Source: Pseudemcibacter aquimaris (GTDB lineage Bacteria; Pseudomonadota; Alphaproteobacteria; Sphingomonadales; Emcibacteraceae). From it: a stretch of DNA of 64,000 nt. Location: NCBI RefSeq assembly GCF_028869115.1, contig NZ_CP079800.1, forward strand, positions 1,054,001 to 1,118,000. The letters are read 5' to 3'. The notes under the pieces are model-generated. The model searched no databases. It was not told where the DNA came from and was given only the letters and a program-made list of their open reading frames with translations. Of this stretch, positions 1 to 64,000 are shown one piece after another (position 1 is the first letter of the stretch; every line of letters starts with the position of its first letter). The position numbers and the translations under genes were made by a program.

Positions 1-2
1 AT

Positions 3-551
3 GAAATCGGTGTCGTGCCGCAAGATACGGTTCTTTTTAACGATAGCATTAAATATAATATCGCATACGGCCGTCATAACGCCACTGATGAAGAAGTGGT
101 CGAGGCAGCAAAGCTTGCGAAAATTCATGATTTTATCATGACATTACCTGATGGTTATGAAACTGAAGTAGGGGAGCGCGGCTTAAAACTTTCCGGTGGT
201 GAAAAGCAACGGGTTGCCATCGCGAGAACCATTTTGAAAAATCCATCAATTCTATTGCTCGATGAGGCAACATCAGCACTAGATAGTCATACGGAACGTG
301 ACATTCAACAATCGTTGGAACAGATTTCTGAACAAAGAACGGCAATTGTGATTGCCCATAGGTTATCAACCATTATCAATGTGAATGAAATTTTGGTGCT
401 GGATGGTGGACAGATCGTTGAACGCGGAAAACATACTGAATTGCTTGATAAAAACGGAAAATACGCACAAATGTGGCAGAAACAACAGCAATTGGATGAA
501 GCACAACAAAGGCTTATTGAACTTAAAAAAAATGATGAAAAGCTTGCATAA
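3..551 (+). CDS. Atm1/ABCB7-type ABC exporter, C-terminal fragment (partial at left edge)
   Basis: This is the nucleotide-binding domain end of a fused permease-ATPase ABC exporter whose start lies outside the window; the frame is open from base 3. Visible motifs are the Q-loop (VPQDTVLF), the signature LSGGEKQR at about residue 63 of the fragment, Walker B ([12 protein letters not shown]) and the H-loop (IAHRLST). The stretch YNIAYGR with [21 protein letters not shown] is characteristic of the Atm1/HMT1 group, which exports glutathione-linked or iron-sulfur-related compounds across the inner membrane. The Walker A motif and the membrane domain are not seen. It lies 66 bp upstream of psd, as in many alphaproteobacteria. 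Family is fairly sure; the substrate is inference. Confidence 0.88.
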
Positions 552-617
552 CAGTCGCTTAAGGATTATCGAATAAGTATATATATTTGTTATTTTCTAC
601 CGAAGGGTAATTAAAAA

Positions 618-1316
618 ATGGAAACTATTCTTTCCGTATTCGTACCAATTCACCGCGAAGGCCATAAATTTATCGGCGTTTTTGCAATTGCTACTGCACT
701 GTTATTTTTAATGCAGGTGCCGTCTTTCTTTGTCATGGTTGGTATTATTCTAACTGCTTGGTGTGCTTATTTTTTCCGTGACCCGGACCGTGTAACACCA
801 CAAAAAGAAGGATTGGTCATTGCCCCTGCTGATGGTGTTGTGCAATCGGTTAAAGAATCTGTGCCACCAGCTGAACTGGATATGGGTAGTGATACATGCA
901 CTCGTGTCACCATTTTTATGAATGTATTTGATGTTCATGTGAACCGTGTGCCGGTAGACGGTAAAATTGTTCGTCAGGCTTATACACCGGGTAAATACCT
1001 AAACGCATCACTTGAAAAAGCATGCGAAGACAATGAGCGTCACGCCATTCTTATGGAAACTGCTAGCGGTAAGAACATTGCGTTTGTTCAAATCGCTGGA
1101 CTTGTTGCACGTAGAATTCTTTGCTGGGCGGAAGACGGTAAAGAAATGAACGCGGGTGAGCGTTTTGGCCTTATCCGTTTCGGTAGCCGTGTTGATGTAT
1201 ATCTTCCGAAAGGGGTAAATTCATTGGTGGCTGTTGGACAGCGCGCCATTGCCGGTGAAACTGTAATTGCCAATGAAAAAGGCCGTGAAAAACAACGTGA
1301 CGGGGCCATCAGGTAA
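618..1316 (+). CDS. psd: Phosphatidylserine decarboxylase proenzyme
   Basis: Converts phosphatidylserine to phosphatidylethanolamine at the inner membrane. The 232-residue length fits the short PSD-A type. One or two N-terminal membrane segments (about residues 15-50) are followed by the catalytic domain with APADG and VHVNR motifs. The autocleavage site that yields the pyruvoyl-bearing alpha chain is the Gly189-Ser190 pair in [12 protein letters not shown]. The ATG at 618 follows a GAAGGGT ribosome site about 10 bp upstream. The gene for the preceding step, pssA, begins 7 bp downstream, so the two form an operon for ethanolamine phospholipid synthesis. Confidence 0.96.
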
Positions 1317-1323
1317 TTAATTT

Positions 1324-2067
1324 ATGACAGATAAAAAATCACGTTTTCATATTCCTGTTCGTTCACTTGCGCCAAATGCGATCACTGTTCTTGCATTATG
1401 TGCGGGCATGTTTGGTGTTCGTTTCGCCTATCTTAATCAGTGGGAAGAGGCGGTAACATCCATTCTTATTGCTGGTGTATTTGATGGCCTTGATGGCAGT
1501 GTTGCACGGCTTTTAAAAGGAACCAGTAGGTTTGGTGCCGAACTGGATAGTCTTTCTGATGTCATCAGTTTCGGCGTTGCGCCGGCTCTTATAATGTATA
1601 TGTGGGTATTAAGTGACGTGCGTGGTGTGGGGTGGCTTATGTCATTAATGTTTGCTGTTTGTATGGCTCTAAGGCTCGCTCGCTTTAACACAGTTATGAA
1701 AGATGATGAATTAGGCGCAGAAGTAAAAGCGGGCTATTACACAGGCATTCCTGCGCCAGCATCGGCGGCACTTGCCTTATGGCCGATGATCCTGTCATTT
1801 GAGTTTGGTTTTAAATTTTTAGAAAACCCAAAACTTTGTTCAGCATATATGGCGGTGGTTTGTTTATTGACTGTAAGCCGTATTCCGACTTTTTCACTGA
1901 AAAGCCTTAAAATCCATAAAGAGCATGTTTTATTTGTTCTTATCGGGATTGGGATTTTGGCGTCATTGTTGATAACTGACTTGTGGATGACAATGTCAGC
2001 TGTCGGGATGCTCTATGTTATTTCGATCCCGACAGTTGCATTAATTGCTGTAAGAAAAAAGAAGTAA
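1324..2067 (+). CDS. pssA: CDP-diacylglycerol-serine O-phosphatidyltransferase
   Basis: Makes phosphatidylserine from CDP-diacylglycerol and serine; its product is the substrate of the Psd enzyme encoded just upstream. The CDP-alcohol phosphotransferase signature is complete: D57-G58, A61-R62, G71, D75 and D79, in the spacing DG(x2)AR(x8)G(x3)D(x3)D. Several hydrophobic segments run through the rest of the 247 residues, as expected for an integral membrane enzyme of the type II (PssA) family. It ends 9 bp before the stop codon of the convergent RND gene, with no hairpin terminator visible in the gap. Confidence 0.95.
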   Translation: MTDKKSRFHIPVRSLAPNAITVLALCAGMFGVRFAYLNQWEEAVTSILIAGVFDGLDGSVARLLKGTSRFGAELDSLSDVISFGVAPALIMYMWVLSDVRGVGWLMSLMFAVCMALRLARFNTVMKDDELGAEVKAGYYTGIPAPASAALALWPMILSFEFGFKFLENPKLCSAYMAVVCLLTVSRIPTFSLKSLKIHKEHVLFVLIGIGILASLLITDLWMTMSAVGMLYVISIPTVALIAVRKKK

Positions 2068-2076
2068 TCCCTTTTC

Positions 2077-5000
2077 TTATTCTGCAGCCTGCTGTTGTGA
2101 AGCAGGTGCAATCGGTTTTAGGTGTGATTCACGGTATTTCTTGGATAGCTTTACACGTGCTGCCAACATACATGGTGTTAGTAGCAGTGTAAGCACTGTC
2201 GCAAACAATAACCCGAATGATAGGGCAATCGCCAGATCGACCCAGAATGAACCGTATGGCGCGCCAATTTCAACCTTACGGCCAGCAAAGTCGATATTGA
2301 CCATAAACACCATCGGTAATAGTCCAACCACCGTTGTGATTGTTGTCAGCATCACCGGACGTAGACGTTGTGCTACTGTTTGTACGATCGCTTTGTAAGC
2401 ATCCATGCCGGATTCTTTAAGGCGGGCGTATGTGTCAATCAGCACGATGTTGTTGTTCACCACAATACCCGCTAGCGAGATAATTCCAACACCAGTCATA
2501 ATAGTCTGGAACGTGCGGCCAGTAATCATAATACCAAGTAGCACACCCGCTGTTGAGAGCAGAACCGCAAGCAGAATTAGTCCTGAATGATAGAAGCTAT
2601 TAAATTGTGTTACCAGAATAAGCGCCATCAGGAACAATGCCATTAAGAATGCCTTTGCAAGGAATTCCTGTGATTGTTGTTGCTCTTCATCGGTACCTGC
2701 GAATTTAACTTCTACGCGGCTGTCGAAGTTTTGTTGTTCAACCCATTCACCAATCGCCGTAGAGATACTTGTACGTTGGGTAATATCTTCAACGTTTGCA
2801 CGGATTTTATAAGCCGTTTTTGTATCAATTCGTTCGATGGTGCTGATTTTCTGTTTTGCAACACGTTCAACGAAGTTTCCAATTGGAACTTGACCGTCAC
2901 GTGTTTGAATACGGACTTCATCAAGTTGTGTGATATTGCGGTATTCTTCCGGGAAGCGTACACGAATATCAACTTCATCGTCGGCATCATCAGGGCGATA
3001 TTCACCTACCTTGATACCATTGGTTACAAGTTGAATAACGCTGCCGACATTGGTGATGTCTGTTCCAAAAATACCGGCCATAGCACGGTCAACTTCAAGT
3101 TCCCATTGAATTCCAGGCATTGGAAGTGTGTTATCAAGATCTGTTAAGCCCTCAACATCATTTTCCATGTGATCATAGATTTTTTCAACAACAGGAAGCA
3201 GAACATCCATGTTTTCGGATGTAATTTCAAGTTGGATGTCTTTACCCTGTGTTGGGCCTGATGCTGGCATAACATATTCAACAACCACACCCGGGATCAG
3301 GTCAGTTTGTGCGCGTAGGTCGGCAATAATTGTATTAACCGGTTTAGTGCGCTTGTCCCAATCAATGAAGTTTAGGAATAATGTACCAACCACGTCTTCT
3401 GTTTTATCAGAAGAACTGTCAACAACAGCAGAAGTTGTTGATTGGAAGTTTTCAATATTCTCGTCCTTTTTGATGATTTCTGCAACCTGACGTACAAACA
3501 CATCGCGTTCATCAAGAGACAGGTTACCTCGTGCGTGCACATGGATCTGAATGCTTTCCGGTTCCATTTCAGGGAAGAATTGAACGGGTGTTCCAGACAT
3601 ACCGAATGCAATGAACACTGCAAAGATTGCGGCAACAATACCACCAGCAAAGCGGAACGGGTGACGAATGATTTTGTCAACAAGTCTTACGTACCAACCT
3701 GTGAAACCTTTAAGGTCTTCTACGTGGAAATCACCGGCGGCCATATGAGAAACATTTTCACCTGCATCATCCGCTTTTTTACCGATGATACTGCCAAGTG
3801 TCGGCATAAAAATCAGCGCCATCAGGAACGAGGATGATAGTGTAAAGATCAACGTCAGTGGCAAATAACCCATAAATTCACCCGGCAATCCAGGCCAGAA
3901 TAATAGTGGTAAGAACGCAGCAAGTGTTGTTGCAGTGGAAGCAAGAATTGGCCATGCCATACGTTGCGCCGCCATTTTATAGGCTTCTTTCTTATGAAGG
4001 CCTTCCTGCATTTTACGGTCAGCATATTCCGTTACCACAATTGCGCCATCAACCAGCAGACCCACAGAAAGGATCAAACCGAACATCACAACTTGGTTAA
4101 TGCTCATGCCAACACCATTCATCAGGAATATCGCAAGTAGGAATGAACCTGGAATGGAGATCGCAACAAGGAATGCCGTACGCTCACCAAGGGCAACAAT
4201 CATTGCAATCGACACAAGTAAGATCGCGGAAATAATACTGTTCTGTAAGCTTGATACGCTTTGTTTTACTTCTTCAGCTTTTTCACCGACAAAATCATAT
4301 TGAATGCCTTCTGGCCAGTATTCGGCTGATCTTTTCACGATCTCACGAATGATCGCATCGGTAAGAATAACATTTTCACCCGTTCTTTTACTTACCCCAA
4401 GTGACACCGCAGGTTGATCATTAAAGCGGGCGTAACTTGTTGGGTCTTTATATGAACGGCGGATCGTTGCAACGTCCCCAACGGTCACAAGGCTGTTGCC
4501 GGACGCTTTTAATGGGATGTCATATACATCCTGTGCTGTTTCAAAAATTCCCGGAATTTTAACGGAAAAACGACCGTTACCATTATCCAGTGAACCCGCT
4601 GCAATCAGTCGGTTGTTGTTGTTCAGGATGGTATAAAGCTCGGAATATGAAAGATCATACATTTCTAGCTTTAGCGGATCGATAATAATTTCAAGCAAGT
4701 CTTCACGTGCACCTGAAATTTCTGCTTTCAGAATAGAAGGGACACTTTCAAGATCGTCACGAAGGCGTCTTGCGATTGTATACATCACACGGTCAGGTGC
4801 GGAACCATAAAGTACCACGTTTAGGATCGGAAATTCACTGATGTTAATTTCTTGTACTGTTGGTTCTTTGGTTTCGGCAGGCAGTTCAGAACGTGCTTTA
4901 TCGACTTCTTCACGCACATCAATTAGCGCTAAATCAACATCAATACCCGCATTAAATTCAACCACGACGCTCGCACCACCTTCACGGCCAATACCACGGA

Positions 5001-5241
5001 TCATTTTGATACCTTCGATTGTACGTAGTGTTGTTTCAAGTGGTTTCACCAGCAGACGTGCTGAATCTTCCGGTGAGATACCATCGTGAACCAGACTTAC
5101 GTAAATAGTCGGGATTGTAATATCCGGCTCAGCTTCTTTCGGTGTCGTGATATATGAAAATGTACCACCTACGAAGATCAGCGTAAGACAAAGCAGTACG
5201 ACGCGGAAATGATCTATTGCTGCATTGATTATTGCGTTCAT
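2077..5241 (-). CDS. RND-family efflux transporter permease subunit
   Basis: A 1054-residue inner-membrane pump of the RND superfamily (ACR_tran), with one N-terminal helix, two large periplasmic loops and two blocks of membrane helices. It would work with the adaptor encoded 28 bp upstream and an outer-membrane TolC-type channel that is not in this window. In the fourth-helix motif GLLVDGAIVVTE only one aspartate (D398) is present where AcrB has two. The helix-10 region reads GIVVNNNIVLID where AcrB has the relay lysine. These differences are usual in a broad AcrB-like subgroup with VNN motifs, so proton coupling is probably arranged differently. The substrate cannot be told from sequence. 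Confidence 0.93.
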   Translation of the reverse strand: MNAIINAAIDHFRVVLLCLTLIFVGGTFSYITTPKEAEPDITIPTIYVSLVHDGISPEDSARLLVKPLETTLRTIEGIKMIRGIGREGGASVVVEFNAGIDVDLALIDVREEVDKARSELPAETKEPTVQEINISEFPILNVVLYGSAPDRVMYTIARRLRDDLESVPSILKAEISGAREDLLEIIIDPLKLEMYDLSYSELYTILNNNNRLIAAGSLDNGNGRFSVKIPGIFETAQDVYDIPLKASGNSLVTVGDVATIRRSYKDPTSYARFNDQPAVSLGVSKRTGENVILTDAIIREIVKRSAEYWPEGIQYDFVGEKAEEVKQSVSSLQNSIISAILLVSIAMIVALGERTAFLVAISIPGSFLLAIFLMNGVGMSINQVVMFGLILSVGLLVDGAIVVTEYADRKMQEGLHKKEAYKMAAQRMAWPILASTATTLAAFLPLLFWPGLPGEFMGYLPLTLIFTLSSSFLMALIFMPTLGSIIGKKADDAGENVSHMAAGDFHVEDLKGFTGWYVRLVDKIIRHPFRFAGGIVAAIFAVFIAFGMSGTPVQFFPEMEPESIQIHVHARGNLSLDERDVFVRQVAEIIKKDENIENFQSTTSAVVDSSSDKTEDVVGTLFLNFIDWDKRTKPVNTIIADLRAQTDLIPGVVVEYVMPASGPTQGKDIQLEITSENMDVLLPVVEKIYDHMENDVEGLTDLDNTLPMPGIQWELEVDRAMAGIFGTDITNVGSVIQLVTNGIKVGEYRPDDADDEVDIRVRFPEEYRNITQLDEVRIQTRDGQVPIGNFVERVAKQKISTIERIDTKTAYKIRANVEDITQRTSISTAIGEWVEQQNFDSRVEVKFAGTDEEQQQSQEFLAKAFLMALFLMALILVTQFNSFYHSGLILLAVLLSTAGVLLGIMITGRTFQTIMTGVGIISLAGIVVNNNIVLIDTYARLKESGMDAYKAIVQTVAQRLRPVMLTTITTVVGLLPMVFMVNIDFAGRKVEIGAPYGSFWVDLAIALSFGLLFATVLTLLLTPCMLAARVKLSKKYRESHLKPIAPASQQQAAE

Positions 5242-5269
5242 TTTATTATCCTAAATAATACGTTCGTCG

Positions 5270-6334
5270 TTAGTTTTGTGCTGCTACAGGTGAAACACTT
5301 TCGCCGGCCTTAACAAATTCGTGCCCTTCAACGATGATGTTTTCACCATTACTCACACCAGTGACCCAAATACCGCTTTCGTGATTACCAACGATTTCAA
5401 TTTCTTTGAATTCTACACGGTTGCTACTGTCAACAGTACGAACACCAACAAGTCCACTGTCATTAAGAACAAGTGTTGCTGGTGAGATTTTTTGCGCCAT
5501 AACATCGTTACCGTTCAAAAATAGTTCCGCTGTAATACCGTCGCGGATATCTTTATTTGGGTTATCCACTTCTAGTTCGATACGGAATGTACGTGTGTTA
5601 GCATCAGCAATTGATGCGATATAACGGATTTTGCCCTCTAGACGACGACCGTTTTGAAGAATTGCGTATGCTGCATCGCCAATTTTTGCTTGTGAAACCT
5701 GATTTTCAGAAATATCTGCAACCACAAGGAATGGATCTTCTTCCATGATCGTTGCACAAACATCACCGTCTTTCATGTAATCACCAACTTCGATTTGGCG
5801 GTCATTGATAACACCATCAAATGGTGCGCGAATGTTTGTGTTATCCAGATCAAGTTTCATACGTGTAGAACGAGCAACCGCTGCATCCAGTGCTGATTTC
5901 GCTGCTGAATGTTGTGTTTCAGAGCGGTGACCTTTTGCAAAAAGATTTTCTGATGCTGCAAATTCCAGTTCACGTTGCTTAACAAGTGCAACTGATTCAG
6001 CGTAATTAGCTTCACGGTCTTCAAGGTCAATGCGACATACCACATCGCCCTTGCTTACACGCATTCCTTTTTCAACAGGAAGTGAAACAATACGACCTCT
6101 GATTTGACTTTTCAGATTAACAGTACGTTTTGATTCTGTGTATCCACGCAGAACAATGTCTTTTTGATAACTTTCTGTATTCGCCTGAATGACAGATACA
6201 GACATTACTGGTGCAGCTGTCGGAATGGCCGCAGATGCTTCGTCAGCATCTTCAGAAGGGAAGAAAACACCAGAAAGAAGGACTAATGCAATGCCCACTA
6301 CGATCAGGGCGGCTGTTCTATATGATTTGTTCAT
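5270..6334 (-). CDS. RND efflux periplasmic adaptor (HlyD/MFP family)
   Basis: A 354-residue membrane fusion protein that links the RND pump encoded just downstream to an outer-membrane channel. There is an N-terminal hydrophobic anchor (about residues 7-25) and no lipobox cysteine, so it is probably held by an uncleaved signal anchor. The lipoyl/biotinyl-like half motifs flank the coiled-coil hairpin (LKSQIRGRIVSLPVEKGMRV, and IRAPFDGVINDRQIEVGDYM later), with beta-barrel and membrane-proximal domains after them. It is first in a two-gene operon; the 262 bp upstream hold candidate operators but no regulator gene. Confidence 0.92.
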   Translation of the reverse strand: MNKSYRTAALIVVGIALVLLSGVFFPSEDADEASAAIPTAAPVMSVSVIQANTESYQKDIVLRGYTESKRTVNLKSQIRGRIVSLPVEKGMRVSKGDVVCRIDLEDREANYAESVALVKQRELEFAASENLFAKGHRSETQHSAAKSALDAAVARSTRMKLDLDNTNIRAPFDGVINDRQIEVGDYMKDGDVCATIMEEDPFLVVADISENQVSQAKIGDAAYAILQNGRRLEGKIRYIASIADANTRTFRIELEVDNPNKDIRDGITAELFLNGNDVMAQKISPATLVLNDSGLVGVRTVDSSNRVEFKEIEIVGNHESGIWVTGVSNGENIIVEGHEFVKAGESVSPVAAQN

Positions 6335-6403
6335 AACAGTACAATTCTTTTTAAGTTAAACATTAAGGATATTTAATATGTGTATTTAAGCATGAATTAG
6401 GCA

Positions 6404-6421
6404 ATTTAAAGGCCTTTAAAT
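6404..6421. promoter_or_regulatory. 18-bp perfect palindrome upstream of the RND operon
   Basis: ATTTAAAGGCCTTTAAAT is a perfect dyad 70-87 bp upstream of the adaptor start. Its position in a promoter region and its symmetry suggest a binding site for a dimeric repressor of the TetR or MarR type, which commonly control RND pumps. No regulator gene lies nearby. Function is inference. Confidence 0.4.
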
Positions 6422-6483
6422 ACATTTTTTTAGCAAATATCCTGTTTCAATTTGATGGATACATATACTAATAATGTAATATA

Positions 6484-6516
6484 TGTAAACATAAATATGT
6501 TATAGGTGTAAACATA
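6484..6516. repeat. Direct repeat TGTAAACATA x2 in the RND promoter region
   Basis: TGTAAACATA occurs at 6484-6493 and again at 6507-6516, a 23-bp period, about two helical turns. The first copy sits in a near-palindrome TATGTAAACATA. The rest of 6335-6596 is AT-rich with no open reading frame. The repeat may be a second operator, or chance in an AT-rich region. Confidence 0.35.
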
Positions 6517-6596
6517 TCGTTAAATTCTGCAATTTAATTGCGTTTAAACGAATAAAAAATGCGATAAAATAAATATATTAAGCGAAAAAATACGAA

Positions 6597-7157
6597 TCAA
6601 TCAAAAAGATCGTCAATTGCACTTTGGTCGTTGGTGTCACTTGGTCCTGAATCAGCATCAAAGAAATCATCGATGTTATCTTGTGGGGCTGTTGTTTCAG
6701 TACTATTAATAATATGTGAGCACTGTTCAATCAAGCGTTCCATGCTTGGCGTATAACCATCCAGAATAAAGGCGATATAATCCTTATCTTCTGTTTTGAT
6801 TGCTTCCTCGACATTTTTGATAGTGGATAATAACAGTTCGTCCATCTCAGCGACACAGTCTTCAAACGGTTTTTTATATCGTTCTGGGGAATGGTCGTAT
6901 GCTTCGATTGCAAGGTCTTTATCTTGAAAAACACTGTATTTAAAGTGATCCTGATATGAGAGTGCTTCCCATTCGAGAATATCTTCAAGGCATTCTGGCA
7001 TATCTGCAATCATGCCAATTAACATGTGGATTTCATTGAAATGATTCAGGTAATCAGTCGCGAGTAAGGTTTGTGGGTTAATGTTTTTACCCTCAACCAG
7101 CTTTTGATACTTCTTATATTCTTCTGATAGCGTATCCATAAAGCCTGTCTTGTCCAT
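6597..7157 (-). CDS. Conserved-looking hypothetical acidic protein downstream of glnA
   Basis: I do not recognise a named domain. The 186 residues look soluble and mostly helical, with no signal peptide or membrane segment and a strongly acidic composition. The N-terminal part (about 1-145) has a regular helical pattern; LLATDYLNHFNEIHMLIGMI and HSPERYKKPFEDCVAEMDEL look like ordered helices. The last 30 residues are a low-complexity acidic tail carrying two related short peptides, IDDFFD (162-167) and IDDLFD (181-186, the exact C-terminus). It lies downstream of glnA on the same strand but beyond a strong terminator, so it probably has its own promoter in 7158-7226. Function unknown. Confidence 0.8.
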   Translation of the reverse strand: MDKTGFMDTLSEEYKKYQKLVEGKNINPQTLLATDYLNHFNEIHMLIGMIADMPECLEDILEWEALSYQDHFKYSVFQDKDLAIEAYDHSPERYKKPFEDCVAEMDELLLSTIKNVEEAIKTEDKDYIAFILDGYTPSMERLIEQCSHIINSTETTAPQDNIDDFFDADSGPSDTNDQSAIDDLFD

Positions 7158-7226
7158 TTTACTATTGTTTTTTATGATACTATGACACGATATTGTTGCT
7201 TAAACGTTAATCTTTATTCAAGCAGA

Positions 7227-7266
7227 TAAAAAATCGAGGCCCGGTCACTATTCATGACCGGGCCTC
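7227..7266 (-). terminator. Intrinsic terminator of glnBA
   Basis: Read on the minus strand, a perfect 12-bp stem (GAGGCCCGGTCA with its complement, 7-nt loop) is followed by GATTTTTTATC. It lies about 30 bp past the glnA stop and ends the glnB-glnA unit. Confidence 0.93.
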
Positions 7267-7297
7267 TAGTATATTGGATTCTAAGCTATATCGTCAA

Positions 7298-8707
7298 TTA
7301 AGATGAATAATACATTTCAAATTCAACCGGATGCGGTGTCATTTCCAGACGTTGAATTTCTTCACGCTTAAGTTCGATATATGCATCGATCTGATCATCA
7401 GAGAATACATCACCTTTTTTCAGGAACTCGCGATCCGCATCAAGTGCATCAAGTGCAACAGCAAGTGATTCAGCAACACGTGGAACTTCTTTTAGCTCTT
7501 CAGGTGGAAGGTGATAAAGATCTTTATCCATTGCTTCACCAGGGTGGATTTTGTTTTCAATGCCGTCAAGACCAGCCATCATAAGCGCAGCAAATGATAG
7601 ATATGGGTTTGCTGTTGGATCTGGGAAGCGAACTTCAACGCGCTTACCATTCGGGCTTGCTGAATAAGGAATGCGGCAAGATGCTGAACGGTTACGTGCT
7701 GAATAAGCTAGAAGCACAGGAGCTTCAAAACCAGGTACCAGGCGCTTGTAACTGTTTGTTGATGGGTTTGTGAATGCGTTGATGGCTTTTGCATGCTTGA
7801 TGATACCGCCAATATAGTAAAGGCATGTTTCAGAAAGGTCAGCATAGCTATTACCTGCGAAAAGTGGCTTACCATCTTTCCAGATTGACATGTGTACATG
7901 CATGCCTGAACCATTGTCAGCTGCAATTGGCTTTGGCATAAATGTTGCTGTTTTGCCATATGCGCGCGCAACTTGGTGTGTGATGTATTTATATGTTTGA
8001 ACGCGTTCCGCTGTTTCAGTAAGCGTGCCGAAAGTAAGGCCAAGCTCATGTTGAGATGGTGCAACTTCCTGATGGTGCTTATCCATTGGAAGGCCACATT
8101 CTTTCATGATTGATACCATTTCACTACGGATATCCTGACAACGATCAAATGGCTCAAGCGAGAAATAGTTGCTTGTCGCTGCTGCGCGGTGGGCTTTATT
8201 GCCACCTTCTTCTGATTTGCCAGTGTTTGTTGGTGTTTGCTCGTCATCAAGTGAATAGCTCGCGCCATTGTAATCGATGCTATATTTTACATCGTCAAAC
8301 ATGAAAAATTCTGGCTCAGGACCGAAATAGGCTGTGTCGCCAATGCCTGTGAACTTTAGGTAGGCTTCTGCGCGTTCTGCTGTCGAACGTGGGTCACGAC
8401 CGTAACCTTCGCCTGTTGCAGGCTCAACGATTGAACAGTAAATTGCAAGTGTTGCCTGGCCATAGAATGGATCAATAAATGCTGTAGTAGGGTCAAGCTC
8501 AAGGATCATGTCAGAATCATTGATTGATCTCCAACCCGGTACGGATGAACCGTCAAACATAACGCCTTCTTCAAACATATCTTCATCAACAACATCTGCG
8601 CACATGCTGATGTGATACATTTTGCCTTTTGGATCTGTATAACGAAGATCTACATATTCGATTTCTTCTTCTTTAATAAGATCTAATACTTTTTGAACAT
8701 CTGACAT
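7298..8707 (-). CDS. glnA: Glutamine synthetase, type I
   Basis: Condenses ammonium and glutamate to glutamine using ATP; the cytoplasmic dodecamer is the main route of ammonium assimilation. The 469-residue length matches the GSI-beta class. Visible motifs include [10 protein letters not shown] in the N-terminal beta-grasp domain, the ATP-site stretch [16 protein letters not shown], and the adenylylation loop [10 protein letters not shown], in which Tyr398 is the expected AMP-accepting residue. It is the second gene of glnB-glnA, 41 bp after glnB, and is closed by a strong terminator. Regulation is expected by the sigma-54 promoter before glnB and by adenylylation under PII control. Confidence 0.98.
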
Positions 8708-8748
8708 TTTATTTTCCTATCTTGCTCGGTTAAGAATGAATTTTAAAT

Positions 8749-9120
<372 letters not shown>

Positions 9121-9137
9121 TTAATGGTTCACTTAAT

Positions 9138-9154
9138 AGCAAGCCGCGTGCCAA
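9138..9154 (-). promoter_or_regulatory. Sigma-54 (RpoN) promoter of glnBA
   Basis: On the minus strand the sequence is TTGGCACGCGGCTTGCT, an essentially exact match to the RpoN consensus TTGGCACG-N4-TTGCW with GG and GC twelve bases apart. Transcription would start near 9128, giving a leader of about 40 nt before the glnB ATG. This predicts nitrogen-limited, NtrC-dependent expression of glnB and glnA. Confidence 0.93.
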
Positions 9155-9337
9155 CTTTTTAAAAGGGCAGAAAACAGCGGTTTTTCTAATAAGGGCTTAT
9201 TTATGAGATATTTACCTGATTAAAATGAATCCAGTTCGTGCCTAAAAAATAGGCATGTGAATGTTAAATGATCATCATGTATTTTTTTGTGAAGTGGCCA
9301 ATTTATAAAAAGAATTGTTTTTTTTAAAATATCATAC

Positions 9338-9366
9338 TTGACGCTGAGCGTGAGAGTCCTTAAAAG
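9338..9366 (+). promoter_or_regulatory. Sigma-70 type promoter of tRNA-His
   Basis: TTGACG (9338-9343), a 17-bp spacer, then TAAAAG (9361-9366). The tRNA begins 33 bp past the -10 box. Confidence 0.75.
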
Positions 9367-9398
9367 GGCTTCACTTTCCACTTGGAAGTTCTTTTTGT

Positions 9399-9476
9399 GG
9401 CGGGTGTAGCTCAGTAGGTTAGAGCGCCAGATTGTGATTCTGGATGTCGCCGGTTCGAATCCGGTCACTCGCCCCA
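9399..9476 (+). tRNA. tRNA-His (anticodon GTG)
   Basis: A full cloverleaf can be drawn, with acceptor stem GCGGGTG/CACTCGC (one G-U pair) and the extra G at -1 (base 9399) paired with C73, which is diagnostic of tRNA-His. The D arm contains TAGCTCAGTAGGTTAGAGC, the anticodon loop is TTGTGAT and the T arm is CCGGTTCGAATCCGG. The CCA end is encoded (9474-9476). An 88-codon frame on the opposite strand across this gene is spurious. Confidence 0.97.
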
Positions 9477-9539
9477 TTTTCCCCATTTACATTAAATAAT
9501 CGATCATTTAGCCTGTTTTGAAAAATCAGGGACGAGTGT

Positions 9540-10550
9540 ATGAATTTCAAATCGATATTAATATTAGTGCTAACGGGGCTATTAATTTCCTGTGGCTCTT
9601 CTGATCAAGGACAGGAAATAGTCGTTACAGAAAACGAGCAAGTACAAGGCCGCGGTGAAGGTAAAGATAACTGGTGGGATAATTTACCGCGAGATCATTG
9701 GGGTAAATTTGAACGTGTCGAGCTTCCGGAAGATCAGGGCTGGTTTGAAGTTTATAAAATCACTGACCGTATTTATGCCCTTTATGAAATGGGACAATTT
9801 GAAGAGGTTATCTCTTATCTGATTTTAGGATCAGAAAGAGCGTTGTTGTTTGATACAGGAATCGGTGTCGGTGATATCAGAAGCCTTGTAACCGCCTTAA
9901 CGGACTTGCCGGTTTCGGTGCTTAATTCTCACACGCATTATGATCATGTTGGGGGAAATTATTTATTTAACCGAATTTATGGCACCGGAACTGATTATAC
10001 AAAAAATCATGAAAATGGTCGCCCGAATGAAGAAGTGCGTGAATTTGTTGGCCCGGGCTGGGTTTGGAAAGATATGCCAAATGAAGTCACTGTCGATAAT
10101 TATACAAGTAAACCGTTCAAGGTAACCGATATTGTGAATGATGGCTTTGTCATTGATCTGGGTGATAAGACATTAGAGGTGTTCTTGGTGCCGGGCCATA
10201 CACCTGATGCTTTAGTGCTGCTTGATCGTCGTGACAGGCTTTTATTTATGGGTGATACATTTTATCCTGCGTCCCTTTATGCCCATATGGGCGATGCAAA
10301 TTTTGGTGATTATGTTGCATCCGCAAAAAGACTTTCTGAAATGGCACAGGATGTTGATATTCTGCTGCCGGCCCATAATGAACCGTGGGTTCCTTCAGAA
10401 TACTTAAATGCCATGTATCAGGGTTTTCTGGATATTCAAAAACCGGGCGCAGAGTACCGTATAACAGATGGTGACCGTGAATATCGGTTCGATGGGTTTA
10501 CAATTATGGTAAGTGATCCGGCACCTTGGGAAATTGAAGAAGAGGAATGA
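9540..10550 (+). CDS. Metallo-beta-lactamase-fold hydrolase, predicted lipoprotein
   Basis: A 336-residue protein with a type II signal sequence; the lipobox LISC places the acylated cysteine at C18. The metal-binding set is complete: H131, H133, D135 and H136 in HTHYDHVGG, then H220 (VPGHTPD), D239 (MGDT) and H279 (PAHNEP). This is a binuclear hydrolase fold attached to a membrane facing the periplasm. A charged linker (about 20-60) precedes the domain. The fold covers lactonases, glyoxalase II, beta-lactamases and others; the exact reaction cannot be assigned. It follows tRNA-His by 63 bp and converges with the PAS_5 gene, 3 bp apart. Confidence 0.88.
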   Translation: MNFKSILILVLTGLLISCGSSDQGQEIVVTENEQVQGRGEGKDNWWDNLPRDHWGKFERVELPEDQGWFEVYKITDRIYALYEMGQFEEVISYLILGSERALLFDTGIGVGDIRSLVTALTDLPVSVLNSHTHYDHVGGNYLFNRIYGTGTDYTKNHENGRPNEEVREFVGPGWVWKDMPNEVTVDNYTSKPFKVTDIVNDGFVIDLGDKTLEVFLVPGHTPDALVLLDRRDRLLFMGDTFYPASLYAHMGDANFGDYVASAKRLSEMAQDVDILLPAHNEPWVPSEYLNAMYQGFLDIQKPGAEYRITDGDREYRFDGFTIMVSDPAPWEIEEEE

Positions 10551-10553
10551 TCT

Positions 10554-11075
10554 TTAATCTTCGTATTGAATGGCGGTGATAATATGAGAGACATCCTCGC
10601 CGTCATCGGAAAGTGGTAAATCAATCCACTTAAATTTTCGAATTTCACCTTTTGTATCTGTCGCTGTACCTTCGCAGACACATATATGCTTTTTATGCAT
10701 AAGGGAGAGGTATTTTTCGTATCCTTGAATAGAAATATCTTTTTCGGGTGGGTTTCCTGATTTTATGGCCTCATAAAGTGTTTTTCGACCAAAACATTGT
10801 GCGAATGCTTCACCAACAATTAAATTTCTTTTGTAATCTTCAGGTGTGCCGCCAATATCCATTACGCTCATATACGTATGCCAACCTATGAAATCTTCGA
10901 ATTTGAAATCCGACCAAGCGGGGATACGGTCTTCTTTCCACGCTTCTTTCCAAAGGCGGTAAAAAACCATGAGCTTGCCGATTCTGTCAGGAGGGGTAGT
11001 ATCTGCTTCAAAAAAGTAGCAGGTAAAATCCCTTCCTAAATCGTTAAAATATACGGTTGGTAAACCATCATTCAT
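10554..11075 (-). CDS. PAS domain protein of the PAS_5 type
   Basis: A 173-residue soluble protein with no signal peptide. The core WSDFKFEDFIGWHTYMSVMDI, followed by a conserved arginine/asparagine region (YKRNLIVGEAFAQCFGRKTL) and a C-terminal strand pair ending in a carboxyl-rich tail, matches the layout of the alphaproteobacterial PAS_5 family (PF07310). No output domain is attached, so it is a stand-alone sensor or adaptor; its ligand is unknown. A perfect 19-bp dyad lies 38 bp upstream of its start and may be its operator. Confidence 0.72.
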   Translation of the reverse strand: MNDGLPTVYFNDLGRDFTCYFFEADTTPPDRIGKLMVFYRLWKEAWKEDRIPAWSDFKFEDFIGWHTYMSVMDIGGTPEDYKRNLIVGEAFAQCFGRKTLYEAIKSGNPPEKDISIQGYEKYLSLMHKKHICVCEGTATDTKGEIRKFKWIDLPLSDDGEDVSHIITAIQYED

Positions 11076-11112
11076 TGCGAGTACGCTTTCACTAAAAATA
11101 CCTAATAAAAAT

Positions 11113-11131
11113 ATTAAGAATCATTCTTAAT
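11113..11131. promoter_or_regulatory. Perfect 9+1+9 palindrome upstream of the PAS_5 gene
   Basis: ATTAAGAATCATTCTTAAT is a perfect dyad with a central C, between the divergent PAS_5 gene (start 11075) and nnr (start 11266). It resembles the Irr/Fur-family iron-control dyad (TTTAGAA-N3-TTCTAAA) in spacing and in the GAA-N3-TTC core, but not in every base. The role of the site is inference. Confidence 0.45.
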
Positions 11132-11265
11132 AAAAGAGGGTAAATCTTAATAAATGGTTAACAAAATGACTAAGAGGCGTTTAAAATACATTTTATGGAA
11201 TTAAAGCTTTGCTGTAACGTATTTATTTTTTTAATCTGTTTTAGGTGAAAATTGGGAACTAGCGG

Positions 11266-12756
11266 ATGAACAACAATAATAAATACGCAGTATTAACGAC
11301 AACGCAAATGGGGGAAGCCGACAAAATTACGATAGATCAGTTACAGGATGTTGGTAAAACAGGCGCTGATCTTATGGAAAATGCGGGCTTAACTGTTGTT
11401 CGGGAAATCGTTGGATGTGTCGATGGCAGGGCAGCATTAATATTATGCGGTCCCGGCAATAATGGGGGGGACGGTTTTGTTATTGCCAGACATTTGAAAA
11501 AACATGGTTGGTCAGTTGATGTTGCATTATTAGGAAGTGTGGAAAAACTATCTGGTGATGCGCGTGTTATGGCGGATTTCTGGGAAGCGGAAATTTTAAA
11601 TTTAACGCCAGATATATTCAAAGATCAGGATTTAATTGTTGATGCACTTTTTGGTACAGGGTTATCGAAAAATATTGGTGGTGAATTAGCAAAGGTTATA
11701 GAGACAGCAAATCATCATCCTGCATATAAAATAGCAGTCGACATTCCCAGTGGTGTAGAGGGAAATACGGGTAAAATATTAGGGATAGCTTTTTATGCGG
11801 ATAAAACAGTTACCTTTGCACGAAAGAAGCCAGCACATTTAATTTATCCAGGGAAAGAACTCTGCGGTGATGTTATTGTTACTGATATTGGGATCAATGA
11901 CCGTACAATTGAAGCAGTAGAGCCGAATATGTTTGAAAATTACCCCGCATTATGGCTGAACGCATACCCTATTAATTCTCAAGATGCTCATAAATACCAC
12001 CATGGACACGCTGTGGTCGTTAGCGGTGGCTGCACTAAAACTGGTGCTGCAAGGTTAGCGGCAACATCAGCATTAAGAACTGGCGCAGGCCTTGTTAGTG
12101 TTAGCAGTCCTGAGGATGCCTTAATTGTTCATGCGTCCCATTTAACGTCAGTTATGATTCGTAAAAGGGCAGAGCTTAATGTGGATTTGGAGGATCAAAG
12201 ACTAAATGCATGGTGTATAGGGCCAGCGGCTGGGGTTAATGGTCAAACACGAAAAGATGTTCTTTCGATAATAAAAGCAAATAAGAGAGCTGTTCTTGAT
12301 GCTGATGCGCTCACGGTATTTGAAGAGGGGCCACTTGAATTGTTTCAAGCCATAAACACAACTGACGAAGATGTTATTTTAACGCCACACGCTGGCGAGT
12401 TTGCAAGATTATTCCCGTATCAGAAAGAAGAAGATAAGCTTTCCGCAACATTGAGTGCTGCTAAGCTATCGGGTGCAGTGGTTGTTTATAAAGGGGCAGA
12501 TACTGTTATTGCGTCACCAGATGGTAGGTGTGTTATTAATAGTCATGCGCCAGAAACACTAGCGACTGCTGGGTCGGGGGATGTTCTGGCCGGCATAATA
12601 ACTGGATTGATCGCGCAAAATATGCCCGGCTTTGAAGCGGCCTGTGCAGCAGTATGGATGCATAGCGAATGTGCAAATCGGATAGGGGTAGGGTTGATTT
12701 CAGAAGATTTGGAAAAAGAGATTCCATTTGTTTTGCAAAATTTACTGGAAAATTGA
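11266..12756 (+). CDS. nnr: Bifunctional NAD(P)H-hydrate repair enzyme (epimerase and dehydratase)
   Basis: Repairs damaged NADHX and NADPHX. Residues 1 to about 215 form the YjeF_N epimerase domain, with the nucleotide motif GPGNNGGDGF at 62-71 and the DIPSG stretch. The second half is the ADP-dependent dehydratase (YjeF_C, ribokinase-like) with TPHAGEFARL and the phosphate-binding AGSGDVLAGIITG near the C-terminus. The 496-residue length is normal for the fused form. In many alphaproteobacteria nnr adjoins glnB-glnA; here tRNA-His, the lipoprotein hydrolase and the PAS_5 gene lie between them. It has its own upstream region of 190 bp. Confidence 0.96.
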   Translation: MNNNNKYAVLTTTQMGEADKITIDQLQDVGKTGADLMENAGLTVVREIVGCVDGRAALILCGPGNNGGDGFVIARHLKKHGWSVDVALLGSVEKLSGDARVMADFWEAEILNLTPDIFKDQDLIVDALFGTGLSKNIGGELAKVIETANHHPAYKIAVDIPSGVEGNTGKILGIAFYADKTVTFARKKPAHLIYPGKELCGDVIVTDIGINDRTIEAVEPNMFENYPALWLNAYPINSQDAHKYHHGHAVVVSGGCTKTGAARLAATSALRTGAGLVSVSSPEDALIVHASHLTSVMIRKRAELNVDLEDQRLNAWCIGPAAGVNGQTRKDVLSIIKANKRAVLDADALTVFEEGPLELFQAINTTDEDVILTPHAGEFARLFPYQKEEDKLSATLSAAKLSGAVVVYKGADTVIASPDGRCVINSHAPETLATAGSGDVLAGIITGLIAQNMPGFEAACAAVWMHSECANRIGVGLISEDLEKEIPFVLQNLLEN

Positions 12757-12952
12757 TCGTAAATACGACTAATACGCGTAAGGATGGTGTTTGGTGGTGT
12801 TTAGCTAAGTGTTTGAAAAATAATATATATTTTTTAAAAAACGTACTTTAGAAAATTTTTTTACAAAAATATGAATTTTTCTGTGGCGTTTTCAATTTAT
12901 TTGGCTATAAATGCCTCTCAACACGCGATTGTGATGTTTTTGGTAACGATAC

Positions 12953-13037
12953 GCGGGTGTGGCGAAATTGGTAGACGCGCTAGATTTAGGTTCTAGTGTC
13001 TTATGACGTGGGGGTTCAAGTCCCTCCACCCGCACCA
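12953..13037 (+). tRNA. tRNA-Leu (anticodon TAG)
   Basis: An 85-nt class II tRNA. Acceptor GCGGGTG/CACCCGC, anticodon stem CTAGA/TCTAG with loop TTTAGGT (anticodon TAG), a long variable arm (TGTCTTATGACG) and T arm GGGGGTTCAAGTCCCTC. The CCA end is encoded. It stands 78 bp before tig and may be co-transcribed with it. A TATAAA box at 12916 may be its -10, but no good -35 is seen. Confidence 0.97.
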
Positions 13038-13115
13038 AAAAATCACAAGCATTGGATTTTGTAACATGGACTTTGTGAGCAATTGCAAGGTCCCTTATTA
13101 TTAGATAGATCGATC

Positions 13116-14657
13116 ATGAAGATTACTGAAAAAGAAAACAGCGGCCTTAAGCGCGTATACGAAGTCACAATTCCAGCAGCAGACATTGATGCAAAAGTAG
13201 ACGCAGAAATTCTTGAAGCACAAAAATCAGTCAGAATGCCAGGCTTTAGACCAGGTAAGGCACCAGCATCACTTCTTAAAAAACTTCATGGTAAAAATCT
13301 TCTCGGTAAAATTCTCGAAGAGACAGTAAACGAAACTTCCGCAAAAGCATTAGAAGAAAAAGGCGATCGTCCTGCGGTTCAGCCGAAAATCGAAGTTGTT
13401 TCATTCGACGAAGGCGAAGATCTTGTTTACACAATGGAACTTGAAGTTGTTCCTGACTTTGATATTCCTGATCTTGCGAAACTTAAGCTTGAAAAGCTAG
13501 TCGTTAAAGTAGAGAAGAAACAAATTGACGAAGCGATTAAAAACATCGCTTCTGGTCAAAAAGATTACAAAAAAGCTGCTAAGACATATAAAGCGAAAGA
13601 CGGTGACGCTGTTCTTATCGATTATGTTGGTTCCGTTGGCGGTGAAGAATTTGAAGGTGGCGCTGCTGAAGGTCATCAACTTGTTCTTGGCTCAAACACA
13701 TTTATTCCAGGTTATGAAGAGCAACTTGTTGGTGTTAAAGCTGGCGACAAAAAAGATGTTGTTGTTACATTCCCTGAAAGCTACCACGCTGAAAATCTTG
13801 CTGGTAAAGAAGCAACGTTTAAAGTTGTTGTGAACGAAGTTCAAAAGCCTGCTGATGTTAAAGTAGATGATGAGCTTGCAAAACGTCTTGGTCTTGCTGA
13901 TCTTGCTGGTCTTGAAGAAGCAGTAAAAGGTCAGATCGAAAACGAACATTCAGAGCTGAGCCGTACGCATCTTAAGCGTGGCCTTCTTGATGCACTTTCA
14001 GAAGCAGTTGATTTTGAAGTTCCTGAAAACATGCTTGAAGCTGAAAATGCTCAAATCATGCAACAGATCAAAATGGATGGTTACCGTCAGCTAATGGCTG
14101 AAAATCCAGAAGCGAAACCAGAAGATGTTGAAGAGCCAACAGATGAAGTTAAAGAAGAGTACGCAGGTATCGCGCTTCGCCGTGTACGTCTTGGTCTTCT
14201 TCTTTCTGAAATCGGAAGCAAAAACGACATTCAAGTTGGTCAGGACGAAGTAACACGTGCAATTTCTGCGGAAGCACGTAAGTATCCTGGTCAAGAACAA
14301 CAAGTTTTTGAATATTTCCAAAAAGATCCAAACGCAATGGCGCAGATCAAAGCTCCTCTTTATGAAGAGAAAGTGGTTGATTACGTTCTTGAGCTTGCTG
14401 AAGTTAAAGAAAAGAAAGTTTCTTATGACAAGATGATCGAAATCATTGAAGCAGAAGACGAAGCAGCACCAGCGAAAAAGAAACCTGCTAAGAAAAAAGC
14501 GGCTGCTAAAAAAGCACCAGCGAAAAAAGCAGCAGCAAAGAAAGCTCCTGCTAAGAAAACGGCTGAGAAAAAAGCGCCTGCTAAGAAAGCAGCAGCTAAG
14601 AAGCCAGCAGCGAAAAAAGCACCTGCAAAGAAAGCTGCAAAAAAAGCTGACAAATAG
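13116..14657 (+). CDS. tig: Trigger factor with a long histone H1-like Lys/Ala/Pro tail
   Basis: Ribosome-bound chaperone and prolyl isomerase that meets nascent chains at the exit tunnel. The ATG at 13116 gives the family start MKITEKENSGLKRVYEV; an upstream TTG in frame at 13083 adds nothing conserved. The ribosome-docking loop GFRPGKAP is at 43-50, the FKBP-type isomerase domain at about 160-245 and the helical chaperone domain to about 445. Residues 451-513 are an added tail made of AAKK, APAKK and PAKK repeats ending KKADK. The protein is 513 residues against about 432 in E. coli, with the excess mostly in the tail. A terminator follows, so clpP has its own start. Confidence 0.97.
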   Translation: MKITEKENSGLKRVYEVTIPAADIDAKVDAEILEAQKSVRMPGFRPGKAPASLLKKLHGKNLLGKILEETVNETSAKALEEKGDRPAVQPKIEVVSFDEGEDLVYTMELEVVPDFDIPDLAKLKLEKLVVKVEKKQIDEAIKNIASGQKDYKKAAKTYKAKDGDAVLIDYVGSVGGEEFEGGAAEGHQLVLGSNTFIPGYEEQLVGVKAGDKKDVVVTFPESYHAENLAGKEATFKVVVNEVQKPADVKVDDELAKRLGLADLAGLEEAVKGQIENEHSELSRTHLKRGLLDALSEAVDFEVPENMLEAENAQIMQQIKMDGYRQLMAENPEAKPEDVEEPTDEVKEEYAGIALRRVRLGLLLSEIGSKNDIQVGQDEVTRAISAEARKYPGQEQQVFEYFQKDPNAMAQIKAPLYEEKVVDYVLELAEVKEKKVSYDKMIEIIEAEDEAAPAKKKPAKKKAAAKKAPAKKAAAKKAPAKKTAEKKAPAKKAAAKKPAAKKAPAKKAAKKADK

Positions 14658-14676
14658 AAATAAAGTTTATAAATTG

Positions 14677-14716
14677 TTGAGAGTCGCAATGTATGTTGTG
14701 GCTCTCAATTTTTTTT
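14677..14716 (+). terminator. Intrinsic terminator of tig
   Basis: A 13-bp stem, TTGAGAGTCGCAA with TTGTGGCTCTCAA (two G-U pairs), has a 6-nt loop and is followed by eight T residues. Confidence 0.92.
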
Positions 14717-14749
14717 GACTATTTAATAAATATAATAAAGGAAGCTTAA

Positions 14750-15379
14750 ATGAGCGATATCATCGATACAACAATGAATAATCTGGTCCCAATGGTGGTT
14801 GAACAAACCAGCCGGGGTGAGCGCTCATATGATATCTTTTCGCGTCTATTAAAAGAACGCATTATTTTCCTGACGGGTCAGGTGAATGACAGCGTTTCTG
14901 CATTAATTACAGCGCAGCTTTTATTCCTGGAAGCGGAAAACCCGAAAAAAGATATCGCTTTTTATATTAATTCACCTGGTGGTGTGGTGACGTCTGGACT
15001 TGGGATTTACGATACGATGCAGTATATCCGTCCAAAAGTAACAACAATCTGTATTGGTCAGGCATGTTCAATGGGGTCTTTGCTTCTTGCAGCGGGTGAG
15101 CCGGGACAGCGTTATTCGCTTCCAAACAGCCGTATTATGATCCATCAGCCATCTGGCGGTGCACAAGGGCAGGCAACGGACATTGAAATTCAGGCAAATG
15201 AAATTCTGGCATTAAGAAAACGTCTTAATCAAATTTATGTTGATCACACAGGCCAAAAACTGGCCGACGTGGAAAAGGCGATGGAACGTGATAACTTTAT
15301 GTCACCGGAAGAAGCCAAGAAATTTGGACTGATTGACGAAATTTATGCAAAACGCCCTGAAGTCGGTGCTGAAGACTAA
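14750..15379 (+). CDS. clpP: ATP-dependent Clp protease proteolytic subunit
   Basis: Serine peptidase forming the double-heptamer chamber used by ClpX (encoded next) and ClpA. The catalytic triad is visible: S107 in GQACSMGS, H132 in MIHQPSGG and D181 in ERDNFMS. At 209 residues it is full length, and the N-terminal [26 protein letters not shown] is the usual ClpP1 start. AAAGGAAG lies just upstream of the ATG. The gap to clpX is 249 bp, so the two genes probably have separate promoters. Confidence 0.98.
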
Positions 15380-15628
15380 TTAATCTGCAGTTATTTAAAG
15401 AAAAATATATTTTTTTTATAGTTGTTAATTAATTGTTTCCACATTTCGGGTAATAACTATATTTATTATTGATATTTCCACACAATATTTTAAGTTGGAA
15501 TATCTTAGTTTGTATGCGTTTTGCTTATTTGCAGAAATAAACCAAATAGTAATTTAATTCGTATATAGTGATAGATAATTAAAGTGCCTGATGCACTTGT
15601 CATAAATTAAATTAGGAATATTGACCTT

Positions 15629-16897
15629 ATGTCTAAATCGAAATCTGGCGATTCAAAAAGTACACTTTTTTGTTCTTTCTGCGGCAAAAGTCAGCACGAA
15701 GTTAAAAAGCTGATTGCGGGACCAACCGTCTTTATTTGTGATGAGTGCGTAGAACTCTGCATGGATATTATCCGCGAAGAAAGTCAGGCTTCTACATCTA
15801 AAGAAGATGCAGGTGTACCAACACCGGCCGAGATTTTAAAAGTTCTTGAAGATTATGTAATTGGTCAGGAACTTGCGAAAAAGGTTCTGTCTGTTGCGGT
15901 GCATAACCACTATAAACGTCTTCATCATGCATCAAAAAATGATGAAATTGAATTATCAAAATCAAACATCCTTCTGGTCGGGCCGACAGGTTGCGGTAAA
16001 ACTTTGCTTGCGCAAACACTAGCTCGCATTCTTGATGTGCCGTTTACAATGGCCGACGCGACAGCTTTAACCGAAGCTGGATACGTAGGTGAAGATGTTG
16101 AAAATATTATTCTAAAGCTTCTGCAAGCATCAGATTACAATGTTGAACGCGCCCAGCGCGGTATCGTTTATATTGACGAGGTTGATAAAATTAGCCGCAA
16201 ATCTGATAACCCATCGATTACGCGCGACGTGTCGGGTGAGGGGGTTCAACAAGCCCTTCTTAAAATTATGGAAGGAACAGTGGCAAGCGTTCCACCACAA
16301 GGTGGCCGTAAACATCCACAACAAGAATTCCTTCAAGTTGATACAACAAATATTCTGTTTATCTGTGGCGGTGCTTTTGCTGGCCTTGATAAAGTGATCG
16401 CAGACCGTAACGAAGGAAAATCAATTGGTTTTGGTGCCAATGTTTCAAGCGAAGAAGATCATTCAATCGGTGAGCTGCTAACACAAGCGGAACCAGAAGA
16501 TCTTGTAAAATTCGGTCTTATCCCAGAATTTATTGGCCGTTTGCCTGTACTTGCAACGCTAACGGATCTGGATGAAGATGCGCTTGTACAAATTCTAAGC
16601 CTTCCTAAAAATGCGCTAGTGAAACAATATCAACGTCTTTTCTCAATGGAAGATGTGGAGCTTCGCTTTACAGATGATGCGCTTCTTGCGATTGCAAAAC
16701 GCGCCATTAGCCGTAAAACAGGGGCACGTGGCCTTCGTTCGATTATGGAAGATATTCTACTTGATACAATGTTTGAATTGCCGGGTCTTGACGGTGTTCA
16801 GGAAGTTGTCATCAATGGCGAAGTTGTTTCCGGTAACGCGCAACCGCTTTATATTTATGCGGAAAATGAAAAAGACGAGGCTGGCGCTGGGGCGTAA
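15629..16897 (+). CDS. clpX: Clp protease ATP-binding unfoldase
   Basis: AAA+ unfoldase that feeds tagged substrates to ClpP. The N-terminal zinc domain uses C15, C18, C37 and C40 ([14 protein letters not shown]). Walker A is GPTGCGKT at 118-125, Walker B is [10 protein letters not shown], and pore-loop, sensor and arginine-finger regions follow ([27 protein letters not shown]). The 422-residue length is standard. The 249 bp before it are AT-rich; I could not single out a convincing promoter there. Confidence 0.98.
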
Positions 16898-16898
16898 T

Positions 16899-16925
16899 CC
16901 AGAGAAATTAACCTTTTTTCTCTGG
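16899..16925 (+). terminator. Hairpin after clpX, weak terminator candidate
   Basis: CCAGAGAAA and TTTCTCTGG form a perfect 9-bp stem directly after the clpX stop. No T-run follows the stem, so termination would be weak, or the hairpin may protect the 3' end instead. Confidence 0.35.
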
Positions 16926-17000
16926 CGGCCTTGAAAATGCCAAACTGACCACTTAACTCTAAGATAATAGAACAAATTATTTAAACATTTTGGATTCCTT

Positions 17001-19394
17001 ATGAGTAAATTATATCCAGTATTGCCGCTAAGAGACATTGTCGTATTCCCACATATGATCGTGCCACTGTTTGTTGGGCGTGATAAGTCGGTGAAAGCTC
17101 TTGAGCAGGTCATGAATACTGACAAAAAGATTCTTCTTGTTGCACAAAAAGATGCAAATCTTGATGAACCTGGTGTTGATGATATTTATCGCACGGGCAC
17201 GCTTGCATCTGTATTGCAGCTTTTGAAATTGCCAGATGGTACTGTAAAAGTACTGGTCGAAGGCGTTGAGCGTATCAAAATCACAGATTTCACACAGACA
17301 GATGAATTCTTTGAAGCAAACACCGAAGAAGTAAAAGTAAAGCTCGCCCCAACAGAAGAGATCGAAGCGTTAAGCCGTTCCGTAATTGGCAAATTTAGCC
17401 AGTATGTGAAGCTTAACAAGAAAATTCCTGCGGAAGTTATGGAATCAACGAGCGAGATCGAAGACGAAGGCAAACTATCAGATGTCGTTGCGTCGCATCT
17501 TAGCCTTAAAATTTCGGATAAACAGGAACTTCTTGAAAATAACGATGTTATTAACCGTCTGGAAAAAATCTATTCTGTGATGGAAAGCGAAATTGGCGTT
17601 ATGCAGGTGGAAAAGAAAATCCGTCGCCGCGTAAAAAGCCAAATGGAAAAAACGCAAAAAGAATATTATCTGAATGAACAGCTTAAAGCCATTCAGAAAG
17701 AGCTAGGCGAATCTGATGATGGCAAAGATGAGGTTTCAGAATTAGAAGCTAAAATTAAAAAGACTAAGCTATCTAAAGAAGCCAAAGAAAAAGTGCAGGG
17801 TGAGCTTAAGAAATTAAAATCTATGAGCCCGATGTCTGCCGAATCAACGGTTGTTAGAAATTATCTTGATTGGATGCTGTCTATTCCTTGGAATAAGAAA
17901 CGCGCCGTTAAATCAGATGTAAACGAGGCCGAAGAAATCCTGAACGAAGATCATTACGGTCTTGAAAAGGTTAAGGAAAGAATTCTTGAATATCTTGCGG
18001 TGCAGTCACGCACTAAGAAAATCAAAGGACCTATCCTTTGTCTTGTTGGGCCGCCAGGTGTTGGTAAAACGTCGCTTGGGAAATCAATTGCACGTGCAAC
18101 GGGCCGTGAATATGTAAGATTTTCTGTGGGCGGCGTTCGTGACGAGGCGGAAATCCGTGGGCACAGAAGAACTTACATTGGCTCAATGCCGGGTAAGGTT
18201 ATCCAAAGCATGAAAAAAGCAGGCAGCAGCAATCCAATGTTCTTGCTTGATGAAATTGATAAAATGGGTTCTGATTTCCGCGGTGATCCTTCATCTGCGC
18301 TATTGGAAGTTTTGGATCCTGAACAAAATGACAAGTTCAATGATCACTACCTTGAAGTTGATTATGACTTATCAGATGTCATGTTCATTACGACGGCAAA
18401 CTCGCTGAATATGCCAGGGCCGCTTCTAGACCGAATGGAAATTATTCGTCTATCGGGTTATACGGAAGATGAAAAAGTTGAAATTGCAAAGCGCCATTTG
18501 ATTCGCAAGCAAGTCGAAGATCATGGCCTTAAATCAGAAGAGTGGTCAATTTCAGACGCAGCACTCCGTGATTTGATCAGATATTACACGCGTGAAGCTG
18601 GTGTTCGTAATTTAGAACGTGAAATTGCTAATCTGATTCGTAAAGCTACGAAGCAAATCGTAACGGGTAAGGCAAAAACGGTTGCCGTTTCTGTAAAGAA
18701 CCTTGAAAAATATGCTGGCGTTAAAAAATTCAGATTCGGTGAAGCTGAAGATGAAGATATGGTGGGAATCACCACTGGCCTTGCATGGACAGAGGTTGGC
18801 GGAGTGATTCTTTCAATCGAGGCTATCGCATCTCGTGGTAAGGGTAAATTCACTATCACAGGTAAGCTTGGTGATGTGATGCAAGAATCAATTAAGGCTG
18901 CCCTTAGTTACGTACGCTCTAAAGCACCGGAATTCGGTATTCAGCCAAATGCATTTGATCAAAATGATTTGCATATCCACGTACCGGAAGGTGCGACACC
19001 AAAAGATGGGCCATCTGCGGGTGTTGCAATGATTACATCGCTTGTTTCCGTACTTGCAGATATTCCTGTTCGTCATGATGTTGCAATGACTGGTGAAATT
19101 AGTCTGCGTGGTAAGGTAATGCCAATTGGTGGATTAAAAGAAAAACTACTCGCCGCTCATAGAAGTGGAATCAAAAAGGTACTGATTCCAATTGAAAATG
19201 AGAAAGATTTGGTCGAAATTCCGGATAATGTGAAAAAAGGACTCGAGATCGTTCCTGTCACATCCGTTGATGAGGTTCTTGAACATGCTCTTGCTGGTCC
19301 TCTTGTGCCACTCGCAGAGGATGAAATTGAGGGAATCGCCCCAATAAGCGGTGAAGAAAGTGATTCTAATTTCAAAGATCCTATTCATCACTAG
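17001..19394 (+). CDS. lon: ATP-dependent Lon protease
   Basis: Hexameric AAA+ protease that degrades damaged and regulatory proteins. The N-terminal LON substrate domain covers about 1-200, followed by a helical linker. The ATPase has Walker A GPPGVGKT at 350-357 and Walker B FLLDEIDKMG. The C-terminal peptidase has the Ser-Lys dyad S672 (KDGPSAGVAM) and K715 (GGLKEKLLAAH). At 797 residues it is full length. A terminator follows 56 bp after the stop. The tig-clpP-clpX-lon-hup order is conserved in alphaproteobacteria. Confidence 0.98.
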   Translation: MSKLYPVLPLRDIVVFPHMIVPLFVGRDKSVKALEQVMNTDKKILLVAQKDANLDEPGVDDIYRTGTLASVLQLLKLPDGTVKVLVEGVERIKITDFTQTDEFFEANTEEVKVKLAPTEEIEALSRSVIGKFSQYVKLNKKIPAEVMESTSEIEDEGKLSDVVASHLSLKISDKQELLENNDVINRLEKIYSVMESEIGVMQVEKKIRRRVKSQMEKTQKEYYLNEQLKAIQKELGESDDGKDEVSELEAKIKKTKLSKEAKEKVQGELKKLKSMSPMSAESTVVRNYLDWMLSIPWNKKRAVKSDVNEAEEILNEDHYGLEKVKERILEYLAVQSRTKKIKGPILCLVGPPGVGKTSLGKSIARATGREYVRFSVGGVRDEAEIRGHRRTYIGSMPGKVIQSMKKAGSSNPMFLLDEIDKMGSDFRGDPSSALLEVLDPEQNDKFNDHYLEVDYDLSDVMFITTANSLNMPGPLLDRMEIIRLSGYTEDEKVEIAKRHLIRKQVEDHGLKSEEWSISDAALRDLIRYYTREAGVRNLEREIANLIRKATKQIVTGKAKTVAVSVKNLEKYAGVKKFRFGEAEDEDMVGITTGLAWTEVGGVILSIEAIASRGKGKFTITGKLGDVMQESIKAALSYVRSKAPEFGIQPNAFDQNDLHIHVPEGATPKDGPSAGVAMITSLVSVLADIPVRHDVAMTGEISLRGKVMPIGGLKEKLLAAHRSGIKKVLIPIENEKDLVEIPDNVKKGLEIVPVTSVDEVLEHALAGPLVPLAEDEIEGIAPISGEESDSNFKDPIHH

Positions 19395-19450
19395 AATCTA
19401 AGTGATTCCGCCCTCATTATTGGCGTGTATCGCAATAAAAATATTATTCT

Positions 19451-19485
19451 AAAAACACTCTTTTCCTTGAAAAGAGTGTTTTTTT
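19451..19485 (+). terminator. Intrinsic terminator of lon
   Basis: AAAAACACTCTTTT and AAAAGAGTGTTTTT form a long stem with a 5-nt loop, running into a seven-T tract. Confidence 0.92.
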
Positions 19486-19561
19486 GTTCTGAAAATGTTT
19501 TTTCTTTCAATGTCAAGAAAACTTTCTGCAAAAAAAAACGCAGTTTTGTACGGTTTTCCCT

Positions 19562-19590
19562 TTGACGAACCAAAAATGTATGGCTAAGAT
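19562..19590 (+). promoter_or_regulatory. Sigma-70 type promoter of the HU gene
   Basis: TTGACG (19562-19567), a 17-bp spacer and TAAGAT (19585-19590), with an expected start near 19597 and a leader of about 65 nt before the hup ATG. Confidence 0.78.
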
Positions 19591-19661
19591 GCATCCAACT
19601 TTCGATCACATTCGATGATAAAGTTAATAACTAATTTCTTTTATATTTAAAGGGGAAGATC

Positions 19662-19937
19662 ATGAATAAAAATGAACTCGTAAACAGCGTTGCGGAAGCA
19701 GCAGGTCTATCAAAAGCAGATGCAGCTGGTGCAGTAGACGGCGTATTTAACACAATCATGGGCACACTAGCAGGTGGCGATGAAGTACGTCTTGTTGGTT
19801 TCGGTACATTCAGCGTAGCACAACGTGCTGCTTCTGAAGGTCGTAACCCACGTACTGGTGAAAAAATTCAAATTCCAGCTTCTAAGCAACCTAAATTTAA
19901 AGCAGGTAAAGCTCTTAAAGACGCTGTGAACAAGTAA
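19662..19937 (+). CDS. hup: HU-family nucleoid DNA-binding protein
   Basis: Small dimeric architectural protein that bends DNA. The 91 residues contain the HU signature: GFGTFSV, then the DNA-binding arm [25 protein letters not shown]. The start [16 protein letters not shown] is typical, with AGGGGAAG ahead of the ATG. It has its own promoter and terminator and so is a single-gene unit after lon, as in related genomes. Confidence 0.97.
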
Positions 19938-19956
19938 TTTTTGCTTGAATTTTAAG

Positions 19957-19990
19957 GCGGTTGACTTTTTTTTTAGTCAACCGCTTTTTT
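19957..19990 (+). terminator. Intrinsic terminator of hup
   Basis: GCGGTTGACT and AGTCAACCGC form a perfect 10-bp stem around an all-T loop, followed by six T residues. Confidence 0.93.
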
Positions 19991-19994
19991 GTGC

Positions 19995-20023
19995 TTTACA
20001 TCTACTCAAACAGGCTGTAGATA
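19995..20023 (+). promoter_or_regulatory. Probable promoter of tRNA-Val
   Basis: TTTACA (19995-20000), a 17-bp spacer and TAGATA (20018-20023). The tRNA starts 46 bp beyond the -10 box. Confidence 0.55.
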
Positions 20024-20068
20024 TGCACCCACACTTTGAAACATAAGTGTAAGAATTAAGAATACGGG

Positions 20069-20144
<76 letters not shown>

Positions 20145-20221
20145 TTCTTAAGCTCGAAAGGGCAAACGCTGTAACGCTTTGACAGCGATTCGATAAAAAG
20201 AAAAAACAATAAAAAAGCCGC

Positions 20222-20250
20222 TTGACTTAGGTGCCAATATTTCCTAAATC
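20222..20250 (+). promoter_or_regulatory. Sigma-70 type promoter of tRNA-Asp
   Basis: TTGACT (20222-20227), a 17-bp spacer and TAAATC (20245-20250). The tRNA starts 17 bp downstream. Confidence 0.72.
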
Positions 20251-20266
20251 ATGTGCCGAAATACAA

Positions 20267-20343
20267 GGGGGTGTAGCTCAGTTGGTTAGAGCGCTGGCCT
20301 GTCACGCCAGAGGTCGCGGGTTCGAGTCCCGTCACTCTCGCCA
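20267..20343 (+). tRNA. tRNA-Asp (anticodon GTC)
   Basis: Acceptor GGGGGTG pairs with CACTCTC through two G-U pairs. The anticodon stem CTGGC/GCCAG encloses loop CTGTCAC (anticodon GTC), and the T arm is GCGGGTTCGAGTCCCGT. G73 and an encoded CCA are present. Confidence 0.96.
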
Positions 20344-20415
20344 TTTCCTAGAAATGGCCATCCCCAGATTAAAAATCATTTGCATCGCTGAAAAGAACTT
20401 CAAAAGCCGTTGCTG

Positions 20416-20421
20416 TATAAT
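20416..20421 (+). promoter_or_regulatory. Candidate -10 box of the nuo operon
   Basis: A consensus TATAAT lies 234 bp before nuoA. The bases 17 bp upstream (AAGAAC) are a poor -35, so this would need an activator or another sigma subunit contact. Confidence 0.35.
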
Positions 20422-20592
20422 GGTTTTTCGCGCATGTGCTTTTCTGAAAAAAGCAAATCAAATCAAAAAAACTTGTGGAATTTTTTATCTCTAGAGGCTA
20501 TTAACGTGACTATGGATTATGCCTATTTGTGTCTGAATGAAATAATCAGATTCGAACTATGGCTAACAACAATTAAGAGGCCTGGATTTTTA

Positions 20593-20627
20593 AGACAGTA
20601 TTCCAGGTTATCTGGTGAGGACTGTCT
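20593..20627 (+). promoter_or_regulatory. Leader hairpin before nuoA
   Basis: AGACAGT (20593-20599) pairs with ACTGTCT (20621-20627), and inside it CCAG (20603-20606) pairs with CTGG (20612-20615). TCCAGG (20602-20607) can instead pair with CCTGGA at 20581-20586, so two exclusive folds exist 14 nt before the AGGGTGGGG ribosome site. Confidence 0.4.
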
Positions 20628-20654
20628 CTAAATTAATTGAAGGGTGGGGCGCTA

Positions 20655-21020
20655 ATGAACGAATTGCTGCTCGAATATCTTCCGATCTTGGTTTTCTTTG
20701 TCATCGCTATAATTATGTCTGCAATTTTTGTATTGCTTCCAATCTTGGTCGTAAAACAAAAACCGGACGCTGAGAAGTTATCTGCATATGAGTGTGGTTT
20801 TGAAGCATTCTCAGATAACCGTAAGCAGTTTGACGTAAGATTTTACCTTGTCGCTATTCTATTTATTATTTTCGACTTGGAAGTCGCATTTCTATTTCCG
20901 TGGGCTGTTGCCTTGGGAAGTATCGGAATGTTCGGTTTTGTCTCTATGATGATTTTCTTAGGGGTTCTGACTATCGGCTTTATTTATGAGTGGAAAAAAG
21001 GAGCTCTGGAATGGGAGTAG
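20655..21020 (+). CDS. nuoA: NADH-quinone oxidoreductase subunit A
   Basis: Small membrane subunit of complex I at the junction of the peripheral and membrane arms. Of the 121 residues, three hydrophobic helices are clear, with the conserved loop [12 protein letters not shown] and the acidic [12 protein letters not shown] helix. The ATG at 20655 is preferred over an in-frame TTG 18 bp upstream because AGGGTGGGG is well placed before it. It heads the contiguous nuoA-N operon and overlaps nuoB by 10 bp. Confidence 0.96.
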
Positions 21021-21571
21021 AAAATAAACCAGATATGTCTTCACCTGAATTACAGGCAGAAATGTCTGTGATGGAACAGGATGCATACTTCAAATCATTG
21101 CAGGACGACCTCGCGGATAAAGGATTCGTAATCACGACCGTTGAAGATATTATTGCTTGGGCGCGTACAGGTTCACTTTGGTGGATGACGTTCGGTCTGG
21201 CATGTTGTGCGGTTGAAATGATCCATACGTCAACATCAAGATATGATGCGGAACGTTATGGTTTTGCACCGCGCGGAAGCCCCCGTCATTCTGACGTGAT
21301 GATTGTTGCTGGTACGCTAACCAACAAAATGGCACCAGCGATGCGTAAAGTGTATGACCAGATGCCAGAGCCACGATATGTGATTTCAATGGGATCATGT
21401 GCAAATGGTGGTGGTTATTATCATTATTCATATTCTGTGGTGCGTGGTTGTGACCGAATCGTGCCTGTTGATATTTATGTTCCGGGTTGCCCGCCAACTG
21501 CGGAAGCTTTGCTTTACGGTATTCTTCAATTGCAGAAGAAAATCCGCCGTACCAGCAGTTTTGACCGCTAG
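21011..21571 (+). CDS. nuoB: NADH-quinone oxidoreductase subunit B
   Basis: Carries cluster N2, the last iron-sulfur centre before quinone. With the ATG at 21011 (AAGGAG 7 bp upstream) the protein has 186 residues; a GTG at 20990 would lengthen it but lacks a ribosome site. Ligands are C65, C66, C130 and C160 in [23 protein letters not shown] and [14 protein letters not shown]. Confidence 0.96.
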
Positions 21572-21583
21572 GAGATTTTAAAG

Positions 21584-22204
21584 ATGAGTTCTGATGAAGC
21601 TTTAAAAGACCTTGGTGAACATATCCAAAGTCATAATAAAGATGATGTTACCGGCTATAAGGTTGCCTTTAACGAATTAACGGTAAATGCAAAGCGCGAT
21701 AACATTGTAAAATTAATGACATTCCTGCGTGATGACCCGAATTGTAGATTTGTTCAATTAACAACGCTTTGTGGTGTTGATTATCCAGAGCGTGAAGAGC
21801 GTTTTGAAGTGGTCTATCAATTACTAAGTCTGCATAACAATCAGCGCATGCGCGTTAAGGTGACAACTGATGAAGATACGGTTGTGCCGTCAGTGACGGG
21901 TGTTTACCCATCCGCAAACTGGTATGAGCGCGAAACATGGGACATGTATGGCGTGATGTTTGATGGTCACCCTGATCTGCGTCGCTTGCTTAGTGATTAT
22001 GGTTTCCAAGGCCATCCACTACGTAAAGATTTCCCGCTTACCGGTTATGTGGAAGTGCGTTATTCCGAAGAAGAAAAGCGTATTGTGTATGAACCAGTGA
22101 AGCTGGCACAAGAATTCCGTACATTTGATTTTATGAGCCCTTGGGAAGGGGCGAAGTATATCCTTCCTGGCGATGAAAAAGCCGAAGAAGAGAAGGAGGG
22201 GTAA
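21584..22204 (+). CDS. nuoC: NADH-quinone oxidoreductase subunit C
   Basis: The 30-kDa-type peripheral-arm subunit, separate from NuoD here (they are fused in E. coli). The 206 residues carry the family signature [20 protein letters not shown] followed by [16 protein letters not shown]. The C-terminus is short and acidic. AGGAG lies 6 bp before the ATG, and the stop is 3 bp from nuoD. Confidence 0.96.
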
Positions 22205-22207
22205 GTC

Positions 22208-23386
22208 ATGGCTGAAGTAGATATTAAAAACTTTAACGTGAACTTTGGACCGCAGCATCCCGCGGCCCATGGTGTTTTGCGTCTAATTCTTGAGCTTGAT
22301 GGTGAAGTTGTTGACCGTGCGGATCCGCATGTTGGTCTTCTTCACCGCGGTACTGAAAAACTAATCGAAAATAAAACATATTTGCAGGCGATCCCTTATT
22401 TTGACCGTCTTGACTATGTTGCGCCAATGAACCAAGAGCATGCATTCTGTCTTGCTATTGAAAAACTGATGGGGATCGAGGTTCCAAAACGTGGTCAATA
22501 TATCCGCGTTCTATTCAGTGAGATTGGCCGTATTCTTAACCATTTGATGAACGTTTGTTCGCACGCCACAGACGTTGGTGCGATGACATTGACGCTATGG
22601 GGATTTGAGCAACGTGAAATTCTGATGGAATTTTATGAGGCTGTATGTGGTGCGCGTCTTCACGCGAACTATTTCCGCCCTGGCGGTGTTAGTCAGGATA
22701 TGCCAGCCGGCCTTGATAAACGAATCCTTGAATTTTGTGATACTTTCCCGAAAGTGCTGCAAGACATGGAAGTCGTGATCATGGAAAACCGTATCTTTAA
22801 GCAACGTAACGTTGATATCGGTAAGGTTTCTGCGGAAGAGGCATACGCACTTGGCTTTACCGGTGCAATGGTTCGTGGGTGTGATATCCCATGGGATATT
22901 CGCCGTTCAGAACCATACGAAGTTTATAATGAACTGGATTTCGATGTTATCGTCGGTAAAAACGGTGACTGTTATGACCGTTATGTTCTTCGTTTTGAAG
23001 AAATGTACCAATCCGTAAACATTATGCGTCAATGTGTTGAACAAATGCCGGAAGGTCCGGTGTCATCAACTGACCGTAAAGTAACGCCGCCACCAAAGGC
23101 CGAAATTAAATCGTCCATGGAAGCGTTAATCCACCATTTCAAACTATTCACTGAAGGTTTCAAAGTGCCAGAAGGTGAAGTTTATGTTGCCATTGAAGCC
23201 CCGAAGGGTGAATTTGGTGTTTATCTTGTTTCAGACGGAACCAATAAACCATATCGTTGTCATATTCGTGCACCTGGTTATGCGCATCTTAGCTCTATGG
23301 GGCATGTTGCGAAGGGCTATATGCTTGCGGATATCCCGGCAATGATTGGTTCGTTTGATATTGTGTTCGGAGAAATTGACCGATGA
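22208..23386 (+). CDS. nuoD: NADH-quinone oxidoreductase subunit D
   Basis: The 49-kDa-type subunit that, with NuoB, forms the quinone-binding cavity. Of 392 residues, the N-terminal [14 protein letters not shown] is conserved and the C-terminus [12 protein letters not shown] is the usual end. [15 protein letters not shown] and the [12 protein letters not shown] region are also family features. It overlaps nuoE by 4 bp (ATGA). Confidence 0.97.
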
Positions 23387-24006
23387 GTATGAATGTCAAA
23401 GACGCTGAAAAGTTTGAGTTTACGCCAGAAAATCTGGAATGGACGAAAACACAACTGGCGAAATACCCGGAAAACAGAAAAGACAGCTGTGTCATGCCGT
23501 TTTTGCACCGTGCGCAAGAACAAAATAACGGCTGGGTCAGCGTTCCTGTGATGGAATATATCGCTGATATGCTTGAAATGCCGTATATCCGTGTGCATGA
23601 GGTCGCAAGCTTTTACAGCATGTATAATCTTAAGCCGGTTGGTAAGCATGTGATCGAAGTATGTACAACAACACCTTGTTGGTTGCGTGGTTCTGATGAT
23701 GTGGTTAAAGCTTGTAAAGATGAGCTTGGTATTGGATTCGGTGAAACAACAGAAGACGGTGAGTTCACCCTTCTTGAAGTTGAATGTGCGGGTGCATGTG
23801 TGAATGCACCTGTAATCGCATATGCCAAAGAATACTATGAAGATCTAAACGAAGATACAACACGCGCATTTATCAAAGCGATTAAAAACGGTGAAACACC
23901 AAAAGCAGGCCCACAAAATGGCCGCTTTAAATCATGTCCGTTTGGTGGTCCAACATCCCTACAGGATAAGGCGCCGGCAGATGCCAAGTTTGGAGGAGAC
24001 GCGTAA
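23383..24006 (+). CDS. nuoE: NADH-quinone oxidoreductase subunit E
   Basis: The 24-kDa-type subunit with the [2Fe-2S] cluster N1a. Ligands are C94 and C99 (CTTTPC) and C135 and C139 ([10 protein letters not shown]). At 207 residues it is longer than E. coli NuoE because of a C-terminal extension rich in Gly and Pro (from about 170), common in alphaproteobacteria. It shares its last base with the nuoF start. Confidence 0.96.
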
Positions 24007-25286
24007 TGTTAGCTGATAAAGATCGAATATTTACAAATCTCTATGGTTTTGAAAGCCCATATCTGGATGCTGCGAAAAAACGCGGTGATTGGGATGGCAC
24101 AAAAGAGATCATGCAGCGTGGTGAAGAAGCCCTAATTGAAGAAATGAAACAATCCGGTCTTCGTGGCCGTGGTGGTGCGGGTTTCCCAACGGGTCTTAAA
24201 TGGTCATTTATGCCTAAAGAATCAGATGGCCGTCCAAGCTATCTGGTTGTGAATGCTGACGAAGGTGAGCCGGGCACATGTAAAGACCGTGAAATTATGC
24301 GTCACGATCCACATAAACTTATTGAAGGCTGCTTGCTTGCCGGGTTTGCTATGCGTGCTTGTGCGGCTTATATCTATATTCGTGGTGAATTTGTGCATGA
24401 AGCAATCGTTCTTGAAAATGCAATTCAAGAAGCACGCGATGCGGGTCTTCTGGGTAAGAATGCCGCTGGTAGCGGTTATTCTTTTGATGTGTTTGTTCAC
24501 CGTGGCGCAGGTGCTTATATCTGCGGTGAAGAGACGGCGCTTATCGAAAGTATCGAAGGTAAAAAAGGACAGCCACGTCTTAAGCCGCCGTTCCCAGCGA
24601 ACGTTGGTGTATTTGGTTGCCCGACTACAGTGAATAATGTGGAATCAATTGCTGTTGTTCCAGAAATTCTTCGTCGTGGCGGTTCCTGGTTCGCGGGCAT
24701 TGGCCGTGAAAATAACACGGGTACAAAACTATTTTGTATTTCCGGTCATGTGAATAACCCATGTAACGTTGAAGAAGAAATGGGTATTCCGCTGAAAGAG
24801 CTGATTGAAAAACATGCTGGTGGTGTACGTGGTGGATGGGATAACCTTCTTGCTGTGATCCCGGGTGGTTCGTCGGTTCACTGTATCCCGAAATCAGTAT
24901 GTGACACTGTGCTTATGGATTTTGACAGTCTTCGTGACGAGGGTACCGGTCTTGGTACAGCAGCGGTGATTGTTATGGATAAATCCACAGACATTGTTCG
25001 CGCAATCACAAGACTTTCTGCGTTCTATAAACACGAAAGCTGTGGGCAGTGTACGCCATGTCGTGAAGGAACAGGCTGGATGTGGCGTGTTATGGAACGT
25101 ATGTGTACTGGTGAAGCGGAAATCGAAGAGATTGACACGTTGCTAGAAGTAACGAAGCAAATCGAAGGTCACACAATTTGTGCCCTTGGTGACGCTGCGG
25201 CTTGGCCAATTCAAGGATTGTTCCGCCACTTCCGTCCGGAAGTTGAGCGTCGCATTCTTGAATATAAGAAAAACAACGCAGCGTAG
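24006..25286 (+). CDS. nuoF: NADH-quinone oxidoreductase subunit F
   Basis: The 51-kDa-type subunit that binds NADH and FMN and carries a [4Fe-4S] cluster (N3). The glycine-rich [15 protein letters not shown] and [16 protein letters not shown] motifs bind the nucleotides. Cluster ligands are in [15 protein letters not shown] and the later [10 protein letters not shown] cysteine. The 426-residue length is standard. Confidence 0.97.
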
Positions 25287-25298
25287 GAGAAACAGATA

Positions 25299-27353
25299 AT
25301 GCCAACTCTTACTATTGATGGAATTGAAGTCGAAGTAGACAACGGAACCACGGTTCTGCAAGCTGCTGAACAGGCTGGTGTTGAAATTCCACGCTTTTGT
25401 TATCATGAAAGACTTTCCATTGCGGGTAACTGCCGCATGTGCTTGGTCGAGGTAACACCTGGACCGCCAAAACCAGCGGCATCATGTGCGCTTCCAGCTG
25501 GTGACGGTATGGAAGTCAAAACCAACACGGAAAAGGTTAGAAAATTCCGTGAAGGTGTGATGGAATTCCTTTTGATCAATCACCCACTTGATTGTCCGAT
25601 TTGTGACCAGGGCGGTGAATGTGATCTTCAGGATCAATCGGTTGCTTATGGTGTCGGTGACAGCCGTTACCTTGAGAAACGCCGTATTGTAAAAGAAAAA
25701 TACATGGGCCCACTGATCCGCACGATCATGACACGCTGTATTCACTGTACACGTTGCGTGCGTTTTGCGGATGAAATAGCTGGTGTTCCTTCACTTGGTG
25801 CGATCGGTCGCGGTGAAAATATGCAAATTACCACATATCAGGAACAGGCATTTGCTTCTGAAATGGCGGGTAATGTTGTTGATCTTTGCCCGGTGGGTGC
25901 GCTGACAAGTAAGCCATACACATTTAAAGCACGCCCTTGGGAACTTAAGAACACAGAAACAATTGACGTTCATGATGCTCTTGGTTCAAACGTTCGTATC
26001 GATAGCCGCGGTAGTGCTGTTATGCGTGCGCTGCCACGTATTCATGAAGATGTGAACGAAGAATGGATTTCCGATAAAACTCGTCACGCTGTTGATGGTC
26101 TTGCGAAAAATCGTCTCGACCGTCCGTATGTGAAAGTGGATGGCAAATTACAAGAAGCCACATGGGCAGAAGCATTTGAGGCAATCGCCGCAAAAGTGAA
26201 CGGCCTTAAATCGGGTGAAATTGCTGGGCTTGTTGGTGATCTTAACGACGCGGAAAGCATGTATGCGATGAAATCGCTGATCGCGTCACTGGGTGGTGAA
26301 GTGGAAAGCCGTCAGGATGGATCAAAACTTGGTGCAAAACACCGTGCAGGATATCTGTTTAATTCGGGCGTTTCTGGTATTGATGAGGCGGACGCAATCC
26401 TGATCGTTGGTTCAAACACACGCCTTGAAAGCCCGGTTCTTAACGCACGTATTCGTCAACGTTGGTTAACACGCGACTGTAAAATCGCAAATGTTGGACC
26501 TGCCGTTGATCTGACTTATAAAATTGATCAGCTTGGTGATAGCGCAAGCGTTCTTGGTGATATTCTTGATGGTAAGAATGACTTCGCCAAGGTGCTTAAA
26601 GACGCCAAAAAGCCAATGATTATCTTGGGTGCTGGTGCGCTAAACCGTGATGACAGTCTTGCCATTATTAAAGCTGCACACGATATTGCCGATAAATACG
26701 GCATGATCAGTGATGACTGGAACGGCTTTAACGTTCTTCATACGGCGGCGAGCCGTGTTGCAGCCCTTGATATGGGACTTGTAACGGAAGGCGGCATCGA
26801 AGGTGTTCTTAATGGCGCAGAAAAAGGCGATATCAAAGTTGTTTACAACATGGGCGCGGATGAACTTGATACAAGCCGTCTTGCAAATGCCTTTGTTATT
26901 TATCAAGGCAGCCACGGTGATGAAGGTGTTAAAAACGCGGATGTAATTCTTCCGGGTGTTGCTTACACTGAAAAACCAGGTACTTACCTAAATACGGAAG
27001 GTCGTGTGCAGGTTGCACAGCGTGCGATCTTTGGTCCGGGTGAAGCCCGCGAAGATTGGACAATCTTCCGTGCATTATCAGAAGCCCTTGGTAAAACATT
27101 ACCTTACGACAATATCATTCAGCTTCGTAAAGCAATGGTTGCTGATTACCCTGCGTTTGCAGCGGTTGATCAAAAACCAACAGCGCAATGGGCGGATATT
27201 GGTGTTAAAGGTGACCTATCGGCTTATGGCTTTACATTACCGATTACAGATTTTTATGGAACAAATCCGATCGCAAGATCATCAGAAACCATGGCGGAAT
27301 GTCGTTCTGCGTTAAGTGGTGGCGAATATGTTGAGGGAGCTACGGGAACATAA
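25299..27353 (+). CDS. nuoG: NADH-quinone oxidoreductase subunit G
   Basis: The 75-kDa-type subunit that relays electrons through several clusters. The N-terminal ferredoxin domain has C34, C45, C48 and C63. A His-Cys3 site ([17 protein letters not shown]) and a further [4Fe-4S] motif ([11 protein letters not shown]) follow, and then a molybdopterin-oxidoreductase-like domain without evident cofactor residues. The 684 residues match the alphaproteobacterial and mitochondrial length rather than the longer E. coli form. It overlaps nuoH by 1 bp. Confidence 0.97.
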
Positions 27354-28414
27354 TGTATTACTTTTTTGCAGAATACCTTGGCCTTTTAGAATATTTTGAT
27401 AGTAGCACAGTTCGCTTTATCTCAACCCTTGCCGCTGTCCTTGCGGTAACATTGCCGGTACTAATCGCCGTTGCAATGATCGTCTGGGTTGACCGTAAAG
27501 TTTGGGCGGCTATTCATCTTCGTAAAGGTCCAAATATTGTTGGCCCGTTTGGCCTTCTTCAATCATTTGCCGATGGTCTTAAAGTATTCCTTAAAGAAAC
27601 GATTATTCCGGCTGGATCAAACAAGTTTCTATTCCTTCTTGCACCAGCGTTAAGCCTTATTTTCGGTCTTGTTGGCTGGGCGGTTATTCCGTTTGGTGAA
27701 GGAATGGTTATTTCTGACCTTAATGTCGGAATTCTTTATCTTTTTGCGATTTCATCACTTGAAGTATACGGCATTATCATCGCCGGTTGGGCGTCAAACT
27801 CACGTTATGCTTTCCTTGGGGCGATGCGTAGTGCGGCGCAAATGGTTTCATACGAAGTATCCATTGGTTTCGTTCTTGTTTGCGTGTTGATGTGTGTTGG
27901 TTCGCTTAATCTGACTGACATCGTTCTTGCGCAGCAGGGCGTTGGTTTTGGTATCTTTAATGGCTACGTCTTTACTGGTTTGCTTCCAATGTTTGTGATT
28001 TTCTTTGTATCTGCGCTTGCGGAAACAAACAGAACACCATTTGACCTTCCGGAAGCGGAAGAAGAATTGGTTGCCGGTTTCCAGATTGAATATTCATCCA
28101 TGTCAATGGCTCTATTCTATCTTGGTGAATATGCGACCATCATTCTGATGTGTGGCATGATGAGTATCCTATTCTTTGGTGGTTGGTTGCCACCTGTTGA
28201 TTGGGCACCATTATACGCAGTACCAGGCATTCTATGGCTATTCGGTAAGATGTTGTTCTTCTTCTTCTGTTTCGCATGGGTGAAGATGACAGTGCCGCGT
28301 TACCGTTATGACCAGTTAATGCGTCTTGGATGGAAAGTGTTCCTACCTGTTTCACTTGTATGGGTAGTGCTGACATCCGGTTATCTTGTTTTCTTTGGTA
28401 AATTGGCGGGTTAG
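27353..28414 (+). CDS. nuoH: NADH-quinone oxidoreductase subunit H
   Basis: Membrane subunit (ND1 homologue) that forms the quinone entry site. It has 353 residues and about eight helices. Conserved loops [21 protein letters not shown] and [21 protein letters not shown] are present; the acidic second loop is part of the proton and quinone path. The final loop [14 protein letters not shown] is also typical. Confidence 0.97.
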
Positions 28415-28425
28415 GAGATTATTAA

Positions 28426-28914
28426 ATGGCATTTTTAGATCACGCAGCTCGTACAATCTTCCTTACGGAAATTATGAAGGGCATGGCAATGACCCTGAAA
28501 TATTTCTTCAAGAAGAAAGTAACGCTTAATTACCCTCATGAAAAAGGGCCACTTAGCCCGCGTTTCCGTGGTGAACACGCACTGCGCCGTTATGAAAACG
28601 GTGAAGAGCGCTGTATTGCCTGTAAATTATGTGAAGCGATTTGCCCGGCGCAAGCCATCACAATTGAGGCAGACATTCGTGAGGATGGAACCCGTCGTAC
28701 AACCAGATACGACATTGACATGACAAAATGTATCTACTGTGGTTTCTGTCAGGAAGCCTGTCCGGTAGAAGCGATTGTTGAGGGACCAAATTTTGAATAT
28801 TCAACCGAAACAAGAGAAGAACTTCTTTATGATAAAGAAAAGCTTCTTGATAACGGGGACCGTTGGGAACGTCAGCTTGCTCTTAATATCGAGCTAGACG
28901 CACCTTACAGGTAG
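28426..28914 (+). CDS. nuoI: NADH-quinone oxidoreductase subunit I
   Basis: The 23-kDa-type (TYKY) subunit with two [4Fe-4S] clusters, N6a and N6b. Ligands are C63, C66, C69 and C73 ([12 protein letters not shown]) and C102, C105, C108 and C112 ([12 protein letters not shown]). The N-terminal amphipathic helix and [18 protein letters not shown] are conserved. Its 162 residues are a normal length. Confidence 0.97.
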
Positions 28915-28925
28915 AGGAAAATAAA

Positions 28926-29537
28926 ATGGTAGCAGCAATAATGTTTTACGTTTTCGCCAGTGTGCTGATTGGCTCGGCTGTGATGGTGGTTTTCGCAAGA
29001 AACCCTGTTCACTCTGTGCTTTTCCTGATCCTGGCGTTCTTCAACGCAGCGGGCTTATTTGTCTTGCTTGGCGCTGAATTCGTTGCAATGATTTTGGTGA
29101 TCGTCTACGTGGGGGCGGTCGCGGTTATGTTCCTGTTTGTGGTGATGATGCTGGACATCAATTTCACCGAACTTCGTAAAGGAGTTCAGGAATATCTACC
29201 GATTGGCCTTTTAATCGGTCTTGTTTTACTTGTTGAAATGGCGGCTATTGCCGGTGGGTGGCACATGACTGACGGAATTGCGACGACAATTACCGCAGCA
29301 ACACCACCAGTGAGCGAAGTTCATAACACTGAAGCGATTGGCCGTATTCTATATACAGATAACATTTTCTTATTCCAGCTAGCGGGTCTTATCCTGCTTG
29401 TGGCGATGATTGGCGCAATTGTTTTAACGCACCGTCAACGTACTGGTGTTAAGAAACAAAATATCGGTGATCAGGTTCGTCGTCGTCGTGATGATGCGAC
29501 CGAAGCCGTTAATGTAAAACCAGGTCAAGGGATATAA
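28926..29537 (+). CDS. nuoJ: NADH-quinone oxidoreductase subunit J
   Basis: Membrane subunit (ND6 homologue) with five predicted helices in the first 165 residues and a charged C-terminal tail (VRRRRDD). The third helix contains the conserved LLGAEFVAMILVIVYVGAVA, which harbours the pi-bulge linked to coupling. Its 203 residues are typical. Confidence 0.95.
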   Translation: MVAAIMFYVFASVLIGSAVMVVFARNPVHSVLFLILAFFNAAGLFVLLGAEFVAMILVIVYVGAVAVMFLFVVMMLDINFTELRKGVQEYLPIGLLIGLVLLVEMAAIAGGWHMTDGIATTITAATPPVSEVHNTEAIGRILYTDNIFLFQLAGLILLVAMIGAIVLTHRQRTGVKKQNIGDQVRRRRDDATEAVNVKPGQGI

Positions 29538-29549
29538 GGGGAAGACATA

Positions 29550-29858
29550 ATGGAAATTGGAATTGAACATTATCTTACCGTTGCAGCTATGCTCTTTACG
29601 CTGGGTGTATTTGGTATTTTCCTTAACCGTAAGAATGTGATTATTATCCTTCTTTCGGTGGAACTTATCCTTCTTGCGGTAAACATCAACCTTGTTGCCT
29701 TTTCTGCCTATATGGGCGATTTGGTCGGGCAGGTCTTTACCATGTTAATTTTAACTGTTGCAGCCGCAGAGGCCTCTATCGGTCTTGCGATCCTCGTGGT
29801 TTACTTCCGTAACCGCGGCACGATTGCGGTTGAAGACATTCATCTGATGAAGGGATAA
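29550..29858 (+). CDS. nuoK: NADH-quinone oxidoreductase subunit K
   Basis: Three-helix membrane subunit (ND4L homologue) of 102 residues. Conserved intramembrane glutamates lie in [10 protein letters not shown] and [13 protein letters not shown], both part of the proton path. AGGGGAAG precedes the ATG. Confidence 0.96.
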
Positions 29859-29865
29859 GTAAAAA

Positions 29866-31797
29866 ATGTATCAGACACTTGTCTTCTTACCACTGCTCAC
29901 CTCTATCATTGCCGGATTATTCGGCAATCAGATTGGTAACCGTGGTGCACAGATCATTACGTGTGGCGGACTTATTATTTCTGCCATCCTGTCATGGATC
30001 GGATTTTTCAATGTGGCGATGGCCGCGGGTGATCATGCCGTACACGTTCAAGTATTAAGCTGGATTGTTTCCGGTGATTTCAATGTGAACTGGGCGTTCC
30101 AGATCGACACACTAACATCAGTGATGTTGGTTGTGGTGACATCTGTTTCTTGTCTTGTGCACATTTACAGTGTTGGCTACATGAGCCATGATCCACACAT
30201 TCCACGCTTTATGTCTTATCTATCGCTCTTCACATTTGCGATGCTTATGCTTGTAACATCTGACAACTTTGTTCAAATGTTCTTCGGCTGGGAAGGGGTG
30301 GGCCTAGCGTCATACCTACTGATTGGTTTTTGGTATAAGAAACCATCTGCATGTGCAGCGGCGATTAAAGCGTTCGTTGTGAACCGTGTTGGTGACTTTG
30401 GTTTTGCTCTTGGTATTTTCGCGATCTTCATGACATTCGGCAGCGCTGATTTCTCAGTTGTATTCGCTGATGTTGGTTCATATACAGAAAGCACAATCAA
30501 TTTCCTTGGTATGGAATTTGATCTTCTGACAACAATCTGTTTGCTTCTGTTCGTTGGTGCGATGGGTAAATCAGCTCAGCTTGGTTTACATACATGGCTT
30601 CCTGACGCGATGGAAGGTCCGACACCGGTATCCGCACTTATCCATGCGGCGACAATGGTGACAGCGGGCGTATTCATGGTGGCACGTTGTTCACCGCTAT
30701 TTGAATATGCACCGGATGCACTTGCGGTTGTTGCGGTTATTGGTGCTTCAACAGCGTTTTTCGCAGCGACAGTTGGTATGTCACAGTTTGATATTAAACG
30801 TGTGATTGCTTATTCAACATGTTCACAGCTTGGTTATATGTTCTTCGCCCTTGGTGTTAGTGCATATGGCGCAGCGATTTTCCATCTATTCACTCACGCA
30901 TTCTTTAAAGCGTTACTGTTCCTTGGTTCCGGTTCTGTGATCCACGCAAGCAGCGACGAACAAGATATGCGCAATATGGGTGGTTTAAGAAAACAAATTC
31001 CGGTTACCTTCTGGATGATGACAATCGGTACGCTTGCGCTTACTGGTTTCCCATTCCTTGCGGGTTACTATTCAAAAGATATGATCATTGAAAGCGCATT
31101 TGCGGCACATTCAACAGTTGGTACATTTGCCTTCGGTCTTGGTGTAACAGCGGCGCTGATGACAAGCTTCTATTCATGGCGTCTGGTGTTCATGACATTC
31201 TTCGGTGAAAGCCGTGCAAGTCAAGAAGTTCAGGACCATGTTCACGAAAGCCCACAGGTTATGCTTATTCCGCTTTATATTCTTGCGGTTGGTGCTGTGG
31301 CCTCTGGTTTCGTGTTTAAAGAATACTTTGTTGGTCATAACTACGAAGAGTTCTGGGCTGGTTCATTGTTCATTATCGGTGACAACATCATGGAAGCAGC
31401 ACACCATGTGCCGGGCTGGGTGATTGCATCACCGTTTATCGCCATGGTTATTGGTTTTGTCAGCGCTTGGTATTTCTATATTAAAGAGCCAAGCATGCCA
31501 GGTAAGCTTGTAAAAACATGGCGCTTTGCCCATGCGATTAGCTTTAACAAATGGTATTTCGATGAACTATACGACATTATCTTTGTGAAGCCTGCGATGA
31601 AGCTTGGTATGATTTTCTGGAAACGCGGTGATGAAAACATCATCGACCGTTATGGCCCGGATGGGGTTTCAGGTGCGGTTGTGCGCCTTGCGGAACGTTT
31701 CAAAAATCTTCAAACCGGTTATTTATATCATTATGCGTTTGCCATGTTGATTGGTCTTTCGGCCTTCGTGACATGGTTCGTGTTGGGAGGACAGTAA
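29866..31797 (+). CDS. nuoL: NADH-quinone oxidoreductase subunit L
   Basis: Largest antiporter-like proton-pumping subunit (ND5 homologue), 643 residues. The conserved [19 protein letters not shown] loop contains the key glutamate, and [28 protein letters not shown] carries the proton-path lysine and histidine region. The C-terminal part includes the lateral helix that braces NuoM and NuoN. Confidence 0.97.
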
Positions 31798-31798
31798 A

Positions 31799-33340
31799 AT
31801 GGAACATTTCCCAATTCTTTCTGCCATCACATTCCTGCCGCTTCTTGGTGTTCTTATTATTTTAAGCATCAAGGGTGATGAGGAAGTTGTAGCGCGTAAC
31901 GCAAGAAATGCAGCATTACTGACAACAGTGGCTACATTCCTGTTCTCAATGGTTCTGTGGTTTAGTTTCGATAAAACAACGGCTGATTTCCAGTTTGTTG
32001 AAGAGGCACACTGGCTTGGTGGTGGTATTCAGTATAAAATGGGTATCGACGGTATTTCCGTACTGTTCGTTCTACTAACGACATTCATTATGCCGATTTG
32101 TATTCTTTGTGGATGGGATTCTATCAAGCATCGCGTTAAAGAATATATGATTTCATTCTTGCTACTTGAAACATTTATGATCGGTGTATTCTGTTCACTT
32201 GATCTTGTGATGTTCTATGTATTCTTTGAAGCTGGTCTTATCCCAATGTTCTTAATCATTGGTGTATGGGGCGGTAATAACCGTGTTTATGCGGCTTATA
32301 AACTGTTCCTTTATACATTACTTGGTTCAGTACTTATGCTTGTAGCCATGATTTATATGTATGGTCAGGCAGGTACAACAGACATCCCAACATTGATGCA
32401 GCATGGATTTAACCCAAGTGCGCAGATATGGTTGTTCCTTGCATTCTTCGCATCTTTTGCGGTGAAAATGCCGATGTGGCCGGTACATACCTGGCTTCCG
32501 GATGCTCACGTGCAGGCGCCAACGGCTGGTTCCGTTATTCTGGCGGGTATTTTGCTTAAAATGGGCGGTTACGGTTTCCTTCGTTTCTCACTTCCAATGT
32601 TCCCGGTTGCATCCGAGGAACTAGCATGGTTGATTTACCTGCTTAGCTGTATTGCGATTGTGTACACATCACTTGTGGCCCTGCGCCAAACAGATATGAA
32701 AAAGTTGATTGCTTATTCATCGGTTGCGCATATGGGTTTTGTGACCGTTGGTATTTTCGCATTCAATGTACAAGGGATCGAAGGTTCGATCATTGTTATG
32801 CTTGCTCACGGTTTCGTGGCTTCTGCATTATTCCTTTGTGTGGGTGTGGTTTATGACCGTCTTCATACACGTGACATTGATCGTTACGGTGGTCTTGTGA
32901 ACATTATGCCACGTTACGCACTTGTGTTTATGTTCTTCACGATGGCATCAGTTGGCCTTCCGGGAACAGCGAACTTCGTGGGTGAGGTACTTGTACTTGT
33001 TGGTATCTTTAAGGTTAGTACTTGGACAACATTCTGGGCACTTACCGGTGTGATCCTTGGTGCGGCATATATGCTTTACTTATACCGCCGTGTGGTATTT
33101 GGTCCTCTGACCAAAGATGATCTAAAAGATCTTCTGGATATGGATAAACGTGAAATCCTTGTGTTTGCACCGCTGGTGATCTTAACGCTTTGGATGGGTA
33201 TTTACCCAAGCACATTCATGGATTTCATTCATGTGTCTGTTGATAATCTTGTTTCACAACATGAAGCATCAATGGCTGCTTATCACTCAACAGTTGAAAC
33301 CGTAAAAGAAGTCGCCCAAGCAGCGACATCTGGACATTAG
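31799..33340 (+). CDS. nuoM: NADH-quinone oxidoreductase subunit M
   Basis: Antiporter-like subunit (ND4 homologue), 513 residues. The [20 protein letters not shown] glutamate helix and [23 protein letters not shown] are visible. It starts one base after nuoL and ends 10 bp before nuoN. Confidence 0.97.
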
Positions 33341-33350
33341 GAGAAAAACA

Positions 33351-34802
33351 ATGACTGAACTATTTCCTAATCTTGCAATTGCATACGGTGAAATCTTCCT
33401 AGCAGTAGGGGCGATGGCGCTACTGATGGTTGGTGTGTTTAAGAAAGACAGTGTGAATGCTGTTAGTTGGCTTGCTGTTATTATGATGGTCGTGACATTG
33501 TTCCTGACTGTACAGTCCAGTGGCACGCAAAGCTTCACATTCAATAATATGTTTGTAGCTGATGGCTTCACGACATTTATGAAAATACTTGTACTTGTGG
33601 CATCCGCACTTGCGGTGATCATGTCACGTGAGTTCTTTAAATTAGAAGGTGATGACCGCTTTGAATTTCCGGTACTGGTAACATTGTCTGCTGTCGGTAT
33701 GATGGTGATGGTTAGTGCCAATGACCTGATGACACTTTACATGGGTATTGAACTTCAAAGTTTGGCTTTATATGTTCTTGCGGCGTTTAAACGTGACAGT
33801 GAACGTTCAACGGAAGCGGGTCTTAAGTATTTCGTACTTGGTGCATTGTCATCTGGTATTCTGCTTTATGGTTGTTCACTTGTTTACGGCTTTATCGGCA
33901 GCACGAACTTCACATCAATTGCAGCGGCGATTTCAAACCTTGATCATGCGCCGATTGGTGCGATTGTTGGTCTTGTATTCGTTCTTGCGGGTCTTGCGTT
34001 TAAAGTATCGGCGGTACCGTTCCATATGTGGACACCGGACGTATACGAAGGTTCACAAACACCTGTTACAGCATTTTTCGCTGTGGCACCAAAGGTGGCG
34101 GCGCTTGCGCTTCTTGCCCGCACACTTTATGTGCCATTCGGTGATATGAGCGGTTCATGGCAGCAGGTTATAATCTTTATGTCAGTTGCGTCGATGATCC
34201 TTGGTTCATTCGCAGCGATCATGCAAACAAACATCAAACGTCTGATGGCTTATAGTTCCATCGGTCATATTGGTTTTGCGCTTCTTGGTCTTGTGGCGGG
34301 TAATTCAGAAGGCCTTCGTGGTGTGATGATTTACATGGCAATTTACCTTGTGATGAATGTGGGTACATTTGTTTGCATCATGTCAATGCGCCGAAAAGAA
34401 GACGGCATGGTTGAAGAGATCAGTGATCTTTCCGGTCTTGGCCGTAACCATCCTGCGCTTGCTCTTGCGATTAGTATCTTTATGTTCTCGCTTGCTGGTA
34501 TTCCGCCGCTCGCTGGTTTCTTTGCGAAATGGTATGTGGTTATTCCTGTTGTGAATGCAGGGTACTTTACTCTTGCAACCATCGCGGTTCTAGCAAGCGT
34601 GGTTGGTGCTTATTATTACATTCGCATTGTTAAGGTTATGTATTTTGATGATCCTGTAGAAGGTTTCGTGGAACAGAAATCATACCCAATGAAGATTATT
34701 GCAACTGTTGCGGCACTTCTTGTGATTGCCTTTATCATTCCGCAAATTTCAAGTCCTATTCTTGATAGCGCGGCTATGGCAGCAGAAAATTTATCGCAAT
34801 AA
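33351..34802 (+). CDS. nuoN: NADH-quinone oxidoreductase subunit N
   Basis: Third antiporter-like subunit (ND2 homologue), 483 residues. It shows YMGIELQSLALYVLAAFKR with the glutamate, and PFHMWTPDVYEGSQTPVTAFFAV. As the last nuo gene it is only 7 bp from birA, so transcription probably continues into the next genes. Confidence 0.97.
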   Translation: MTELFPNLAIAYGEIFLAVGAMALLMVGVFKKDSVNAVSWLAVIMMVVTLFLTVQSSGTQSFTFNNMFVADGFTTFMKILVLVASALAVIMSREFFKLEGDDRFEFPVLVTLSAVGMMVMVSANDLMTLYMGIELQSLALYVLAAFKRDSERSTEAGLKYFVLGALSSGILLYGCSLVYGFIGSTNFTSIAAAISNLDHAPIGAIVGLVFVLAGLAFKVSAVPFHMWTPDVYEGSQTPVTAFFAVAPKVAALALLARTLYVPFGDMSGSWQQVIIFMSVASMILGSFAAIMQTNIKRLMAYSSIGHIGFALLGLVAGNSEGLRGVMIYMAIYLVMNVGTFVCIMSMRRKEDGMVEEISDLSGLGRNHPALALAISIFMFSLAGIPPLAGFFAKWYVVIPVVNAGYFTLATIAVLASVVGAYYYIRIVKVMYFDDPVEGFVEQKSYPMKIIATVAALLVIAFIIPQISSPILDSAAMAAENLSQ

Positions 34803-34809
34803 AAATTCT

Positions 34810-35571
34810 ATGAGCGACTATTCAAATTTAGAAATGCCTGATGGTTTCGATCATCAGGCATTTTTGTCTATAGACAGCACCAATAAAGAAGCCATCCGAC
34901 AAATTGATAAGGGCGTGGGTAGTGGTCATTGGATTACATCCGATGAACAGGTTGGTGGCCGTGGCCGTGGTGGCCGAGAATGGGTTTCAAAAGCGGGCAA
35001 TTTATACAGTACGCTTATTTATGATACGAATAAAAGCCTATGCCATTCGGCGCAGTTATCATTTGTAACATCACTTGCTGTGCGAGATACGGTTGCGGCA
35101 TTTGTGAATTCAGGTGACGTTAAATGCAAATGGCCCAATGATGTACTTGTGGATGGTGCCAAAATTTCAGGCATCTTGCTTGAAACCTATAGCAAGCATG
35201 GTGGTCCAAATTTAATGATTATCGGCATCGGTATCAATGTTGCCCACCATCCGGATAATACGCTTTATCCCACAACCCACATCAATGATAAAACGGATAA
35301 GCCATTTGGACATTTTGAAGTATTTCATATTCTTGCTGGAAAAATGGCAGAATGGCTTCATATCTGGCAGGAACATGGTTTTCCTGTCATTCGTGATGAA
35401 TGGTTAAAACATGCAAAAGGCCAGGGCGAAATGATAAAAGTTCGTCTGCCTGATCAGGAATTAAATGGACGATTTGTTGACCTGGACAGTCAGGGCGCGT
35501 TAAAGTTGGACATGGGTAATGAAATAAAGTTAATCCATTCGGGTGATGTGTTTTTCCCGAATGATACATAA
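34810..35571 (+). CDS. birA: Biotin-[acetyl-CoA-carboxylase] ligase
   Basis: Activates biotin with ATP and attaches it to the biotin carboxyl carrier protein. Of the 253 residues, the biotinyl-AMP loop is GGRGRGGREWVS and KWPNDVLVDGAKISGILLE is the substrate-binding core; a small C-terminal SH3-like domain follows. There is no N-terminal helix-turn-helix, so it is a mono-functional ligase and not a repressor. The ATG at 34810 is chosen because the upstream extension of the frame lies within nuoN. Confidence 0.94.
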   Translation: MSDYSNLEMPDGFDHQAFLSIDSTNKEAIRQIDKGVGSGHWITSDEQVGGRGRGGREWVSKAGNLYSTLIYDTNKSLCHSAQLSFVTSLAVRDTVAAFVNSGDVKCKWPNDVLVDGAKISGILLETYSKHGGPNLMIIGIGINVAHHPDNTLYPTTHINDKTDKPFGHFEVFHILAGKMAEWLHIWQEHGFPVIRDEWLKHAKGQGEMIKVRLPDQELNGRFVDLDSQGALKLDMGNEIKLIHSGDVFFPNDT

Positions 35572-35582
35572 GAGAAAATAAA

Positions 35583-36353
35583 ATGCTATTAGCCATCGAT
35601 GCAGGTAACACAAACATAGTTTTCGCCCTTCATGATGAAGATAAGATTATTCACAAATGGCGTATTTCAAGTGCGGACAGCCGTACTGCCGATGAATATA
35701 TGGTTTGGTTGTCGCAGCTTTTGAATTTTGAAAATCTTGATGCATCCGATATTACCGGGGCAATTATTGCGACGGTGGTACCGCAAACTTTATTCCCGTT
35801 ACAGCTTTTATGCCGCAGATATTTTAACTGCACCGCGCTTGTGGTTGGGGAAGATGATGTTAATTTAAATGTTAATGTGAAACTTCCAAACCCGGCTGAG
35901 GTCGGCGCAGACAGGCTCGTGAATGCAGTCGCGGCTCATAAACGATATGGCGGGGCGATGGTCATAATTGATTTTGGAACGGCGACCACCTTTGACGTTA
36001 TTGACGAAGATGGTGATTATTACGGCGGTGTGATTGCGCCGGGTGTAAATCTTTCTGTTGAGGCCTTAAGCATGGCGGCGGCGAAATTGCCGCGTGTTGC
36101 CGTTGAAAAACCGGCTAAAGTAATTGGTGATAGTACAATTTCAGCCATTCAATCAGGAATTTTTTATGGTTATCTTTCAATGATCGAAGGAATGGTGGAA
36201 CGTATTCGTGCAGAATTTAATGGTCCTATGAAAGTTCTGGCGACTGGTGGACTTGCGACACTTTTCAATGAGGCATCAGATGTAATTGAATTGGTTGACC
36301 AGGAACTTACCACATATGGTCTGTTTGAAATATATTGGGCCAATCAGAAATAA
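35583..36353 (+). CDS. coaX: Type III pantothenate kinase
   Basis: First step of coenzyme A synthesis. The 256 residues belong to the ASKHA fold: LLAIDAGNTNIVFA binds phosphate, EVGADRLVNAVAAHKRYGG includes the catalytic aspartate, and VIIDFGTATTFDVID is the second phosphate motif. It is placed between birA and rnj as in most alphaproteobacteria, and its TAA shares a base with the rnj ATG. Confidence 0.95.
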   Translation: MLLAIDAGNTNIVFALHDEDKIIHKWRISSADSRTADEYMVWLSQLLNFENLDASDITGAIIATVVPQTLFPLQLLCRRYFNCTALVVGEDDVNLNVNVKLPNPAEVGADRLVNAVAAHKRYGGAMVIIDFGTATTFDVIDEDGDYYGGVIAPGVNLSVEALSMAAAKLPRVAVEKPAKVIGDSTISAIQSGIFYGYLSMIEGMVERIRAEFNGPMKVLATGGLATLFNEASDVIELVDQELTTYGLFEIYWANQK

Positions 36354-38020
36354 TGAGTAACGATTTTAAACAGCTTTTATATTTACCGCTTGGTGGTTCT
36401 GGCGAAATTGGAATGAACCTAAATTTATATTCCTATGATAATCAATGGATCATGGTTGATTGTGGTATTTCATTTGCTGATGATTATTTGCCGGGCATTG
36501 ACCTGATTATGCCTAATGTGGATTTCGTTGATGGTATAAAGGATGATTTAAAGGCGCTCGTCTTAACCCATGCCCATGAAGATCACATCGGTGCTGTTGC
36601 GCATCTTTGGCCAAGGTTTGGTTGTCCGATATACGCAACACCATTTACAGCAAGCCTTTTAAGATCAAAATTTTCTGAAGCAGGATTATTGGATACTGTT
36701 GAAATTAATGAAATTCCATTGGGTGGTCAGTTCAGTGTTGGTGACTTTGATATGGAATATGTAACGCTTACTCATTCAATTCCAGAACCCAATGCGCTGA
36801 ATATTAAAACACCACTTGGAACCATATTCCATACGGGAGATTGGAAAATTGATCCTGATCCATTGGTTGGTGATAACCTTGATCATAAAAGGTTAAAAGA
36901 GATTGGTGATGAAGGGGTGCTGGCGATTGTTTGCGACAGCACAAACGTGTTTAATAAGAAACCGTCCGGTTCAGAATTAGAAGTTCGTGAAACATTAATC
37001 GATATCGTTAAGCAAAAAACTCAAGGCGCGATTTTCTGCACCACATTTTCATCAAATATCGCCCGTCTTGCCACATTGGGTGAAGTGGCAAAAATAACGG
37101 GACGTCATTTATGCCTCATCGGTCGTTCGATGAAACGAAATGTGGCTGCTGCCAAGGAATGTGGCTATTTGCAAGATTTGCCGCCAATCCTGGATGAGGA
37201 TGACGCATCACATATCCCGCGTAATAAAATATTATTCATCATGACTGGTTGTCAGGGGGATGCCCGCGCTGCACTTATGCGTATTGTGCAGGATAATCAT
37301 AAACTTATTCATATTACCAAGGGGGATACGGTGATCTTTTCATCAAAGGTTATCCCCGGCAATGAAAGAACCATATACCGTGTTTATAATCTGATCGCTG
37401 AAAAAGGGGCTGACATCATCAGCGAAAAAGATGCAATGGTTCATGTGTCCGGTCATCCGGGTCAGGAAGAATTAAAACAAATGTATGATTGGATCAGACC
37501 GGAAATTGTCGTTCCAACCCACGGTGAAAATGTACATTTAAATAAACAGGCCGAATTTGCCAAATCAGTCGGCTTTAAGAAGACGGCCGTCCCTAAAAAC
37601 GGACTGGCGATCAAGTTAGCCCCAAATGGTCCCGAAGTAATCAATGAAGTGCCGGTGGGAAGACTAGCTTTAGATGGCATTCATTTGATCGAAGATGATG
37701 ATATGGCCATCGTTGAACGCCGCCGCATTATGCACAATGGCGTAATGATCATTCATTTGGTTGTTGATACGGATGGGTATTTATTGGCCCCAATTGATAT
37801 AACGGCGCAAGGGGTGCCAAAAGGGGAAAACGAAGAACACGATAAATTCGTTGATGATAAGTTACATGAAGCGCTTGGCATGGCCACGCAAAAACATTTA
37901 AAAGATGATGATGTATTAAATGAACTTGTAAGGTCCGTTGGCCGAAGAGCATCCAGAAGGTTCACCGGAAAAGGAACAGGCCCGATCACAACGGTAAAAA
38001 TAACAAGGATCAAGAAATGA
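36353..38020 (+). CDS. rnj: Ribonuclease J
   Basis: Metallo-beta-lactamase/beta-CASP nuclease with 5' exonuclease and endonuclease activity in RNA processing and decay. The 555 residues begin LLYLPLGGSGEIGMN, and zinc ligands are H73, H75, D77 and H78 in THAHEDHIGAV. The beta-CASP insert and the histidine in VSGHPGQEELKQM follow, then a C-terminal domain. The start at 36353 overlaps coaX by one base; a longer frame from 36335 lies inside coaX. It overlaps mce by 4 bp. Confidence 0.95.
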   Translation: MSNDFKQLLYLPLGGSGEIGMNLNLYSYDNQWIMVDCGISFADDYLPGIDLIMPNVDFVDGIKDDLKALVLTHAHEDHIGAVAHLWPRFGCPIYATPFTASLLRSKFSEAGLLDTVEINEIPLGGQFSVGDFDMEYVTLTHSIPEPNALNIKTPLGTIFHTGDWKIDPDPLVGDNLDHKRLKEIGDEGVLAIVCDSTNVFNKKPSGSELEVRETLIDIVKQKTQGAIFCTTFSSNIARLATLGEVAKITGRHLCLIGRSMKRNVAAAKECGYLQDLPPILDEDDASHIPRNKILFIMTGCQGDARAALMRIVQDNHKLIHITKGDTVIFSSKVIPGNERTIYRVYNLIAEKGADIISEKDAMVHVSGHPGQEELKQMYDWIRPEIVVPTHGENVHLNKQAEFAKSVGFKKTAVPKNGLAIKLAPNGPEVINEVPVGRLALDGIHLIEDDDMAIVERRRIMHNGVMIIHLVVDTDGYLLAPIDITAQGVPKGENEEHDKFVDDKLHEALGMATQKHLKDDDVLNELVRSVGRRASRRFTGKGTGPITTVKITRIKK

Positions 38021-38421
38021 TTGAACGATTAAATCATATTGCCATTGCCGTGCCGGATATGGACGCTGCCATTAACATGTACCGTGATGCGCTTGGTGCC
38101 GATGTTTCAGAAACGATTGATTTGCCGGATCACGGTGTGACAGTCGCGTTTGTGAATCTTGAAAATACAAAAATCGAATTATTGCATCCGCTAGGGGATA
38201 AATCGCCGATTACATCTTACTTGCAAAAAAATGGTGCAGGGGGTATTCACCATGTGTGCTACGAAGTGGGTGATATTCTGAAAGCAAGGGATCATTTAAT
38301 CGAAAAAGGTATGCGAATTCTTGGGGACGGAGAGCCAAAAACAGGTGCACATGGAAAGCCTGTATTATTTCTTCATCCAAAGGATTTTCTCGGCACGCTT
38401 ATTGAATTAGAAGAGGTATAG
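38017..38421 (+). CDS. mce: Methylmalonyl-CoA epimerase
   Basis: Interconverts the two epimers of methylmalonyl-CoA for propionate and branched-chain breakdown. The 134-residue protein is a paired VOC fold: H7 in LNHIAIAVPDMDAA and H in GGIHHVCYEV bind metal, with the final glutamate in GTLIELEEV. It overlaps rnj by 4 bp (ATGA), suggesting coupled translation. Confidence 0.92.
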   Translation: MIERLNHIAIAVPDMDAAINMYRDALGADVSETIDLPDHGVTVAFVNLENTKIELLHPLGDKSPITSYLQKNGAGGIHHVCYEVGDILKARDHLIEKGMRILGDGEPKTGAHGKPVLFLHPKDFLGTLIELEEV

Positions 38422-38429
38422 AGGTCAAA

Positions 38430-38675
38430 ATGGACTTAATTGGTTATAGCATCACATTTTTTGTTTCTTGGTGGATTATCTTATTTATGGTTCTGCCTCT
38501 TGGCGTCAAAACGCATCACGAATCTGATGAAGAAATCACAGACGGTGTTGAGGTGGGGTCACCTGTTCATGCAAATATTAAAAAGAAAATGGTTCTAAAT
38601 ACAATCATTACAGTTTGTTTTATGATTGTTGTAGGACTTGTTGATTATTTTGATTTGGTATCGCTGAAACCATAA
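38430..38675 (+). CDS. DUF1467 family small membrane protein
   Basis: 81 residues with two membrane helices (about 7-27 and 55-75). The stretch WWIILFMVLPLGVKTHHESDE and the cytoplasmic GVEVGSPVHANIKKKMVLNT match the DUF1467 pattern. It stands between mce and proS in many alphaproteobacteria; the function is not known. It is the likely last gene of the nuo-to-mce transcript. Confidence 0.88.
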   Translation: MDLIGYSITFFVSWWIILFMVLPLGVKTHHESDEEITDGVEVGSPVHANIKKKMVLNTIITVCFMIVVGLVDYFDLVSLKP

Positions 38676-38690
38676 TTTAATTCAGGCATA

Positions 38691-38715
38691 AAAAAAGCAA
38701 GGGTAAAACCTTGCT
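38691..38715 (-). terminator. Intrinsic terminator, minus strand; weak on the plus strand
   Basis: Read on the minus strand, GCAAGG, TTTTAC and CCTTGC are followed by seven T residues. On the plus strand the same hairpin is followed only by CTTCTTT, so it may end the DUF1467 transcript weakly. No minus-strand protein gene feeds it, which supports a small RNA upstream on that strand. Confidence 0.75.
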
Positions 38716-38840
38716 CTTCTTTGGTGTAGTGAGTTTGTTACCAAATTCTTTTTTATTTTTACTTAAGAGTTTCCTCGCTCCCAAACTTGGGTCTCACTTG
38801 TGATAAGAACCTTAGTGGAGACTTATGCGACTGTCACCCC
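38691..38840 (-). ncRNA. Candidate small RNA, minus strand, about 150 nt
   Basis: On the minus strand this stretch reads as consecutive hairpins. GTCTCCACT pairs with AGTGAGAC (one bulge). Next comes CCCAA-GT-TTGGG, then GAG-GAAA-CTC and TTTG-GTAA-CAAA, both with GNRA-type loops, and finally a perfect intrinsic terminator. GNRA loops and the T-run exist only on this strand. Against it, the outer ends (GGTG and CACC) pair slightly better as plus-strand RNA. No long frame is present. A poor promoter (TTGCAA, 17-18 bp, AAATAT) lies upstream on the minus strand. It does not fit tmRNA, SRP RNA or the single-rod fold of 6S RNA. Confidence 0.42.
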
Positions 38841-38941
38841 AAAAATGAAGATAACTGTAATATTTTTGCTATATGTGTTATTTTTGCAACATATTGATCT
38901 TTTGAGCAGCTCTATCCTATGATAGAGGCAGGAGAAAGCAG

Positions 38942-39445
38942 ATGCCAATGACCAGTTTCAGTACATTTTTAACCATAATAAGTGCATTAACCCTGCAAGA
39001 ATCAGTTGTGCCAGATCCTGATGTATTACCACCACAAGGAATGGCGCAGGAACAAATAGAGCGAATTATTCTGGTTACACCAGCGCATTGCAATTTGTTA
39101 ACCCCGCATATTCCGGATGCTGATGTGGAATATAACCCGGGTAAGGATGTAAGAGGGCGTGATGTGGTGCCAGCCGATCTTAATGGTGGTGGGGACAGTC
39201 TTGGGATTGGTCAAAATGGGTATTCGTTTTATTTAACCCATGATGCATTAAGGGACGCGAACTTAAATGAAAAATATGGTTTAACTGGATCACAAGAAGG
39301 AAAAATTATCCTTGGACAGGTTACGGTTAAGGATGGCGATGTTCTTTGGAATGGTGCATCATTGCGCGAAGCTGACCGAAACCGTATATATATGCTCTGC
39401 GACGAAGAAAGACGCACAAAAAAGCGCCCAATTATCAAAAGGTAA
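38942..39445 (+). CDS. Hypothetical protein with N-terminal signal-like segment
   Basis: I do not recognise the family by name. Of the 167 residues, the first 20 or so are hydrophobic (FSTFLTIISALTL) and may be a signal peptide, though a basic N-terminus is lacking. The rest is hydrophilic, with a central block VEYNPGKDVRGRDVVPADLNG, a single cysteine pair (C50 and C152 by approximate count) and a basic end. AGGAGA precedes the ATG. It lies alone between DUF1467 and proS, behind a CTCTATC-CTAT-GATAGAG hairpin at 38910-38927. Confidence 0.72.
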   Translation: MPMTSFSTFLTIISALTLQESVVPDPDVLPPQGMAQEQIERIILVTPAHCNLLTPHIPDADVEYNPGKDVRGRDVVPADLNGGGDSLGIGQNGYSFYLTHDALRDANLNEKYGLTGSQEGKIILGQVTVKDGDVLWNGASLREADRNRIYMLCDEERRTKKRPIIKR

Positions 39446-39516
39446 TTGCAGTAAATCACACGGGTGATATAAAGCAATTATATCAATTTTAATTTTATTT
39501 ATTTTCAAGGTAAAAA

Positions 39517-40818
39517 ATGCGTCTTTCCAAACATTTTATTCCTACGGTTAAGGAAAACCCAAAAGAAGCAGAAATCGTATCGCATCGTCTGATGCTACGT
39601 TCCGGTATGATCCGTCAATCAAGCGCAGGTATTTATATCTGGTTGCCAACAGGATTGCGCGTTCTTAATAAAATTGCCAACATCGTGCGCGAAGAACAGA
39701 ACCGCGCTGGCGCGATTGAATTATTAATGCCGACAATTCAACCTGCTGAACTTTGGCAGGAAAGCGGCCGTTATGATGCATATGGTAAAGAAATGCTGCG
39801 TATCACAGACCGTCATGAGCGTGATATGCTTTTTGGTCCAACCAACGAAGAAATGATCACTGATCTTTTTAAAAATAATGTGAAATCATATAAAGACCTT
39901 CCGTTAAATATGTATCATATTCAATGGAAGTTCCGCGATGAAGTCCGCCCGCGTTTTGGCATTATGCGTGGCCGTGAATTTCTAATGAAAGATAATTATT
40001 CATTCGATCTTGATTTTGAAGGTGCAAAAGAATCATACAACAAAATGTATGTGGCTTATTTGCGTACTTTCGCGCGCCTTGGACTTGTTGCTATTCCGGT
40101 TAAGGCCGATAGCGGTGCCATCGGCGGTGACATGAGCCATGAATTCCAAATTCTGGCGGAAACCGGTGAAAGTACACTCCATTATGATAAGGCCATTGAA
40201 GACTTTGATCTATCAAGTCTGACGGGTGATATCGATGATGAAACAGTTGCAAAACTGCAAAGCTATTACGCGATGGAAGAAGAAAAGCATGACGCGGATA
40301 ACTGCCCGGTTGCCGATAGTGATCTAAAAACCGCAAAAGGGATCGAAGTTGGTCACATTTTCTATTTCGGCACAAAATATTCCGAAAGCATGGGCGCGAC
40401 TGTTGCTGGCCCTGACGGGAAAGAAGTAAACGTTGAAATGGGTTCATACGGTATTGGTGTTTCCCGCCTTGTTGGTGCACTGATCGAAGCCAACCATGAT
40501 GATAACGGTATCATTTGGCCGGAAGCGGTGGCCCCATATAAAGTCGGGCTTATTAATCTGCGTTTTAAAGATGAAAATTGTACGGCCGCATGTGATGCAC
40601 TTTATAACAAGCTAGAAGCCGCAGGGATTGAAGTTTTATATGATGACCGTGATGCGGGCGCAGGTGCCAAATTTGCGGATATGGACTTAATTGGTGTTCC
40701 GTGGCAAGTTGTTGTTGGGCCAAAAGGTCTTGAAAAAGGCGTAATTGAACTTAAAAATCGCCGTACTGGGGAACGAGTGGAGCTGACAGAGGAAGAACTG
40801 CTCGAAAAATTAGGATAA
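39517..40818 (+). CDS. proS: Prolyl-tRNA synthetase
   Basis: Class II enzyme charging tRNA-Pro. At 433 residues it is the short alphaproteobacterial form without the about 180-residue INS editing domain between motifs 2 and 3; only a short linker joins [12 protein letters not shown] to the next motif. Motif 2 is [19 protein letters not shown], and motif 3 ([16 protein letters not shown]) precedes the anticodon-binding domain. Mis-charging with alanine would have to be corrected elsewhere. Confidence 0.96.
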
Positions 40819-40821
40819 TAT

Positions 40822-42078
40822 ATGTTCAATAGTTACGAGTGGAAAGTCGCACTCAAATACCTAAGTGTAAAAGGTCATGATGGTTTTGTTACTGTTATCG
40901 CGCTTTTTTCATTATTCGGTATTTTTCTTGGGGTTGGGGCCTTAATCGTCACCATGTCGGTGATGGGTGGTTTCCGTGAAGAACTTCTGGGTAAGGTGAT
41001 TGGCTTTAACGGTCATGTTCTTTATCAGCCATTCGGTGGAAAAATGGCCGATTATGACGAGGCCGCTGAACAATTATCAAACATTGAAAATGTGGTGAAG
41101 GTCCGCCCTATCCTTGAAGGGCAGGCCATGGCCATGATGGGTGACTATGGTACATTTGCCCTTGTGCGTGGTGTTAAGCCAGAAGATTTGCGCACGCAAA
41201 AACTGGTCGCCGACAATATGGTCGCCGGCACCCTTGCGGATTTTGGCGAAGGCGGTAATGATATTATCATCGGTAAAAGACTTGCTGAAAAATATAGTCT
41301 GGAAATCGGCAGTGATCTGACACTTATGTCACCGAAAGGACGCGTTACGGCATTTGGCACTGTACCACGTATTCAACAATTTTATGTCACCGGCATATTC
41401 GAGGTCGGTGAATATAATTACGACAGTAGTTATTTCTTTGTACCGCTTGAGGCAGCGCAATCATATTTCCAATATGATGATCAAGTGGGCGGGTTAGAAG
41501 TCACATTAACCCATGCCGATATGGTAAATGTCGTCTATCCGGAACTTGCCGCACGCATAGCGGATATGGGATTGGCGGGTCGTGTGATTGATTGGCAGGA
41601 ATTAAACCGTGCCTTTTTCAATGCCCTTGAAATTGAACGCAATGCCATGTTCATTATCCTATCGCTTATTATTCTAGTTGCGGTGTTTAACGTGATTTCG
41701 ACCATGATCATGTTGGTGAAAAGCAAGACCCGTGACATCGCGGTATTAAGAACAATGGGCGCGTCACGATCATCTGTGACACGGATATTTTTTATCATTG
41801 GCTCAAGCATTGGTGTGATCGGTACGTTCTTTGGCGTGCTTGGCGGTATTTACCTTGCCAATCATCTGCAATGGGTTGTGGATTTAATCGAAGCCATGAC
41901 CGGATCATCCGTTTGGGATGCGGAAACACGTTTTATTACTGAAATTCCGTCCAAAGTGGACCCGAGCGAAGTGATTGCCGTAACGATGGTTGCGTTAATC
42001 CTTTCGTTACTCGCGACTATTTTTCCGGCGCTTCGTGCTGCCAACACTGATCCGGTAAAGGCATTGAAGTATGAGTAA
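40822..42078 (+). CDS. lolC: Lipoprotein-releasing system permease (LolC/LolE type)
   Basis: Inner-membrane subunit of the complex that extracts outer-membrane lipoproteins for LolA. The 418 residues have an N-terminal helix, a large periplasmic domain (about 45-270) and three C-terminal helices with the FtsX-like signature DIAVLRTMGASRSSVTRIF. A single permease gene, likely forming a homodimer, is usual in alphaproteobacteria. It overlaps lolD by 8 bp and follows proS by 3 bp. Confidence 0.95.
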   Translation: MFNSYEWKVALKYLSVKGHDGFVTVIALFSLFGIFLGVGALIVTMSVMGGFREELLGKVIGFNGHVLYQPFGGKMADYDEAAEQLSNIENVVKVRPILEGQAMAMMGDYGTFALVRGVKPEDLRTQKLVADNMVAGTLADFGEGGNDIIIGKRLAEKYSLEIGSDLTLMSPKGRVTAFGTVPRIQQFYVTGIFEVGEYNYDSSYFFVPLEAAQSYFQYDDQVGGLEVTLTHADMVNVVYPELAARIADMGLAGRVIDWQELNRAFFNALEIERNAMFIILSLIILVAVFNVISTMIMLVKSKTRDIAVLRTMGASRSSVTRIFFIIGSSIGVIGTFFGVLGGIYLANHLQWVVDLIEAMTGSSVWDAETRFITEIPSKVDPSEVIAVTMVALILSLLATIFPALRAANTDPVKALKYE

Positions 42079-42751
42079 CATTATTGAAATTACAGATATC
42101 TATAAAAGCTTTACCCAAGGGGAACATACGCTTGAAATTTTAAAAGGTGTGAACCTGACCATTGCTAGTGGTGAGGTGGTTGCTCTTGTGGGAACGTCGG
42201 GTGCGGGTAAATCAACACTGCTTCATATTGCGGGATTACTTGAACGCACAGACCGTGGTGATGTTTTAATGTCAGGTATTCCGACAAAAGATTTAAATGA
42301 CGTAAAACGCACAAAAATCAGACGGCACGAGATCGGTTTTATTTATCAATTTCATAATTTGCTGCCGGAATTTAACGCGCTTGAAAATGTAATAATGCCG
42401 CAATTAATCGCGGGCGTTTCAAAACGTGAAGCCGCAGAACGTGCAGAAGAATTGCTCACCAAAATGGGCCTAAAAGAACGGTTAGATCACCGACCATCTG
42501 AACTTTCCGGAGGTGAACAGCAACGCGTTGCCATTGCGCGCGGTCTTGCAAACCGACCCAGATTAATCCTTGCGGATGAACCAACAGGTAATTTGGATGA
42601 GGTCACAGGGAACGAAGTGATGGATATTCTTTTGCAACTATCCAGGGACGAGGGGATTTCAGCATTAATCGCCACTCATAATAATGATCTTGCGAACAGG
42701 ATGGACCGTACGGTAAGCTTAAAAGAAGGGGTAGTACATAGTAATAATTAA
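42071..42751 (+). CDS. lolD: Lipoprotein-releasing system ATP-binding protein
   Basis: ATPase that drives the LolC-type permease encoded just upstream. The 226 residues contain Walker A GTSGAGKS (41-48), signature LSGGEQQR, Walker [14 protein letters not shown] and the H-loop IATHNNDLA. The segment [15 protein letters not shown] is typical of the LolD/MacB group. Confidence 0.95.
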
Positions 42752-42781
42752 TTAATCGAAAAATAATCATAGGGACAGGTT

Positions 42782-44257
42782 ATGACAATTAGATTTATTA
42801 ACAGGCCAAAACTGGCCTTAATTATTATGTTAACAGCATTAAGTTCTTGTGGAACGAACGAGAATAATACAGAAACCACAACGATAACAGAAACACAAGA
42901 TAACAGACCAAACATGATTGTTGTTTTGGTTGATGATATGCGTTTTGATGAAATTGGCGCAGCAGGCCACCCATACATTCAGACACCAAATATTGACCGC
43001 ATTGCTGCTGAAGGGGCGCATTTTGAAAATTCATTTACAGTGAATCCTTTATGTTCGCCCAGTAGAGCAACATTACTTACCGGGCAACATGCGCATTATC
43101 ATGGCATTACGGATAACCTTGCCCGAAATGAACAAAGCCATCGCCTAGAAACATTTCCGCAACGTTTATCAGAAAATGGATATGATACGGCATTCATTGG
43201 TAAATGGCATATGGGTAATGATGATACGGCACGACCCGGTTTTACCGATTGGGCCGGGATGAGGGGACAGGGTGAGGCAATAGACCCTACCTTTAATATT
43301 GATGGAGAGCGTAAACAAATCAAAGGATATGTTACTGATATCCTTCATGATCTCTCAATTGATTTCATCAAAAAAGAACGTGATAACCCGTTTATGCTAT
43401 ATTTGTCGCATAAGGCTCTGCATCCAAATGTATTTCAAGCCGATGATGGAAGTGCAGCAGATTTGCCAGAAGGACAAACCAGAACAGGATTTGTGGCCGC
43501 TGACAGGCATGTTGGAATGTATCAGGACGCAGTGCCACCCCGAAGGCCAAATTACGGGATTGTCCCAACCGATAAACCGGCACTTATGCGAAACATAGAA
43601 AATGTTCCGACATTAAGTATAGATACGGTTACACCGGATAAGACAATACATGAACGCCATGAAATGTTAATGGCAATTGACGAAGGGTTAGGCAGATTAT
43701 TATCCGAGTTAGAAACTTCAGGAAAACTCGATAATACAATAATCATTGTAACGTCTGATCATGGGTACTGGTACGGTGAACATGCGCTTGGGGCGGAACG
43801 CCGAATGGCATATGAAGAAGGGATTAGAATACCGCTATTGATCAGATATCCCGCAAAAATTAAAGCGGGTGATAAACCAACACAGACCGCTTTAACGCTT
43901 GATTTAGCGCCAACATTGATTGAATTTGCGGGCTTGAATATTGAAAAAGTTCGTCACGGCAGATCGCTGGTGCCAATATTATCTGGTGAACAGGTTGATA
44001 GTTGGCGAGATACTTTTATGATTGAATATTATTCTGATACAGTTTTTGACCGTATGGATCATATGGGATATAAAGCGGTTCGCTCAGAACAATATAAATA
44101 CATAAGATATGAGGACCTTGAAGGTATGGACGAGTTATATGATATAAAGGCCGATCCATATGAATTGAAAAACATCATTTCTGAAGAAGGTTCAGAGCAG
44201 ATCGTGGAAGAAATGAACGCTGAACTGAACAGATTAATTGAAATATCATCAAGGTAA
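42782..44257 (+). CDS. Sulfatase, predicted lipoprotein, formylglycine-dependent
   Basis: Hydrolyses sulfate esters; the natural substrate is not known. The lipobox LSSC puts the acylated cysteine at C23. The active-site cysteine is C91 in CSPSRATLLTG, the C-x-P-S-R signature that a formylglycine-generating enzyme modifies. Metal ligands are D51 and D52 (VLVDDMR) and a later DHG (TSDHGYWYGEH). It is 491 residues with a C-terminal cap. It interrupts the usual lolD-dnaE neighbourhood together with the next gene, so it is likely an acquired or relocated gene. The modifying enzyme is not in this window. Confidence 0.92.
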   Translation: MTIRFINRPKLALIIMLTALSSCGTNENNTETTTITETQDNRPNMIVVLVDDMRFDEIGAAGHPYIQTPNIDRIAAEGAHFENSFTVNPLCSPSRATLLTGQHAHYHGITDNLARNEQSHRLETFPQRLSENGYDTAFIGKWHMGNDDTARPGFTDWAGMRGQGEAIDPTFNIDGERKQIKGYVTDILHDLSIDFIKKERDNPFMLYLSHKALHPNVFQADDGSAADLPEGQTRTGFVAADRHVGMYQDAVPPRRPNYGIVPTDKPALMRNIENVPTLSIDTVTPDKTIHERHEMLMAIDEGLGRLLSELETSGKLDNTIIIVTSDHGYWYGEHALGAERRMAYEEGIRIPLLIRYPAKIKAGDKPTQTALTLDLAPTLIEFAGLNIEKVRHGRSLVPILSGEQVDSWRDTFMIEYYSDTVFDRMDHMGYKAVRSEQYKYIRYEDLEGMDELYDIKADPYELKNIISEEGSEQIVEEMNAELNRLIEISSR

Positions 44258-44278
44258 AATCTGGGAAAGGGAATTGAA

Positions 44279-44680
44279 ATGCTGAGCTTCGGGGAACTAA
44301 ATTTTCTGGCAATTTTGCTTGCCGCAATTGCAAAATTCATGGTTGGTGGATTATGGTTTTCACCAATTCTTTTCGGTAAAGCATGGTTAATTGAAACGGG
44401 CCTTAAGGAAGAAGAGTTAGGCAGCCCAAAACAGGCCATGTCCATTGGTTTTGGCCTTTGTTTGCTGGTTGCATTTTCTTTGGCGGTACTCTTTCAAATC
44501 ATGGCGCTTGATATGCGTACAACGATCGCAGTGACCGTGATCATGGCGCTGGGGGTAACATGCGCGCAAATGGGGCTTTCATATGCATTTGAAGGGCGGA
44601 CGTTAAAACTGTTCCTGATTTATGCCACACAGTGCGTCGCTGAATTTGTGACAATGGCACTGATTTTAACATTAATGTAG
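44279..44680 (+). CDS. DUF1761 family membrane protein
   Basis: 133 residues with four predicted helices. The opening NFLAILLAAIAKFMVGGLWF followed by SPILFGKAWLIE matches the DUF1761 signature. Function not established. It sits 21 bp after the sulfatase and 8 bp before dnaE, on the same strand. Confidence 0.82.
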   Translation: MLSFGELNFLAILLAAIAKFMVGGLWFSPILFGKAWLIETGLKEEELGSPKQAMSIGFGLCLLVAFSLAVLFQIMALDMRTTIAVTVIMALGVTCAQMGLSYAFEGRTLKLFLIYATQCVAEFVTMALILTLM

Positions 44681-44688
44681 GGCCAAGT

Positions 44689-47600
44689 ATGTCAGCGGCA
44701 CAGCAATTCGTTCATTTAAGATTACATTCTGCATATTCACTGGCGGAAGGGGCTGTGCCCGTAAAGGAAATTGGTAAACACTGCGTTGGTAATAAAATGC
44801 CCGCGGTGGCGATTACAGATACCAATAACATGTTTGGTGCGCTTGATGCGTCACTGAACTTACCACCCCAAGGGGTGCAGCCGATTATTGGGTGTACCAT
44901 CGCAATCCGTCATGAGCTTACTGGCGATAACATCAATAAACCTGCACCGGAGCCGGGTTGGATCGTGTTGCTTGCGCAAACGCAGGTGGGTTATGAAAAT
45001 CTGATGGTGCTTGTTAGTAAAGCTCATCTTGATTCTGATCCATCAGAAACACCGCAGATTGCCATTGATGATTTAAGCGGCCATACGGGTGATCTGATCT
45101 GTTTAACGGGGGGCGTTAATGGCCCGGTAGGTAAGTTTTTACAGGACGAAGAGAACGAAAAGGCGGAAGAATGTTTAAAGCATTTAAACAGCATGTTCGC
45201 AGGCCGCCTTTATATGGAAATTGCCCGCACGGGGCTTAAGGTTCAAGATCAGCTTGAGGGTACTTTTATCGATCTGGCCTATAAATACGACATTCCGCTG
45301 GTCGCGACCAATCAGGTGTTTTTCCCAAAACGTAAAATGTATGAAGCCCATGATGCGCTGCTTTGCATTGCTGGTGGTAATTATGTGGAACAAACCGACC
45401 GCCGTAAAGAAACGCCGGAAAATTATTTCAAATCTACCGATGAAATGGTGAAGCTTTTCGAAGATCTGCCGGAAGCCATTCAAAATACCGTCGTGATTGC
45501 ACAGCGCTGCGCATACAAAGTGCCAACCATTGACCCGATCCTGCCAAAATTCACAATCGGTGAGGGCATGAGTGAGGCGGACAGCCTGCGTCAGGTTACC
45601 AAAGAAGGGTTAGACGCAAGGTTAGAGGCGCATGTATTTCACGGCGAAACAGACGAAGAAAAACGAGCCGAAATGGCCAAGCCATATTACGAACGTATGG
45701 AATATGAACTGGGCATCATTATCAATATGGATTTCCCGGGTTATTTCCTGATCGTTATGGATTTTATCCAATGGTCCAAGGATCATGACATTCCCGTGGG
45801 GCCGGGCCGTGGTTCCGGTGCGGGTTCTGTGGTTGCATGGGCTCTTAAAATTACCGATCTTGACCCATTGCGTTTCGGACTTCTGTTTGAACGTTTCTTG
45901 AACCCGGAACGTGTGTCGATGCCTGACTTCGATATTGACTTCTGTCAGGATAAACGCGGTCTTGTGATTGATTATGTGCAGGAAAAATACGGCGCCGACC
46001 AAGTGGCGCAGATTATTACTTTCGGTAAGCTGCAAGCCCGCGCGGTGGTGCGTGATGTGGGTCGCGTGCTACAAATGCCATATGGGCAGGTCGATAGACT
46101 TTCAAAATTGATCCCGAGTAACCCTGCGAACCCGATGACCTTGTCAGAAGCCATCGAAAGCGAAAAAAAATTACGCGAAGAAATTGCGGGTGATCCAAAT
46201 ACATCTCGTCTGATTGATATCGCGCTTCAGCTTGAAGGATTATTCCGCCATGCATCGACCCACGCCGCCGGTGTGGTGATTGGCGATAGGCCGCTTGATC
46301 AATTGGTGCCGCTTTACCGCGATCCGCGTTCCGATATGCCGGTAACACAATTTAATATGAAATTCGTGGAACAGGCGGGCCTTGTTAAATTTGACTTCTT
46401 GGGATTAAAAACGCTTACGGTTCTAAAAAAGGCGGTCGAATATATCGCCAATCGTGACATTGTGGTCGACCTTGAAAAAACACCACTTGATGATGGGCCA
46501 TCTTATGAGCTTCTTTGTCGCGGTGACACGGTCGGCGTGTTCCAGCTTGAAAGTACAGGGATGCAGAGCGTTCTGATGAACATGAAACCCGACATGTTCG
46601 AAGACATCATCGCGGTGGTGGCGCTTTATCGTCCTGGTCCGATGGATAACATTCCGCGTTACATTGCTTGTAAACATGGCGAAGAAGAACCGGATTATAT
46701 GCATCCGCTCTTGGAGGAAATCCTCACCGAAACATATGGCGTGATCATTTATCAGGAACAGGTGATGATCATCGCGCAGATTCTCGCGGATTATTCCCTT
46801 GGTGATGCGGACTTGCTGCGCCGTGCGATGGGTAAGAAAATCGCGTCCGAAATGGATAAGCAGCGCGCAAGGTTCCAGGACGGTGCCGATAAAAAGGGCG
46901 TAGACCCGAAACAGGCCGCCGCCATTTTCGACCAAGTGGCGAAATTCGCGGGTTATGGTTTTAACAAAAGTCACGCCGCCGCTTATGCGCTTGTTTCCTA
47001 TCATACGGCATACTTAAAGGCCAACTACGCGGTTGAATTTATGGCCGCGATCATGACACTTGATCTAACCAACACAGACAAGCTTCATATTTTTAAACAG
47101 GAACTGAATAACCTGAATATTCCAATCCTGCCGCCAGACGTCAATAAATCACAGGTCGAATTCACCGCAGAGGTCATCGAGGGTGAAACCGATGATGACA
47201 AGGTCGGCGGTTACATGAGTGACGGTAAACTGCGTGGTGTGCGTTATGCGCTTGCGGGTCTTAAAAATGTGGGCGCAGCGGCGATGGAAAGCCTTGTGGC
47301 GGAACGTGACGCAAACGGCCCGTTTAAAGATATGGATGATTTCTGTAACCGTGTTGATACGAGACAGATTAACAAACGTGCCCTTGAAAATCTGATTAAG
47401 GCCGGTGCTTTCGACAGCATCAACCCGAACCGTGCGCAACTGCACGAGGGCGTAGAAATGATGCTCCGTGAAATGAGCCTCGCGACACAGGAAAGAAATT
47501 CAAATCAAGTAAGCCTTTTCGGTGATCAGGTTGAGGAACATTCAATTGTCCTACCAGAAGTTAACAATTGGGATTTGATAGAAAAACTGAAATGCGAAAA

Positions 47601-48213
47601 AGAAGCGGTTGGTTTTTACCTCTCCGCCCATCCGCTTGATGCCTATACATCCGTGCTCGCCCGTCAAAAAGTTATCCCAAGCACCGAAATTGCCGAACGC
47701 GCCACGGGTAAGGGCGGTGTGGTGCGCCTTGCCGGAACCATCCAAGGTATCCGCAAAATGAAATCCAAGCGTGGTAAGGCATACGCGTTCTTAAGTCTTT
47801 CCGATGCCCATGGTGGTTTTGAAGTGACGTTATTCTCGGAACTGCTAGACGCTGTTGATGAAATCCTGACGGGCGGTAATTCCGTGATCATTACCGCCGA
47901 AGTACGCCATAGCGATGATGGTGGCCTGCGTGTTACCGCGCAAGGCATTGAAACCATCGATAACGTGGCACTGCGCACGGGCGCAGGGCTTGATGTTTAT
48001 CTTAAAGATGCAAGTAATCTTGATGCAATTAAGGAAATCCTTGAACCCCATAAAAAGGGACGTGGACGCGTTACATTCAAGCTAAACGTCAAACACGAAG
48101 ATTTTCCAGATTGCGATGTGGATGTGGAACTTAAAGATAAATATAAAATCTCCCCATCCATCCGTAATGCGGTGGCGTCATTAAAAGGCGTGATCGACGC
48201 CAGAGAAATTTAA
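44689..48213 (+). CDS. dnaE: DNA polymerase III subunit alpha
   Basis: Catalytic subunit of the replicative polymerase, 1174 residues. It starts with the PHP domain (VHLRLHSAYSLAEGA). The polymerase active-site aspartates D413 and D415 are in MPDFDIDFCQ, preceded by the GPGRGSGAGSVVAWAL motif. Fingers, the helix-hairpin-helix region, the beta-clamp region (NQVSLFG, a likely clamp-binding peptide near residue 944) and an OB-fold domain follow. The start and length are normal for DnaE1. It ends 1 bp before the Nudix gene. Confidence 0.98.
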   Translation: MSAAQQFVHLRLHSAYSLAEGAVPVKEIGKHCVGNKMPAVAITDTNNMFGALDASLNLPPQGVQPIIGCTIAIRHELTGDNINKPAPEPGWIVLLAQTQVGYENLMVLVSKAHLDSDPSETPQIAIDDLSGHTGDLICLTGGVNGPVGKFLQDEENEKAEECLKHLNSMFAGRLYMEIARTGLKVQDQLEGTFIDLAYKYDIPLVATNQVFFPKRKMYEAHDALLCIAGGNYVEQTDRRKETPENYFKSTDEMVKLFEDLPEAIQNTVVIAQRCAYKVPTIDPILPKFTIGEGMSEADSLRQVTKEGLDARLEAHVFHGETDEEKRAEMAKPYYERMEYELGIIINMDFPGYFLIVMDFIQWSKDHDIPVGPGRGSGAGSVVAWALKITDLDPLRFGLLFERFLNPERVSMPDFDIDFCQDKRGLVIDYVQEKYGADQVAQIITFGKLQARAVVRDVGRVLQMPYGQVDRLSKLIPSNPANPMTLSEAIESEKKLREEIAGDPNTSRLIDIALQLEGLFRHASTHAAGVVIGDRPLDQLVPLYRDPRSDMPVTQFNMKFVEQAGLVKFDFLGLKTLTVLKKAVEYIANRDIVVDLEKTPLDDGPSYELLCRGDTVGVFQLESTGMQSVLMNMKPDMFEDIIAVVALYRPGPMDNIPRYIACKHGEEEPDYMHPLLEEILTETYGVIIYQEQVMIIAQILADYSLGDADLLRRAMGKKIASEMDKQRARFQDGADKKGVDPKQAAAIFDQVAKFAGYGFNKSHAAAYALVSYHTAYLKANYAVEFMAAIMTLDLTNTDKLHIFKQELNNLNIPILPPDVNKSQVEFTAEVIEGETDDDKVGGYMSDGKLRGVRYALAGLKNVGAAAMESLVAERDANGPFKDMDDFCNRVDTRQINKRALENLIKAGAFDSINPNRAQLHEGVEMMLREMSLATQERNSNQVSLFGDQVEEHSIVLPEVNNWDLIEKLKCEKEAVGFYLSAHPLDAYTSVLARQKVIPSTEIAERATGKGGVVRLAGTIQGIRKMKSKRGKAYAFLSLSDAHGGFEVTLFSELLDAVDEILTGGNSVIITAEVRHSDDGGLRVTAQGIETIDNVALRTGAGLDVYLKDASNLDAIKEILEPHKKGRGRVTFKLNVKHEDFPDCDVDVELKDKYKISPSIRNAVASLKGVIDAREI

Positions 48214-48214
48214 T

Positions 48215-48934
48215 ATGGCGGAACTAATTGATTCCGCCTCCATCCTCGTCATCCGTGATGGCGATGACGGCCTAGAAGTCCTGATGATCAAACGTCACCA
48301 AGACATCGCCTTCGCCGGCGGTGCATATGTCTTCCCGGGCGGCAAAGTCGATCCTGAAGACATAGAACTCGCAAATAATATTCCAGAATATCCCGACGGA
48401 TACAGTGAACTCACCCACACCGCCTTCCGCGAAGTCTTCGAAGAATCAGGCTTGATCATCGGCGAACAAACGAGCGCGAGCGAATATCGCGATGACTTGT
48501 TAAATGATAAAATCACTTTCGCCGAAATTATCAACAAAGCAAACATCACATTCAACATGGATGCCTTGGTTCCTTTCGCCAGATGGGTGACACCACGCAT
48601 CTACCCCAAACGCTTCGACACCCGCTTCTTCCTAGCCAAAGCACCAACGGGGCAAGTTGCAACACCGGATGGACGCGAAGCCGTTGATTTAAAATGGGTG
48701 AAGCCCCTAGAGTTTATTGAGGAAGCGCGAGAAGACATGATGTTCCCCACCATCATGAATCTTAAGTTATTATCTCAGGCGGGGAATATGGATGAGGCGT
48801 TTGAACAATCGAGAGTACGAAAAATCGTGACTGTTGAACCCAAAATTATCGACGGAAAACGCGTCATTGATCCTAATGCCGGGTATGATGAGGTGGATCA
48901 GGATGGTATTCATATAGGAGTGAGGGGCGATTAA
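48215..48934 (+). CDS. Nudix hydrolase, NUDT19-like
   Basis: Cleaves a nucleoside diphosphate linked to another group. The 239 residues carry a Nudix box stretched by an insert: FPGGKVDPED, then about 20 residues, then AFREVFEESGLIIGE. This expanded form, with the DSASILVIRDGDDGLEVLMIKRH start, resembles the NUDT19 (RP2p, CoA diphosphatase) group. The substrate is inference. The first half of the gene is visibly more C-rich in third positions than its neighbours. Confidence 0.88.
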   Translation: MAELIDSASILVIRDGDDGLEVLMIKRHQDIAFAGGAYVFPGGKVDPEDIELANNIPEYPDGYSELTHTAFREVFEESGLIIGEQTSASEYRDDLLNDKITFAEIINKANITFNMDALVPFARWVTPRIYPKRFDTRFFLAKAPTGQVATPDGREAVDLKWVKPLEFIEEAREDMMFPTIMNLKLLSQAGNMDEAFEQSRVRKIVTVEPKIIDGKRVIDPNAGYDEVDQDGIHIGVRGD

Positions 48935-49186
48935 ATGAATATATTAAAACGAGTTTTCATAAAAATAGATAAATCTAAGCATCGTTCAGATATATGGTGT
49001 TTCATATGTATCGTTATTAATATGCCTATACCAATTTATACTTTGTGGAAATTACCACCCGACATATCGCCAATAGTTTATGGTTTGGTAGTGGGGGTGG
49101 GTTTTTCTCCTTTTTATTATTTTTATTTAACATTACCAAAGTATATTCGTCGTAGGATATATGAAGGGGTTGACGATAAAGAATAG
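48935..49186 (+). CDS. Hypothetical small membrane protein
   Basis: 83 residues with two hydrophobic helices (about 20-40 and 46-66), a basic N-terminus (KRVFIKIDKSKHR) and a charged C-terminus (RRRIYEGVDDKE). It begins directly at the Nudix stop, with AGGAG overlapping that gene's end. No family recognised; it may be real or the remnant of a longer gene. Confidence 0.5.
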   Translation: MNILKRVFIKIDKSKHRSDIWCFICIVINMPIPIYTLWKLPPDISPIVYGLVVGVGFSPFYYFYLTLPKYIRRRIYEGVDDKE

Positions 49187-49308
49187 GTGAACTTAATTTT
49201 CTTTTGTTTCGTTTACAATGCACCTCTGCGGAATCTGTCGCGCGCTGCAGAAATTGCGTTCTCAGACCTTGATTATTGAGATCTTTGGGAAGACTAATAA
49301 AATTACTT

Positions 49309-49402
49309 CGTCACTCTCGGACTTGTTCCGAGAGTCTATTCCGCAGCTTGAAAGATTCCTCATGTATATAAATGGATACTCGGAACAAGTCCGAGTATGA
49401 CG
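49309..49402. repeat. Palindromic repeat element bounded by CGTCA and TGACG
   Basis: Two hairpins face each other: ACTCTCGGA-CTTGT-TCCGAGAGT (49312-49334) and ATACTCGGA-ACAAG-TCCGAGTAT (49376-49398). Each is a perfect 9-bp stem, and the second is an inverted copy of the first. CGTCA opens the element and TGACG closes it. This is the layout of the dispersed intergenic element common in alphaproteobacteria (ends like CGTCATCCCGGACTTGATCC and its complement), here as a diverged copy of 94 bp. Confidence 0.75.
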
Positions 49403-49501
49403 ATGAGGGGGCTTAAATAGGGATGTTTTAAAGGTTTTCGGGGATAAAAAATGGTGATATTTATTTTTTGTCGTTTTTTCACCAAAAATGCAAAAAAATC
49501 C

Positions 49502-49530
49502 TTGAAATCCCTCGCTCCCCCGTGTATTAC
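49502..49530 (+). promoter_or_regulatory. Probable rpsB promoter
   Basis: TTGAAA (49502-49507), a 17-bp spacer and TATTAC (49525-49530). The expected start near 49537 gives a leader of about 107 nt that contains the whole structured element. Confidence 0.65.
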
Positions 49531-49545
49531 CCCCTTACTTTCACA

Positions 49546-49615
49546 TGCAGGTATTTGTTTATCCCCTACATATTGGGATCGACACACCGGTGTTCTTCGG
49601 AACTCAGCACCTGCA
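49546..49615 (+). promoter_or_regulatory. Structured rpsB leader, possible S2 autoregulatory site
   Basis: TGCAGGT (49546-49552) pairs with ACCTGCA (49609-49615). Within this stem are ATCCC/GGGAT (49561-49565 with 49575-49579) and GTTC-TTCG-GAAC (49592-49603), a UUCG tetraloop. The result is a closed three-way junction ending 28 nt before the rpsB ATG. Regulation by S2 is known for rpsB leaders in gammaproteobacteria; for this RNA it is inference. Confidence 0.55.
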
Positions 49616-49643
49616 GAGGATTAACCGGAAAAGGAATTTTATT

Positions 49644-50447
49644 ATGGCGATGCCTACATTTACTATGCGCGAGCTATTAGAAGCTGGCGTTCACTTTGGT
49701 CACCAAAAACACCGTTGGAACCCACGTATGGGTGATTACATCTTTGGTGTACGTAACAAAGTACATATCATTAACCTATCAATCACTGTTCCACTTCTTC
49801 ACCGTGCGCTTGAGCAAGTACGTGACGTTACTGCTGCGGGTGGTCGTGTTCTTTTCGTTGGTACAAAGCGTCAAGCTTCTGGCCCAATCGCAGAAGCTGC
49901 AAAACGTTGTGGTCAGTATTACGTAAATCACCGCTGGTTAGGTGGTATGCTTACAAACTGGGAAACAATCTCTAACTCAATCAAACGTCTTAACGTTCTT
50001 GACGAGAAACTTTCCAGTGACCTTGCGGGTCTTACGAAGAAAGAAACACTTCAAATGACACGCGAGCGTGATAAGCTTGAGCGTTCACTTGGTGGTATTA
50101 AAGAAATGGGCGGTATTCCGTCAGCGATCTTTGTCATCGACACAAACAAAGAAGAACTTGCAATCGCAGAAGCCAAGAAACTTGGTATCCCGGTTATTGC
50201 TGTTCTTGATACAAACTGTAATCCAGAAAATATCGATTTCCCAATCCCGGGTAACGATGATGCGACACGCGCAATTGATCTTTACTGTAACCTAGTTGCA
50301 GGTGCTGTTCTTGAAGGTATCCAACAAGAACTAGCTGGTCAGGGCGTTGATGTTGGCGCAATGGAAGCACCAGTTGAAGAAATCCCTGCTGTAGAAGAAG
50401 CGGCTGCTGAAGAAGCGCCAGCTGAAGAAGCAACAACTGAAGAATAA
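49644..50447 (+). CDS. rpsB: 30S ribosomal protein S2
   Basis: Small-subunit protein at the head-body junction, bound through S1-linked contacts. The ATG at 49644 gives [20 protein letters not shown], the family start, with AAAAGGAA upstream; the longer open frame is not conserved. The 267 residues include [21 protein letters not shown] and VDTNCNP. The C-terminus is an Ala/Glu-rich acidic tail (from about 235), common in alphaproteobacteria. It is followed by tsf. Confidence 0.98.
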
Positions 50448-50486
50448 TCTTCGTTAATATTTAGATTTTAAAACAAGGATAAACAA

Positions 50487-51410
50487 ATGGCTCAAATTAC
50501 TGCCGCTCTTGTTAAAGAACTGCGTGACAAATCTGGCGCAGGTATGATGGATTGTAAAAAAGCTCTTGGCGAAAATGATGGTGACATCGAAGCAGCAATG
50601 GACTGGCTTCGTCAAAAGGGTATTGCAAAAGCTGAAAAGAAATCTGGCCGTGTGGCGGCTGAAGGTCTTGTTGCTGTTGCATCAAACGGTACAACTGGTG
50701 TTGCTGTTGAAGTGAACTCAGAAACTGACTTCGTTGCACGTAACGAGCAGTTCCAAACACTTGTTAAGGGTGTTGCTGGTGTTGCGCTTGAAAACGGTGG
50801 CGATTTTGACGCGACTAACGCTGCTGAATACCCTGGTACTTCACATTCTGTAGAAGCAGAAGTAACAGAAGCAGTTGGTACAATCGGTGAGAACATGACA
50901 TTCCGTCGTTCTGCTGGTCTTACTGTTTCAAGCGGTGTTGTTTCAACATACATCCATAACGCTGCGGCCCCTGGTCTTGGTAAACTTGCTGTACTTGTTG
51001 CGCTTGAATCAGATGCTGATGCAGCGACACTTGACGCGCTTGGTAAACAGCTTGCAATGCACGTTGCAGCAACAAACCCAGCATCAATGACTGTTGAAGA
51101 ACTTGATCCTGCTGCTGTTGAGCGTGAAAAAGCTGTTCTTGTTGAGCAAGCACGCGAATCAGGTAAGCCTGACAACATCATCGAAAAAATGATTGTTGGC
51201 CGCATGAACAAATACTATCAGGAAGTTGTATTTGTTGAGCAAACATTCGTGATCGATGGCGAAACAAAGATCAAGAAAGTTATCGAAAATGCTGCTAAAG
51301 ATGCTGGCACAGACATCAAGCTTGCTGGTTACGTAAGACTTGAAGTTGGCGATGGCATCGAAAAAGAAGAAGATGACTTCGCTGCTGAAGTAGCTGCAAT
51401 GCAAGGCTAA
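50487..51410 (+). CDS. tsf: Elongation factor Ts
   Basis: Exchanges GDP for GTP on EF-Tu. The 307 residues begin with the UBA-like domain ([19 protein letters not shown]), which is followed by the TDFVARNE motif that contacts EF-Tu and the paired core subdomains with a coiled coil. It lies 39 bp after rpsB, presumably co-transcribed with it. Confidence 0.98.
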
Positions 51411-51425
51411 CTTTATAAGAATTTT

Positions 51426-51476
51426 TTCGGGCTCAATTTTCGAATTCACATTGTGATTATCGAATTTGGGCCCGAA
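51426..51476 (+). terminator. Long inverted repeat after tsf, probable terminator
   Basis: TTCGGGCTCAA pairs with TTGGGCCCGAA (one G-U pair), with an inner CACA/TGTG hairpin. There is no strong T-run after it, only TTGTATTT, so termination may be partial. Confidence 0.45.
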
Positions 51477-51569
51477 TTGTATTTAGACGTTAAAAAAACG
51501 AAAAACATAATGGACATATGTGTAATTTAAGAGCAAAGTACACATAAGAATAAAGGGAGAAGAATATTC

Positions 51570-52289
51570 ATGACCAGTGAGCCTCAGTACAAACGCGTTT
51601 TGCTAAAATTATCCGGTGAAGCTTTAATGGGTGAACAGGATTACGGTATCTCGCCAGATGTCGTTAAAAGAGTTGCTGAGGAAATAAAAACGGTTGTGGA
51701 AATGGGCAGTCAGGTTTGTCTGGTTGTTGGGGCAGGGAATATCTTCCGCGGGATGACTGGCGTTGCCAGTGGTTTCGATAGAACATCCGCCGACCATATG
51801 GGAATGCTAGCGACTGTGATGAACAGTCTTGCGATGCAAAATGCACTTGAACAAATCGGCATTGATACTCGCGTTCAATCCGCTTTCCCAATTGCGTCTG
51901 TTTGTGAACCATACATCCGCCGTAAAGCGATCCGCCATATGGAAAAAGGCCGCGTTGTTGTCTTTGCTGCGGGTACGGGTAACCCGTTCTTTACAACAGA
52001 TAGTGCGGCTGCACTTCGTGCTGCTGAAATGAACTGTGATGCGATTATGAAAGGGACACAAGTGGACGGCGTATATAACGCAGACCCGAAACTTGACCCG
52101 AATGCGGTAAAATACGATACTCTAAGTTATATGGATGTGCTTAAAAATGATCTTAAGGTCATGGATGCATCCGCAATTTCGCTTGCGCGTGAAAATAATA
52201 TTCCGATTTTGGTATTTTCAATTCACGAGCACGGCAATTTTGCAAATGTGTTAAAAGGCACAGGGCCGCACACAAAGATTTGCGACTAG
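51570..52289 (+). CDS. pyrH: UMP kinase
   Basis: Hexameric kinase that makes UDP for pyrimidine and cell-wall precursor synthesis. The 239 residues follow the amino-acid-kinase fold: [20 protein letters not shown] at the start, [31 protein letters not shown] and DGVYNADPK. It stands between tsf and frr as in most bacteria, 159 bp after tsf. Confidence 0.97.
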
Positions 52290-52361
52290 AATATTAAGTT
52301 GTTCATCTTGGGGAAATGATTTTTAAATTATATATAAGAAAAAATAGACAGGAGTTAGAAA

Positions 52362-52922
52362 ATGTCTGGTGATCTGGATCTTGCAGATTTAAAGCGCCGT
52401 ATGAATGGTGCTATTGAAAATTTGAAGAGCGAATTCAAAGGACTTAGAACCGGAAGAGCGTCTGTAAACCTGCTCGACCCTGTGATGGTTGATGCATATG
52501 GTGCTCAGATGCCAATTGCCCAGGTTGGCACTGTTTCCACACCAGAAGCGCGTTTGATCAGCGTAAATGTTTGGGATAAGGGGCTTGTAACATCCGTTGA
52601 AAAGGCAATCCGTAATTCAGGTATCGGCCTTAACCCTGTTGTTGATGGTGATACGCTTCGTATTCCAATTCCGGATTTGACGGAAGAACGCCGTGTGGAA
52701 CTGACGAAACTGGCGAAAAACTATGCCGAACAAGCAAAAATCGCAGTACGTAATGTACGTCGCGACGGCATGGAAACCATTAAATCGTTGGAAAAAAATG
52801 GCGATATCGGTAAAGACGAGCAAAAAGCGCACGAAGATGATGTGCAAAAGCTAACCGATGACATGGTAAAAGAAATTGATGTCGTTACAGCCGACAAAGA
52901 AGAAGAAATTATGCAGGTATAA
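52362..52922 (+). CDS. frr: Ribosome recycling factor
   Basis: Splits the post-termination ribosome together with EF-G. The 186 residues show [21 protein letters not shown] and the late [21 protein letters not shown] motifs of the long triple-helix domain. CAGGAG precedes the ATG. Confidence 0.97.
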
Positions 52923-52934
52923 GGCAAACCATTT

Positions 52935-53687
52935 ATGCTGCTGGTAAAAGAAGAACATAGACACGCAAATAATGCTGAAGGTGACCGCGATCCTCTTCAG
53001 CATGTTGCCATCATTATGGATGGTAATGGCCGCTGGGCCAAATCGCGCCGTCTTCCGAAATTTGCCGGGCATAAAAAAGGGGCTGATGCTGTACGTGGTA
53101 TTGTCGAGGCATGCTGCGATCTGGATATCAAATATTTAACGCTTTATGCGTTTTCATCAGAAAACTGGAAACGCCCGATCGAAGAAATCAATGACCTTAT
53201 GGGGTTATTGAAAATATATCTTACTAAAGAAATTGATGATCTTGATGCCAAGGATATTCGCATCAGCTTTATCGGTAGTCGTGACCGTTTGGGTAAAAAT
53301 ATTCTTTCGCTGATTGATGAGGCGGAAGAAAGAACCAAAAATAATAAGACATTACGATTAACGCTGGCGCTTAATTACGGTGCACAGGAAGAAATCGTTA
53401 ATGCAACACGGAAAATCGCGGAACAAGTTAAGCAAGGTTCACTGGAGCCGGATGATATTAATTCAGACGTTTTTTCAGCAAACCTGTACACAGCTGATTT
53501 TCCAGAACCAGATTTAATCATCAGAACCAGCGGCGAACAGCGCCTTAGTAACTTCATGCTTTGGCAAGCAGCATATGCGGAATTTGTTTTTCAGGATGTT
53601 TATTGGCCTGATTATACAAAAGCCACGCTATGTGATGCTATCGATGAATATTACAAACGAGACAGGCGTTATGGCGCAAGACCCTAA
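52935..53687 (+). CDS. uppS: Isoprenyl (undecaprenyl) diphosphate synthase
   Basis: Makes the lipid carrier for cell-wall building by chain elongation with cis double bonds. The catalytic D29 is in IIMDGNGRWAKSRRLPKFAGH, and SSENWKRP and the substrate-binding RTSGEQRLSNFMLWQAAYAE are intact. The 250 residues are normal in length. The final 17 bp overlap cdsA. Confidence 0.96.
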   Translation: MLLVKEEHRHANNAEGDRDPLQHVAIIMDGNGRWAKSRRLPKFAGHKKGADAVRGIVEACCDLDIKYLTLYAFSSENWKRPIEEINDLMGLLKIYLTKEIDDLDAKDIRISFIGSRDRLGKNILSLIDEAEERTKNNKTLRLTLALNYGAQEEIVNATRKIAEQVKQGSLEPDDINSDVFSANLYTADFPEPDLIIRTSGEQRLSNFMLWQAAYAEFVFQDVYWPDYTKATLCDAIDEYYKRDRRYGARP

Positions 53688-54471
53688 AAAGAATAAAATG
53701 CTTATTCGAATATTGTCTGCGCTTGTGATGTTACCCGCGGCAATATTCATTATTTTACAAGGTGGCGTGCTTCTTTTCGCACTTGTAAGCATCTTTACGA
53801 CGATCATTCTTTATGAATGGAATGGTATATGCGAAGAAACGGCGTTTTCCCCATTGTTTTTGGCGCAGGTCATATCTTCCTTATCTGTACTTTTCATGAT
53901 TGAGATTTCAAGCCCTTACCTGATTTATTCTTTCATTATTGGTATTGTGTTAATCGTGCTGATTTCCACGTTAACAAAATCCACACTCAAATGGTCGGTG
54001 CTTGGGTATTTATATGCACTGGTGCCTTCTGCATCTTTTTTAATTTTGCATCAGCATGCTGGCGGTTTAGTTGTGCTTTGGATGATGATTGTGATTTGGG
54101 CGATGGATACAGGGGCTTATTTCGCTGGTAAGAATATTGGCGGGCCAAAAATGTCACCAAAAATCAGCCCCAATAAAACATGGGCAGGATTAATTGGCGG
54201 AACAATCACTGCTATGGTGCTTGGATACATGTTCGTCAAATATACAGGTGCTCAATCAGCCTTGTTTGATGATGTTATCGTATTAGTGGTGTTAAGCGGT
54301 GCGTTCGCGATTTTAAGTCAAATGGGTGATCTTGCTGAATCAGCGATAAAACGCAAATTTTCAGTAAAAGATTCCGGTGCCATTATTCCTGGTCATGGTG
54401 GGATAATGGACCGTGTTGATGGTTTATTGTTTGTGGCACCGTCCATTTTAATCGTCACCAATTTTATATAG
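53671..54471 (+). CDS. cdsA: Phosphatidate cytidylyltransferase
   Basis: Makes CDP-diacylglycerol, the precursor used by the PssA enzyme encoded near the left edge of the window. About eight membrane helices lie in 266 residues, and the C-terminal signature is KRKFSVKDSGAIIPGHGG, continuing IMDRVDGLL. The ATG at 53671 lies inside uppS. A longer frame from 53575 overlaps uppS over more than 100 bp and shows no family features. Confidence 0.93.
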   Translation: MAQDPKKNKMLIRILSALVMLPAAIFIILQGGVLLFALVSIFTTIILYEWNGICEETAFSPLFLAQVISSLSVLFMIEISSPYLIYSFIIGIVLIVLISTLTKSTLKWSVLGYLYALVPSASFLILHQHAGGLVVLWMMIVIWAMDTGAYFAGKNIGGPKMSPKISPNKTWAGLIGGTITAMVLGYMFVKYTGAQSALFDDVIVLVVLSGAFAILSQMGDLAESAIKRKFSVKDSGAIIPGHGGIMDRVDGLLFVAPSILIVTNFI

Positions 54472-54496
54472 CGTACAGTTAAGGGTTTATTAGAAA

Positions 54497-55708
54497 ATGA
54501 ATATTGGAGTACGCGATATAGACCGTGTGAATCTTTCAAGTTCCGGTGATCATAAAACAATAACCGTGTTGGGTTCGACGGGATCAATTGGCTGTAATAC
54601 GCTTGATCTTATCGCGCGAGAGCCAGAAAAATATACCGTTAAAGCATTAACCGCGAACAGCAATGTTGCAGAACTAGCGAAACAGGCAAAAGAGCATAAA
54701 GCCGAAATGGCGGTGATTGCCGATGATAGTAAGTTGGATGACTTAAAAACAGCCTTGTCGGGAACGAATATCATTGCAGCTGCTGGCAAGGACGCCCTTA
54801 ACGAAGCAGCTGACATGCCAGCAGATTGGGTGATGTCATCCATTGTTGGCGCAGCTGGTTTGAGACCAACCCTAACAGCGGTAAGACGCGGTGCAACCAT
54901 TGCCCTCGCCAATAAAGAATGCTTGGTTTGTGCCGGTGAATTTATGATGGAGCAGGTTGACGCAAATAACGCGACCCTGCTGCCTGTTGATTCTGAACAT
55001 AATGCCATTTTTCAGGTGTTCGATTTTGATGAAGCCGAAAAAGTGGACAAAATTACATTAACCGCGTCAGGCGGCCCATTTTGGAACAGGGACGTTTCGG
55101 AGTTGGGCGATATTACACCAGAAGAGGCTGTGAAGCATCCGAACTGGTCAATGGGTGCAAAGATTTCCGTTGATAGCGCGACAATGATGAATAAGGGTTT
55201 AGAGCTGATTGAGGCATTTTACATGTTCCCTGTGGAAAAAGATCAGCTTGATATTATCATTCATCCTCAATCGATTATTCATAGTATGGTGTCCTATATT
55301 GATGGTTCTGTGCTTGCGCAGCTTGGTACACCAGACATGCGAATTCCAATATCTTATACGCTTGGTTGGCCGCACCGGATAAAAACACCATCTAAAAAGC
55401 TGGATCTTACGGAAATTGGAAAACTTGAATTTATTAAACCTGACGAAGTAAAATTCCCTTCTATCAATATAACACGAGAGGTCTTGCAAAAGGGGGGCAG
55501 TGCGCCTACTATCCTGAACGCTTCTAATGAAGTGGCTGTAAGCGCGTTTTTAAACGGAAAAATACGCTTTTTGGATATTGCAAAAATTGTTGGCCACACA
55601 TTGGACAAAATTACCGTTCACCATATGAATAGTTTAAGCGACGTTCATGACGTGGATGAAGAGGCCAGAATAGTTGCTGGCGAGATAATAACTGGATTTA
55701 CTAAGTAA
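54497..55708 (+). CDS. dxr: 1-deoxy-D-xylulose 5-phosphate reductoisomerase
   Basis: Second step of the MEP isoprenoid pathway. The NADPH motif is VLGSTGSIGCNTLDLI at about 24-39, so this protein has about 18 extra N-terminal residues compared with E. coli. Metal and substrate residues lie in LLPVDSEHNAIFQ and the ATMMNKGLELIEAF region. It follows cdsA by 25 bp and precedes rseP by 1 bp. Confidence 0.96.
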   Translation: MNIGVRDIDRVNLSSSGDHKTITVLGSTGSIGCNTLDLIAREPEKYTVKALTANSNVAELAKQAKEHKAEMAVIADDSKLDDLKTALSGTNIIAAAGKDALNEAADMPADWVMSSIVGAAGLRPTLTAVRRGATIALANKECLVCAGEFMMEQVDANNATLLPVDSEHNAIFQVFDFDEAEKVDKITLTASGGPFWNRDVSELGDITPEEAVKHPNWSMGAKISVDSATMMNKGLELIEAFYMFPVEKDQLDIIIHPQSIIHSMVSYIDGSVLAQLGTPDMRIPISYTLGWPHRIKTPSKKLDLTEIGKLEFIKPDEVKFPSINITREVLQKGGSAPTILNASNEVAVSAFLNGKIRFLDIAKIVGHTLDKITVHHMNSLSDVHDVDEEARIVAGEIITGFTK

Positions 55709-55709
55709 T

Positions 55710-56831
55710 ATGGACGCAATTTTTTCATTTGGTCAGACATTGTTATCGTTTCTGTTCATTTTGACGGTACTCGTGTTCGTACATGAATGGGGGCATTATA
55801 TTGTGGCACGTCTTAATGGCGTTCGTGTTGATGTTTTTTCTGTGGGTTTTGGGCCGGAAATTTGGGGACGTACTGATAAAAAGGGAACCCGCTGGAAAAT
55901 AAGTGCAATTCCGCTTGGCGGATATGTAAAATTTTTCGGTGATGCGGGGCCAGCTAGTAATCCCGATGGTACCCAAAACGAAATGACTGAAGAAGAGAAA
56001 AAAGTTTCCTTCCATCATAAAAGGCTTTCACAAAAAGCAGCTGTTGTCTTTGCAGGGCCGGCGATTAATTTCTTGTTTGCTATTCTTATTATTGCGGGAC
56101 TTTATTTTTCTTATGGCCGAATGGAACTGGCACCTGTCGTTGGTGATGTTGTCGAAGGCGGCGCAGCAGATGTAGCAGGTATTAAGGCAGGCGACAGGAT
56201 TGTAACGATTGATGGCGTGGAAATAGAAACATTTATGGAAATTCGTGAACATCTTATGTTCAAGGTTGTAGATGATGTTTCTGTAGAAGTTATGCGTGGC
56301 GGAGATATATTGGCATTAAACTTTGTTCTAGATATTGCCGATGATGAAGATATTCTGGGCAAGAAAACAAAAGTCCGCCAAATCGGCATTCGTAGTAGTA
56401 CAAATCCTGATGACCGAGTTCTTAAGGAATACGGCATATTTTCATCATTATGGGAAGCAAGTATTACGACGAAAAACCTAACCATTAGAAACTTGCAGGG
56501 TCTGGGCCAAATCGTAATGGGCGATCGCTCGACGAAAGAACTTGGTGGCCCAATTACAATTGCAAGGGTTGCTGGCAGAACTGCGGAATATGGTTTTGTG
56601 TCGTTAATTAATTTTATGGCAATGGTTTCGATTGGTCTAGGAATGATTAACCTGTTTCCTATTCCGATGCTAGATGGCGGGCATTTACTTTATTATGCGA
56701 TCGAGGCGGTAAAAAGAAAGAAAATGAGCGAAGAAGCGCAAGAATTTGGTTTCAAGATTGGTGCGCTTGTAGTATTAAGCTTAATGATATTTGCTTTTTA
56801 TAATGATTTGTCGCATTTGTTTACGAGTTAA
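55710..56831 (+). CDS. rseP: RIP metalloprotease RseP
   Basis: Site-2 intramembrane zinc protease acting in the envelope stress response. Zinc ligands are H25, E26 and H29 in VHEWGHYIVARLNGV, with the third ligand in PMLDGGHLLYY. A single PDZ domain covers about residues 130-190 (VVGDVVEGGAADVAGIKAGD). Four membrane helices are predicted. The 373 residues are typical of the alphaproteobacterial form. It sits upstream of bamA. Confidence 0.95.
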   Translation: MDAIFSFGQTLLSFLFILTVLVFVHEWGHYIVARLNGVRVDVFSVGFGPEIWGRTDKKGTRWKISAIPLGGYVKFFGDAGPASNPDGTQNEMTEEEKKVSFHHKRLSQKAAVVFAGPAINFLFAILIIAGLYFSYGRMELAPVVGDVVEGGAADVAGIKAGDRIVTIDGVEIETFMEIREHLMFKVVDDVSVEVMRGGDILALNFVLDIADDEDILGKKTKVRQIGIRSSTNPDDRVLKEYGIFSSLWEASITTKNLTIRNLQGLGQIVMGDRSTKELGGPITIARVAGRTAEYGFVSLINFMAMVSIGLGMINLFPIPMLDGGHLLYYAIEAVKRKKMSEEAQEFGFKIGALVVLSLMIFAFYNDLSHLFTS

Positions 56832-56876
56832 AACGGTAATTATTTAATATTTGATAGATAAATAGGGTAAGATTTA

Positions 56877-59234
56877 GTGATATTTCTAAGAGATAAATTT
56901 TTTAATTTATGTGTGATATTCTTTGCACTTGCAATGCATGCTGTCTTGCCTGCCATGTCCCATGCTCAAGTTTCTACGGCTGCAGCTGAAGGACCTATTA
57001 TTGATCGTATTGAGGTTTCAGGAAATCAACGTATTGAAACCAGCACAATTGAAACTTACCTGTTGTTAAATATTGGTGATACTTATACAGACGAGCTAGG
57101 TGACGCCTCACTAAAAAGATTGTTTGGTACTGGTTTATTTTCTGATGTTGATGTTGGTCGCCGTGGAACCACTCTGGTTGTTGAAGTCGCAGAAAACCCA
57201 ATCATTAACCGAATCGTTTTTGAGGGTAATAAATATAAAGACGACGAAGATATTTATGAAGAAATCCAGCTTCGCCCGCGTATCGTTTTTTCTCGTGCGA
57301 GAGTACGTGCCGATGTTCAGCGCATCTTAGAAATCTATAGACGTGGCGGCCGTTTCGCAGCGACTGTGGAGCCAAAAGTAATTCAGCTTGAACAAAACAG
57401 GGTTAACCTTGTGTTTGAGGTTTCCGAAGGTGCTAAAAGTGTTATCGGTAAGATTAACTTCCTAGGGAACAAAGTATTTAATAACGATATTCTACGTTCT
57501 AAACTGGCGACAGTTGAAAGCCGCTGGTGGAAGTTTCTTGCATCGGAAGATACATATGATCCAGACCGTTTGAATTATGATAAACAGCTTCTTCGTGATT
57601 TTTACCGTGAACAAGGATATGCCGATTTCCGTGTAACATCTGCTGTTGCAGAGTTGTCGCCGGACAAGAAAAACTTTTTCATCAATATTTCGGTTGAAGA
57701 AGGTGATCTTTACAATTTCGGTGAGATCAAGGTTGATAGCCAAATCGAAGAGCTTGAAAATGAGCTGTTAGAACGATTGGTTTATACGCGTGAAGGGGCG
57801 CAGTATGACGTGACCGCAATTGATGATACTGTGGAAATGCTAACCGATATCGCTGGTCTAAGAGGATATGCGTTCGTAGACATCAGACCACAGGTTAGAC
57901 GTAACAGAAATGATCAGACAGTTGATGTCACTTATGTAATCAACGAAGCACCAAGGGTTTACGTTGAAGAAATTAAAATCATCGATAACGTCAGAACGCA
58001 TGACCGTGTGATTAGACGTGAATTACGATTGGTAGAAGGTGATGCATATAACTCATCAAAGCTTAATCGTTCTGAAATTCGTGTACAAAGCCTTCAATTC
58101 TTCCAGGAAGTTGAAATTGAGCAACTAGAAGGTACCGCAGCCGATAAAACAATTCTTGAAATTACTGTTGAAGAACAGCCAACTGGTGAGCTTTCAGTTG
58201 GTCTTGGTTACTCCAGCTTTGAAGGATTGATGGTTAATTTCAGTATTGGTGATCGTAACCTTATCGGTAAAGGTCAGCAATATAGATTAGGGGCGCAAAT
58301 CTCTAAACGCCGAAAACAGGTTGATGTAAGTTTTACAGAACCGTATTTCCTGAACAGAAGACTTGCTGCGGGTGTAGATGTGTACATTCGTGATACAAAC
58401 TTTATTGAAAGTGGATATCAACAAAGATCATATGGTGGATCATTACGTACAGGTTTCCCTATTACAGAATATGTAATGATGAATGTTGCCTATAACATCA
58501 GGCAAGATCGCGTTAGAACCAGCTTATTTTCTGATAGCCCGTATATTAGGGATAACTCAGGTGACTTCTTGACGTCGTCTCTACGCTATGGAATTGCCTA
58601 TAATAGCTTGGATAATCCGCAAAAACCGAACCGTGGTCAATTGTTGCAATTATCGCAAGAAGTTGCAGGATTAGGCGGAAATGAAAAATACCTTAGAACA
58701 ACTGGTAATTATGATTTCTTCTATCCGATTTACAAGTTCTGGATTTTGAACTTATCAGCGGAAGGTGGTCATGTAGAAGGGTTAGGTAGAACCGTAAGAC
58801 TTAATAACCGTTTCTTCCTTGGTAACCCAAGAATTCGTGGTTTTAAAGAATCTGGTGTTGGCCCTCGTGAATATACAGATAGTTATAATGAGCTATGGAG
58901 AGGCTTTAACCTAGGTGGTAATACATTCTATAAAGCGTCTGCTGAGCTCTTTATCCCGCTTGGTGGTGGTGCCCGTGATTTGGGCATTGAAGCGAGTATT
59001 TATACAGATGTAGGTGCGGTATTTAATGTTGATGCAGAAGATACCTTGATATCCCAGTCAGGTCTGGTATATAACTTGCTCGGTAATAATGCGACACCAA
59101 GGGTTACAGTCGGGATTGGGTTCTCATGGCAGTCACCATTTGGACCATTTAGAATTGACTTGGCAAAAGCTGTTAAAAACCAGCCAAGTGATGAAACAGA
59201 GTTTTTCCAATTTAATGTCGGAACGAGATTTTAA
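56877..59234 (+). CDS. bamA: Outer membrane protein assembly factor BamA
   Basis: Inserts beta-barrel proteins into the outer membrane. The 785 residues begin with a signal peptide (cut after about residue 31, AMSHAQ). Five POTRA domains follow to about 430, then a 16-strand barrel (from SVGLGYSSFEG) ending FNVGTRF with the terminal phenylalanine. The start is a GTG with AGGGTAAG upstream; an ATG 20 codons later would cut the signal peptide. In most relatives lpxD follows bamA, but here ompH does, 2 bp downstream. Confidence 0.97.
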   Translation: MIFLRDKFFNLCVIFFALAMHAVLPAMSHAQVSTAAAEGPIIDRIEVSGNQRIETSTIETYLLLNIGDTYTDELGDASLKRLFGTGLFSDVDVGRRGTTLVVEVAENPIINRIVFEGNKYKDDEDIYEEIQLRPRIVFSRARVRADVQRILEIYRRGGRFAATVEPKVIQLEQNRVNLVFEVSEGAKSVIGKINFLGNKVFNNDILRSKLATVESRWWKFLASEDTYDPDRLNYDKQLLRDFYREQGYADFRVTSAVAELSPDKKNFFINISVEEGDLYNFGEIKVDSQIEELENELLERLVYTREGAQYDVTAIDDTVEMLTDIAGLRGYAFVDIRPQVRRNRNDQTVDVTYVINEAPRVYVEEIKIIDNVRTHDRVIRRELRLVEGDAYNSSKLNRSEIRVQSLQFFQEVEIEQLEGTAADKTILEITVEEQPTGELSVGLGYSSFEGLMVNFSIGDRNLIGKGQQYRLGAQISKRRKQVDVSFTEPYFLNRRLAAGVDVYIRDTNFIESGYQQRSYGGSLRTGFPITEYVMMNVAYNIRQDRVRTSLFSDSPYIRDNSGDFLTSSLRYGIAYNSLDNPQKPNRGQLLQLSQEVAGLGGNEKYLRTTGNYDFFYPIYKFWILNLSAEGGHVEGLGRTVRLNNRFFLGNPRIRGFKESGVGPREYTDSYNELWRGFNLGGNTFYKASAELFIPLGGGARDLGIEASIYTDVGAVFNVDAEDTLISQSGLVYNLLGNNATPRVTVGIGFSWQSPFGPFRIDLAKAVKNQPSDETEFFQFNVGTRF

Positions 59235-59236
59235 AA

Positions 59237-59851
59237 ATGATTAAAAAAATGAACATGAAATATATTTTAGCTACCGTATTTGCTTTTACAGCAGTGGCTT
59301 TTTCCACAACGTCAAATGCGCAAGCTATTCCGGAGGCAAAAATTGCGGTTGTTGATAACAGACTTATCAGTTCAAATGCTGCTGTTGCAATCGATATCAA
59401 CAGACAAGTGGCAAAAATTCAGGCAGATATGCAAACTGAAATGCAGACTAAAGGTAATGCTCTTCGCACTGAAGAAGAAGAGTTAAAAGGCCAGTCTGCG
59501 ATTATGCCACAAGAAGCATATAATCAAAAAGTCGCAGAATTTCAGCAAAAAGCTGTTGCTTATCAACGTGAAGTTCAGCTGAAAAGCCGTCAACTTGAAG
59601 TGGCTATTGCTACTGCAAACACAGAAGTTGAGCGTGCACTAAAGCCGATCCTACAAAAAATCCTACAGGAAACAGGTGCAACAATTCTTCTTGAAAAAGC
59701 ATTTGTTCTTGAACAAGCACCTGGTCTTGATGTGACTACACGTGTGATTGAAGAATTAGATCTTGCAATGCCAACAACGACTGTTGTGCTGCCTGAACTA
59801 CCAGCGGATGTTGCTGCTGCACTTGAAGCAGGCCAACCTGCTGCAAATTAA
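59237..59851 (+). CDS. ompH: OmpH/Skp family periplasmic chaperone
   Basis: Holds unfolded outer-membrane proteins in the periplasm. The 204 residues start with a signal peptide (cut near TSNAQA). After KIAVVDNRLISSNAAV a long helical coiled-coil arm runs from about 55 to 140. The C-terminus is an Ala/Pro-rich tail. It lies directly after bamA and is closed by a terminator. Confidence 0.92.
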   Translation: MIKKMNMKYILATVFAFTAVAFSTTSNAQAIPEAKIAVVDNRLISSNAAVAIDINRQVAKIQADMQTEMQTKGNALRTEEEELKGQSAIMPQEAYNQKVAEFQQKAVAYQREVQLKSRQLEVAIATANTEVERALKPILQKILQETGATILLEKAFVLEQAPGLDVTTRVIEELDLAMPTTTVVLPELPADVAAALEAGQPAAN

Positions 59852-59870
59852 TATTCCATAATATTTACAG

Positions 59871-59903
59871 AAAAACCTGTCATGTAAGTGGCAGGTTTTT
59901 TTG
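59871..59903 (+). terminator. Intrinsic terminator after ompH
   Basis: AAAAACCTGTCA pairs with TGGCAGGTTTTT (one G-U pair), with a 6-nt loop, followed by further T residues. It separates ompH from fabZ. Confidence 0.92.
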
Positions 59904-59972
59904 TTTTAAAATGGTGCTTTATATTATTTTTGATATATTTATACTGATTAAAGAAAAATCTTAGGGGCTATT

Positions 59973-60425
59973 ATGACCGAAAAAATTGAAGATATTGACA
60001 TCAATCGCATTAAAGAATTAATTCCGCACCGCTATCCAATGTTACTTGTTGATAAGCTTTGTGATATTGAAGCAGGCGAAAGTGCTGTCGGTAAAAAAGG
60101 CGTAACGGCAAATGAACCATTTTTTCAGGGACATTTTCCTGAAAAACCTGTGATGCCGGGTGTATTAATTGTTGAGGCAATGGCACAATCCGCTGCTGCT
60201 CTTGTAATGTTAAGCCTAGGTGAAGATGCAGAAGGCAAGCTTGTGTATTTTATGTCGATTGATGGCGTAAAATTTCGCAAGCCTGTAGAGCCGGGTGACA
60301 TGCTTGAACTTCATGTTCAAAAAGAACAAAATCGCCGCAACATTTGGAAGTTTTCTGGTAAAGGTATCGTTGACGGTCAAGTCGTCGCTGAAGCAAGTTT
60401 TAAAGCCATGATCGCGACAGATTAA
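59973..60425 (+). CDS. fabZ: 3-hydroxyacyl-ACP dehydratase FabZ
   Basis: Dehydrates 3-hydroxyacyl-ACP in fatty-acid elongation. The 150-residue hot-dog fold shows H54 in GHFPEKPVMPGV and E68 in LIVEAMAQ, the catalytic pair. In other alphaproteobacteria it stands between lpxD and lpxA; here it stands between ompH and a glyoxalase, with no lpx gene on either side. It shares one base with the next gene. Confidence 0.96.
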   Translation: MTEKIEDIDINRIKELIPHRYPMLLVDKLCDIEAGESAVGKKGVTANEPFFQGHFPEKPVMPGVLIVEAMAQSAAALVMLSLGEDAEGKLVYFMSIDGVKFRKPVEPGDMLELHVQKEQNRRNIWKFSGKGIVDGQVVAEASFKAMIATD

Positions 60426-60823
60426 TGTCTGACGGGTTTAAATTCCTTCATACAATGATCAGGGTTAAGGATTTGGATAAATCCATTGCCTTTTATTGTG
60501 ACCATCTCGGGATGCAGCTGATCCGCCGTAAGGATTACCCAAGCGGCAAATTTACACTCGCGTTTGTCGGGTATGGTAACGAAGAAGACAACACTGTCGT
60601 TGAACTTACCCATAACTGGGATCGCGAAGACGATTACGAGAAGGGTGAGGGCTTTGGCCATTTAGCGATCGGTGTGCCAGATATTTATCAAACCTGCGAG
60701 GCACTTGAAAAAGAGGGTCTTGAAATTCCAAGGCCGCCTGGACCGATGAAACATGGTGGGTCGGTGATCGCATTTATCAAAGATCCTGATGGTTATATGA
60801 TCGAACTTATTGAAAAGAAATAA
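60425..60823 (+). CDS. gloA: Lactoylglutathione lyase-like VOC protein
   Basis: Glyoxalase I converts the methylglyoxal-glutathione adduct to lactoylglutathione. The 132 residues follow the GloA pattern: HTMIRVKDLDKSIAFYCDHLGM, VELTHNW, GFGHLAIGVPDIYQTCE and PDGYMIELIE, with metal ligands H, E, H, E in that order. It takes the place usually held by lpxA after fabZ. Gene overlap suggests co-translation with fabZ. Confidence in the exact substrate is moderate. Confidence 0.85.
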   Translation: MSDGFKFLHTMIRVKDLDKSIAFYCDHLGMQLIRRKDYPSGKFTLAFVGYGNEEDNTVVELTHNWDREDDYEKGEGFGHLAIGVPDIYQTCEALEKEGLEIPRPPGPMKHGGSVIAFIKDPDGYMIELIEKK

Positions 60824-60824
60824 A

Positions 60825-60851
60825 AAAACCCGGCTAATAAAGCCGGGTTTT
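60825..60851. terminator. Bidirectional intrinsic terminator between gloA and gltA
   Basis: AAAACCCGGCT and AGCCGGGTTTT form a perfect 11-bp stem around a 5-nt loop, with T-runs on both strands. It serves the plus-strand gloA and minus-strand gltA transcripts, which converge here. Confidence 0.94.
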
Positions 60852-60877
60852 CATTTATTCGTAATGTGAATTACAGC

Positions 60878-62188
60878 TTATCTGTTTTCGATATCTGTAT
60901 AATCACGAGCACCTTCACCGATGAATAGCTGACGAGGTCGACCGATCTTTTGTGTTGGATCAACGATCATCTCGCCCCACTGTGAAATCCAGCCCACAGT
61001 ACGTGCAAGCGCGAATAACACTGTAAACATAGATGTTGGGAAACCCATCGCTTTCAGGATGATACCTGAGTAGAAATCAACATTTGGATATAGTTTCTTT
61101 TCTACGAAGTATGGATCTTCTAGCGCAATTTTTTCAAGCTCTTGTGCAACATCAAGAAGCGGATCATTAACACCAAGTTCTGCAAGAACGTCGTGGGCAG
61201 CCTGTTGAAGCACTTTCGCACGTGGGTCAAAGTTTTTATAAACACGGTGACCAAAGCCCATAAGACGGAAAGGATCACTCTTGTCTTTTGCTTTCGCGAT
61301 ATATTCAGGAATACGGTCAACAGAACCAATTTCACTTAGCATATTCAGACATGCTTCGTTCGCGCCGCCATGTGCAGGGCCCCAAAGGGATGCGATACCA
61401 GCAGCAATACATGCGAATGGATTTGCACCAGATGAACCGGCAAGACGCACAGTTGACGTTGAGGCATTTTGTTCGTGATCTGCGTGAAGGATAAAGATTT
61501 TATCCATTGCATCGGCAAGTGTTTTGCTTACCTTATATTCTTCGCTTTCAGGAACACCGAATGTCATGTAAAGGAAGTTTTCAGCGTAGCTAAGATCGTT
61601 ACGTGGGTATACGAACGGCTGGCCGATTGAATATTTGTAAGTCATCGCCGCAATTGTCGGAATCTTCGCGATCAAACGAGTTGATGCAACACGGCGCTGT
61701 TCCGGATCAGAAATATCAGTGCTGTCATGATAAAATGCTGACATCGCGCCAACAACACCACACATGATGGCCATTGGATGGGCATCACGGCGGAAACCAC
61801 CGAAGAAACGGTTTAGTTGTTCATGAACCATTGTATGATATGTGATGTCATGCTTAAATTTTGCATCTTGTTCTTTGTTTGGTAATTCACCATTAAGAAG
61901 AAGGTATGCGACTTCAAGAAAATCACTTTTTTCAGCAAGCTGTTCAATTGGGTAACCACGATAAAGAAGTTCACCTTTACCACCATCAATATATGTAATG
62001 GCACTTTCACAGCTGGCTGTTGACGTAAAGCCAGGGTCAAAAGTAAACATGCCTGTGTTGCCGTAAAGCGCGCGGATATCAAGTACATCTGGACCTACAG
62101 AACCACCATAGATTGGTAATTCATAGCTTTCGCCTCTAATTGTTAATGTTGCCGTATCATCGGCGACTGTTTTTTCATATTTTGCCAT
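60878..62188 (-). CDS. gltA: Citrate synthase
   Basis: Entry enzyme of the citric acid cycle. The 436-residue type II (NADH-sensitive hexamer-like) form has the catalytic histidines in [15 protein letters not shown] and [15 protein letters not shown], and an aspartate further on. The N-terminal extension (about 1-45, [14 protein letters not shown]) is the typical small domain. It is 113 bp downstream of gltX on the same strand; the C-terminus lies 27 bp from the shared terminator. Confidence 0.97.
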
Positions 62189-62301
62189 ATGTCTCCATCC
62201 TTCCTTATCGATGCCTGGCGATTATTGCCATGCTTAATCTTGAGTGTGTATATACATTAATTATAAACAAATTGTTTAATTTATGTGAAATTAGCAAATT
62301 C

Positions 62302-63717
62302 TTACAACTGATCCTTGATCCTGGTTAAACTTTCATCTTTCCCAAGCCAATCAAGAACCTCTGAAATACCTGGTGAAACATTACTTCCGGTCAGTGCTGC
62401 TCTTAATGGTTGTGCGACTTTGCCAAATCCAATTTCTTCGCGTTCAACGAAATCTTCAATCAATTTTTGCAATGAATCCCTGTTCCAGTCCGAAACGGCT
62501 GTTAAATCAGCGTGGATTTTTGCTAGAACCTCTTTGCCATTCTCATTGAGTGCTTTGGCCGCTTTCGGTACAATTTCAAGCGGACAGCTTGCAAACAGGA
62601 ATTTTGCACTTTCCGCTAGATCGATCAAATTTTTCGCGCGGTTTTTAAGTTCTGATATTGCGTTTTCTAGTGTCGCAATTTCATCATCATTTAATTCACG
62701 TTCCAGTTTTTCTTGTAAAAACGGCAGGCACGCTGTTGCTAGTGTAGCATTGCTTGCAAATTCGCGCATGTAAATACCGTTCATATTTTCAAGCTTTGTG
62801 AAATCAAAACGGGATGGTGATTTACCAACGCCATCAAGATCAAACCATTCAATAGCTTGTTTTTCAGATATTACTTCTTCGTCGCCATGTGCCCAACCAA
62901 GTCTAAGCAGATAATTCTTAACCGCATCCGGCAGATACCCCATATCACGGTAAGCGTCCACACCAAGTGCACCATGGCGTTTGGATAGTTTTGCACCATC
63001 CGGCCCATGAATTAACGGAATATGGGCATATTCAGGTAATGGCCAGCCAATGGCATTGATTAACTGTGCTTGTCGCGCTGCATTGGTAAGGTGATCATCA
63101 CCACGAATGACGTGGGTCACACCCATATCATAATCATCAACGACAACGGATAACATATAAGTTGGTGTGCCATCAGCACGTAACAGGATCATATCATCCA
63201 GTTCTTTGTTTTGTACAACCACGTCGCCTTGTACGTGGTCCTTGATGACAATTTCGCCTTCGCGTGGGGCTTTAAATCTGATAACCGGATCGACACCTTC
63301 TGGTGCCTCGGACGGATCGCGGTCTCGCCAGCGACCATCATAACCAAGTGGGCGACCTTCAGCCTTAGCGGTTTCACGCATTTCTGCAAGTTCTTCTTTT
63401 GATGCATAACATTTATATGCTTTACCATCTTCAAGAAGTTTTAGTGCCACTTCAGCATGACGTTCACGGTTTGCATACTGAAAAACAATATCGTTGTCTG
63501 CTATTAACCCGAGCCAGTCAAGGCCTTCGAAAATCGCATCAACGGCTTCTGGTGTTGAACGTTTGCGATCCGTATCTTCAACGCGGATACGGAATTCACC
63601 GCCATGATGGCGCGTAAATAGCCAATTGAATAATGCCGTACGGGCACCGCCAATATGTAAAAAACCCGTTGGTGAAGGGGCAAATCGTGTTACAACTTTC
63701 TTCATTTCAGCGTCCAT
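62302..63717 (-). CDS. gltX: Glutamyl-tRNA synthetase
   Basis: Class I enzyme charging tRNA-Glu. The HIGH-like motif is in APSPTGFLHIGGARTALFN and the KMSKS-like motif is KLSKRHGA. The 471 residues are standard. The ATG at 63717 is kept because GGAG lies 5 bp upstream; an ATG four codons later has no ribosome site. Divergent from comEC, with a 120-bp shared upstream region. Confidence 0.97.
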   Translation of the reverse strand: MDAEMKKVVTRFAPSPTGFLHIGGARTALFNWLFTRHHGGEFRIRVEDTDRKRSTPEAVDAIFEGLDWLGLIADNDIVFQYANRERHAEVALKLLEDGKAYKCYASKEELAEMRETAKAEGRPLGYDGRWRDRDPSEAPEGVDPVIRFKAPREGEIVIKDHVQGDVVVQNKELDDMILLRADGTPTYMLSVVVDDYDMGVTHVIRGDDHLTNAARQAQLINAIGWPLPEYAHIPLIHGPDGAKLSKRHGALGVDAYRDMGYLPDAVKNYLLRLGWAHGDEEVISEKQAIEWFDLDGVGKSPSRFDFTKLENMNGIYMREFASNATLATACLPFLQEKLERELNDDEIATLENAISELKNRAKNLIDLAESAKFLFASCPLEIVPKAAKALNENGKEVLAKIHADLTAVSDWNRDSLQKLIEDFVEREEIGFGKVAQPLRAALTGSNVSPGISEVLDWLGKDESLTRIKDQL

Positions 63718-63837
63718 GAAGCTCCGGTTTGGATTAAATATTGATTTTTTGCAGCAAACGTATTGAAATGCATAAGAAATACATCAATGATATAAATGCC
63801 ATCACTGCTTGATTTTGTTGGCTTTTAGTATCAATAA

Positions 63838-64000
63838 ATGACAGAAAATGGAAGCTTTTTATTCAAAAAAGATTGCTTTTTTAGGGGGAGAAGAGAAATT
63901 CAAGCAATTCTTACGCAAATACGGTCAAATCTGTTTTTAGAACATGAGCAATATATACTCATGGTGCCCGTATTAATGGCACTTGGTATTGGTGCTTATT
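63838..64000 (+). CDS. comEC: ComEC/Rec2 family protein, N-terminal start (partial at right edge)
   Basis: The frame from ATG 63838 translates to a basic N-terminus (RGRREIQAILTQIRSNLFLE), then EQYILMVPVLMALGIGAY at the window edge, which is how ComEC-type channel proteins begin. In alphaproteobacteria comEC is commonly divergent from gltX, as here. It would move DNA across the inner membrane in competence. Only 54 codons are visible, so the call rests on position and this short stretch. Confidence 0.68.
   Translation, partial: MTENGSFLFKKDCFFRGRREIQAILTQIRSNLFLEHEQYILMVPVLMALGIGAY

Follow-up and report, generated by a model that had tools for sequence, protein, structure and literature searches.

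What is transcribed toward a leftward-pointing intrinsic terminator into which no minus-strand protein gene runs? In the window (the whole 64,000-nt stretch of Pseudemcibacter aquimaris DNA that was analyzed, G000:C1:1054001-1118000), such a terminator lies in a slot flanked on one side by a convergent operon for pantothenate kinase, RNase J, a glyoxalase-fold protein, and a DUF1467 protein and on the other by a divergent small ORF and then proS. An earlier note on this DNA had proposed a small RNA on the minus strand at 38691 to 38840. The features of the slot and its neighbors are as follows.

38430 to 38675, plus strand: DUF1467 protein gene (PF07330), the convergent neighbor.
38690 to 38717, minus strand: intrinsic terminator with a 7-U run, probably also terminating plus-strand transcription of the DUF1467 operon.
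38690 to 38801, minus strand: small RNA of ∼112 nt, a candidate alphaR8 (aR8) sponge, placed by the promoter and terminator positions and conserved in 11 genus copies.
38809 to 38814, minus strand: -10 element TAAGGT (consensus TANNNT) after a 17-nt spacer, with the T, the A, and the last T invariant in 11/11 copies.
38832 to 38837, minus strand: -35 element GTGACA, invariant in 11/11 genus copies.
38846 to 38901, no strand assigned: conserved upstream block of TGTTGCAAAAATAACACA-like inverted repeats, from the alignment of 11 genus copies.
38942 to 39445, plus strand: small ORF of 167 aa with no Pfam match, the divergent neighbor.
39517 to 40818, plus strand: proS, prolyl-tRNA synthetase (PF00587 and PF03129).

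No minus-strand ORF of at least 60 aa was found from 38676 to 38941, in agreement with the earlier remark that no minus-strand protein gene feeds the terminator, and the terminator itself was present as described. The hairpin GCAAGGGTAAAACCTTGC occupies 38697 to 38714, and its leftward 7-T run is the plus-strand A run at 38690 to 38696; stem and T run are retained in all 11 copies from genus g1, the alignment set used for column conservation. The rightward T run is variable among relatives and the leftward one constant, and the hairpin can terminate rightward as well, for the DUF1467 operon. Since the GTGACA and TA...T columns form a promoter, the transcript was placed at ∼38801 to 38690 on the minus strand, with a 5' end that was estimated from the promoter, possibly with an error of a few bases. 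A minus-strand scan of 46 homologous loci from 15 families for the pattern NTGAC[AG]-N16-18-TANNNT upstream of the core gave 39 hits, compared with a mean of 0.59 in shuffled sequences, and on the plus strand the same pattern preceded the complementary core at 2/46 loci. Terminators were detected on the minus strand at 36 of the 46 loci, and after the core on the plus strand at none, by a simple detector that recovered 13/20 real alphaR8 terminators. This survey did not include G007, G425, and G337, whose flanks were too short. By its sequence signals alone, the element thus has its own promoter and terminator, as a stand-alone transcript would.

That the minus strand encodes a small RNA is supported by the conserved promoter, the conserved terminator, and conservation across genera, so that the candidate of the earlier note was in this respect borne out. 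Its interval holds for the RNA part, while ∼38802 to 38840 is promoter rather than RNA. The outermost pairing, which had been taken to favor the plus strand slightly, therefore involves untranscribed DNA; the outer GGUG...CACC pairing was also rejected as a closing stem, its 5' part being the -35 element. The block at 38846 to 38901 is a probable operator or regulator site common to the small RNA and the divergent ORF. These repeats, together with a hairpin that could also end the DUF1467 operon, would suit a slot that makes no RNA at all and consists, between its two operons, of regulatory DNA and a terminator acting in both directions. This account is extremely improbable, as it leaves unexplained the near-invariant core, the promoter with its 17-nt spacing, and the match to alphaR8 described below.

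The DNA of the small RNA was kept in 10/12 genus relatives at 74 to 81% identity. The relatives with the exact core are metagenome-assembled genomes deposited as Emcibacteraceae, Kordiimonadaceae, or Alphaproteobacteria, and a search of 296 genomes of the order returned this core in 11, all from genus g1; homologues outside the genus were therefore sought by synteny. The earlier note had pointed to hairpins with GNRA loops. GAG-GAAA-CUC was unchanged in 11/11 copies, but the GUAA loop was variable, with GGTAAC retained solely by the window and the relative L003. Fold z-scores were -2.03 on the minus and -2.16 on the plus strand, and RNAalifold found two-sided change at 1/29 pairs, so the compensatory stem changes suggested as a check were nearly absent where conservation among relatives was evident. 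Neither the strand nor the existence of a structure is settled by folding. With z near -2 on both strands and internal covariation almost missing, what is conserved is the sequence and not its own fold, and the idea of a structured RNA whose identity lies in its own hairpins was rejected. The hairpin-like segments are mainly stretches complementary to alphaR8, and pairing in trans accounts for their conservation better than the RNA's own fold does.

A conserved sequence could also be coding. The core contains an in-frame GTG in 9/11 genus copies, from which a micro-ORF V[RK]PKFGSEETL could be read, and two variable core columns are near-synonymous. However, one base after the start is deleted in G004, G007 lacks the start, core length and frame shift in other genera, and no Shine-Dalgarno site lies upstream of the core within the predicted transcript. 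The micro-ORF was accordingly rejected and deserves hardly any credence.

The clue to a partner came from genus g3, in which Rfam matches to suhB/mmgR (alphaR8) were found on the other strand beside DUF1467. The core of the small RNA, CCCAAGUUUGGGAGYGAGGAAACUCUU, is complementary to the conserved CUCCC core of alphaR8/MmgR (RF00519). In G000, the genome of the window, an RF00519 search located alphaR8 at C1:2065118-2065194 (44.7 bits), 0.97 Mb from the small RNA and next to an FGase gene (PF05013), which is described as the usual place of alphaR8 (PMC12559287). The family passed the Rfam cutoff in 81/99 genomes. Published work places it throughout the Alphaproteobacteria, Rickettsiales excepted (PMC12559287). 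When the alphaR8 core was compared with 12,790 tiles of the window, its best partner was the small RNA element at -35.0, with the next unrelated tile at -31.0 and a mean of -12.2 (SD, 3.8). Complementarity to the alphaR8 seed was thus found within the same genome, as expected of an alphaR8 sponge. For the full-length RNAs, duplex prediction gave three collinear sites able to pair.

38765 to 38791, minus strand: pairing site 1, CCCAAGUUUGGG-AGC-GAGGAAACUCUU against alphaR8 AAGAGCAUUUCCUCCCUAGACUUGGG, from complementarity and own-versus-swapped tests.
38736 to 38745, minus strand: possible pairing site 2, UUUGGUAACA against alphaR8 UGUUACC, with the GUAA hairpin; poorly conserved.
38722 to 38729, minus strand: pairing site 3, CUACACCA against alphaR8 UGGUGUAG, specific to the window's family, f1.

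For the own-versus-swapped test, each core from the slot, on its DUF1467 or its proS side, was paired with the top alphaR8 of its own genome or of others; sponge cores were picked by their likeness to the family core and not to the genome's own alphaR8. Among 17 genera of the order, own pairs gave -45.3 versus -39.7 (SD, 0.92) for permuted ones, and among 30 genera, -47.0 versus -41.8 kcal/mol with others' alphaR8; none of 20,000 permutations was as good in either set or among 17 families, and 1/20,000 was among 12 genera outside the order, counts that are not exact probabilities because genera share history. At class level, 29 loci had been inspected, with 12 accepted and 17 rejected (L214 reached 14/18 but without the architecture). 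The pairing counts left out the genomes in which no sponge was found (G002, G012, G020, G028, G029, G030, G039, G050, G033, and those of f6) and the sponge-bearing G019, G021, G022, G024, and G025, as well as G026, whose best alphaR8 match lacked a recognizable core.

Compensating changes in the core were also seen by eye in several families and at several positions: CUGAGC with GCUCAG in f5, GAGCC with GCUC in G038, UUUGGCC with GGUCAAA in G045 of f2, CCCAGAAC with GUUCUGGG in G416, and CUCGGG with CCCGAG or CCCGGG in G306, G411, G373, and G425. At a second, family-specific site, GGUGUAG was present in 17/18 f1 alphaR8 RNAs, matched by CUACACC or CUGCACC in 13/18 f1 sponges, and these motifs occurred in 0/31 genomes outside f1. 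G-U-keeping substitutions numbered 63 versus 30 in the wide alignment and 30 versus 13 at the genus level; in the core only, the bias was weak and unconvincing alone (30 versus 20, and 24 versus 16 by genus). The two RNAs were jointly absent from G002 (99% complete; alphaR8 at chance level, E = 0.057) and G039 (95% complete; E = 0.18), with no sponge found in either, and also from G012, a genome 53% complete. Against a sponge count G001 and G032, whose own alphaR8 paired worse than most others', and some core substitutions that break pairs with alphaR8. No sponge was found near proS or DUF1467 in the alphaR8-bearing G020, G028, G029, G030, and G050. Overall, that both RNAs change in matching ways across many bacteria suggests a genuine and ancient pairing.

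The same covariation might arise if the plus strand of the slot encoded an alphaR8 paralogue, whether decayed or functional; the minus strand would then be its mere complement, and the core would covary through shared targets. Plus-strand RF00519 scores of 34.3 bits in G306 and 32.8 bits in G330 fit such a paralogue, as do the several alphaR8 copies described as frequent in families (PMC12559287). We regard it as quite unlikely: plus-strand terminators after the core were found at none of the 46 loci by a detector that recovered 13/20 of those of alphaR8, promoters favored the minus strand 39 to 2, no RF00519 match was obtained in 38600 to 38960 up to E = 10, and in 28 genera without G306 and G330, whose slots hold the alphaR8-like copy, the own-versus-swapped signal survived with 0/50,000 permutations.

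It is likely, from the sequence comparisons, that the ∼112-nt minus-strand RNA acts in trans, pairing with the alphaR8 of its genome and sequestering it. It would be made from the minus-strand promoter, and its duplex with alphaR8, probably on Hfq, would mask the UUUCCUCCCU seed or trigger alphaR8 decay. Target mRNAs of alphaR8 would be derepressed in this way, as with CrfA and SisA in Caulobacter. An ordinary trans-acting small RNA with its own mRNA targets, for which the alphaR8 complementarity is secondary or alphaR8 is the regulator, would be compatible with published work in which sponge RNAs may have further targets and CrfA was initially seen as an mRNA regulator (PMC12559287). That arrangement is rather unlikely here, because conservation is highest in the segment that matches alphaR8 and changes in step with it, and the second site matches alphaR8 as well.

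Among known RNAs, tmRNA and SRP RNA had no match anywhere in the window, and the only 6S (RF00013) match in the genome, at G000:C1:304294-304450 (44.4 bits; cutoff, 46.4), lies elsewhere; the exclusion of all three in the earlier note thus stood, and the match at 304294 to 304450 is the probable 6S RNA of G000. The small RNA shares its core with alphaR8/MmgR/suhB (RF00519) but as the reverse complement, which makes alphaR8 its putative target and not its family. The best reading is that it is a proS-linked sponge of alphaR8 working like CrfA, which was experimentally shown to be a sponge of the alphaR8 small RNAs SisA to SisD in Caulobacter crescentus (Vogt et al. 2025, PMC12559287). As described there, CrfA likewise is a stand-alone small RNA, addresses the same family, and has a G/A-rich segment that complements the UUUCCUCCCU seed, but it pairs through its second stem-loop (G49-C63), whereas the core in the window lies ∼10 nt from the predicted 5' end; this comparison draws on the published description of CrfA. 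The crfA transcription start site is listed at 3,781,500 in NA1000 (PMC5988900).

The proS linkage and the core indicate that the small RNA is probably a diverged homologue of the Rhizobiales small RNA aR9 (RF02343). The aR9 model scored 21.7 bits in the window (E = 0.21), mostly from the terminator and below the cutoff of 45, so the RNA was not filed as an aR9 member; L083 and L085 scored 24.6 and 24.9 bits. Searches in which part of the candidates were scored gave weak matches in 3/290, 1/7, and 1/40 genomes, none of them over the cutoff. One, in G545 (35.3 bits), carries the same core immediately upstream of proS in opposite orientation, so that the element lies beside proS on the opposite strand both there and in the window. 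At L243 and L244, the other two loci of the 290-genome search, no proS ORF was recognizable; the case for homology is therefore built on G545, synteny, and the aR9 consensus. The core of this consensus and the alphaR8 consensus form a duplex of -37.1 kcal/mol (2/2000 shuffles as good). Judging from synteny, the rhizobial small RNA SmelC289 is probably aR9. SmelC289 and its relatives are described as adjoining proS (PMC3927594). No published function of aR9 was found in the open-access PMC literature.

Tentatively, the proS-linked RNA, aR9 in rhizobia and the present one in Emcibacteraceae and other families, might be an ancient class-wide alphaR8 sponge born antisense to a copy of the alphaR8 gene. 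In G306, the slot downstream of mce/DUF1467 (L197) carries the alphaR8-like element of 34.3 bits on the plus strand and, on the minus strand, a promoter of the sponge type, a possible intermediate. Elsewhere only the seed complement would have survived and then coevolved in trans, and CrfA would be a counterpart that either moved or evolved independently. If aR9 and alphaR8 are sponge and target throughout the class, a role could be assigned to a whole old family of small RNAs, and the sponge described in one species in 2025 would be part of a widespread circuit and offer an example of a sponge with a possible origin on the strand opposite its target gene. MmgR/alphaR8 touches carbon storage and nutrient uptake.

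Linkage to proS persists in genus g3, where DUF1467 has moved off. In 10 g3 genomes (L087 to L093 and L096 to L098; G017 to G023 and G028 to G030), the alphaR8 gene lies directly downstream of DUF1467, with trpS next after it in 7, and the sponge, where found, remains with proS elsewhere; alphaR8 and its putative sponge thus share a neighbor gene in related genomes. The 167-aa ORF is retained between the small RNA and proS in several genera and is gone along with the small RNA in G002 and G012. Upstream of alphaR8 in the window's genus, a TGTGNYATTTTTG stretch similar to the TGTTGCAAAAATAACACA repeats hints at a common regulator. Elsewhere in the window, 49542 to 49640 gave a borderline Rfam match to the rpsB leader/small RNA (RF01815, 40.6 bits; cutoff, 40).
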